Source: a virus. From it: DNA of 35,844 bases. Under the pieces are notes generated by a model, which was not told where the DNA came from, ran no database searches, and saw only the letters and a program-made list of their open reading frames with translations. The stretch is taken from positions 1 to 35,844 of the IMG/VR virus record IMGVR_UViG_3300032215_000905. The stretch is one strand, 5' to 3'. This document shows, piece by piece, positions 1-35,844 of this stretch; the stretch's first letter is position 1; each line of letters opens with the position of its first letter. A program made the translations under genes and the position numbers.

Positions 1-9
1 AAATAGATA
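1..9. repeat. Left copy of 9-bp terminal direct repeat
   Basis: AAATAGATA forms the first nine bases and is repeated exactly as the last nine bases of the window. A nine-base suffix/prefix match is unlikely by chance. It can be an assembly overlap of a circular molecule or the two copies of a short cohesive end. The adjoining bases (11-36) are extremely G-rich, with overlapping palindromes GGGTACCC (16-23) and CCCGGG (21-26). Confidence 0.6.
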
Positions 10-142
10 CTCGGGGGGTACCCGGGGGGAGGGGGTATATTCACACCCCAGCCCAACCATTCCGATGCCCGCCAGATGACACCAGATCCCCGCCAAGCCA
101 CGTTCAGAACCCAGACCGCCACGAGCCGACCGCGATTGAAAG

Positions 143-190
143 CCCGCTGAAAGCGCACTACGCTCGCTTGTGGTAGGCTCCCACAGCGGG
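143..190 (-). other. Predicted three-way-junction RNA/DNA fold after the TerS-like gene
   Basis: Read on the minus strand, 190-143 folds into a compact junction. The closing stem is CCCGCTG with CAGCGGG (184-190 and 143-149). Inside it are a GTGG/CCAC hairpin with a 7-nt loop and an AAGCG/CGCTT hairpin with a 9-nt loop. It begins five bases past the TerS-like stop codon and lies in the 258-nt non-coding stretch that contains the window ends. It could be a packaging signal (pac or cos neighbourhood), a processing site or a weak terminator. The rest of 1-142 is a G-rich then mixed sequence in which I see no gene. Confidence 0.4.
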
Positions 191-194
191 GTAG

Positions 195-713
195 TCATCG
201 CCACCCCTCCCGCTTGAGTTCCTTCTGCTGCCGTGCCCGAGCCGCAGCATGTGAATCCTCCGGCTGCCGACGGAAATCCAACACCTTCCCGGACCGGGAC
301 ACCCGCTCCACCCTGGCCGCGAGTTGCTCCGCAGTGAGCCGGTCCTTGTCGGAGGACTTCCGGCCCGGCCCGCGGCCACAGACCTTGCAGGCCTTCGGGG
401 CTACCAGCACATCCGACACCGCTGATACGGCTTTGGGCTGGAGAGCAGTGAGCCGGCGGAGGGCAGCGGCCGAGGCCTCCCGCTGGAGCTCAGCCAGCGC
501 CTGCTGCACCTCGGGCTTCGCTGCCCACTTCCCCACCGCCCATTGGGTCACTCCCAGGTCAGCAGCAATTTTCGTGTAGGTGTCGCCTTCCGCCAGACGA
601 GCCACGAAATCGACAGGCATCGCAGTTTTATGGGCTTTCTTCGCAGCCGGGGCTTTCTTCTTTGCAGCTTTCCGAGCCGGCTTTGCTTTGGGCTCTACAG
701 GTTCTGCGCTCAT
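195..713 (-). CDS. Probable terminase small subunit (HTH protein)
   Basis: This 172-aa protein probably recognises packaging DNA and hands it to the large terminase. Residues 1-31 are Lys/Ala/Pro-rich and basic, like a histone-type tail. Residues about 34-60 form a helix-turn-helix (DTYTKIAADLGVTQWAVGKW), followed by an Ala/Leu-rich helical segment (about 70-100) of the kind seen in phage small terminases. A CKVC motif and a charged C-terminus follow. The ATG at 713 overlaps the stop of the upstream HTH gene (ATGA) and has a GGGAGGGAG ribosome site. On a circular map it lies upstream of TerL with two unknown genes between. TerS families diverge strongly, so a plain DNA-binding regulator remains possible. 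Confidence 0.55.
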   Translation of the reverse strand: MSAEPVEPKAKPARKAAKKKAPAAKKAHKTAMPVDFVARLAEGDTYTKIAADLGVTQWAVGKWAAKPEVQQALAELQREASAAALRRLTALQPKAVSAVSDVLVAPKACKVCGRGPGRKSSDKDRLTAEQLAARVERVSRSGKVLDFRRQPEDSHAAARARQQKELKREGWR

Positions 714-928
714 GGCTCTCCCTCCCCGAATGCCAGCCAGCTGACCCGAACCCCGGTTGCCCTCGCGATGGATGCCAGAGTATCGGCGTACATCCCCCGC
801 TTGGATTGACCGGAGACAGCCCGTTCTAGACCCCGGCGATCAAACCCCGCAGCCTCGGCTACCACATAGACCGGGCGTCCATTGATGGCTTTCCGCAATC
901 GGAACGCCAGTGCATTGCCACCGCTCAT
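710..928 (-). CDS. Small Cro/CI-type HTH DNA-binding protein
   Basis: This 72-aa protein has an XRE-like helix-turn-helix (YVVAEAAGFDRRGLERAV, about residues 22-39) and the C-terminal signature ATGVRVSWLAFGEG that is typical of phage Cro/CI-like regulators. I chose the ATG at 928 because GGAGGAGAAC stands directly before it. Longer in-frame extensions up to 1198 run through the repeat-rich non-coding region and carry no such site. It is coupled to the TerS-like gene by an ATGA overlap. Sitting next to the origin-like repeats, it may bind them or control the late genes. The regulator family is clear; the role is inferred. Confidence 0.7.
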   Translation of the reverse strand: MSGGNALAFRLRKAINGRPVYVVAEAAGFDRRGLERAVSGQSKRGMYADTLASIARATGVRVSWLAFGEGEP

Positions 929-943
929 GTTCTCCTCCAGCCA

Positions 944-984
944 GGAACAGAACCGGGAACAGCCTCTGGAACAGCCTCTGGAAC
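944..984 (+). repeat. Left iteron cluster, GGAAC every 12 bp
   Basis: GGAAC starts at 944, 956, 968 and 980. The last two are full CCTCTGGAAC units, and a degenerate CTGGAC follows at 990-995. The 12-bp period is a multiple of three, so it also gives an apparent peptide repeat in a spurious minus-strand ORF. Confidence 0.7.
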
Positions 985-1026
985 GGACCCTGGACTGTAG
1001 GTTGTATCTATGTAGTTCCAGGGTTG

Positions 1027-1073
1027 GATAAAATATAGATAAACATTGATAAGTGATAGATACAGAGAAGATA
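1027..1073 (+). repeat. Helically phased GATA motifs in the AT-rich core
   Basis: GATA begins at 1027, 1038, 1048, 1059 and 1070 (steps 11, 10, 11, 11), with an extra copy at 1055. The surrounding DNA is the most AT-rich stretch of this part of the genome, as expected for a DNA-unwinding element. Confidence 0.55.
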
Positions 1074-1128
1074 GGAAACGCGAAACGCGGCCAACCATGT
1101 AACAGCATAGGATCAAGGCGTGTTTGTG

Positions 1129-1180
1129 CCTGGAACCTACCCTGGAACACCCTGGAACACCCTGGAACACCCTGGAACTT
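1129..1180 (+). repeat. Right iteron cluster, five CCTGGAAC units
   Basis: Five units begin at 1129, 1141, 1151, 1161 and 1171. The three middle ones are identical CCTGGAACAC decamers in exact tandem. The orientation is the same as in the left cluster. A 10-bp period puts each unit on the same face of the helix. Confidence 0.8.
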
Positions 1181-1187
1181 GTCAGGT

Positions 1188-2837
1188 TCATTCTGCATTC
1201 ACCCCCATCGGACTATAGACGTTGGCGGTGCGGCCCTTGACTTTCACCTTTTGGTGGCGGAATCCAAGTGCCTTTAACATCCTGCCAACGGCCTGTGATT
1301 GGTTTGAGCTCTGTTGTGCGACTGGAATTTTCAAGCAGACATCAATTATCGTGCTTGTCGTTATATACTTCCTTTCATTCCGATACCCAGAAACCCAGTA
1401 CTCGTTGATGGTCTCGGAATCACCAAGCCAATAAGCAATCCGCTCCTCCCAGGGCTCTTCCCGCTGGAACTCCTGGCGCACCTCATTGACTTCCGCTTCC
1501 TCTTCCTGGGAAAGATGCCACGCCTCTCCAGCTTCAAAGGCTGCGACTGCCTCCGCCCAAAGCTGGTCCCGGTGCTGGGCAATCCATAGCATGTCAGTTT
1601 TTTCGACCCTGGCAATCCAAAACCGCCGGCTGCCGGTGGGGTCGAAGAGCGGCTGGTCCTCGTTGGTGGTGGCACCGAAAACACACCGACGCTTCCGGGT
1701 GACGCTCTTGCGGCCATAGGCTGGGCGATAGGTGTCCTCCTGGGCGGAAATGTGGGCCTTTGTTTCTTCCACTTCCCGCTTCTTCAGTCCGACCAACTCC
1801 GCCAGTTCGTGTACCCATGCGGCGTGGGTCTGCTCAATTCCGCGCACATCGCCCATCAGGATAGGGGAGTCGGAAAAGAACTCGGGGCCTACCAGGGTTC
1901 GCAGAGCACTGGACTTTTTGACGCCCTGGGCGCCCACCAACATCAGCACGATGTCGGCCTTGCATCCCGGACGAAGGGCGCGGGCGACCGCTTGAATCAG
2001 CCACCGGCGGCCCATCGTTCGGACCATGGTGGAGTCCGGTACACCCATGCCATCCACCAGCCAGAAGGATGCGCGCTCCACGCCATCCCACCGCAGGCCT
2101 CGCAGGTATTCGACCAGTGGATCCCGCTGGTTGTTCTGGGCGATAGCGGAGATGATCGGCGCCAGTCCAGCCCCCGAAATCTTCACCCGGTACACCCGCT
2201 CCATCCAGAGTGCGATCGCCTGATCGTCCTCATCCGCATGGCGACGCTGGTCCAGCATTTGAATCTGGCGGAAGGCATCGCACCAGATCCGACCCTTCCA
2301 CCGAGGATCTTCACGGAGTACCAGATCGGCCTGCAACCGCTCGGAGGAGGAGCGCTTGACCAACCGGATAATCGACCGGCGGACCTCCATATCGGGAGCC
2401 TCCTCGGGAAGAATCTGGGGAGCTGCTTGCTCCTCTTCCTCCACCGGCTGCGCTTTCCGGAGCCGGGCCACCTCTTCCCAATTGGCCAGAGCGACGGCCT
2501 CCTGGACCTCTGCACTCCACGCCACCAGCGCCCGCTGGTGCCGAAGCTCCTTCAGGCACCGCAGCCAGGTGGGCACCGCCTCCAGGCTGGGGACTTTGCC
2601 CGGGGCGGCTGCTGCGTACGACATGAGGTGCCGGGGCACCTTCCCCAGCACCGACACCAGATCCAGACCGAGGTTTTTGGCGCGCTGGTCCTCCAGCACC
2701 TCGAACAGGGTGATCGCATCCACGCTCATAAAAAGCGTCTTTTGGAGGCCGGTAATCCACTTCCCTTCCAGGAGCACTGCCCCGAGAAGGGCGCACTCCA
2801 TCTCCGAATCTGAAGGCAGTCCCTTCCGCTTTGTCAT
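1188..2837 (-). CDS. VapE/VirE-type phage replication helicase with DnaB-N-like N-terminus
   Basis: This 549-aa ATPase probably serves as the phage replicative helicase or initiator. The C-terminal half matches the virulence-associated protein E family. It has Walker A GAQGVKKSS (302-310), an acidic Walker B-like HELAEL (343-348), and the family block GATTNEDQPLFDPTGSRRFW (388-407) with sensor Asn and candidate arginine fingers. Residues about 11-70 (SEMECALLGAVLLEG) resemble the N-terminal domain of DnaB helicases, an unusual partner. The middle (about 125-150) is a Glu/Pro-rich linker. The ATG at 2837 overlaps the SF2 helicase stop (ATGA). The candidate origin begins just past its stop. Confidence 0.85.
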   Translation of the reverse strand: MTKRKGLPSDSEMECALLGAVLLEGKWITGLQKTLFMSVDAITLFEVLEDQRAKNLGLDLVSVLGKVPRHLMSYAAAAPGKVPSLEAVPTWLRCLKELRHQRALVAWSAEVQEAVALANWEEVARLRKAQPVEEEEQAAPQILPEEAPDMEVRRSIIRLVKRSSSERLQADLVLREDPRWKGRIWCDAFRQIQMLDQRRHADEDDQAIALWMERVYRVKISGAGLAPIISAIAQNNQRDPLVEYLRGLRWDGVERASFWLVDGMGVPDSTMVRTMGRRWLIQAVARALRPGCKADIVLMLVGAQGVKKSSALRTLVGPEFFSDSPILMGDVRGIEQTHAAWVHELAELVGLKKREVEETKAHISAQEDTYRPAYGRKSVTRKRRCVFGATTNEDQPLFDPTGSRRFWIARVEKTDMLWIAQHRDQLWAEAVAAFEAGEAWHLSQEEEAEVNEVRQEFQREEPWEERIAYWLGDSETINEYWVSGYRNERKYITTSTIIDVCLKIPVAQQSSNQSQAVGRMLKALGFRHQKVKVKGRTANVYSPMGVNAE

Positions 2838-4183
2838 GCTGCCATCCGAACAGTAGGATCAACCAGTGTTGCACCGAGCTTGCGGTAGACTTTGGACCGA
2901 CCGAACCAGAGGCCGGCGAGGCGCCCGGCATCCACCAGATCCACTACGATGGGGGTCTGCTTGCCGGGATGGGCGCGCATCGCCCGGCCTACCCGCTGCT
3001 CCAGTCGCCCGGCCTGAGTGCAGGGGACGGCAAGAATCAGCGCATCAAGGCCAGGCACATCGAGACCTTCATCGGCGAGCTGGGTGGCGACCGCGCACCG
3101 GATGGTGCCGTTGGAGAGACCGGCCATCGCAGCGGCCCGGGCCTTCTTCGGCAGCCGGGCGTGGATGGCGATGCCGCCCAGCGCTGCTGCAGTTGCCTCG
3201 GCATGCGGAACGCGCTCCGTCAGAATCAGCACCTGCCGACCCTGGTCGAGCAATTCCCGAGCGACGGCGAACAGCACCCGCTGTCGGTCTTCATCGGCCA
3301 GCATCTCGGTGATCATCGAAGTCCACTCTGCCCCTTCTTCGGAGCAGGTCCAGCCGGTGTCGATGCGCCAGATACCGGGAGCCATCGTTGCTCCCACCTC
3401 CTGCAGTTCAGCGGGGGTGATCTCTGCCACCGTTGATCCGACGTGCAGGTGGATCAGATCGGTGAGCCCATCGGCCCGGCGCGGGGTCGCAGTCAGCGCC
3501 AGCCGGGCAGCGCCAGGAAGGGAGAGCGCCACCTGCCCCCAGGTCTCAGCCGGGACGTGGTGCGCTTCGTCCAGCACCGTGAGGCCAAAATTTTTTGCCC
3601 AGGCCAGGCGCTGCCAGAAGTCCCAGGTGACCAGGGTCTGAATGGTGGCCACCACCACCCGGGCCACCACGGGTGCGCGGCCATCGCTGATCAGCGCTGC
3701 TTCAATCCCCAGCCCTTTGGCCCGTTCCACCCATTGCTTTGCCAGATCCAGGGTATGGACCAGCACCAGGGCGGGAGTCGGAGTGGAGCAGATCGCAGCG
3801 AGGCCGACCATCGTCTTTCCCGCACCGCAGGGGGCGACGATTATCCCTTCCCGGTCGGCCTTTACCCAGGCCTCCAGGGCCCACTGCTGGTAGGGTCGCA
3901 GGGCAAGCGTCGTGCTGACCAGATCTGCGACGGGAGAGGTGCGAGCATCCGCCAGGGAGCCTTTCCAGGGGGCGGACCGCGGAGCCAGTACCCAGGTGCG
4001 GCTGTTGTGCTCCACATCCAGGCAGGGCTGAATCACCATCGATGGGAGCGGCACCTTCCGGCCCTGCTCCCGCATCCGAAGGGCCTGACGGTAGGCCGGG
4101 TTTTGAAATGCCAGAGAGGTGCGGAGGTTCTCCGCCTCTTCCCCGGCCTGGACGATGAGAGCGCCCGACAAGGTGGCGATCAT
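2834..4183 (-). CDS. SF2 DEAH-box DNA helicase
   Basis: This 449-aa superfamily 2 helicase probably remodels forks or recombination intermediates. Motifs in order are LRPYQ (95-99), Walker A APCGAGKT (117-124), DEAH (205-208), TAT (231-233), motif V ATQLADEGLDVP (366-377) and motif VI QRVGRAMR (396-403). The closest general type is the COG1061/XPB-like group common in phages. A longer ORF reaches 4327, but the ATG at 4183 forms an ATGA overlap with the RecU-like gene and has AGGAG seven bases upstream. Residues 1-90 hold no recognised domain and may confer substrate specificity. Confidence 0.88.
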   Translation of the reverse strand: MIATLSGALIVQAGEEAENLRTSLAFQNPAYRQALRMREQGRKVPLPSMVIQPCLDVEHNSRTWVLAPRSAPWKGSLADARTSPVADLVSTTLALRPYQQWALEAWVKADREGIIVAPCGAGKTMVGLAAICSTPTPALVLVHTLDLAKQWVERAKGLGIEAALISDGRAPVVARVVVATIQTLVTWDFWQRLAWAKNFGLTVLDEAHHVPAETWGQVALSLPGAARLALTATPRRADGLTDLIHLHVGSTVAEITPAELQEVGATMAPGIWRIDTGWTCSEEGAEWTSMITEMLADEDRQRVLFAVARELLDQGRQVLILTERVPHAEATAAALGGIAIHARLPKKARAAAMAGLSNGTIRCAVATQLADEGLDVPGLDALILAVPCTQAGRLEQRVGRAMRAHPGKQTPIVVDLVDAGRLAGLWFGRSKVYRKLGATLVDPTVRMAA

Positions 4184-4716
4184 TGGATGCTCCTGGCTGC
4201 TGTCAGCCAGTCCAGGTTTTTGACCTGCACCGCGTTGTTGGTGAGCCAGAAGGTGTTGAGCGAGGCCATCCCCCGCTTCGCATTGCCCTGGAACCAGGTC
4301 TCCCAGGGCAACCGGAGAATGCTCCAATCAACCCACCAGATCGTCTGGCCTATGCCTTCCGGCTGGATGCAGAGAATCACGCCCGCCCGATGGGCTTCGC
4401 TCTGGTCGGTCCACCGGGAAAAGAACGCCGCCTGATGCTCTTCCAGCTTGGAGAGCGGCCAGCTGCCACCGATGGTGGACTTCGCGTCCGCCACGATGGA
4501 TAGACCGCAAGCGATCAACATAAAGTCCGGCTCCGCTGGTTTTTCCGGCACCACCACCAGACTGGCACCCTGCCTCCGAATCACCTTGTACGGGGTCGGG
4601 AAGCGGGCGAAACAATGGCCACGCCCCTTGTAAAATTCGTGCATGGCCTCCAGGGCATCCTCGAAGGGCTTGCCCCGGTTGGCCTGGCTGGTTGGTGGGC
4701 GGGAGGTACCGCTCAT
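4180..4716 (-). CDS. RecU-like Holliday junction resolvase
   Basis: This 178-aa nuclease is expected to cut four-way junctions formed during replication and recombination before packaging. Family marks are NRGK (13-16), Glu19, FPTPYK (39-44), PDF with Asp64, the catalytic ADAKST core (76-81) and the block PLSKLEEHQ (87-95). Together these give the RecU PD-(D/E)XK fold with Asp64, Asp77 and Lys79 as likely active-site residues. The C-terminus is less conserved. It is coupled by four-base overlaps on both sides to the metallopeptidase and helicase genes, so the three are likely produced together. RecU is best known from Firmicutes and their phages, which hints at modular exchange but does not identify the host. 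Confidence 0.8.
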   Translation of the reverse strand: MSGTSRPPTSQANRGKPFEDALEAMHEFYKGRGHCFARFPTPYKVIRRQGASLVVVPEKPAEPDFMLIACGLSIVADAKSTIGGSWPLSKLEEHQAAFFSRWTDQSEAHRAGVILCIQPEGIGQTIWWVDWSILRLPWETWFQGNAKRGMASLNTFWLTNNAVQVKNLDWLTAARSIQ

Positions 4717-5669
4717 TCGCGGGTCGCCGTTGCGGTGGGAAACAGCGCCGGCTGGTCGGCCTGCACGCTCGGATGCAAGTTGGCAGCGCTCACCACGGCC
4801 GATTGCGTCTCATCCAACGGCCCGAAATAGAGCATCGTGGAAAGCATCTCCTCGATGGAGTGGCACCGCACTTTCGGCACGGTGTTGCCCTCGTTGTCCT
4901 GGTCCAGGCAGCAGTGGGCCAGCTCGTGATGCACCAGCCGCTTCCGCTCCTGATCAGTGGCCACCAGCCAGTAGTCGAGCGAGAGGGTGATCTCCCAGAG
5001 GTAGGGCTCCTTGCGCTTCTGCAGCGCCCGGTCCCGCTTGCCGAGGGCCTTACAGGTCCCCAGGATGATCCGGCCGTTCGTCTCGCTGTGCGTGGTCTGC
5101 CAGACCCACCGGATGCGATCGGGATTGATGGCCGCCAGACCGTAGCGGTCACGATGGCGCTTCTCGTCGGGATCGACGTAGGACAGCATCTCCTCCGCCA
5201 TGTCCCGAGCGGTCAGACGAGTGAGCCGATCGCCACGAATGTGACCGGGCAGCAGCTTCAGAATGTCGGTCAGGCTGCTGGTCAGCATCGCATTGAAGGC
5301 AGTGGTGGTGCCGGACCGGACATCCGCCGCGACGTTCTCAATCTCCTCCATCGCCAGCACCAGCCAGTCCATGCCGGCAACCGTCTCCACCAGCGCCGGC
5401 GGCGCCGGGTGGCGGAACATCCAGGCATCGTGGCCCAGCTCGTCGTACTCAGCGCAGCGACCGGGGGCGCTGATGACCCGCACGGCCTCTACCAGATCGT
5501 AGATGCGCCGCTTGGATTCATCCAGGTCGACGCCCTTCAAGATCGGCAGCATGGCCGCCTCGGACTTGAGCTTCAGCACAAACTGGCGGACGACGTAGCT
5601 GAGACCGTTGTCGGTATCGGGCACCAGCCCGAGAATGCGGTAGTAGTGAGGAGTCTGTTTCTTAGCCAA
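4713..5669 (-). CDS. J-domain-like N-terminus fused to phage zinc metallopeptidase
   Basis: This 318-aa protein has two parts. Residues about 8-84 resemble a DnaJ J-domain at both ends: HYYRILGL (8-15) matches the usual YYEILGV start, and AVRVISAPGRCAEYDELGHDAW (62-83, shown split in the findings) matches the last helix. The HPD triad that activates Hsp70 is absent. Residues about 170-285 form a putative phage metallopeptidase domain with HHELAHC (247-253; zinc ligands His248 and His252, base Glu249), followed by CHSIEEML (269-276) as probable third-ligand region. The start is TTG at 5669 with GAGG upstream; the next ATG would delete half the J-like part. The C-terminal domain call is firm; the J-like call rests on pattern only. 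Confidence 0.7.
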   Translation of the reverse strand: MAKKQTPHYYRILGLVPDTDNGLSYVVRQFVLKLKSEAAMLPILKGVDLDESKRRIYDLVEAVRVISAPGRCAEYDELGHDAWMFRHPAPPALVETVAGMDWLVLAMEEIENVAADVRSGTTTAFNAMLTSSLTDILKLLPGHIRGDRLTRLTARDMAEEMLSYVDPDEKRHRDRYGLAAINPDRIRWVWQTTHSETNGRIILGTCKALGKRDRALQKRKEPYLWEITLSLDYWLVATDQERKRLVHHELAHCCLDQDNEGNTVPKVRCHSIEEMLSTMLYFGPLDETQSAVVSAANLHPSVQADQPALFPTATATRE

Positions 5670-5726
5670 GGAATACCTCGCTGGGGAAAAGGCGGCCCGG
5701 AAGTCTGCAGCTGGCGGCCTGTAGCC

Positions 5727-5996
5727 TCACGCTGCTGTTTCCTGGGATTGGGCAGTTTCGGGGGGAAGAGAATCAGTCGGAGGTGCTTCGGCCCCAAGCT
5801 GGTCTACCAGCCGTTTCAGATCATCCGGCCCCAGCCCGAGGGCCTCCGCGAGCGTGGATAGCTTCCGTGCATCCATGCTTCCGCCGCGCTCGTAGTGGGA
5901 GATCGTGGACTGGTTGACGCCGATCCGGGCCGCAAGCTGCTGCTGGCTCAACCCGGCCCGGGTGCGGAACTCAGCGATGATGTGGCTTCCATGCAT
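5727..5996 (-). CDS. Cro-like HTH repressor, first gene of the leftward lytic unit
   Basis: This 89-aa XRE-family regulator has helix 2 SQQQLAARIG (17-26) and recognition helix VNQSTISHYE (27-36). The C-terminal tail is acidic and Thr/Ser/Pro-rich with no protease-sensing domain. Because it opens the operon that carries replication and virion genes, it fits the Cro position. The ATG at 5996 lies only a few bases past the expected transcription start of a strong promoter, so the message is likely leaderless. An in-frame ATG at 6005 lies inside the -10 element and is therefore unlikely. The palindrome CCATGCATGG (5989-5998) covers the start codon. A 57-nt gap separates it from the next gene. 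Confidence 0.82.
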   Translation of the reverse strand: MHGSHIIAEFRTRAGLSQQQLAARIGVNQSTISHYERGGSMDARKLSTLAEALGLGPDDLKRLVDQLGAEAPPTDSLPPETAQSQETAA

Positions 5997-6003
5997 GGCA
6001 CAC

Positions 6004-6032
6004 ATTATGCACCGGAACCATAGAAGAGTCAA
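6004..6032 (-). promoter_or_regulatory. Sigma70-type promoter for the leftward unit
   Basis: On the minus strand TTGACT (6032-6027) is followed after exactly 17 bp by CATAAT (6009-6004). The predicted start near 5997 is almost at the ATG at 5996. TGCAT and ATGCA arms (5992-5996 and 6007-6011) flank the -10 element with a 10-bp spacer and may be operator half-sites. Confidence 0.75.
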
Positions 6033-6070
6033 GCTACATGTCGATCGGCCGCATTGATACCCTGCCCACC

Positions 6071-6412
6071 ATGCAGACCCCAGCCATCCCAGCAATCAAC
6101 CAAGAGCTACGAATCCTGCGCAGAAACGCTGGTTTATCTCAAGCAGAACTGGCATCCAGGTTGGGCGTGAACCAGTCTACAATCAGCGTGGTTGAGCGCG
6201 GAGGTACGACTACCACAGAGGTGGTGGATGCCTGGGTACGAGCGTGCGCGGGGCGGTTGACGGTGATTCCATCTGCGGCCGATCCTTGGCATGGAATTCC
6301 AGAGGTGTTGCGTCCAGCTGCGTCAGAGGTCGCTCGCCTCTGGTGCGCGGCTGAGGAGTCCACCCGGACCGCCATCCTCCTCATGCTCCGCGGGCTCAAC
6401 CGCCAAGCATAA
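6071..6412 (+). CDS. CI-like HTH repressor, first gene of the rightward unit
   Basis: This 113-aa XRE-family protein has helix 2 SQAELASRLG (23-32) and recognition helix VNQSTISVVE (33-42). The core VNQSTIS is identical to that of the divergent Cro-like gene. The C-terminal 60 residues (HGIPEVLRPAASEVARLW and onward) are helical and probably mediate dimerisation; there is no LexA/CI-type S24 protease domain. The ORF is open from 6038, but neither 6038 nor 6071 has a ribosome binding site; I prefer 6071. It opens the strand that carries integration genes, which fits a lysogeny repressor. The shared intergenic region (5997-6070) must hold the operators. Confidence 0.75.
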   Translation: MQTPAIPAINQELRILRRNAGLSQAELASRLGVNQSTISVVERGGTTTTEVVDAWVRACAGRLTVIPSAADPWHGIPEVLRPAASEVARLWCAAEESTRTAILLMLRGLNRQA

Positions 6413-6514
6413 GGGCGCGATCTGCTCCAATCTCGCAACCTCCACCACCAGAACGTCGGTGTCGAGGCTGTTTATTGCGAACATGGCCCTTGCAAGTAGT
6501 GTAGCCCGGTCCAT
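6323..6514 (-). CDS. Small unknown protein convergent with the CI-like gene
   Basis: This 63-aa ORF has an ATG at 6514 and CAGGAG five bases upstream. The first 36 residues look helical and protein-like (LLARAMFAINSLD, VVEVARLEQ); the last 25 are Gly/Glu/Pro-rich and overlap the end of the CI-like gene in antisense by 90 bp. It could be a small antirepressor or a spurious ORF, but the ribosome site and the palindromes upstream favour a real gene. No family is recognised. If transcribed, its message would be antisense to the 3' end of the repressor message. Confidence 0.4.
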   Translation of the reverse strand: MDRATLLARAMFAINSLDTDVLVVEVARLEQIAPLCLAVEPAEHEEDGGPGGLLSRAPEASDL

Positions 6515-6525
6515 AGTCACTCCTG

Positions 6526-13129: not shown

Positions 13130-13494
13130 GCAAACTATGGACCGACGCAGAGGCCGCCAATGCGGTGGGCGTATCCGAGAGCACTCTCTCCCTGCTGGTA
13201 CGTGACACCCCGCCCCAGGCGCCAAAGCCCTTTGTGGTAGTGTCCGGCGACGCTCATCAGCTTCGGCGTTGGTTTCCGGATCTGAACCTCATCTTTTCAT
13301 GGCTTCAACGGGTGGAAGAATGGCGAGTATTGTCAAAAAAGGGAAGTCGTACTTCGTCCGATGGCGTGAAGGGGATGAAAGGCCAGCCCGAAAATGCCCA
13401 GACAAGCGAACCGCAGAAGCCCTCAAACGGCAGATCGAGCAGAACCTCGCCCTCTACGGCAAAGGCGAGCCCGCCACTCCTGACCCTGGTCTGA
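13126..13494 (+). CDS. Excisionase-like winged-helix protein
   Basis: The N-terminal 65 residues have a MerR/excisionase-like fold: LWTDAEAANAVGVSESTLSL (4-23), then a short wing and a helix ending DAHQLRRWFPDL. Such proteins direct the integrase toward excision and bend DNA. The ORF continues to residue 122, but everything beyond about residue 66 overlaps the integrase gene and looks like a shadow frame. At codons 70-72 there is a slippery A AAA AAG from which a -1 shift enters the integrase frame. Thus the product may be a 122-aa Xis or an Xis-Int fusion. The start overlaps the stop of the upstream ORF. Confidence 0.6.
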   Translation: MSKLWTDAEAANAVGVSESTLSLLVRDTPPQAPKPFVVVSGDAHQLRRWFPDLNLIFSWLQRVEEWRVLSKKGSRTSSDGVKGMKGQPENAQTSEPQKPSNGRSSRTSPSTAKASPPLLTLV

Positions 13495-14459
13495 TGCACG
13501 AACGCTTAGAGGCGTGGCTGAACAGCAAGAGGCCGGATATCAAGCCTCGATCCATTCAGTCGTATCAGGATGGCCTTGTTCTATTCTTGCGGTACCTTCA
13601 GGAGAAAACCGGTAAGCCTGCATCGGAACTGCGGGTCACACTCCTGACCCGGGAATCATTATCCGGGTACCATTCCTGGCTGGTCGATACTGGAAGAACG
13701 GCCTCGACTGCCCATAAGCGGTGCATTCCGGTGCTGGCGGCATGGCAATGGATGATGGGTGGGGAGGATGCCAGTTTCTTGCGTGCTCCACCGGACCGGC
13801 CCCCAGGGCGCCGAGGAGTACTCGAAGCGCCGATCGCCCCTACGTGGGGAGATTGCGACCGGTGCATCGCAGAAACCAGGCATACTCCCTGGGTGTATCG
13901 TGCTGCCGTACTCGCCCGGTTCACCGGCATCCGGCGGTCTGAAATTGTGCAACTCCAATGGCCCTACTTCAACTTTGAGGAGTACTCCCTGACTGTGCCA
14001 GCGAGCATCACCAAGGGTGGGTATGGCGGTAGAACGGTACCTTTCAGTCCACACCTGGGGGCGGAGATGGCCACCTGGCCACGGGAGTCTCAGTATGTGG
14101 TGAATGCGCCAGAGGGAGAGATGGAGGCCGCTTTGAACGATGGGCGCGGACACCTGGATCGCCGGCTTCGACGGGCCTGGGAGGCAGCAGGTGTGCCGCC
14201 AGAACTCTGGCGCGGCCAGCCAACGCACAGTTTCCGGAAGGCACTCCAGACGGAACTATTCCGGGTCGATATCTCCCTGGAACTTTCTGATCATCTGGTT
14301 GGGCATATGCCCCAGGGTATCGCGAAGCGGCACTACCTGGATCCGGCCGCGTACTGGACGAAGCTGGCGCGGGCGGTGGACCTGATCCCACCTCTCCCGA
14401 GTTGGGAGACGCGGTCGGTGATCAACTTCCCGGGGAGTGCCGCCGGGGGGCGCCGCTGA
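13320..14459 (+). CDS. int: Tyrosine-family phage integrase
   Basis: This 379-aa site-specific recombinase should integrate the phage at a host attB. The N-terminal arm-binding part begins MASIVKKGKSYFVRW, a SAM-like core-binding domain spans about 58-150, and the catalytic domain about 170-360. Catalytic residues are Arg205 (TGIRRSEI), Lys232, His303 and Arg306 (THSFRKAL), His329 (LVGHMP) and the nucleophile Tyr339 (RHYLDP). All are present, so the enzyme should be active. The ATG at 13320 follows GGTGGAAGA; upstream in-frame starts (13299, 13269) are alternatives. It overlaps the excisionase-like ORF by 175 bp. Repeats just downstream may be attP arm sites. Confidence 0.92.
   Translation: MASIVKKGKSYFVRWREGDERPARKCPDKRTAEALKRQIEQNLALYGKGEPATPDPGLMHERLEAWLNSKRPDIKPRSIQSYQDGLVLFLRYLQEKTGKPASELRVTLLTRESLSGYHSWLVDTGRTASTAHKRCIPVLAAWQWMMGGEDASFLRAPPDRPPGRRGVLEAPIAPTWGDCDRCIAETRHTPWVYRAAVLARFTGIRRSEIVQLQWPYFNFEEYSLTVPASITKGGYGGRTVPFSPHLGAEMATWPRESQYVVNAPEGEMEAALNDGRGHLDRRLRRAWEAAGVPPELWRGQPTHSFRKALQTELFRVDISLELSDHLVGHMPQGIAKRHYLDPAAYWTKLARAVDLIPPLPSWETRSVINFPGSAAGGRR
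13335..13341 (+). other. Candidate -1 frameshift site (A AAA AAG)
   Basis: In the excisionase-like frame the codons are TCA AAA AAG, giving the heptamer A AAA AAG known from dnaX. A -1 slip continues exactly in the integrase frame (GGG AAG TCG). A GGTGGAAG sequence lies 16 bases upstream and a 5-bp hairpin GAAGT/ACTTC (13343-13355) follows, although closer than in dnaX. Confidence 0.4.
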
Positions 14460-14462
14460 GCT

Positions 14463-14684
14463 TGGACCCCCTGTGGACCCTGACCGGTTTTCGATTCGCC
14501 AGAATCATAGGCCCAAGGCCAATAGTAAGCAGGATGGCGGCGGACCATGATTATGGTGTCCATCCAAAGCACCCTGGTTGTACCAGAATAATCCAGTAGG
14601 TACCGTGCTGAAGATCCACGGGACACCCATGGAGCTTCGTAAAACCGTGGGCAATCTGCAGGCCATGGACCCCAGGTGGACCCT
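14463..14684. other. Candidate attP region with paired TGGACCC direct repeats
   Basis: Directly after int, TGGACCCC-N3-TGGACCCT occurs at 14463-14481 and again at 14666-14684, about 203 bp apart and in the same orientation. A related TGGACCT lies in the int tail (14377-14383). Between them are ACCAT-GATT-ATGGT (14544-14557) and the most AT-containing part of this gap. Paired direct repeats flanking a core next to int are what lambda-type arm sites look like. The core itself cannot be fixed without the host. No gene is seen in 14460-14797. Confidence 0.45.
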
Positions 14685-14741
14685 CCATCCAGCGGCGTCG
14701 TAAGCATCGCGCACAAGCCGCGCGTCTCCGATTGGGCTGGC

Positions 14742-14762
14742 GATCGTCAGGAGATCGTCAGG
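14742..14762 (+). repeat. Two GATCGTCAGG repeats, 11-bp period
   Basis: GATCGTCAGG occurs at 14742-14751 and 14753-14762, one helical turn apart, upstream of the small gene at 14798. This is a possible binding site for an activator or repressor. Confidence 0.5.
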
Positions 14763-14797
14763 TCACACCGCGTCGCGACCCGTGATAGCCTTATGGG

Positions 14798-15115
14798 GTG
14801 CCGACGGACCCTCACTCCGACCCCCGCACCCCCGGCGCCCCGCTGACGGGTCCGCAGATCGCCTCCTGGCTGTACCAGGATGCGGCACTGGAGCGGGAGA
14901 GAGTCGGCAGGCTGGCGATTCTGGCGGCATCCAGGCCCGATCTGGCGCCGCTCTGCTCCCTGATGGCGGAGGATGGGCACCGGCGAGGGGCGACGGCGAC
15001 GATGTTGGCGGGGGCCCTCCCTCGGATTGCGAGTGCCCCCGCAGCTCCGCCGGCGCCCCCTGGGTGGTGGGGCCGGATCCGGATGGCGTGGAAGATCCTG
15101 TTTCCTGGCCGGTGA
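14798..15115 (+). CDS. Unknown small protein, last rightward gene
   Basis: This 105-aa ORF starts at GTG 14798 without a clear ribosome site. The middle looks like real helical protein (IASWLYQDAALERERVGRLA, then RPDLAPLCSLMAEDGHRR). The end is Pro/Ala-rich and then WWGRIRMAWKILFPGR, a Trp-rich basic tail that could touch membrane. It stands alone after the attP-like region, so it may be a lysogenic-conversion gene carried at the prophage edge or expressed on its own promoter. No family is recognised. Confidence 0.45.
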   Translation: MPTDPHSDPRTPGAPLTGPQIASWLYQDAALERERVGRLAILAASRPDLAPLCSLMAEDGHRRGATATMLAGALPRIASAPAAPPAPPGWWGRIRMAWKILFPGR

Positions 15116-15128
15116 TTCTGCGGCAGTG

Positions 15129-15146
15129 AAATATCTTTGGATATTT
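15129..15146. terminator. Hairpin in the convergent gap
   Basis: AAATATC-TTTG-GATATTT forms a perfect 7-bp inverted repeat between the ends of the rightward and leftward units. It is AT-rich and lacks a classical GC stem with U-run, so it may be a weak bidirectional terminator or a protein-binding site. A second possible stem, AGCAGC/GCTGCT around TTTTTGACT, lies at about 15209-15230. The remainder of 15116-15345 shows no gene. Confidence 0.3.
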
Positions 15147-15345
15147 ATCGCGCTGACCGGGCTGCGTTATCCCACGACAGGATGGTATCACTTCTGAGTC
15201 AGGAAGTCAGCAGCTTTTTGACTGCTGCTAAGCCACCCTCGCGAGAACGCACGTTTTGAGGCCACCAATCGGGCCAGATCGACGCGCCGATGGCGTCAAG
15301 GTCGGTCAGAAGCCCGATCTGTGCCACAGAAATCAGAAGGTTCCA

Positions 15346-15486
15346 CTAGGACTTTGGGACTTCCGGGGACCACGTTTCGATCCCTTGATCCCCCCGGTGG
15401 AGGTGGAGGTGAAAGCCCAGAAGCGCTCCGCCCGAAATGTGCGGCGAACCGTGAAAATCATCGACGTTCCAGCCCTCGCTTTCCAT
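15346..15486 (-). CDS. 46-aa unknown protein, last leftward gene
   Basis: The ATG at 15486 directly follows the stop of the preceding gene (TAGATG) and has GGGGAGGC six bases upstream, one of the better ribosome sites in the genome. The 46-residue product begins MESEGWNVDDFHGSPH and contains GFHLHLHRGD, a His-rich patch that could bind metal. It is too short for a family assignment. It would be the final gene of the whole leftward unit. Confidence 0.45.
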   Translation of the reverse strand: MESEGWNVDDFHGSPHISGGALLGFHLHLHRGDQGIETWSPEVPKS

Positions 15487-15696
15487 CTATGCCTCCCCAA
15501 TTCCAGAAGAAACCGGCAGGGGAGCGATGGGGGCCAGCCACGTCGCCGCGACAGCTTTGGGGTCCACCTGTAGATGGTCAGCCCCGAAGGCCAGCCGGCG
15601 CCGAAGCTCCGTGCGGGGGATGTCCGCCGGGATTTCCGGCATTTCCTCTGTGATTTCTGGGTGGCGTGGAAGCTCGTAAAGACGGGGCTGATTCAT
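15487..15696 (-). CDS. Small unknown protein
   Basis: This 69-aa protein begins MNQPRLYELPRHPEITEEMP. It is Pro-rich with an acidic centre and then RTELRRRLAFGADHLQVDP. The ATG at 15696 overlaps the upstream stop (ATGA). A longer ORF reaches upstream to 16158 but overlaps two better-supported genes. It has no membrane segment and no recognised family; it lies in a small cluster after the tail fibre, where lysis genes are often found. Confidence 0.5.
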   Translation of the reverse strand: MNQPRLYELPRHPEITEEMPEIPADIPRTELRRRLAFGADHLQVDPKAVAATWLAPIAPLPVSSGIGEA

Positions 15697-16082
15697 GGCG
15701 ATTTTCCAGGGGAAAGGTAGTGGTCCGCCAGGGAGAATAGTTCGGAGAGGGGGGAGGCGGCAGCCACGTCGACGTGTGCCAGTCCGGCAATTGCGGTTGC
15801 CACTACCAGCAGCGCCACCGCCCGGCCTACCCAGGAGCGGGCCACGGGGTCGGCAGTAAGCGCCTGCAGCAGCGCCACCGCAGCGGCGGAGAGCGGGTGC
15901 GGCTGGGCGTCGCGCGCCAGCTCGGCAGCGCGGGCCTGCCGGTCGGCGCGGACCTCGCCAATCAGCTCGCGGCATGCCGATTCGAGTCCGAGGAGGAGGC
16001 GGGTAAGGCCCTCGACCTGGAGGGAAAGGGCGCCGACCTGGGACCGGAGGCTGGGGTCCTCCGGGGGAATGGAATCCGTCAC
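15693..16082 (-). CDS. Holin/XhlA-like membrane protein
   Basis: This 129-aa protein has an N-terminal coiled coil (QVGALSLQVEGLTRLLLGLE, about 15-34, and on to residue 60) and one hydrophobic segment (VGRAVALLVVATAIAGLAHV, about 84-103), followed by a short tail. A coiled coil followed by one membrane span near the C-terminus, placed just after the tail fibre gene, fits the XhlA/holin type of lysis factor. The start is GTG at 16082, overlapping the previous stop (GTGA). No endolysin is recognisable beside it, so the lysis role is inferred from architecture and place only. Confidence 0.4.
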   Translation of the reverse strand: MTDSIPPEDPSLRSQVGALSLQVEGLTRLLLGLESACRELIGEVRADRQARAAELARDAQPHPLSAAAVALLQALTADPVARSWVGRAVALLVVATAIAGLAHVDVAAASPLSELFSLADHYLSPGKSP

Positions 16083-16303
16083 AAGTCGGCCGGGATCTGG
16101 AGTACATCCGCGCTCCAGACAATGGCCTTTCTTGGAAGCGTCCAGGATGACACGGCATATTTCTTGTCGTTTACCTCCAATGAAAACCCGTTGATCCCTT
16201 CCAGAATCACCTGTTCGGGATTTTCGGGGTCGACCGATTTTCCAGAGCAGTCCAAAACCTGCTCCTGGCCGCCGTAGAGGAACGCGATCAAAATCCGTTT
16301 CAT
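16079..16303 (-). CDS. Small unknown protein after the tail fibre
   Basis: This 74-aa, mainly beta protein begins MKRILIAFLYGGQEQVLDCSG and contains VILEGINGFSLEVNDKKYAV. GTAGGAG precedes the ATG at 16303. It is coupled to the holin-like gene by GTGA. It could be a fibre chaperone or a small tail-tip factor; nothing is diagnostic. Confidence 0.55.
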   Translation of the reverse strand: MKRILIAFLYGGQEQVLDCSGKSVDPENPEQVILEGINGFSLEVNDKKYAVSSWTLPRKAIVWSADVLQIPADL

Positions 16304-16318
16304 CCTGGACTCCTACAA

Positions 16319-17680
16319 TCAGACGCTGCTGTGGTAGCGGAGGCGGTAGGTATCACCGTCGCCTGTGACATCGCCGTAGATTTCGAGGTTTCCCGCATTG
16401 ATACGCCATTCCCCGGCGGCAGCGGGCGAGCCGGATACCATCGTCATCACATCCGCGCCGCTTTTGGTGAGAGAGCGCTGGCCGATGATGCTGGCATGAC
16501 TGTCGGCGGTGACCGTGGTGGCGATCGTGGACAGCCCACCGGAGTAGCTGAAGCTGGCGGAGGTGAAGTCGTCCTTTTCAGCTTTGACGGGCATACCCGC
16601 GCCGCCGGCGGCCACGCGGAGGCCGCTGGACCCCTTGGAGAGATTCCCGCCGGCGGAGGTATTGAGTACCACCCCGAGGCCGCTGCCACCCAGAATCAGG
16701 CCCTGGTTCGCCGCGATCTTCATCTGAATGTTGCCAGACCCGTCGAACTCCAGACCGCCCGTGTTGGAGCCGGCGGAGGCCAGACCGACGCCGATACCGG
16801 CGGATTCCCGCACGATACCCTTGGCATTGTTGGCCTTCGCGCGGAGGGCCCCGGCGTTGATTTCCAGGCCCGGGTTGGTATCCAGGTTAACGGCCAGGGA
16901 AACGGCACCGGACGACCCGCCACCGGAGAGGCCATCGCCGGCGGTGACGCTGGTGATATCGCCAGTCACCAGATCCGCAAACCCGCCAGGAACGCCAAGA
17001 AGGGCAGTCGTCGGCAGGTTGAGGAAGCTCTCGGTATCGACGAACAGCACGTCGATGACGCCGGGGGAGGCGCCAAAGCTGTAGCTGGTCTGGGTTCCGC
17101 TGATATCGGACCAATAGGTGAGGTAGAACTTGCTATTGCTGGTGTTGCGGTACATCACCGCATACACCTCATTGCCGCCGGCATCGATGATCACATTGCC
17201 GGTGGCATGGTTCCGGATCGTGGCCATGCCACGGGTTCCGTACCGGAGGATCTGTGCCGGGGGCGGGAACGTCGGGGAGCTGCCGTAGGCCCCGCTGGCA
17301 TCCACGAAAACGCCGGCAGCACTGAGGCTGGTCTGCGGCGTCGCGGTGGTGACAGCGGACACGACCGCCGTATTCACGTCGGTGAAGCTGGCGGAACTGC
17401 CGGGAGCGATGTTGCTGATCTGGGCATAGCTGCTGAGCAGCTTGTTGACCTTGATACCGGAGGAACCTACCGAAATGGTCGCATCCTCCGCTTGCACGCT
17501 GTAGGCCGTGCCGGAACCGCCGGTCAGACCGTTTCCGGGCGCGGCCAAGCGCACGCCGCTGGTGTCCAGTTCCAGACCGGTACCTACCAGGAGGGCCAGC
17601 AGCCCGCCGGAAAGCACCGTCAGGCCCTTGTTGGTACCGAGTCGCAAATCGCCGGCATTGATCTTGATTACAGTCGTCAT
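16319..17680 (-). CDS. Tail fibre / receptor-binding protein
   Basis: This 453-aa protein is built from repeats of short beta strands with Gly turns, for example GLTVLSGG, GLELDTSGVRL, GLEINAGALRAK and GLILGGSGLGVVL. That pattern resembles the triple beta-spiral shaft of viral fibres, in which three chains wind together. A less repetitive domain sits at about 115-245. The C-terminal 80 residues (KAEKDDFTSASFSYSGG to the end) probably form the receptor-binding head. It has the low charge and Ala/Gly/Ser richness usual for fibres. AGAGG precedes the ATG at 17680. It is the last large structural gene, consistent with the host-range determinant. Confidence 0.75.
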   Translation of the reverse strand: MTTVIKINAGDLRLGTNKGLTVLSGGLLALLVGTGLELDTSGVRLAAPGNGLTGGSGTAYSVQAEDATISVGSSGIKVNKLLSSYAQISNIAPGSSASFTDVNTAVVSAVTTATPQTSLSAAGVFVDASGAYGSSPTFPPPAQILRYGTRGMATIRNHATGNVIIDAGGNEVYAVMYRNTSNSKFYLTYWSDISGTQTSYSFGASPGVIDVLFVDTESFLNLPTTALLGVPGGFADLVTGDITSVTAGDGLSGGGSSGAVSLAVNLDTNPGLEINAGALRAKANNAKGIVRESAGIGVGLASAGSNTGGLEFDGSGNIQMKIAANQGLILGGSGLGVVLNTSAGGNLSKGSSGLRVAAGGAGMPVKAEKDDFTSASFSYSGGLSTIATTVTADSHASIIGQRSLTKSGADVMTMVSGSPAAAGEWRINAGNLEIYGDVTGDGDTYRLRYHSSV

Positions 17681-17688
17681 ATTGTCCT

Positions 17689-18078
17689 CTACGTGATTGG
17701 GTAAACGATGAGCCAGGTATCGCCTGAATCACGCTGATCTCCGACGATACGGACCTCAGCGCCCACCACTGTCCACTCCCCTGCTCCCGGCGTGGATGTG
17801 GTGTAGGTATAAATCACTGCCCCGCTCTTGAATGCCAGGAACACGCCCGAATATCTGGAATTCGTGGACGGTGTTTCTGGTAGTGTGCAGCGCGAAAGTC
17901 CACCGGAGAAGGACATTTCTTCAGCGGGAAACCGCTGCTGGTGAATGCCGCATCCCGCCGTTCCGGTCCCGGGATCGTAAACCGCTTCGCCCCGAACGCG
18001 GGTCAGGGTACCAGAGGCAAACCGTAGGATCTTCGCCTCAATCCTCGTCGACCCGCGCTTGAAGATGGCGTTAGGCAT
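17689..18078 (-). CDS. Unknown minor tail protein
   Basis: This 129-aa, beta-rich protein begins MPNAIFKRGSTRIEAKILRF and ends GDQRDSGDTWLIVYPIT. Its ATG at 18078 overlaps the hub gene stop by eight bases and has a very good GGAGGCTGA site. It stands between the tail hub and the fibre, so a baseplate adaptor linking the two is the natural guess. No family match is visible. Confidence 0.6.
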   Translation of the reverse strand: MPNAIFKRGSTRIEAKILRFASGTLTRVRGEAVYDPGTGTAGCGIHQQRFPAEEMSFSGGLSRCTLPETPSTNSRYSGVFLAFKSGAVIYTYTTSTPGAGEWTVVGAEVRIVGDQRDSGDTWLIVYPIT

Positions 18079-19687
18079 TCAGCCTCCACGCCACCAGATC
18101 AACAATTGCCCCGCCGGGGGTCAGCAGCACGCGCTGAACCCAGACCGGCCGCTCTATGGATAGCTTGTCGTCAATGAGCCATACCAGATCACCAGGTTGT
18201 AGCCACTGATATTGGGGAACTGCATACTGAATCACGGTGCGCGGGAACGCATAGGCGGCGGACCGCCAGCGGACCGTTCGAATTGCCGTGACATCATCGT
18301 AAACTGCGACCGTTTCATCCGACCATGACCGCGACCGGTAAAGGTCGAAAGAGAGCCGGGTAAGCAGGTTCGGGTGCGTAGTCCCATCATAATCAGCGGC
18401 AACGATGGCCGACCGCTGGGTATTGCCGCTGACCACATCCACCGCAATCCGCAGCTCCAGACGATTGGCAATTTCGTCCTGCCCTTCCCGATGCGCTTTC
18501 CCGATGCGCTGACAGGCAGGTCCGGCGGTCAATGTGCCAACACAATCGCGTCGCGTGGGCTGCAATAGGACCGGGATGACCCGCCATCCCGATGGGCCTG
18601 TCAGTACCGCCACGGGCAGCAGCGGCAGCAGCGCCTGCACTGCCCAGGCCATCGGCGCCAGGGGTGCCTGTACCATCGCCCCAATTTTCCAAGCATCCAG
18701 ACGATCACGAACGGTCGAAAGTGCGCCACGATCCACGGGGAGCGTGGAATGGGCAAGCAACGCCTCCAGAATGGAGCCCGCACCGTCGGCCGACTCACCC
18801 GAAACTGATACAAGCCCAGAACCACCCGTCCAGGCTGCCGTATACTTGAGTGACACATCGTTTCCGATCGTCACTGCGTCGGCCAGATCGACGACCGCGA
18901 CCAGCCGCCCAAGGCCGTCCTCAATATGCTGGATGCGGAGCGATTCCGTAACCGGAATGGAGCTTGTAACGCCGACAGATGTTCCATCTGCCTTGCGGAC
19001 GTAATGAACCGAATCGTTCGTGGTCCCGTCAGCGATCGTGATGCTGGTGGCGCTGACAGGGTGTCCGGCCACCAGCAGCAGATCCCGGTCACCCCCCGCC
19101 AGGATGGACCGCACAAAAATCACCGGGCTGGCCTGGGTTCCGTCCGAGCCGGGAGCGCCGAGAATCCAGGGGTACGCCAGCCCCGTCGTGCCGCCGGCTG
19201 CCCAGGGGTGGGTCGCCGGGCTCACGCTGGCGCCCATTTCTGGGATCTGCGCCCGGTCCAGGTCTATCGACTCCTGAATCGTGATTTTGATGGCGTCGCC
19301 GGGGGCGCCGTACTCATAGTCGATCACCTGCCCTGAGAGCACAACCAGGCGCTCCTCCCAGATGTCGCCCTCTCGCCAGATTGCCACCTCCGCCGGCTGC
19401 CCATCTAGTTCATAGCGGGCGGCCAGGGCGGCGCCGACATCGAGGCCAGGGACGACCAGCGTAAATTGGCCGGTGCGCCGCTCTGGAGCCCGCCCCATCC
19501 AGGGCGCAACCATTTCTGCGGTCGCACCCGAGAGCCCGGCCGGAATGGCCAAATCCCGGCCCAGGGCGGTGCTGATGATGGAAAGCGCGCCGCTGCCGAC
19601 CCTCCAGGTCCTACCGCCAAAATCGAAGGATGCGACCCACCAGAGGCGGGCGCCAGCCATCTCAGCGGAGGTGAAGCGGCGCCTCAA
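18071..19687 (-). CDS. Tail hub / baseplate protein
   Basis: This 538-aa protein contains an N-terminal beta domain (FDFGGRTWRVGSGALSI, TGQFTLVVPGLDV) and a later section of hub type (NRLELRIAVDVVSG, YQWLQPGDLVWLIDDKLSI, VWVQRVLLTPGGAIVDLVAW). Such proteins close the tail tube end and carry the fibres. The start is TTG at 19687, forming TTGA with the upstream stop and preceded by GGAGGAGGAG; the nearest ATG (19660) has no ribosome site. Its place after the tape measure and the large tip protein fits the distal tail/hub region of siphoviruses. Confidence 0.6.
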   Translation of the reverse strand: MRRRFTSAEMAGARLWWVASFDFGGRTWRVGSGALSIISTALGRDLAIPAGLSGATAEMVAPWMGRAPERRTGQFTLVVPGLDVGAALAARYELDGQPAEVAIWREGDIWEERLVVLSGQVIDYEYGAPGDAIKITIQESIDLDRAQIPEMGASVSPATHPWAAGGTTGLAYPWILGAPGSDGTQASPVIFVRSILAGGDRDLLLVAGHPVSATSITIADGTTNDSVHYVRKADGTSVGVTSSIPVTESLRIQHIEDGLGRLVAVVDLADAVTIGNDVSLKYTAAWTGGSGLVSVSGESADGAGSILEALLAHSTLPVDRGALSTVRDRLDAWKIGAMVQAPLAPMAWAVQALLPLLPVAVLTGPSGWRVIPVLLQPTRRDCVGTLTAGPACQRIGKAHREGQDEIANRLELRIAVDVVSGNTQRSAIVAADYDGTTHPNLLTRLSFDLYRSRSWSDETVAVYDDVTAIRTVRWRSAAYAFPRTVIQYAVPQYQWLQPGDLVWLIDDKLSIERPVWVQRVLLTPGGAIVDLVAWRLNA

Positions 19688-22600
19688 GGCTCCTCCTCCA
19701 CCACCAGCCCGCTGAGCCCGAACGCCCCATTTTCGCCTTCGGTCCCGCGTTGAGTCGTGAGGGACATATCCTCCAGAATCCGGCCGTATAGAATAAGCGA
19801 CGGATCAAGGACGGATACCGGTATCGTGTTGCTCGATGTGGCATTGACATTGGCAACATAAACGCAAGGGGAGCCGCCCAATTCGTCGACCATGCCGAGG
19901 ACCGACATCGCGGCGCCGTGGTAGCTGGCAATCGCAGCACCAGCCGTCGAAAGCTTCGCATATCCCGGCGTTTTCGCGGATGCGTACACCTGGCTGGAGG
20001 GCAGCAGATCCGAGAACGGAAGCCGTGCCCGCCGGATGGGCTTCCCAGCCCGGAAGAAGCTCCGGACGCCGCCTTTCGGCCGGTCCGTTTCATATTGGGG
20101 CATCCAATCGAGGGAGCGACCTGCCGATGGGCGGCGGGGCAGGATTCGGAGGGAGCCCAGCAACACCTTGCCGACCTTGATGTACCCCTCTGGCGTTGTA
20201 CAAGCAGGAATGTAAAGCTTGAATCTGGAGTAGTTGGCCGGCTGTGCCAACACCATGACTATCTGCGGCACGTAAATCGTGCAGGTCCCGCTGGTGCCTT
20301 CGGTGTCGTCGACCCCGTCCAGCCGCATCCAGGCCGTGACGCTGCTGGTGCCGCCGATCTGCCCCTCCCCGTTGGCGGCAATCCGACGGACCTTTCCGCC
20401 TCCAAGGTCGATAGATGCGCCTACAAGCTGATTTGCGACCACGTAGGACAGCGTACCACCCGCCGTCACGGCGACCATCCGGCCTGACCGGACGTAGCCG
20501 GCGCCCGTCGTGATTGCGTTGGACAATGCTGCGATGTTGTTCCAAGCGCCGTTCCAGCCGTAGAGGGTGGCGCCCTGGAAATTGGAGGCCATAATCGCCA
20601 GTGCCAGCGGACGCCCCTCCAAACCGGTCGTGGAGGTATGGAAGTCCCAGATCAGGCTGTGGTTGGATGCCTGAGCGAGTCGGGCCCCTATCTGGGGAGA
20701 CGGCGAGATCTCGGGGTGGAGCTTGTCCGGTCCATATTCGTACGCGGTGCGGATTCGCCAGGACTGACCAGCCCAAGCCGGCCCCCCGTTGGCGGAAATA
20801 GACGTGGACCCGTCCAGATCGGTCGGGACGCTTGCAAAGCGCCGGCCCAGAAGATCCCGAGGGATCGACGCAGACCCCAGACCGGTGCCGACATACCCAA
20901 GGCCATCGTCGTCAATCCAGGCAAAAAAGCGCCACGTCGAAGCGTGGGAACTGCCGATCGTGTGGCCCCAACCAATCAGATTTGCCGCCCAGGTTGCGAC
21001 GCCATCGGTGAGCGCCACCGCAGACACCGCCTGCGTCCAGGCGCGGGTGCTGGTGATGGGGTCGGTCGCCACCCGGTACCAGAGGGAGCAGATCCCGGCG
21101 GTGATGGACGCCCGGATCCAGACTTCCCCGGCCGCGGTGACCGTGGCCAGAACGGTCCCAGATTTGCCGTCGACGACCGTGAAACCGGCGGAGGAGCACG
21201 ACACCGTGATCTGGTAGCCGCTGGCGCCGTCTGCAGTCCGCAGACGCACCCGGTAGGCCCCGCTGGTGACGGTGGCGGCCCACTCCGCAATCACCCCGCC
21301 GGCGACTGTGCCGCCCGGTACCACCCCGTAGGCGAGAGCCTGCGGAACCCCGACCGTGAGCGATAGGAGCCCGGAGGCCAGGGATTCCGTGGGAGTGCCG
21401 ACGACCGTGCGGGTCCAGCCCGCGTCGCCTGGGAGGTCCAGCGGAAGCCAGGTCTGCCCCCAGGTCACCTGCCGGCTATCGGCCCGCCACCGGTCGTACC
21501 CAGGCATTGTGACAGTGCTGTACCCGCCCAAGGCATAGATAGACAGCGAGCCGCCGTCGTAGGTTGACGGGTCCGAACCGTGCCCCGCCAGCACCAACAG
21601 GCGCCCACGGTGCCAGCACCCGGCCGCATCGGCGGGGTAGGTCCCAGAGTCCTCAGCGTCCCACCACAGACCGCCACCGCCGGCCATTGAGGATCGGGCC
21701 ATTGGCGGCCACGTAGCACCGAAATCAGACGAATAGTTGATGACCCACCGGTTTCCATCTGTCGGGCAGCGCCCCGTGATGTACAGGACCCCGGTTTCGT
21801 CCACCGTCAAAACGCAGTCACCATCGGAGAAATAGGCGCTTGTCGCGTCCAGTGTCCCCCACACTTCCGACTCGGATGCTACCACGCCGACCGTCGACCC
21901 GATCGACTGGAATGCAGATTCCAGACGGCAAACATAGGGCATCAGGTCAATGAGGGAAAGCCACGCGACATAAAAGGTACCGTCATGCACGGCGACATCC
22001 GGAAACCCGCCGCCATCCTGGCTTGCCGGGTCATCCCACCGACTTGAGCGCCCAACGAGCATAAGATTTGACGCCCAAACCTTGGTAAACGTGTGCCCAT
22101 CGTCAGAGCTGGCATACTGGCGCACCTCATTCCGAAACCCCTTGTTGGGGTCCGCAGCCCCTGGGTAAAGCAGCACATTGTTGCTTTTGAGGCCGACCAT
22201 CAACAGAATCTGCCCGTTGGCGTAGGCAGCCCGGAGCCTCGTCGACTGGTACCCGGTGCTGTCGGTGCTGATCGGCTCCGGGAGTACGCCCGTCGACCCC
22301 AGCGACCACGTAGCGCCGTCGTCGTCGCTGAACTGCATTTGGATGGTCTGCGTCTGGGCAACGCTGTCCACAACCCATACAAATAAAACCAGCCGACCGA
22401 GCGGTATTTCTGCGGTCGGGGGAAGCTGGACGAGGCAGGGCGCACAGTCCGCCGCACCGGTCGCCCCGCCGAGGAGAGCGATGGAACCGGGCGTGCCACC
22501 GATCGTCGTACACCCTATGGAATTCAGGTAGGTCCCGCTGGACCACACCCCGAAAGCAGCACCGGAGTACAGCGTCACAACGCACGGGTGTCCGACTCTC

Positions 22601-22932
22601 GGCGCGGCCGCCCACAGCACCGGAGCCCATCCGGTGAGTACCGTGGGGGCATCCCAGCCGTAATAGCTGGGATCGGCTGTGTTTTTCCACAGAAACGATG
22701 CGCCACCTCGACCGACAACGCCGCCGGCCTGGACAATCACGGTCAGATCACCGGATGCTGCCTGATCGCCGTGCGATGTGAGCGCAAGGTCGTAGGAGCC
22801 GGCTGGGACCGGCGCGCCAGGAAGGGGGCCAACCGCCGTGTAGCTCGAATCTGAAGCCAGATTTGACGCCAGGAATGCAGGGTCCGGCACCAGAAAGGCC
22901 GGGTAGCTGGTGCGGCTACGATCCGTAGGCAT
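19684..22932 (-). CDS. Large tail-tip protein with sialidase-like Asp-box propeller
   Basis: This is a 1082-aa structural protein. Three Asp-box motifs (SxDxGxTW type) lie at 202-209 (SDDDGATW), 275-282 (SSDDGHTF) and 401-408 (SSDFGATW). These are the turns of six-bladed sialidase/BNR propellers, so residues about 180-500 probably fold as a propeller that could bind or cut host surface glycans. Residues about 560-1000 look like lectin/jelly-roll beta domains, and the C-terminal 80 residues probably anchor it to the hub. Catalytic residues of true sialidases are not evident. The ORF extends to 22995, but the ATG at 22932 has AAGGGGG upstream and a shorter overlap with the tape measure gene. 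Confidence 0.65.
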   Translation of the reverse strand: MPTDRSRTSYPAFLVPDPAFLASNLASDSSYTAVGPLPGAPVPAGSYDLALTSHGDQAASGDLTVIVQAGGVVGRGGASFLWKNTADPSYYGWDAPTVLTGWAPVLWAAAPRVGHPCVVTLYSGAAFGVWSSGTYLNSIGCTTIGGTPGSIALLGGATGAADCAPCLVQLPPTAEIPLGRLVLFVWVVDSVAQTQTIQMQFSDDDGATWSLGSTGVLPEPISTDSTGYQSTRLRAAYANGQILLMVGLKSNNVLLYPGAADPNKGFRNEVRQYASSDDGHTFTKVWASNLMLVGRSSRWDDPASQDGGGFPDVAVHDGTFYVAWLSLIDLMPYVCRLESAFQSIGSTVGVVASESEVWGTLDATSAYFSDGDCVLTVDETGVLYITGRCPTDGNRWVINYSSDFGATWPPMARSSMAGGGGLWWDAEDSGTYPADAAGCWHRGRLLVLAGHGSDPSTYDGGSLSIYALGGYSTVTMPGYDRWRADSRQVTWGQTWLPLDLPGDAGWTRTVVGTPTESLASGLLSLTVGVPQALAYGVVPGGTVAGGVIAEWAATVTSGAYRVRLRTADGASGYQITVSCSSAGFTVVDGKSGTVLATVTAAGEVWIRASITAGICSLWYRVATDPITSTRAWTQAVSAVALTDGVATWAANLIGWGHTIGSSHASTWRFFAWIDDDGLGYVGTGLGSASIPRDLLGRRFASVPTDLDGSTSISANGGPAWAGQSWRIRTAYEYGPDKLHPEISPSPQIGARLAQASNHSLIWDFHTSTTGLEGRPLALAIMASNFQGATLYGWNGAWNNIAALSNAITTGAGYVRSGRMVAVTAGGTLSYVVANQLVGASIDLGGGKVRRIAANGEGQIGGTSSVTAWMRLDGVDDTEGTSGTCTIYVPQIVMVLAQPANYSRFKLYIPACTTPEGYIKVGKVLLGSLRILPRRPSAGRSLDWMPQYETDRPKGGVRSFFRAGKPIRRARLPFSDLLPSSQVYASAKTPGYAKLSTAGAAIASYHGAAMSVLGMVDELGGSPCVYVANVNATSSNTIPVSVLDPSLILYGRILEDMSLTTQRGTEGENGAFGLSGLVVEEEP

Positions 22933-25189
22933 AGGCCCCCTTGTGGCCGGGTCGGCCCATCTGTTTTTGGACGTCCCTTTGGAACCCTTGGCCAAGAGTG
23001 GCGGTTCCCAGGTCGTTTACGGCTTGCGTTACATAATCCATACGATCGGAAAGCTGGCGAAGCAGGCCGGGAACCGATGAGCCATCCATCCCTTTCGATA
23101 CCTCATCGGCCGTGACCGGCGAGCGACCGGAAACCAGTGCGGCGGCTTGCTCCTTGGCACCCGGGCGGGCCATCACATCGGCCGGGATAACCGCCTCCTT
23201 GTTCTGAAGGATGGCATGAAATTCATCGGCAGCAAGGGTGCCTTTATGAAACTTCGGTGGCTGAGCGCTGGCGATTTTGGCGATCTGAACGCCACCCGCA
23301 ATACCGGCCACAACCGCTGCGATCTCGGGAATCGGGGGGGGAGCGGGTGTCGCGAGGGCCTGGGAGACGGCCATTGCGGTATTCAGGGTGGCCTGGGCGA
23401 TAGAAAACGCTTTTGCGGCGTTGAAAGCTTCCATGTAGGCGGCCTGATTGGCCTTTGGGTCGACACTGTCGGCGACCATGCCGGCGATATCAGAAAGGCC
23501 GCCAAACAGATTGGCCAAACCGCTGACGAATTGCTGCGCGTTCTGAAGGTCCTTGGAGCGGGCCGCGGTTTCGGCCTCGGCTGCTTTCGCGGCAGCATCT
23601 GCCTGGGCAGTCTGAATATCAGCGCTGGACTGAAGAATGATCGCGGCCTTCTGGTCCTGGTACGACTGCTCAGCGGCCAGTGCTGCTGCCTTGGCGTTCT
23701 GGTCGGCGGTTTCCTTGCCGGTCGCTGAATCGCCGGCGAGCGCCATCTGGGCCTTGTGCTGGGCTTCAATGGCCGCCACGTCCAGCGCCCGCTGAGTGTC
23801 AAGGTCCGCCAGCGCCCACTGCTGCTTGAGGATCGTGTCGGTGACGGGATCGGCATTCTGCAGCAGCATCGCCCGCTGGGCTTCCTGGCCGCTTTTGCGG
23901 AATCCCTGCGACATCTTATCCAGGGCGTTGGTCGCAGCAGCCCAGGACTTTGCATCATCCTCGGCAGCCTTGTTTTCGGCCGCCATCGCATCGTTCCACC
24001 GCTTGAGGGCAAGCCGCTCTGCCTCAAGGGCCTTGGTGTTTTCCTTGCGGGCTTCCTTCTCCCCCTTTTTCGCCTCTGCCGTCTTTTCATTGGCTTTCGC
24101 CGCATTGATATTGGCGTCCTTGGTTTTGCTGACAAGGTCAGCCTCCGTCCGGACCGCCCCATTCAAGTCGTCGATCTTGCTTTTTGCTGCGGCAGTGCCA
24201 GATTGCAGCCCGGTGAAGCTGTCAATCGTCTCATTGATGGCGCGGGCGTTGCTGGCGAAGATGTCCGACAGTTGCTCGCCACTGTACAGGCGCTTCAGCG
24301 TATCGCCCGAATACAGACTTGCGGCCATACCGACCAGCGCCGTTGCGGCGGCAACATCGTGCTGGACCATGATCCAATTTTTCGATGACTCAATATCGGC
24401 GTTCAGGCCGTCTATCTTTACCTGCTGGGCCTTGGCATATGCTTCCACCGCTCGTTGAGCGTCCAGGCGATAGGTGATCTCCTTGCCCATCTCCTTGGTG
24501 ACCGCGCCTTCCGCCACCGCCTCAGCGATATAGGCATCGGTCAGCTTTTCCTCGGATGTCTTGAGGCTATCGGCCAGATCTTTTTCAAAGGTCCGCCGCT
24601 CGATGACCCTGTCGGCCTCCAGACTATTGACGCGGTATGCGGCCGTCAGAAGCCCGGTGACTGCAACTAGCCCGGCCAGGGGGACCGCAGCGGCCGTTAC
24701 CAGGGCCGTGACGCCGGCGACCGCCGCGCCCATCGTGGCGGCTGCCCCTCCGCCCAACGCAAAAGCATCGAATACCTGCGGACCCTGCTGAGTCAGGATC
24801 TGCATTGGGTTCTGGCCGCTCGCCAGCCCGGTCGCCATGTCCTTCAGTTGGTGGAAAAGGTTTGCCGCACCTGCATTCGCGCGGTTGTACCCGGTTCCGA
24901 CCTCGGTGGCGGCTACCTTCTGGGTGTCCAGGGCGGCGGACATGGATTTTGCGTAGGCCAGAGCCTCGGCCGCTGCTGCCTTCTCCGAGGCGCCTGCAGC
25001 TACCAGGGCCTTGGCATAGTCCTGAACGCTTTTTACCGCCTCATCGGCTGATTTTCCTGCCTTGGCGTAGGCACCGGACATAACGATCGCCGTCCGCTGG
25101 GCTGCCGTGGCGGCTGCGCCAGGGATCGCCGCAAAACCGGCGATTGCCTTGGAGGTATCGGCCGTAATGGTAAGACTGAAATCACTCAC
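22916..25189 (-). CDS. Tail tape measure protein
   Basis: This 757-aa protein sets tail length and helps DNA entry. It is almost wholly helical and Ala-rich, with the family block NPMQILTQQGPQVFDAFALG (about 126-145), a hydrophobic stretch (about 150-185, including AAVPLAGLVAVTGLLTAAYR), long coiled coils (about 360-540) and a Gly/Pro-rich hydrophobic segment (about 605-650). By the usual 0.15 nm per residue rule a tail near 110 nm is expected. It starts at GTG 25189, overlapping the previous stop, with AGGTGG upstream. The G/GT chaperone gene lies one gene before it, the canonical order. Confidence 0.88.
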   Translation of the reverse strand: MSDFSLTITADTSKAIAGFAAIPGAAATAAQRTAIVMSGAYAKAGKSADEAVKSVQDYAKALVAAGASEKAAAAEALAYAKSMSAALDTQKVAATEVGTGYNRANAGAANLFHQLKDMATGLASGQNPMQILTQQGPQVFDAFALGGGAAATMGAAVAGVTALVTAAAVPLAGLVAVTGLLTAAYRVNSLEADRVIERRTFEKDLADSLKTSEEKLTDAYIAEAVAEGAVTKEMGKEITYRLDAQRAVEAYAKAQQVKIDGLNADIESSKNWIMVQHDVAAATALVGMAASLYSGDTLKRLYSGEQLSDIFASNARAINETIDSFTGLQSGTAAAKSKIDDLNGAVRTEADLVSKTKDANINAAKANEKTAEAKKGEKEARKENTKALEAERLALKRWNDAMAAENKAAEDDAKSWAAATNALDKMSQGFRKSGQEAQRAMLLQNADPVTDTILKQQWALADLDTQRALDVAAIEAQHKAQMALAGDSATGKETADQNAKAAALAAEQSYQDQKAAIILQSSADIQTAQADAAAKAAEAETAARSKDLQNAQQFVSGLANLFGGLSDIAGMVADSVDPKANQAAYMEAFNAAKAFSIAQATLNTAMAVSQALATPAPPPIPEIAAVVAGIAGGVQIAKIASAQPPKFHKGTLAADEFHAILQNKEAVIPADVMARPGAKEQAAALVSGRSPVTADEVSKGMDGSSVPGLLRQLSDRMDYVTQAVNDLGTATLGQGFQRDVQKQMGRPGHKGAYAYGS

Positions 25190-25701
25190 CGTACCACCTG
25201 GGCGCCGATGGCCGCGGCTGCGGTGGAGGCGGGAAGCTGGATAAGCCGGATTGCGGGAGAGTTCTTAATAAATACCGTGTAGGGGGCGGCGCACCCGACG
25301 CGGGCAGCAAACGACGCATCGCCGACTTGGTAATACTCCAGATTCAGCAGGGACTTGGAAAGCCCGCTTCTAACAGGCCATTCCCGCCATGCCTTGAACA
25401 TCATGGGCGCAAGCGCGGAATCGAATGCCTCTGCCATTGCCGGCGCCAGCGAATCAATTTTGCGGAGGATGGCCTCACGCAGCGCGGGGTCAACAGCAAC
25501 CTGAACCCCGGCAGCCTTGAAAAGACCGGGGTAGTCCTTGAGGTACCGCTCTCCCTTGAGCATCCACATGCGGTGCTGTTCCGTGAGCCGGGGGATGGGA
25601 AAGCGCCCACCCTTTCTACGCGGGGCAGCAGCCTGTCTCGCGACCACAATGTCGCGCCACGAATCCCGCGCGGTCCAGAAGTCGGTAGATTGCTCCCACA
25701 C
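25186..25701 (-). CDS. Possible HK97 gp10-like tail completion protein
   Basis: This 171-aa protein starts at GTG 25701 with GAGGTGAC upstream, eight bases past the GT stop. The C-terminal half has a pattern seen in HK97 gp10-like proteins: WPVRSGLSKSLLNLEYYQVG and CAAPYTVFIKNS, basic residues followed by strands and an APYxxFI element. These proteins normally lie before the tail tube gene, so its place between chaperone and tape measure is unusual. A minor tail protein is the safe description. Confidence 0.45.
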   Translation of the reverse strand: MWEQSTDFWTARDSWRDIVVARQAAAPRRKGGRFPIPRLTEQHRMWMLKGERYLKDYPGLFKAAGVQVAVDPALREAILRKIDSLAPAMAEAFDSALAPMMFKAWREWPVRSGLSKSLLNLEYYQVGDASFAARVGCAAPYTVFIKNSPAIRLIQLPASTAAAAIGAQVVR

Positions 25702-25709
25702 AAGTCACC

Positions 25710-26428
25710 TCACAGGCCGGGAGGGCTGTCACCGGCGGTCCCCACTGCTGGCCGCCGCCGATGATCCAGCCCTACCAGCAAAGCTTGCTCGAAAGGACTC
25801 ATCGAGAACCAGCGGGAAGCATCTCCACACTGGCGTCTGGCGACTTCGAGCCCCCGGAGGAGGATTTCTCCGCCGGGGGAATCGAAAAACCCGCTTCCTC
25901 CAGAGCCATCCATTCGGAATAACCGGCCGTTGCCGTGGCGTCGCAATAGCGGATAACCTCGGAAACCCAGGTTGAGAGCCGCAATGCGGGGACACCGGCT
26001 GACAGGATGCTCTCTTGGATGGCCGCTGCCTCCAGTGAGGTGCGGGCGAGGTCCAGGGGAAGGTCACGGATATCGGCGGCCCGGAGGGCAGCCTCTGCTT
26101 GCTGGCAGGCATCCGTCGCGCCGACCAGGTCGCGCTTCAGCTCCCGCAGCTCGTCGCCGGTGAGCGCGCCGCCGCGGCCCCTCATTTCGGATTCATACAT
26201 GGCCTTCTGACCGGCAGCCGCGTCGCGAATTTCGGTCAGACCAGCAAGCCACGGTTTCGGGGCACCCGTCCAGCCGATGGCCAGCGCCACCAGCCCGATG
26301 CGCTGAAGGGTGGAATGGCCCTCCGCCTGCGTGCGGGCAGCGTAAATGGCAGATGCCAGGAGAGGGTCCAGCAGAATGGATACCTCCTGGCGGCGAAAAA
26401 TGAACTTGGGAGCAGTGGGGATCGACAA
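25710..26428 (-). CDS. Tail assembly chaperone, frameshifted long form (GT-like)
   Basis: A -1 shift at G GGT TTT joins residues 1-181 of the G-like ORF to a 58-codon extension, giving about 239 aa. The extension ends RWFSMSPFEQALLVGLDHRR plus a short tail, a protein-like sequence, and its stop at 25710 lies only eight bases before the next gene, so it exactly fills what would otherwise be a 97-nt gap. The T part should recruit the tube protein to the tape measure complex. The location, the -1 direction and the slippery heptamer agree with the conserved G/GT strategy of long-tailed phages. Confidence 0.7.
25799..26428 (-). CDS. Tail assembly chaperone, short form (G-like)
   Basis: This 209-aa protein lies between tail tube and tape measure genes, where lambda gpG and its analogues are found. 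The sequence is helical with LSTWVSEVIRYCDATATAGY near the frameshift region; no strict family motif is seen. The start is TTG at 26428 with GGAGGCACC upstream. Ribosomes that do not shift end at 25799. The short form is expected to be the major product and to coat the tape measure protein during tail assembly. Confidence 0.65.
   Translation of the reverse strand: MSIPTAPKFIFRRQEVSILLDPLLASAIYAARTQAEGHSTLQRIGLVALAIGWTGAPKPWLAGLTEIRDAAAGQKAMYESEMRGRGGALTGDELRELKRDLVGATDACQQAEAALRAADIRDLPLDLARTSLEAAAIQESILSAGVPALRLSTWVSEVIRYCDATATAGYSEWMALEEAGFSIPPAEKSSSGGSKSPDASVEMLPAGSR
25886..25892 (-). other. Programmed -1 frameshift site GGGTTTT
   Basis: On the minus strand the G-frame codons are GCG GGT TTT TCG. 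The heptamer G GGT TTT fits the X XXY YYZ rule and both tRNAs can re-pair after a one-base slip. The result reads GGG TTT TTC into the extension frame. Confidence 0.65.
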
Positions 26429-26444
26429 GGTGCCTCCATGAAAA

Positions 26445-26924
26445 TCAGGTGACGGTGTAGCCGCCGTAGCAGGTGCCGGTGATGGCGATGGTATTGCCGT
26501 CCTTCCCCTCGGAATAATCCCACTTGCAGCGGCAATTCGTCAGGGTGTAGGTGTTGGTTACCGACGACCGGGTGATCGTCACCACCAGCGTCAGCGCCCA
26601 AATTATCCCGCCCGGGTCGACGGTGACGCCGGCCGCGAAATCATCGGTTTTGTTGAGCGCCGCATGTACGGCATTTGCCGCGGTCAAATCACCGGCATGG
26701 TGGACGGTGAGAGAGAACGACGGTTGCAAGTCGTCGCCCTCCACCTGCTCCAGGAAACCACCGCGGTCGTAGACTGCAACCGATTCCTTGTTGCTTTGCT
26801 CAAAGCCAGACATCTTGAAATCGCCCGGCCCCGGACCGAGGGTGCAGGTGATCGGGGTGCCCGTTGCATCCTTGAGGACAACCAAAACGTGGCGGCGAGT
26901 GCGGACACCGATAAGCGTAGCCAT
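26445..26924 (-). CDS. Major tail tube protein
   Basis: This 159-aa, beta-rich protein begins MATLIGVRTRRHVLVVLKDA and ends ITGTCYGGYTVT. Its size, the alternating beta pattern (FSLTVHHAGDL, TYTLTNCRCKWDYSEG) and its place before the chaperone and tape measure genes fit the tube subunit that stacks as hexamers. GGAG precedes the ATG at 26924. No separate sheath gene is nearby, in agreement with a non-contractile tail. Confidence 0.72.
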   Translation of the reverse strand: MATLIGVRTRRHVLVVLKDATGTPITCTLGPGPGDFKMSGFEQSNKESVAVYDRGGFLEQVEGDDLQPSFSLTVHHAGDLTAANAVHAALNKTDDFAAGVTVDPGGIIWALTLVVTITRSSVTNTYTLTNCRCKWDYSEGKDGNTIAITGTCYGGYTVT

Positions 26925-26927
26925 GGA

Positions 26928-27416
26928 TTACTCCAGTTCGTAGCGGACGATAAAGCGAATCTCGCAAAGGATATGCCCGGCCTCTCCGACGCGAACGGGG
27001 CGAAGCATTGAGACGGGCGCGCGGTCGACAACGATGCCGACCCCGTCATCCCAACCGTTCAAAATGTACCGGTACAACGACGCCAAGGCGAACCAAGCAC
27101 GGTCGAAATCCAGCTTGGGTGCCTCGCCCGTGTCGCGGTAGGGGTACAGCCAGAGCACGGCTACCTGCTGGCGGATGAACGTCTCATCCAACGGGCGGTC
27201 ATCGAGGTCCTGCGCATCTCCCAACTCTACCCAGACCCGAAGATACTCCAGATTGGAGGGCAGATTCATGGGGGTGAACGGAACGTCAGATTCCGCCCAT
27301 GCGGTTACGTCATCCAGGTGGACAACCGAGCCGGCATAGGCAGAGCTTCCGGACGTTACAGGATCCAGCGCAACAATATGGTCGATGATGGCTTTGCGGA
27401 CGGCAGGGGGCAGCAT
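26928..27416 (-). CDS. Tail terminator-like protein
   Basis: This 162-aa protein begins MLPPAVRKAIIDHIVALDPV and has an alpha/beta pattern with strands near the end (GHILCEIRFIVRYELE). It lies three bases before the tail tube gene and after the connector genes, the position of the gpU-type terminator that caps the tube and joins it to the head. The ATG at 27416 directly follows the preceding stop. The assignment rests on position, size and general fold. Confidence 0.5.
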   Translation of the reverse strand: MLPPAVRKAIIDHIVALDPVTSGSSAYAGSVVHLDDVTAWAESDVPFTPMNLPSNLEYLRVWVELGDAQDLDDRPLDETFIRQQVAVLWLYPYRDTGEAPKLDFDRAWFALASLYRYILNGWDDGVGIVVDRAPVSMLRPVRVGEAGHILCEIRFIVRYELE

Positions 27417-28181
27417 TCAGCACCCCCTCAATGGGCGAGCGCCGACGGAACCCCACGTATGAGCGACGCCGCCATTCGACGACTGGCGCTGCTGGGGATC
27501 GTCAATCTTTCCGTCGTGGTTGTAGTCCGTTTGCCAGTTGATGGCTTTCCACTCGTTTTCCCATGCCTTGTGATACTTCTCCGCAGCAGCGGCCCATTGT
27601 AGAGCGTCGGCGGAAAGGGCGCACATATCGCAGGCCATCGCGATGGAGAGCAGAATGTGGCACTCCCGGAGGGCATCGGGGGTGCGGATCAGGTAGGGGA
27701 GATGCCCGGCCTTGATGAGCTGCCGGATAATCCTTTCCCAGGCTTGATCCATGAATACTTGAATGGAGATACTACCCAGCGACCTCCCGAGCGATGGCAG
27801 CCGGCCGGTATTTCCCGTGATGTCGGTGGTGATAACCGCCGGTGAAAGCTGGATAAGCGCCAGAGAGGCGGGGCGCTCATACTGGTAGGGGATACCTCCG
27901 ACTGTAAACGTCCACAGCTCCCGGTAGCCCTCCCCGAGCGGAAGGGTGGTGGGGAGGGATGAGCTGGGAACGGTGACGGTCGCGACGTTTGAGGCCAGAG
28001 CCAGCGTACAGCCGGTGACCTCCGTGCCGTCTGGGCGGTAAAGGGCGAATGTGGCCGCCGAAACCGTCGGGGATACCCCCGCATTCTGGAGAGAGCCCAC
28101 AAGAGTATTTGCGCGACCCCTGGCCAGGACATCCGGCCAAAGGCTGCGAAAGCTCCACAGGACCTCGCCGCTTGGGATCAA
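27417..28181 (-). CDS. Head-tail connector protein with EF-hand-like loop
   Basis: This 254-aa protein has a beta N-terminal half (FALYRPDGTEVTGCTLALA, TLPLGEGYRELWTFTV) and a helical second half (AWERIIRQLIKAGHLPYLIR and onward), like neck/connector subunits. Near the end, DYNHDGKIDD (about 219-228) has the Asp/Asn spacing of a calcium-binding EF-hand or dockerin loop. The start is TTG at 28181, overlapping the upstream stop (TTGA), without a strong ribosome site. Order between capsid and tail terminator supports a neck role. Confidence 0.5.
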   Translation of the reverse strand: MIPSGEVLWSFRSLWPDVLARGRANTLVGSLQNAGVSPTVSAATFALYRPDGTEVTGCTLALASNVATVTVPSSSLPTTLPLGEGYRELWTFTVGGIPYQYERPASLALIQLSPAVITTDITGNTGRLPSLGRSLGSISIQVFMDQAWERIIRQLIKAGHLPYLIRTPDALRECHILLSIAMACDMCALSADALQWAAAAEKYHKAWENEWKAINWQTDYNHDGKIDDPQQRQSSNGGVAHTWGSVGARPLRGC

Positions 28182-29164
28182 GCGGACCAGGTCGCAGAGT
28201 CAGAGTTGGAGCCGACGACGACAGCGTATTTGGTGGGGTCGGACACGCCACCGAGGGCCGTCTCGGTGCTGAAGTACAGCGTTTCATCCGCAGCGTTGGT
28301 GACCGTGCAGGCGAAAGCGCCCGTGGTGCTGGTCTGAATGAGCGCCCAACCAGTACCCGAGGCGACAATGCTGCCGACGGTCGCGGTACCGTAGGTCGCA
28401 GAGCCTGAAGGGTTGCCCCGATATTGCGTGAGGCTGTCGACAATGTACATCTGCCGGGCCGTGGCGATGGCGGTGCCGTCGGGACGGGTGCAGGCCAGAG
28501 TCAGCGCTGCGGTCGTCAATCCGCCCGGCGCATCGGCGACCGCGATGGTGCTGCGGACCAGGGCATCTGCACTGCCAAACTTGGCAATGTTCGCGGTGTT
28601 GGTCGCAACGTCCGCAAGGTCAACATTGGCATCCGGCATCGTAAGGGTGCGGGTGGTACCGGTGCCAATTCCGGAGAGCACAAAGGAGAGCAGCCTGGTG
28701 GCGTCGGTGGCGTCCTTGAAGGTCACCGGGCCTTTCGCCGCGATCCCCGCCCCGAAGGTCTGAAGGCCCGCCCAGGTATTGGCGGAGGCCAGCAGGGAGG
28801 CGGAGAGGGTACCGACCTGGGCCTGCATGAATTTCCAGGCGGTTCCGTTGTACACGAAAATGCCGAATTCTTTGGGCTTCAACGCCAGCACCGTGCTGGC
28901 TGCGGAGCTGCGCAGCGTCACCGTATTGGTCGCGTCGGTATTGCCCACAATGAAGCAGGAACCAGCGACTTCCACATCTGCCAGAAAATCCAAATTGCGC
29001 GAGGCATCCGGAGCGACAAAAAGCACCGGCGGCGAATACTCACCGATGGTGCCATCTGCCGACAGGGTGGTGACCGCGTACCCGGCACCGCTACCCAGCG
29101 CAAGGACCAGCCGTTTTGCCAACCTGGAAGCGGTGCGGAGAGAGGTGCCGAGAATTTCCGACAT
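28178..29164 (-). CDS. Fibre-like protein in the head module (head fibre or decoration)
   Basis: This 328-aa, Ala/Thr/Ser/Gly-rich protein has low charge. It contains fibre-type elements, for example NTWAGLQTFGAGIAAKG and TRTLTMPDANVDLADV, which occur in trimeric phage tail spikes and fibres. It lies between the capsid and connector genes, so it may be a capsid surface fibre or decoration protein rather than a tail part. The N-terminal 35 residues (SLRTASRLAKRLVLALG) are basic and amphipathic and could be the anchor. The ATG at 29164 overlaps the previous stop (TGATG). Confidence 0.5.
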   Translation of the reverse strand: MSEILGTSLRTASRLAKRLVLALGSGAGYAVTTLSADGTIGEYSPPVLFVAPDASRNLDFLADVEVAGSCFIVGNTDATNTVTLRSSAASTVLALKPKEFGIFVYNGTAWKFMQAQVGTLSASLLASANTWAGLQTFGAGIAAKGPVTFKDATDATRLLSFVLSGIGTGTTRTLTMPDANVDLADVATNTANIAKFGSADALVRSTIAVADAPGGLTTAALTLACTRPDGTAIATARQMYIVDSLTQYRGNPSGSATYGTATVGSIVASGTGWALIQTSTTGAFACTVTNAADETLYFSTETALGGVSDPTKYAVVVGSNSDSATWSA

Positions 29165-29310
29165 CAGCGATTTCCTTTTTGGTCGGCGATGCGAGCCGCT
29201 TTCGCGGCCCGTGCCATAGATTCATCGTGGGAGAGGGGCTTTCCGCCCAGCTTTTGGGTCTGCTTACGGATTTCAGCCGCAAGCTGTTCGGTCGACATGC
29301 GTTCAGACAT
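29164..29310 (-). CDS. 48-aa basic helical protein in the head module
   Basis: This small gene begins MSERMSTEQLAAEIRKQTQK and ends ARAAKAARIADQKGNR. Both ends overlap neighbours (eight bases with the upstream gene, TGATG with the next), which is good evidence that it is translated. The product is a charged helix with several Lys and Arg. It may be a minor capsid or scaffolding helper. No family is recognised. Confidence 0.6.
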   Translation of the reverse strand: MSERMSTEQLAAEIRKQTQKLGGKPLSHDESMARAAKAARIADQKGNR

Positions 29311-30133
29311 CGGCGCGGCCCTTTTCGGCCTTGTCGCTCGGCTTGTCGCTCGCCTTTTTGGCCGGCTTTTCAGTGGCGGGCTTATCGCCCATGCCGCGCT
29401 TCACCGTGTCGGCATCGTCCAGCACCTTCAGCGCCGATTCGCGGGGCGCAAGCGACCGCTCGAGCTGCTTTTCGTCGAGGGGTTGGCCCTTGATTTTGGC
29501 GATGCGCCCCTCAAGAGCCTTTCGGCCACGCCGGATAGCCGCTGGGTTGACCTCGGGGGTCTTTCCGCTGGTGACCAGCCAGATGCGCCAGGCGTCGTAG
29601 GCTTCGCGGTCAATCTTCAGGTCCGCCTTTTCGCCGATGCCTTCGCTTTCGAGATGCTCAAAGGCGAGGTGATGGCACCGGCCCAAAGTGCCGTTGTGCT
29701 GCGTCGTCACGAATCGGAGATAGCCACCGTCGGTTACACCCGACGGCAGGAATTCGCGAGGGAGCGGGCTGAAGGGGTCCAGCAGCGGAGTGCCGGCCAT
29801 CGCGAGATGCTTCGCGATTTCGTAATACCCGCCGCCTTCCTGGGTAGAAAGCAGCTTTTCCATCGACCAGTCCGACAGACCCCTTACGCCGTTGCCGCCG
29901 GGTACCGCCAGCACCGCGACCAGATCCGGGACCACGTACCCGCCGGGATCTACCCCGAGAACTTTGGCGTACTTCGCGGTGACATTCACCACCTCTGCGA
30001 CGCCTGGGTTGGGGTGGAGCAGGTACGCCTTCAGGTGCTCATAGACCGGCACATCGGCCGCGCCGCCGACGGGCGCGCCATATGCCTGGCTTTTGGCAAA
30101 AGAAGTGGTGGCGGTTTCAGTGGGGACCGGCAT
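29303..30133 (-). CDS. Unknown head-module protein
   Basis: This 276-aa protein follows the major capsid gene after 27 bp. The N-terminal 130 residues are mixed alpha/beta (YEHLKAYLLHPNPGVAEVV, GGYVVPDLVAVLAV). The centre is helical, and the last 30 residues are a Lys/Asp/Ala-rich disordered tail (KPAKKASDKPSDKAEKG). AGGAGAGCCC precedes the ATG. It may be a minor capsid or head-completion protein; no known motif is visible. Confidence 0.6.
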   Translation of the reverse strand: MPVPTETATTSFAKSQAYGAPVGGAADVPVYEHLKAYLLHPNPGVAEVVNVTAKYAKVLGVDPGGYVVPDLVAVLAVPGGNGVRGLSDWSMEKLLSTQEGGGYYEIAKHLAMAGTPLLDPFSPLPREFLPSGVTDGGYLRFVTTQHNGTLGRCHHLAFEHLESEGIGEKADLKIDREAYDAWRIWLVTSGKTPEVNPAAIRRGRKALEGRIAKIKGQPLDEKQLERSLAPRESALKVLDDADTVKRGMGDKPATEKPAKKASDKPSDKAEKGRADV

Positions 30134-30160
30134 GGGCTCTCCTATGAATCAGGGCTGGGA

Positions 30161-31156
30161 TCAGGCTTTGGAGCGGACCAACGCCTGGAAGCTGACGTTA
30201 CTGGACTTCAAGCCGACGCCCATATTGGCGTATGCGTTGAAACCGCTGGTGCGAAGGTCGGAACCCGACAGCTTCTCCCAGATCAGAAGCCCGTAGCCGG
30301 GGATGATCATGCGGCGGGCGCCAGCGGGAATCCGGGCGGCCTCGGGGCTGGCGATAGCCCGCTTCCAGGCGCCGGGGGAGGTGCAGAAGCCCTTCAGCAC
30401 ACTGCTGGCGCTCACGACGTCGTCGGTCAGCTGGACATCGAAGCCCAGGCCGTAGGGGTCGGACAGCCGCTGGCCGACGGTCACACGCTGCATCCGCTGG
30501 GCAAGATCGGTGCCCCAAAGATAGTTTTCCGACCGGAAGCTTTCGATCACCTCGTTGTGCTGCTGGGCGCGGAGCACCAAGATGGGAGCGCCCAGCTCGC
30601 CGGCGCCGTACTTGCTGGTGTGGGCGGCCCGGAGGTCATACAGGTCATCCGCGCTAAGCGCGGTGGTGGTGGCGCCGATCACGTTGGCCGAAATCGTGGC
30701 GCCGCTGGCGGTCAGCAACCCGCGGAGGGTCTTTTCGTAGCTGGCGGGTACCAGGGAGGTGAGATCGTCCAGGGAGAGATTCACTCCGCTTCCGTTCGGC
30801 CCCATCAAGATCTGATTGCGGAAAGTCTCGGTGTAACCGATCACATATTCCGCAACCGAAACCGAACCGTACGCCGTGGTCTGCGTCGAGCCAGTGATCG
30901 CGCTTACCTCGGAACCGGCGCTGGCCATCGCCTGTTCAAAACCTACCCCCGAGACTTCGCCCCAGCGAGCGGAGTCGGTTTTCTGGCCGGCGAAGTCGAT
31001 GACATCGGCATCGAAAAGGCCGCTGGCCGAGGCGTCGAAGGAATCGATCAGCTTCCGAAGAAGGCGATTTGAGGCCAAAATCCAGGCAGCGGGAATGCCG
31101 GAATTTGAGGACTGGGTTTCGTTGTAGGCGGTAGGCGACGGAAGGGTAACGCTCAT
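30161..31156 (-). CDS. Major capsid protein
   Basis: This 331-aa protein is probably an HK97-fold capsid subunit. An N-terminal helical arm (PAAWILASNRLLRKLIDSF) is followed by a long extended section. The P-domain-like segment includes LLTASGATISANVIGATTTA and ALSADDLYDLRAAH, and the A-domain-like end includes GYGLLIWEKLSG. It follows the scaffold gene and precedes head accessory genes, as expected. No ribosome binding site precedes the ATG at 31156; a long hairpin stands there instead. The leader (31157-31300) also holds a possible promoter. Confidence 0.75.
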   Translation of the reverse strand: MSVTLPSPTAYNETQSSNSGIPAAWILASNRLLRKLIDSFDASASGLFDADVIDFAGQKTDSARWGEVSGVGFEQAMASAGSEVSAITGSTQTTAYGSVSVAEYVIGYTETFRNQILMGPNGSGVNLSLDDLTSLVPASYEKTLRGLLTASGATISANVIGATTTALSADDLYDLRAAHTSKYGAGELGAPILVLRAQQHNEVIESFRSENYLWGTDLAQRMQRVTVGQRLSDPYGLGFDVQLTDDVVSASSVLKGFCTSPGAWKRAIASPEAARIPAGARRMIIPGYGLLIWEKLSGSDLRTSGFNAYANMGVGLKSSNVSFQALVRSKA

Positions 31157-31165
31157 TGGAAGTCC

Positions 31166-31202
31166 GTAGGAGGAAGGAAGATTACTGCCTTTCTCCCCCT
31201 AC
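31166..31202 (-). promoter_or_regulatory. Long hairpin just upstream of the capsid start codon
   Basis: On the minus-strand transcript, 31202-31188 (GTAGGGGGAGAAAGG) pairs with 31180-31166 (CTTCCTTCCTCCTAC) around a 7-nt loop. Ten base pairs are contiguous (two are G-U) and three more follow two mismatches. It ends nine bases before the ATG. The purine arm contains the only Shine-Dalgarno-like stretch in the leader and is sequestered by the pyrimidine arm. Confidence 0.55.
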
Positions 31203-31262
31203 ACTCGATATCGGTGAGCGACCCGCGGGGAAGGGTGGCGCATGGTGGCCACCGATGCTCAA

Positions 31263-31291
31263 AGCCTACTCAATGGCCGTACACCCGTCAA
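31263..31291 (-). promoter_or_regulatory. Possible promoter for the capsid gene
   Basis: On the minus strand TTGACG (31291-31286) is followed after 17 bp by TAGGCT (31268-31263). The -35 is good and the -10 weak. The palindromes CACCTGCGCAGGTG (31304-31317, at the scaffold stop) and GGTGGCCACC (31244-31253) flank it and could be operators or an attenuator. Confidence 0.35.
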
Positions 31292-31300
31292 GCAGAATTT

Positions 31301-31918
31301 TCACACCTGCGCAGGTGCGCCTGCGGAAAACTTCGCGTCCAGATCGTCCATCTCTTTCCGCAAAACAGCTTTCTCCTCTGGAGTTCTTACCCTCTGGTAT
31401 GCGGCCAGAAGCGGTGCCGTCGCTTGCTGGTACTGCTGAGCGGTCATCCCACCCGGAGTCGCGGCCTGGACGGTGCTGGTACTGGTATTGGGCGTCGCCG
31501 GTTTTGCGGGGTCGGCCGGCTTGGCAGGCTCCGCGGCCTTCGCGGGGTCCGCCTGTTTCGCCGGGTCCGCCGCCTTGGGGGCTTCCACAGAAGGCCGGAC
31601 GGCAGCCGCCAGCTTGGCGCCGTCGCCATTCAGCCACGCGTCGAAGGCCGGCGGCTCATTGTTGCCCTCGATATCGGCATTGTAGGCGGCCATAAGCTGG
31701 CGCGCCGTGCGCTCGTCGGGGGCGCCAGACGAAAGGTGGAGCCGGGCGGCCAGAAGGGATTGCTGCTTTTGTGCAGTCTCAAACTGCTTTATCGCCGCAA
31801 CCAGTTCGTTTTCGGCCTTGGTTTTTGCGCCACGCTCGGCGGCGATGGCGGTGTGGGGGACCAGCCCCTCCTCGGCAAGGTCGATTTCGGTTCCATTTTT
31901 CAGCTTATGCAGGGCCAT
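31301..31918 (-). CDS. Capsid scaffolding protein
   Basis: This 205-aa protein is mostly helical and disordered. Residues 35-100 contain a coiled coil (KAENELVAAIKQFETAQKQQ). A linker at about 110-148 is made of repeated DPAK/EPAK units, and the C-terminal helix is charged (PEEKAVLRKEMDDLDAKF), the typical capsid-binding end of scaffolds. Its place between portal and major capsid genes is the usual one. GGAGGCGCCA precedes the ATG at 31918, which overlaps the portal gene end. No protease domain is seen, so a separate or host protease, or none, would remove it. Confidence 0.65.
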   Translation of the reverse strand: MALHKLKNGTEIDLAEEGLVPHTAIAAERGAKTKAENELVAAIKQFETAQKQQSLLAARLHLSSGAPDERTARQLMAAYNADIEGNNEPPAFDAWLNGDGAKLAAAVRPSVEAPKAADPAKQADPAKAAEPAKPADPAKPATPNTSTSTVQAATPGGMTAQQYQQATAPLLAAYQRVRTPEEKAVLRKEMDDLDAKFSAGAPAQV

Positions 31919-33383
31919 TGGCGCCTCCAGTGGGGATCATGGGTTGGGGGAGCGGGGAAAGTGCAGCTTCGTCAGCGTCAATTTGCTTCAGGGCCTGGAT
32001 GGCGTCCTCCCGGGAGGTGCCCGGGTGATGCCGCTGGTAGAGGATCACGCGGCTGGTGAGCTTCATTTGAAGCTCCAACTGTTCTGATTCCAGTTGTGTT
32101 TTCTGGTCTTCGGGGGAGTCCGGGATCTCCTGATAGGCAAACGAATAGCCCTCCTCGGGAAGTCCCAGAAGCGCCCCCGCGATTTGGAAGGCATGGGCGT
32201 CAGCTGCCCGGAAAAACGGTTTCGAGCGGTCGCAAACCATCCGCTTCGCGCGGTTCCGGATAGCCAGCGAGGCGGCGCTGGTCGGGTTGGCGGCCGTGAA
32301 CTGCACGTCATCGGCGGCCAGACCGAGCCGCGTCAGGAGCGCTGATTCTTCGCCTGCCATCCACATCCGGAGCTGGGAAAGGTCCGCAGAGGGGCGGAGT
32401 TGGGTGATCGAGCCCTGTTTTCCCTCCTCCGATGTCACCGACAACAGGGAGCCCGGGAGAATTGACACCCGCGAGGCCGGCATGCCGCCGAAACCAGCAC
32501 CTTCGGTGGCGGCGACCGGGCCGCCGGGAAGGATGATGTCAATCCCGACCGCAGTGGAGTGGCTTGAATCGAATGCCGACTGTCCGGCTGCAGTTGCAAA
32601 CGCCATCGCCTTCACCGTTGACCGCGCCAACCCGCGCACCTGATTATGGTGCCAATACCCACCAGAAATGGAAATAGCGTAGTGGTTATAGGGGATGTAC
32701 GGCGTGCCGTCCTTGAGCCGCCAGGTGTACGCGGCGCCCCTGATCCCATCTGCAGGCAGCCCAAGCAAATTGGTGTGCCGGACCGGAACCCCGCCGACGG
32801 ACTCCACGTAAAATTCCGGCTCCGGGTCCATGCGGTACACGTCCCAACACCATTGGATTCCGAGAGCCTCATTGATTTTGCGGAGATCGCGGAGCCGCAA
32901 CTCCTTGAACCGGACCAGCCGACTGGGGTCATCGGGCGCCACCTCTACCACCACCGCACCGCACGGAACCTCACGGAGATGGAGCCTGCCGTTCACCAGC
33001 GAAAAGTGCAGGATCGCATCGCCCATTCCAACCGTCAGAAACTGCATCCGTTGCATCCAAAGCCAGTATTTTGCGCTCTCCATCGCAGCCGCAAGGTCCA
33101 AACCATCCATCCTCTGGTGCATCACCTGCGGGGCGGCGTTGTACAGCCCGGGGGTAGTAAGCTGCATGGCGGCGGTGAGAAGGGCGTTATTGCTGAAATC
33201 CACCGCCGGGACCAGCGCGGCCCGTTCCGGCCCGAGGAAACTGTCAATCTGGGGACGGATATTGTTCTCCCCTCCCGCACCGTCACCGTAGTTCTGGTCC
33301 AGGAGGAAAAGACAAAAGCGTTGGCGCTCCCAACGGGAGGCATCTTCTGGATTGGAATTCAGCAGTAAAGGCGGGTAGTTCAT
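31905..33383 (-). CDS. Portal protein
   Basis: This 492-aa protein forms the dodecameric portal through which DNA enters the head. It begins with a helical segment rich in aromatics and acid (ASRWERQRFCLFLLDQNYGD). It has the wing/stem layout: an alpha/beta centre (LREVPCGAVVVEVAPDDPSR), helices with AIRNRAKRMVCDRSKPFFRA, and a C-terminal helical crown with a Glu/Gln-rich section (EQLELQMKLTSRVIL). It lies directly after TerL (ATGA overlap at 33380-33383), the conserved order. AGGATG precedes the ATG. Confidence 0.75.
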   Translation of the reverse strand: MNYPPLLLNSNPEDASRWERQRFCLFLLDQNYGDGAGGENNIRPQIDSFLGPERAALVPAVDFSNNALLTAAMQLTTPGLYNAAPQVMHQRMDGLDLAAAMESAKYWLWMQRMQFLTVGMGDAILHFSLVNGRLHLREVPCGAVVVEVAPDDPSRLVRFKELRLRDLRKINEALGIQWCWDVYRMDPEPEFYVESVGGVPVRHTNLLGLPADGIRGAAYTWRLKDGTPYIPYNHYAISISGGYWHHNQVRGLARSTVKAMAFATAAGQSAFDSSHSTAVGIDIILPGGPVAATEGAGFGGMPASRVSILPGSLLSVTSEEGKQGSITQLRPSADLSQLRMWMAGEESALLTRLGLAADDVQFTAANPTSAASLAIRNRAKRMVCDRSKPFFRAADAHAFQIAGALLGLPEEGYSFAYQEIPDSPEDQKTQLESEQLELQMKLTSRVILYQRHHPGTSREDAIQALKQIDADEAALSPLPQPMIPTGGANGPA

Positions 33384-34846
33384 GTCATCATCCTATTCTG
33401 ACGCGCGGCGATATGCCACGACTTTCCACCGAGAGACGTCTCCATGCCGTAACGGAAGGAATCAAGGATATCCTTGAATCTAGACCGTCTATCACCGTTC
33501 CACCGTCGCGCGGCTTCTATGAAGCCGACACATCGCGGGTTTACACAGAGGCCAAAAGCGGGCGCGACCATCCGAGCGTTCATTTCGGAAAGCCCGTTAT
33601 ATACGGTGCCACCTGCCTTATATGGGACCTCAATGCGCGGAAACAAGTCGATATTTGCACCCGCAGCGTCCGCCAGACGGCGACGGAGCGCGGCATTATC
33701 CTTTTTGAGCTGCGCTTTTGTGGTCTGGATGGCAGCCCGGTCACCCAACCACACGTCAATATGTTGCCACAAAAGCCCATTTCTCTTGAGCATGGATAGG
33801 ATATTCTGCGCATCCTCCTGGATTGACGTGGATGTCGGCTTTTCACCGGCCACCACCTCGTCGATAAGCCAGAACCGCGCATCCTGCTGCCGGTCGGGTG
33901 ATCCTGGTACGCAGGCCATCAGACAGGCGGCCTGTCGACCGATACTGGTGGAATGGTCGATACAAACCAGCAGCTTTGCGCCGGCTGGCGGCTTGTCGGT
34001 GCGGACACAATGATCACCCCAGGCCGTGAACCACCGGTCGACCATCGCGCCGGACCAGGCGCCGCCGAAACGGAGCGGACGCTCTGCCTCTGGAGTCGCA
34101 TCCCAGGCCTTTTTGATCTGGGCTTTCGTCAGGAATGCCGGCAGCCCGATGGGCGTCACCGCCGCGATGTCCAGCTCGGTGTGCAGGAATCGGACTATTC
34201 CGTCATCCACCTTCCGTTTTAGCCAGTCCTGCGGTGGGGAATCTGGCGTGATCGTCATCGTGATCCAGACCTGCCCGGCATTGCGGAGCAACCGCATCAC
34301 CACCTCTCCCCAGAGGCTTTCCGGGGGCGGCTCGTCGAGGATCAGCAAGTCCAGAGTCGCGCCAGCAATGCGCGTAGACCCCTGTTTGTACGTGGCAAAC
34401 GTGATTGTCGAGCCCTTACCCGGGCCCGACGTAAAATTGATGCGGGGCGGCTTGCCCCGGAAACCGAAACCCGGCTCGAACTGAGCGCCCGGCGCGTGGA
34501 CGCACCGCTCTCCTTTCGGGGTGTCCCGCTTGTCCAGAAGATCCCAGATCTTCTGCATCAACGGGATGATCTGCTCCTTGGAGATAGAGACGATACAAAT
34601 ATGGACCGCGCCCGGCCTGCGACCCGCAAAGGGCCCGGAACCCTCGATAAACGAAAGAAGCTTCCAGGCTTGGGCGTAGCTTTTACCGATTTGATTGGCG
34701 CCCAGCCAGAGCAGGGGGGAGCCATCGTGTTCCGAGTCGTGCGGCGAGCCCATCCGAGCCCAGGCAGCCTGCGGCTCGGTGAGCACAGCGTAGTGCAGGG
34801 CATTCGCGCGGAATGCCTCCGCCCTGTTCTGGCGGCCTGCGCTCAC
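33380..34846 (-). CDS. terL: Terminase large subunit
   Basis: This 488-aa packaging motor has an ATPase domain (about 25-230) with Walker A GANQIGKS (49-56) and Walker B LLILDEPP (167-174) with catalytic Glu172. The RNase H-like nuclease domain (about 290-475) has a likely acidic triad: Asp297 (LLVCIDHS), Asp369 (WLGDRAA) and Asp462 (ILDSFRYGME). Complete domains indicate an active enzyme. The start is GTG at 34846, overlapping the previous stop (GTGA), with GAGG ten bases upstream. The small subunit is probably the HTH gene at 195-713, reached by joining the ends. Confidence 0.93.
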   Translation of the reverse strand: MSAGRQNRAEAFRANALHYAVLTEPQAAWARMGSPHDSEHDGSPLLWLGANQIGKSYAQAWKLLSFIEGSGPFAGRRPGAVHICIVSISKEQIIPLMQKIWDLLDKRDTPKGERCVHAPGAQFEPGFGFRGKPPRINFTSGPGKGSTITFATYKQGSTRIAGATLDLLILDEPPPESLWGEVVMRLLRNAGQVWITMTITPDSPPQDWLKRKVDDGIVRFLHTELDIAAVTPIGLPAFLTKAQIKKAWDATPEAERPLRFGGAWSGAMVDRWFTAWGDHCVRTDKPPAGAKLLVCIDHSTSIGRQAACLMACVPGSPDRQQDARFWLIDEVVAGEKPTSTSIQEDAQNILSMLKRNGLLWQHIDVWLGDRAAIQTTKAQLKKDNAALRRRLADAAGANIDLFPRIEVPYKAGGTVYNGLSEMNARMVAPAFGLCVNPRCVGFIEAARRWNGDRRSRFKDILDSFRYGMETSLGGKSWHIAARQNRMMT

Positions 34847-35319
34847 TTAGCGGAAACCTCAGCGATGTCGCCGCGGGCGATGGCATCGGCGTAGCCCGGG
34901 AGGGTTTCGCCGGGCTTCAGGTCGGCGTGGAAGTCGGAGGCGAACACTGCGGTCCGGCGCCACTTCGCGACGACGCCAGCGGCGCCAGGATTTCCGGCGG
35001 CTGCCCGTTCCAGCAACTCCGCCCATTCCGGGACATGCTTGTCATCCCAAATCAGACTCGCCCGCTCTTCCGACTCACCGAGGTTGTAGGCCGCGTACAA
35101 ACGCTCGGCGGGCTCGGCTGACTCGGCTGCATAGCAGCAACGCGGCACCTCCGCCGTTTCAACGGATGACCGCGCAACCCAGATGTTAACGCCGTCGACC
35201 GGGTGGGCCCGGTCCAGCACAAACCCATCCGGCTGGCCTTCACTGTCCCTCGTCTCCTCGACGACCTTCGCACCCCACAAATGGGACGGCGCCAAAACCA
35301 ACAACAACAGACTACTCAC
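34843..35319 (-). CDS. Unknown protein with hydrophobic N-terminus, next to TerL
   Basis: This 158-aa protein starts at GTG 35319 with AGGAG seven bases upstream. The N-terminus, MSSLLLLVLAPSHLWGAKVV, is hydrophobic and could act as a signal or membrane anchor, although it lacks early basic residues. The remainder is acidic with several Cys (RCCYAAES) and helical ends. It lies directly upstream of TerL, an odd place for an exported protein. It may instead be a packaging cofactor; no family is recognised. Confidence 0.6.
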   Translation of the reverse strand: MSSLLLLVLAPSHLWGAKVVEETRDSEGQPDGFVLDRAHPVDGVNIWVARSSVETAEVPRCCYAAESAEPAERLYAAYNLGESEERASLIWDDKHVPEWAELLERAAAGNPGAAGVVAKWRRTAVFASDFHADLKPGETLPGYADAIARGDIAEVSAK

Positions 35320-35360
35320 GATTGACTCCTGGGGATGAATCCGGCCCCCTGCGGAAACTG

Positions 35361-35780
35361 TTATTCCTCATCTTGCCCCCAGGTCGGATGCAACTGTTGG
35401 AGCAGTTGGAACGCTTGATATTGCACCTTCAGCGGCGCCTGTCTGACCTCTTCCAATAAGGATGCCACCGCTTCATTGGGTGCCATTATCTCTTTCGGAA
35501 CATTGGCCTCCAAACCCAACTCCAACTCAATCTCCTGGGTGAGCAGCCCGGCCGCTGCGGTATGGGAATCGGCAGCGAGCGCTGCCAGCCGCTGCCAGCG
35601 GAGCTGCGTCAGTGCGTACGTTTTTGCGTCCTGCTTTTTGCCGCGGGGTGGGATCGGTGGAAGTGCGGCGGTCCGAAGCTTGCGCCAGAAAAAGCGGAGC
35701 TGCGGGGTCGGGCGCAGTGTGAGCTGGGCGATCACCTCGTCGACTAACTTCTGCTGTGGGTCAGTTAGGCGAAAAGACAC
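35361..35780 (-). CDS. Unknown helical protein of the packaging module
   Basis: This 139-aa protein starts at GTG 35780 with GGAGGCCCC upstream. It begins MSFRLTDPQQKLVDEVIAQL, then has a basic stretch (FFWRKLR, PPRGKKQDAK) and a long acidic helical end. On the joined map it lies between the TerS-like gene and TerL. The helical acidic/basic layout would suit a terminase helper; it could even be the true small subunit. No family is recognised. Confidence 0.6.
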   Translation of the reverse strand: MSFRLTDPQQKLVDEVIAQLTLRPTPQLRFFWRKLRTAALPPIPPRGKKQDAKTYALTQLRWQRLAALAADSHTAAAGLLTQEIELELGLEANVPKEIMAPNEAVASLLEEVRQAPLKVQYQAFQLLQQLHPTWGQDEE

Positions 35781-35835
35781 GGGGCCTCCATGCGTAAGTC
35801 ACCATTTTTGTGATGGAGCGCGCGCGCGGCCGGAC

Positions 35836-35844
35836 AAATAGATA
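35836..35844. repeat. Right copy of 9-bp terminal direct repeat
   Basis: This is the second copy of AAATAGATA, preceded by an alternating GC run (GCGCGCGCGGCCGG, about 35820-35833). Joining the ends places the minus-strand gene at 35780 downstream of the TerS-like gene at 195-713, so the leftward operon becomes continuous. Confidence 0.6.

Follow-up and report, generated by a model that had tools for sequence, protein, structure and literature searches.

The question raised by this locus is whether the repeat-rich gap between a VapE-like helicase gene and a small gene of the helix-turn-helix (HTH) type is a replication origin, and if so of which kind and served by which initiator. The window analysed here is an entire IMG/VR virus record of 35,844 bp, which carries genes for a large terminase, a tape-measure protein, an integrase, an ERF-type recombinase and a methyltransferase. 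The region from about 942 to 1178 is very probably a SaPI/PICI-type replication origin of a tailed phage, with the VapE-like helicase as its own initiator; a replication start is very probable here because the layout is that of the origins of staphylococcal pathogenicity islands. The two neighbouring genes are those named in a preliminary description of this DNA, and the coordinates of all features are compiled in Table 1.

Table 1. Features of the proposed origin and of the genes on either side of it.
Feature	Position	Strand	Details
VapE-like self-loading helicase, proposed initiator, 549 aa	1188..2837	-	PF05272, E 2.7e-72
Iteron set 1	1130..1178	-	five GTTCCAG on the gene strand; steps of 10, 10, 10 and 12 bp
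Right arm of inverted repeat	1091-1110	.	holds degenerate iteron GTTACATGG (gene strand)
AT-rich core, presumed melting site	1025..1080	.	GATA (TATC on the gene strand) series
Single inverted iteron GTTCCAGGGT	1015-1024	+	exact copy, directly beside the AT core
Left arm of inverted repeat	1008-1027	.	includes the inverted iteron 1015-1024
Iteron set 2	942..996	-	two exact copies (966, 978) and three degenerate copies, 12-bp steps
72-aa HTH protein gene, transcription-regulator type, adjoining the origin	710..928	-	phrog_2328, E 2e-7

On the forward strand the heptamer CTGGAAC occurs seven times within 966–1178 (at 966, 978, 1130, 1142, 1152, 1162 and 1172), whereas no 7-mer came up more than three times when the region was shuffled 2000 times with dinucleotides preserved; when the whole 35.8 kb was shuffled 30 times, one 7-mer reached 3–4 copies anywhere. 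On the left side the GGAAC cores of these units lie in 12-bp steps at 944, 956, 968 and 980, where the first two are degenerate and 992 has one more degenerate unit, GGACT. On the right side they lie at 1132, 1144, 1154, 1164 and 1174, where one 12-bp step is followed by three of 10 bp. The periods given in the preliminary description, 12 bp on the left and about 10 bp on the right, are borne out. It had also reported repeats of the CTGGAAC type on both sides of the centre in one orientation; the repeats themselves exceed anything in the shuffles, but their orientation is not simply alike on the two sides, because the copies adjacent to the core converge. Two elements had been missed, namely the inverted iteron and the 20-bp inverted repeat that brackets the core, in which 16 of 20 positions are paired (the best of 60 shuffles gave 15). 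The inverted iteron converges with set 1 across the core, the closest set-1 copy starting 115 bp from its own start, while set 2 is oriented like set 1. On the gene strand, with the final base of the helicase stop codon as reference, GTTCCAG appears at +10, +20, +30, +40 and +52, the AT core extends from about +108 to +163 and the inverted copy follows at +167; two further GTTCCAG copies (+204 and +216) and two degenerate ones (+228 and +240) lead up to the start codon of the HTH gene. As in SaPI/PICI origins, the array lies directly 3′ of the gene for the proposed initiator, with its first iteron 10 bases behind the stop codon.

The core is the most AT-rich stretch in the whole record and contains GATA at 1027, 1038, 1048, 1059 and 1070, exactly where it had been noted before, in steps of 10–11 bp, together with an extra, unphased GATA at 1055. 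None of 20,000 shuffles of the core produced five GATAs at 10–11-bp steps, and none of 4,000 produced five copies of any tetramer at any step of 7–15 bp. The phased GATA/TATC series is perhaps a helically phased melting element or the site of a second protein. The region had been described as non-coding, and codon statistics agree, though the reading frame of the HTH gene stays open through it. A long open frame across the region (162 aa from 1198) was rejected on its codon score of −0.34, compared with +0.15 to +0.25 for real genes. A single-strand hairpin origin was likewise rejected, as the folding energy of the region is no better than that of shuffles (z −0.74).

The helicase comprises an N-terminus that weakly resembles the DnaB N-terminal domain (residues 7–69), an AAA+ region with the VapE-like domain (245–458) and a C-terminal winged helix at about 490–543. 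By sequence search its only solved relative is 7pds (E 1e-33), a SaPI-type initiator helicase described as 'Similar to D. nodosus vapE' / PriRep1 with dsDNA. The predicted structure, which is confident over residues 150–549 and in which the helicase and C-terminal domains exceed an AF2 pLDDT of 90, superimposes on 7pds with Z 32.3 over 380 aligned residues in region 151–549; the next entry scores Z 15.3. In the model the last 55 residues form a strand-helix-helix-hairpin arrangement, that is, a winged helix, and the structural match to 7pds extends into it. The match, together with the order of the winged-helix elements in 490–543, points to a helicase of the Rep type whose DNA-binding domain is C-terminal. 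The Walker A motif of the helicase reads GAQGVKKS (1900–1930, minus strand); where G is usual it has K or R, which is also seen in several of the relatives.

The start of the helicase gene (2790–2837, minus strand) encodes the weakly DnaB-N-like domain in place of a primase. PF00772, the DnaB N-terminal domain, matches the first 70 residues with E 8e-4 when these are searched alone and 0.009 with the whole protein, which is below the curated cut-off; no sequence match to solved DnaB was found for this domain, the helicase showed no primase domain, and the N-terminal domain folded by itself gave an uninformative pLDDT of 46. Relatives of the helicase hold a DnaG-type primase (locus L138), an NrS-1-type module (L141) or DUF3854 (L119) at this place. 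Our guess is that the DnaB-N-like N-terminus, standing where relatives hold primase modules, recruits the host primase; if the match is real, the initiator would supply its own docking site for that enzyme.

Neither the large terminase nor the helicase, each searched on its own against viral contigs, nor blastn against phages brought up a close relative of the record, and for this reason the comparison rests on distant helicase relatives. We collected 231 of these from annotated phages, viral contigs and genomes and reduced them to 75 below 75% identity, of which 73 had enough flanking sequence. The density of 7-mers on both strands in the 600 bp 3′ of the helicase gene was compared with that in control windows of the same locus. 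In 32 of the 73 loci the densest array lies just 3′ of the helicase gene, where about 3.5 would be expected, and a rank test over all 73 gave p 3e-9. In the window itself the 3′ array, with a count of 8, ranks above each of the 114 controls, none of which exceeds 5. This dereplicated within-locus test superseded a first version, based on the exact 600-bp flank and on shuffles only, which had found arrays in 14 of 79 loci on the 3′ side and in 8 of 78 on the 5′ side because many of the loci were near-duplicates from a Pseudomonas group in which a small gene separates the helicase gene from the array.

The hosts of the compared loci include Pseudomonadota, Acidobacteriota, Planctomycetota, Cyanobacteriota and Bacillota. 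Opposed iterons face each other across a core at 72–132 bp start to start in 21 of the 26 strong loci, so that the 115 bp of the window is typical. The window has one exact inverted copy, where in many relatives a pair or a set is inverted. The iteron itself varies from locus to locus (TGTTCCC, GGTCCGG, TGTCCCA, CAACCGA, CGTCCCT and others), whereas the layout is shared; a distant Acidobacteriota helicase locus (L138) has the identical 7-mer GTTCCAG in the same plan. The layout is found 3′ of a VapE-like helicase in isolated or complete phages, namely Marinobacter phage PS3 (L008, with the predicted origin at 4186–4440, directly 3′ of the gene annotated 'DNA primase'), Dulem virus 37 (L011), APSE-7 (L012, where the depositors' putative origin sits elsewhere, upstream) and Staphylococcus phage 2638A (L013), as well as in prophage-like loci of several phyla. 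Steps of 8–13 bp mixed within one origin are usual among these loci, and the two periods of the window therefore need no special explanation. The preliminary description had called both the dual spacing and the GATA phasing unusual and had taken them to suggest an initiator that reads both faces of the DNA. The first is ordinary in this class; the second is indeed peculiar, five phased tetramers being present in this core alone among the 21 examined, and phasing was accordingly rejected as a class feature. An initiator reading both faces finds no support in either.

By this test a 3′ array is missing in 41 of the 73 loci. Nearly all loci of the marine helicases of 440–460 aa, which are among the closest by sequence (37–42% identity), lack one, and their origins may lie elsewhere. 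At another locus (L018), whose helicase is 42% identical, the array is not behind the gene but about 2 kb upstream of it, with six copies of ACCGACC in roughly 100 bp (909–1012). A search of viral contigs for GTTCCAG three times at 10-bp steps gave nine places, mostly one-sided arrays, none of them with a VapE-like helicase in the covered DNA; the iteron sequence alone is thus neither diagnostic nor predictive of the initiator. Two-sided GTTCCAG arrays around AT-rich stretches, again with no VapE-like helicase in the covered DNA, were seen at L250 (10881–11061), L255 (3199–3678) and L258 (3434–3770).

Across 36 loci, iteron similarity correlated with similarity of the helicase C-terminal domain when the AAA+ domain was held constant (partial Spearman 0.17, permutation p 0.002), whereas the reverse, for the AAA+ domain with the C-terminal domain held constant, was not significant (0.09, p 0.10). 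The effect is small, the permutation test removing shared ancestry only in part, and the iteron sequence tracks the C-terminal domain weakly.

Classical iteron plasmid and lambda-type origins combine iterons with an AT-rich melting region, and a non-helicase initiator loads DnaB. The present region shares the iterons and the AT-rich stretch with them, but here the initiator would, by homology, be the helicase itself. Closer parallels are the SaPI/PICI origins (SaPIbov1, SaPI5 and those of E. coli PICIs), which likewise go with a helicase that has a C-terminal DNA-binding domain and in which repeats of opposite orientation stand beside the core (PMC6092414, PMC7581432, PMC9894130); in the window the copies nearest the core converge, but set 2 does not oppose set 1. 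In SaPIs this domain of the Rep helicase reads the downstream iterons (PMC7581432), and the opposed repeats direct two head-to-head hexamers (PMC9894130). The present case differs in its carrier, which is no satellite but a tailed phage that has genes for terminase, tape measure and integrase, in an outer repeat set that is oriented like set 1 and keeps its own 12-bp step, in the phased GATA of the core, and in a helicase whose N-terminus is weakly DnaB-N-like in place of a primase domain. That the element is itself a PICI was rejected because the 35.8 kb include late genes, among them those for the large terminase (phrog_2) and the tape measure (phrog_3827). The putative origin of Cch2 / SCCmec is similar in that the C-terminal domain of an initiator-like helicase binds direct repeats just downstream of its gene (PMC7581432), but it has only three iterons of 5 nt and a helicase of another family (D5_N / Primase_Cterm). 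At the SV40 T-antigen origin, opposed recognition elements also direct two head-to-head hexamers and the DNA is opened between them (PMC9894130); the repeat sequence is unrelated, and the recognition domain is N-terminal in T-antigen (PMC7581432) whereas by homology it is C-terminal here.

By analogy with these systems, the winged helix of the helicase would read the GTTCCAG iterons, so that one assembly would bind set 1 and a second, in the opposite orientation, would bind at the inverted copy backed by set 2. The two head-to-head helicases, loaded as a double hexamer, would then open the GATA-bearing core between them and replication would start there. Comparison gives good support to the earlier proposal that the region is an iteron origin on which the VapE-like helicase acts: many relatives share the place, two-sided plan and core spacing, the fold is SaPI Rep-like, and SaPI/PICI origins have been described in published work. 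A check that had been suggested with it, GC skew, did not bear it out: the skew does not switch at 1060, and its extremes lie at 6,776 and 32,412, which is weak evidence since the phage is small and its genes run in mixed directions.

The HTH gene suggests a different reading, in which the repeats are an operator array for the 72-aa protein, which would regulate its own gene and perhaps the replication operon, and the region is an origin not at all or by accident. Set 2 does sit 14–68 bp upstream of the HTH start codon, and the protein resembles phage repressors. However, the ten next genes scanned behind the arrays of relatives encode two VRR nucleases, one protein with a sub-threshold KorA-like match and seven without a family, so that arrays are kept with none of the ten belonging to an accepted HTH family, and the neighbourhood gives no support to the role assigned earlier to the HTH protein; as a query, this protein found only five weak loci. 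A search for sigma-70-like promoters, the one promoter type covered, found none in the region, and an operator leaves the AT core, the constant 72–132-bp convergent geometry and the place behind the helicase gene unexplained. We therefore consider an operator array improbable.

The site also lies between the replication genes and a gene like that of the small terminase subunit (195–713, beside the HTH gene; phrog_2538, E 8e-5), and phased AT-rich blocks can bend DNA, so that the repeats might be bound by the small terminase and the core might supply a bend, in the manner of pac or cosB sites. Such a packaging site is very unlikely, given that the same plan stands behind VapE-like helicases followed by a gene for a VRR nuclease or one of unknown family, and that a unique 9-bp sequence common to the record ends, about 1 kb away, would better fit a cohesive-end site. 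These 9 bases, AAATAGATA, form both ends of the record (1–9 and 35836–35844), and occur nowhere else in it. On one side of them is the small-terminase-like gene and on the other are the genes that lead up to the large terminase, a position that would suit cohesive ends that had been filled in. Slippage can produce short tandem units of 10 and 12 bp, and repeats in a non-coding gap might be a functionless by-product of it or of a recombination seed, but slippage would not be expected to yield, in many lineages and with differing sequences, arrays that agree in position, two-sidedness and spacing, which makes this reading extremely unlikely.

With the origin reading preferred, origins of this kind have a much wider spread in phages than the 2018 description allows. 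Opposed iterons across an AT core, placed 3′ of a helicase that loads itself, have been described as an origin type restricted to PICIs. It is an evenly balanced proposition that this replicon type is instead widely used by tailed phages and prophages from five bacterial phyla or more, the N-terminal priming module being freely exchanged (a DnaG-type primase, an NrS-1-type polymerase module, DUF3854 or, here, a DnaB-N-like domain that borrows the primase of the host) with no change in the geometry of the origin. The layout would give a simple rule for locating origins in phages with VapE-like helicases, and the natural series of iterons and C-terminal domains could be used to work out which residues read which bases.

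Several further sequence features were observed in the record. CCWGG has a density of 30.8 per kb in the origin (930–1190) as against 6.0, five times denser, and CCTGG is present in each set-1 iteron; the phage encodes a cytosine methyltransferase of the Dcm superfamily (10212–11699), and the origin may be under methylation control. Another AT-rich stretch, near the methyltransferase genes, has TTATGCT five times in 82 bp (12721–12808). Directly behind the integrase gene (14460–14690), two pairs of TGGACCC at 11-bp spacing (14463 and 14474; 14666 and 14677) resemble attP arm-type sites.
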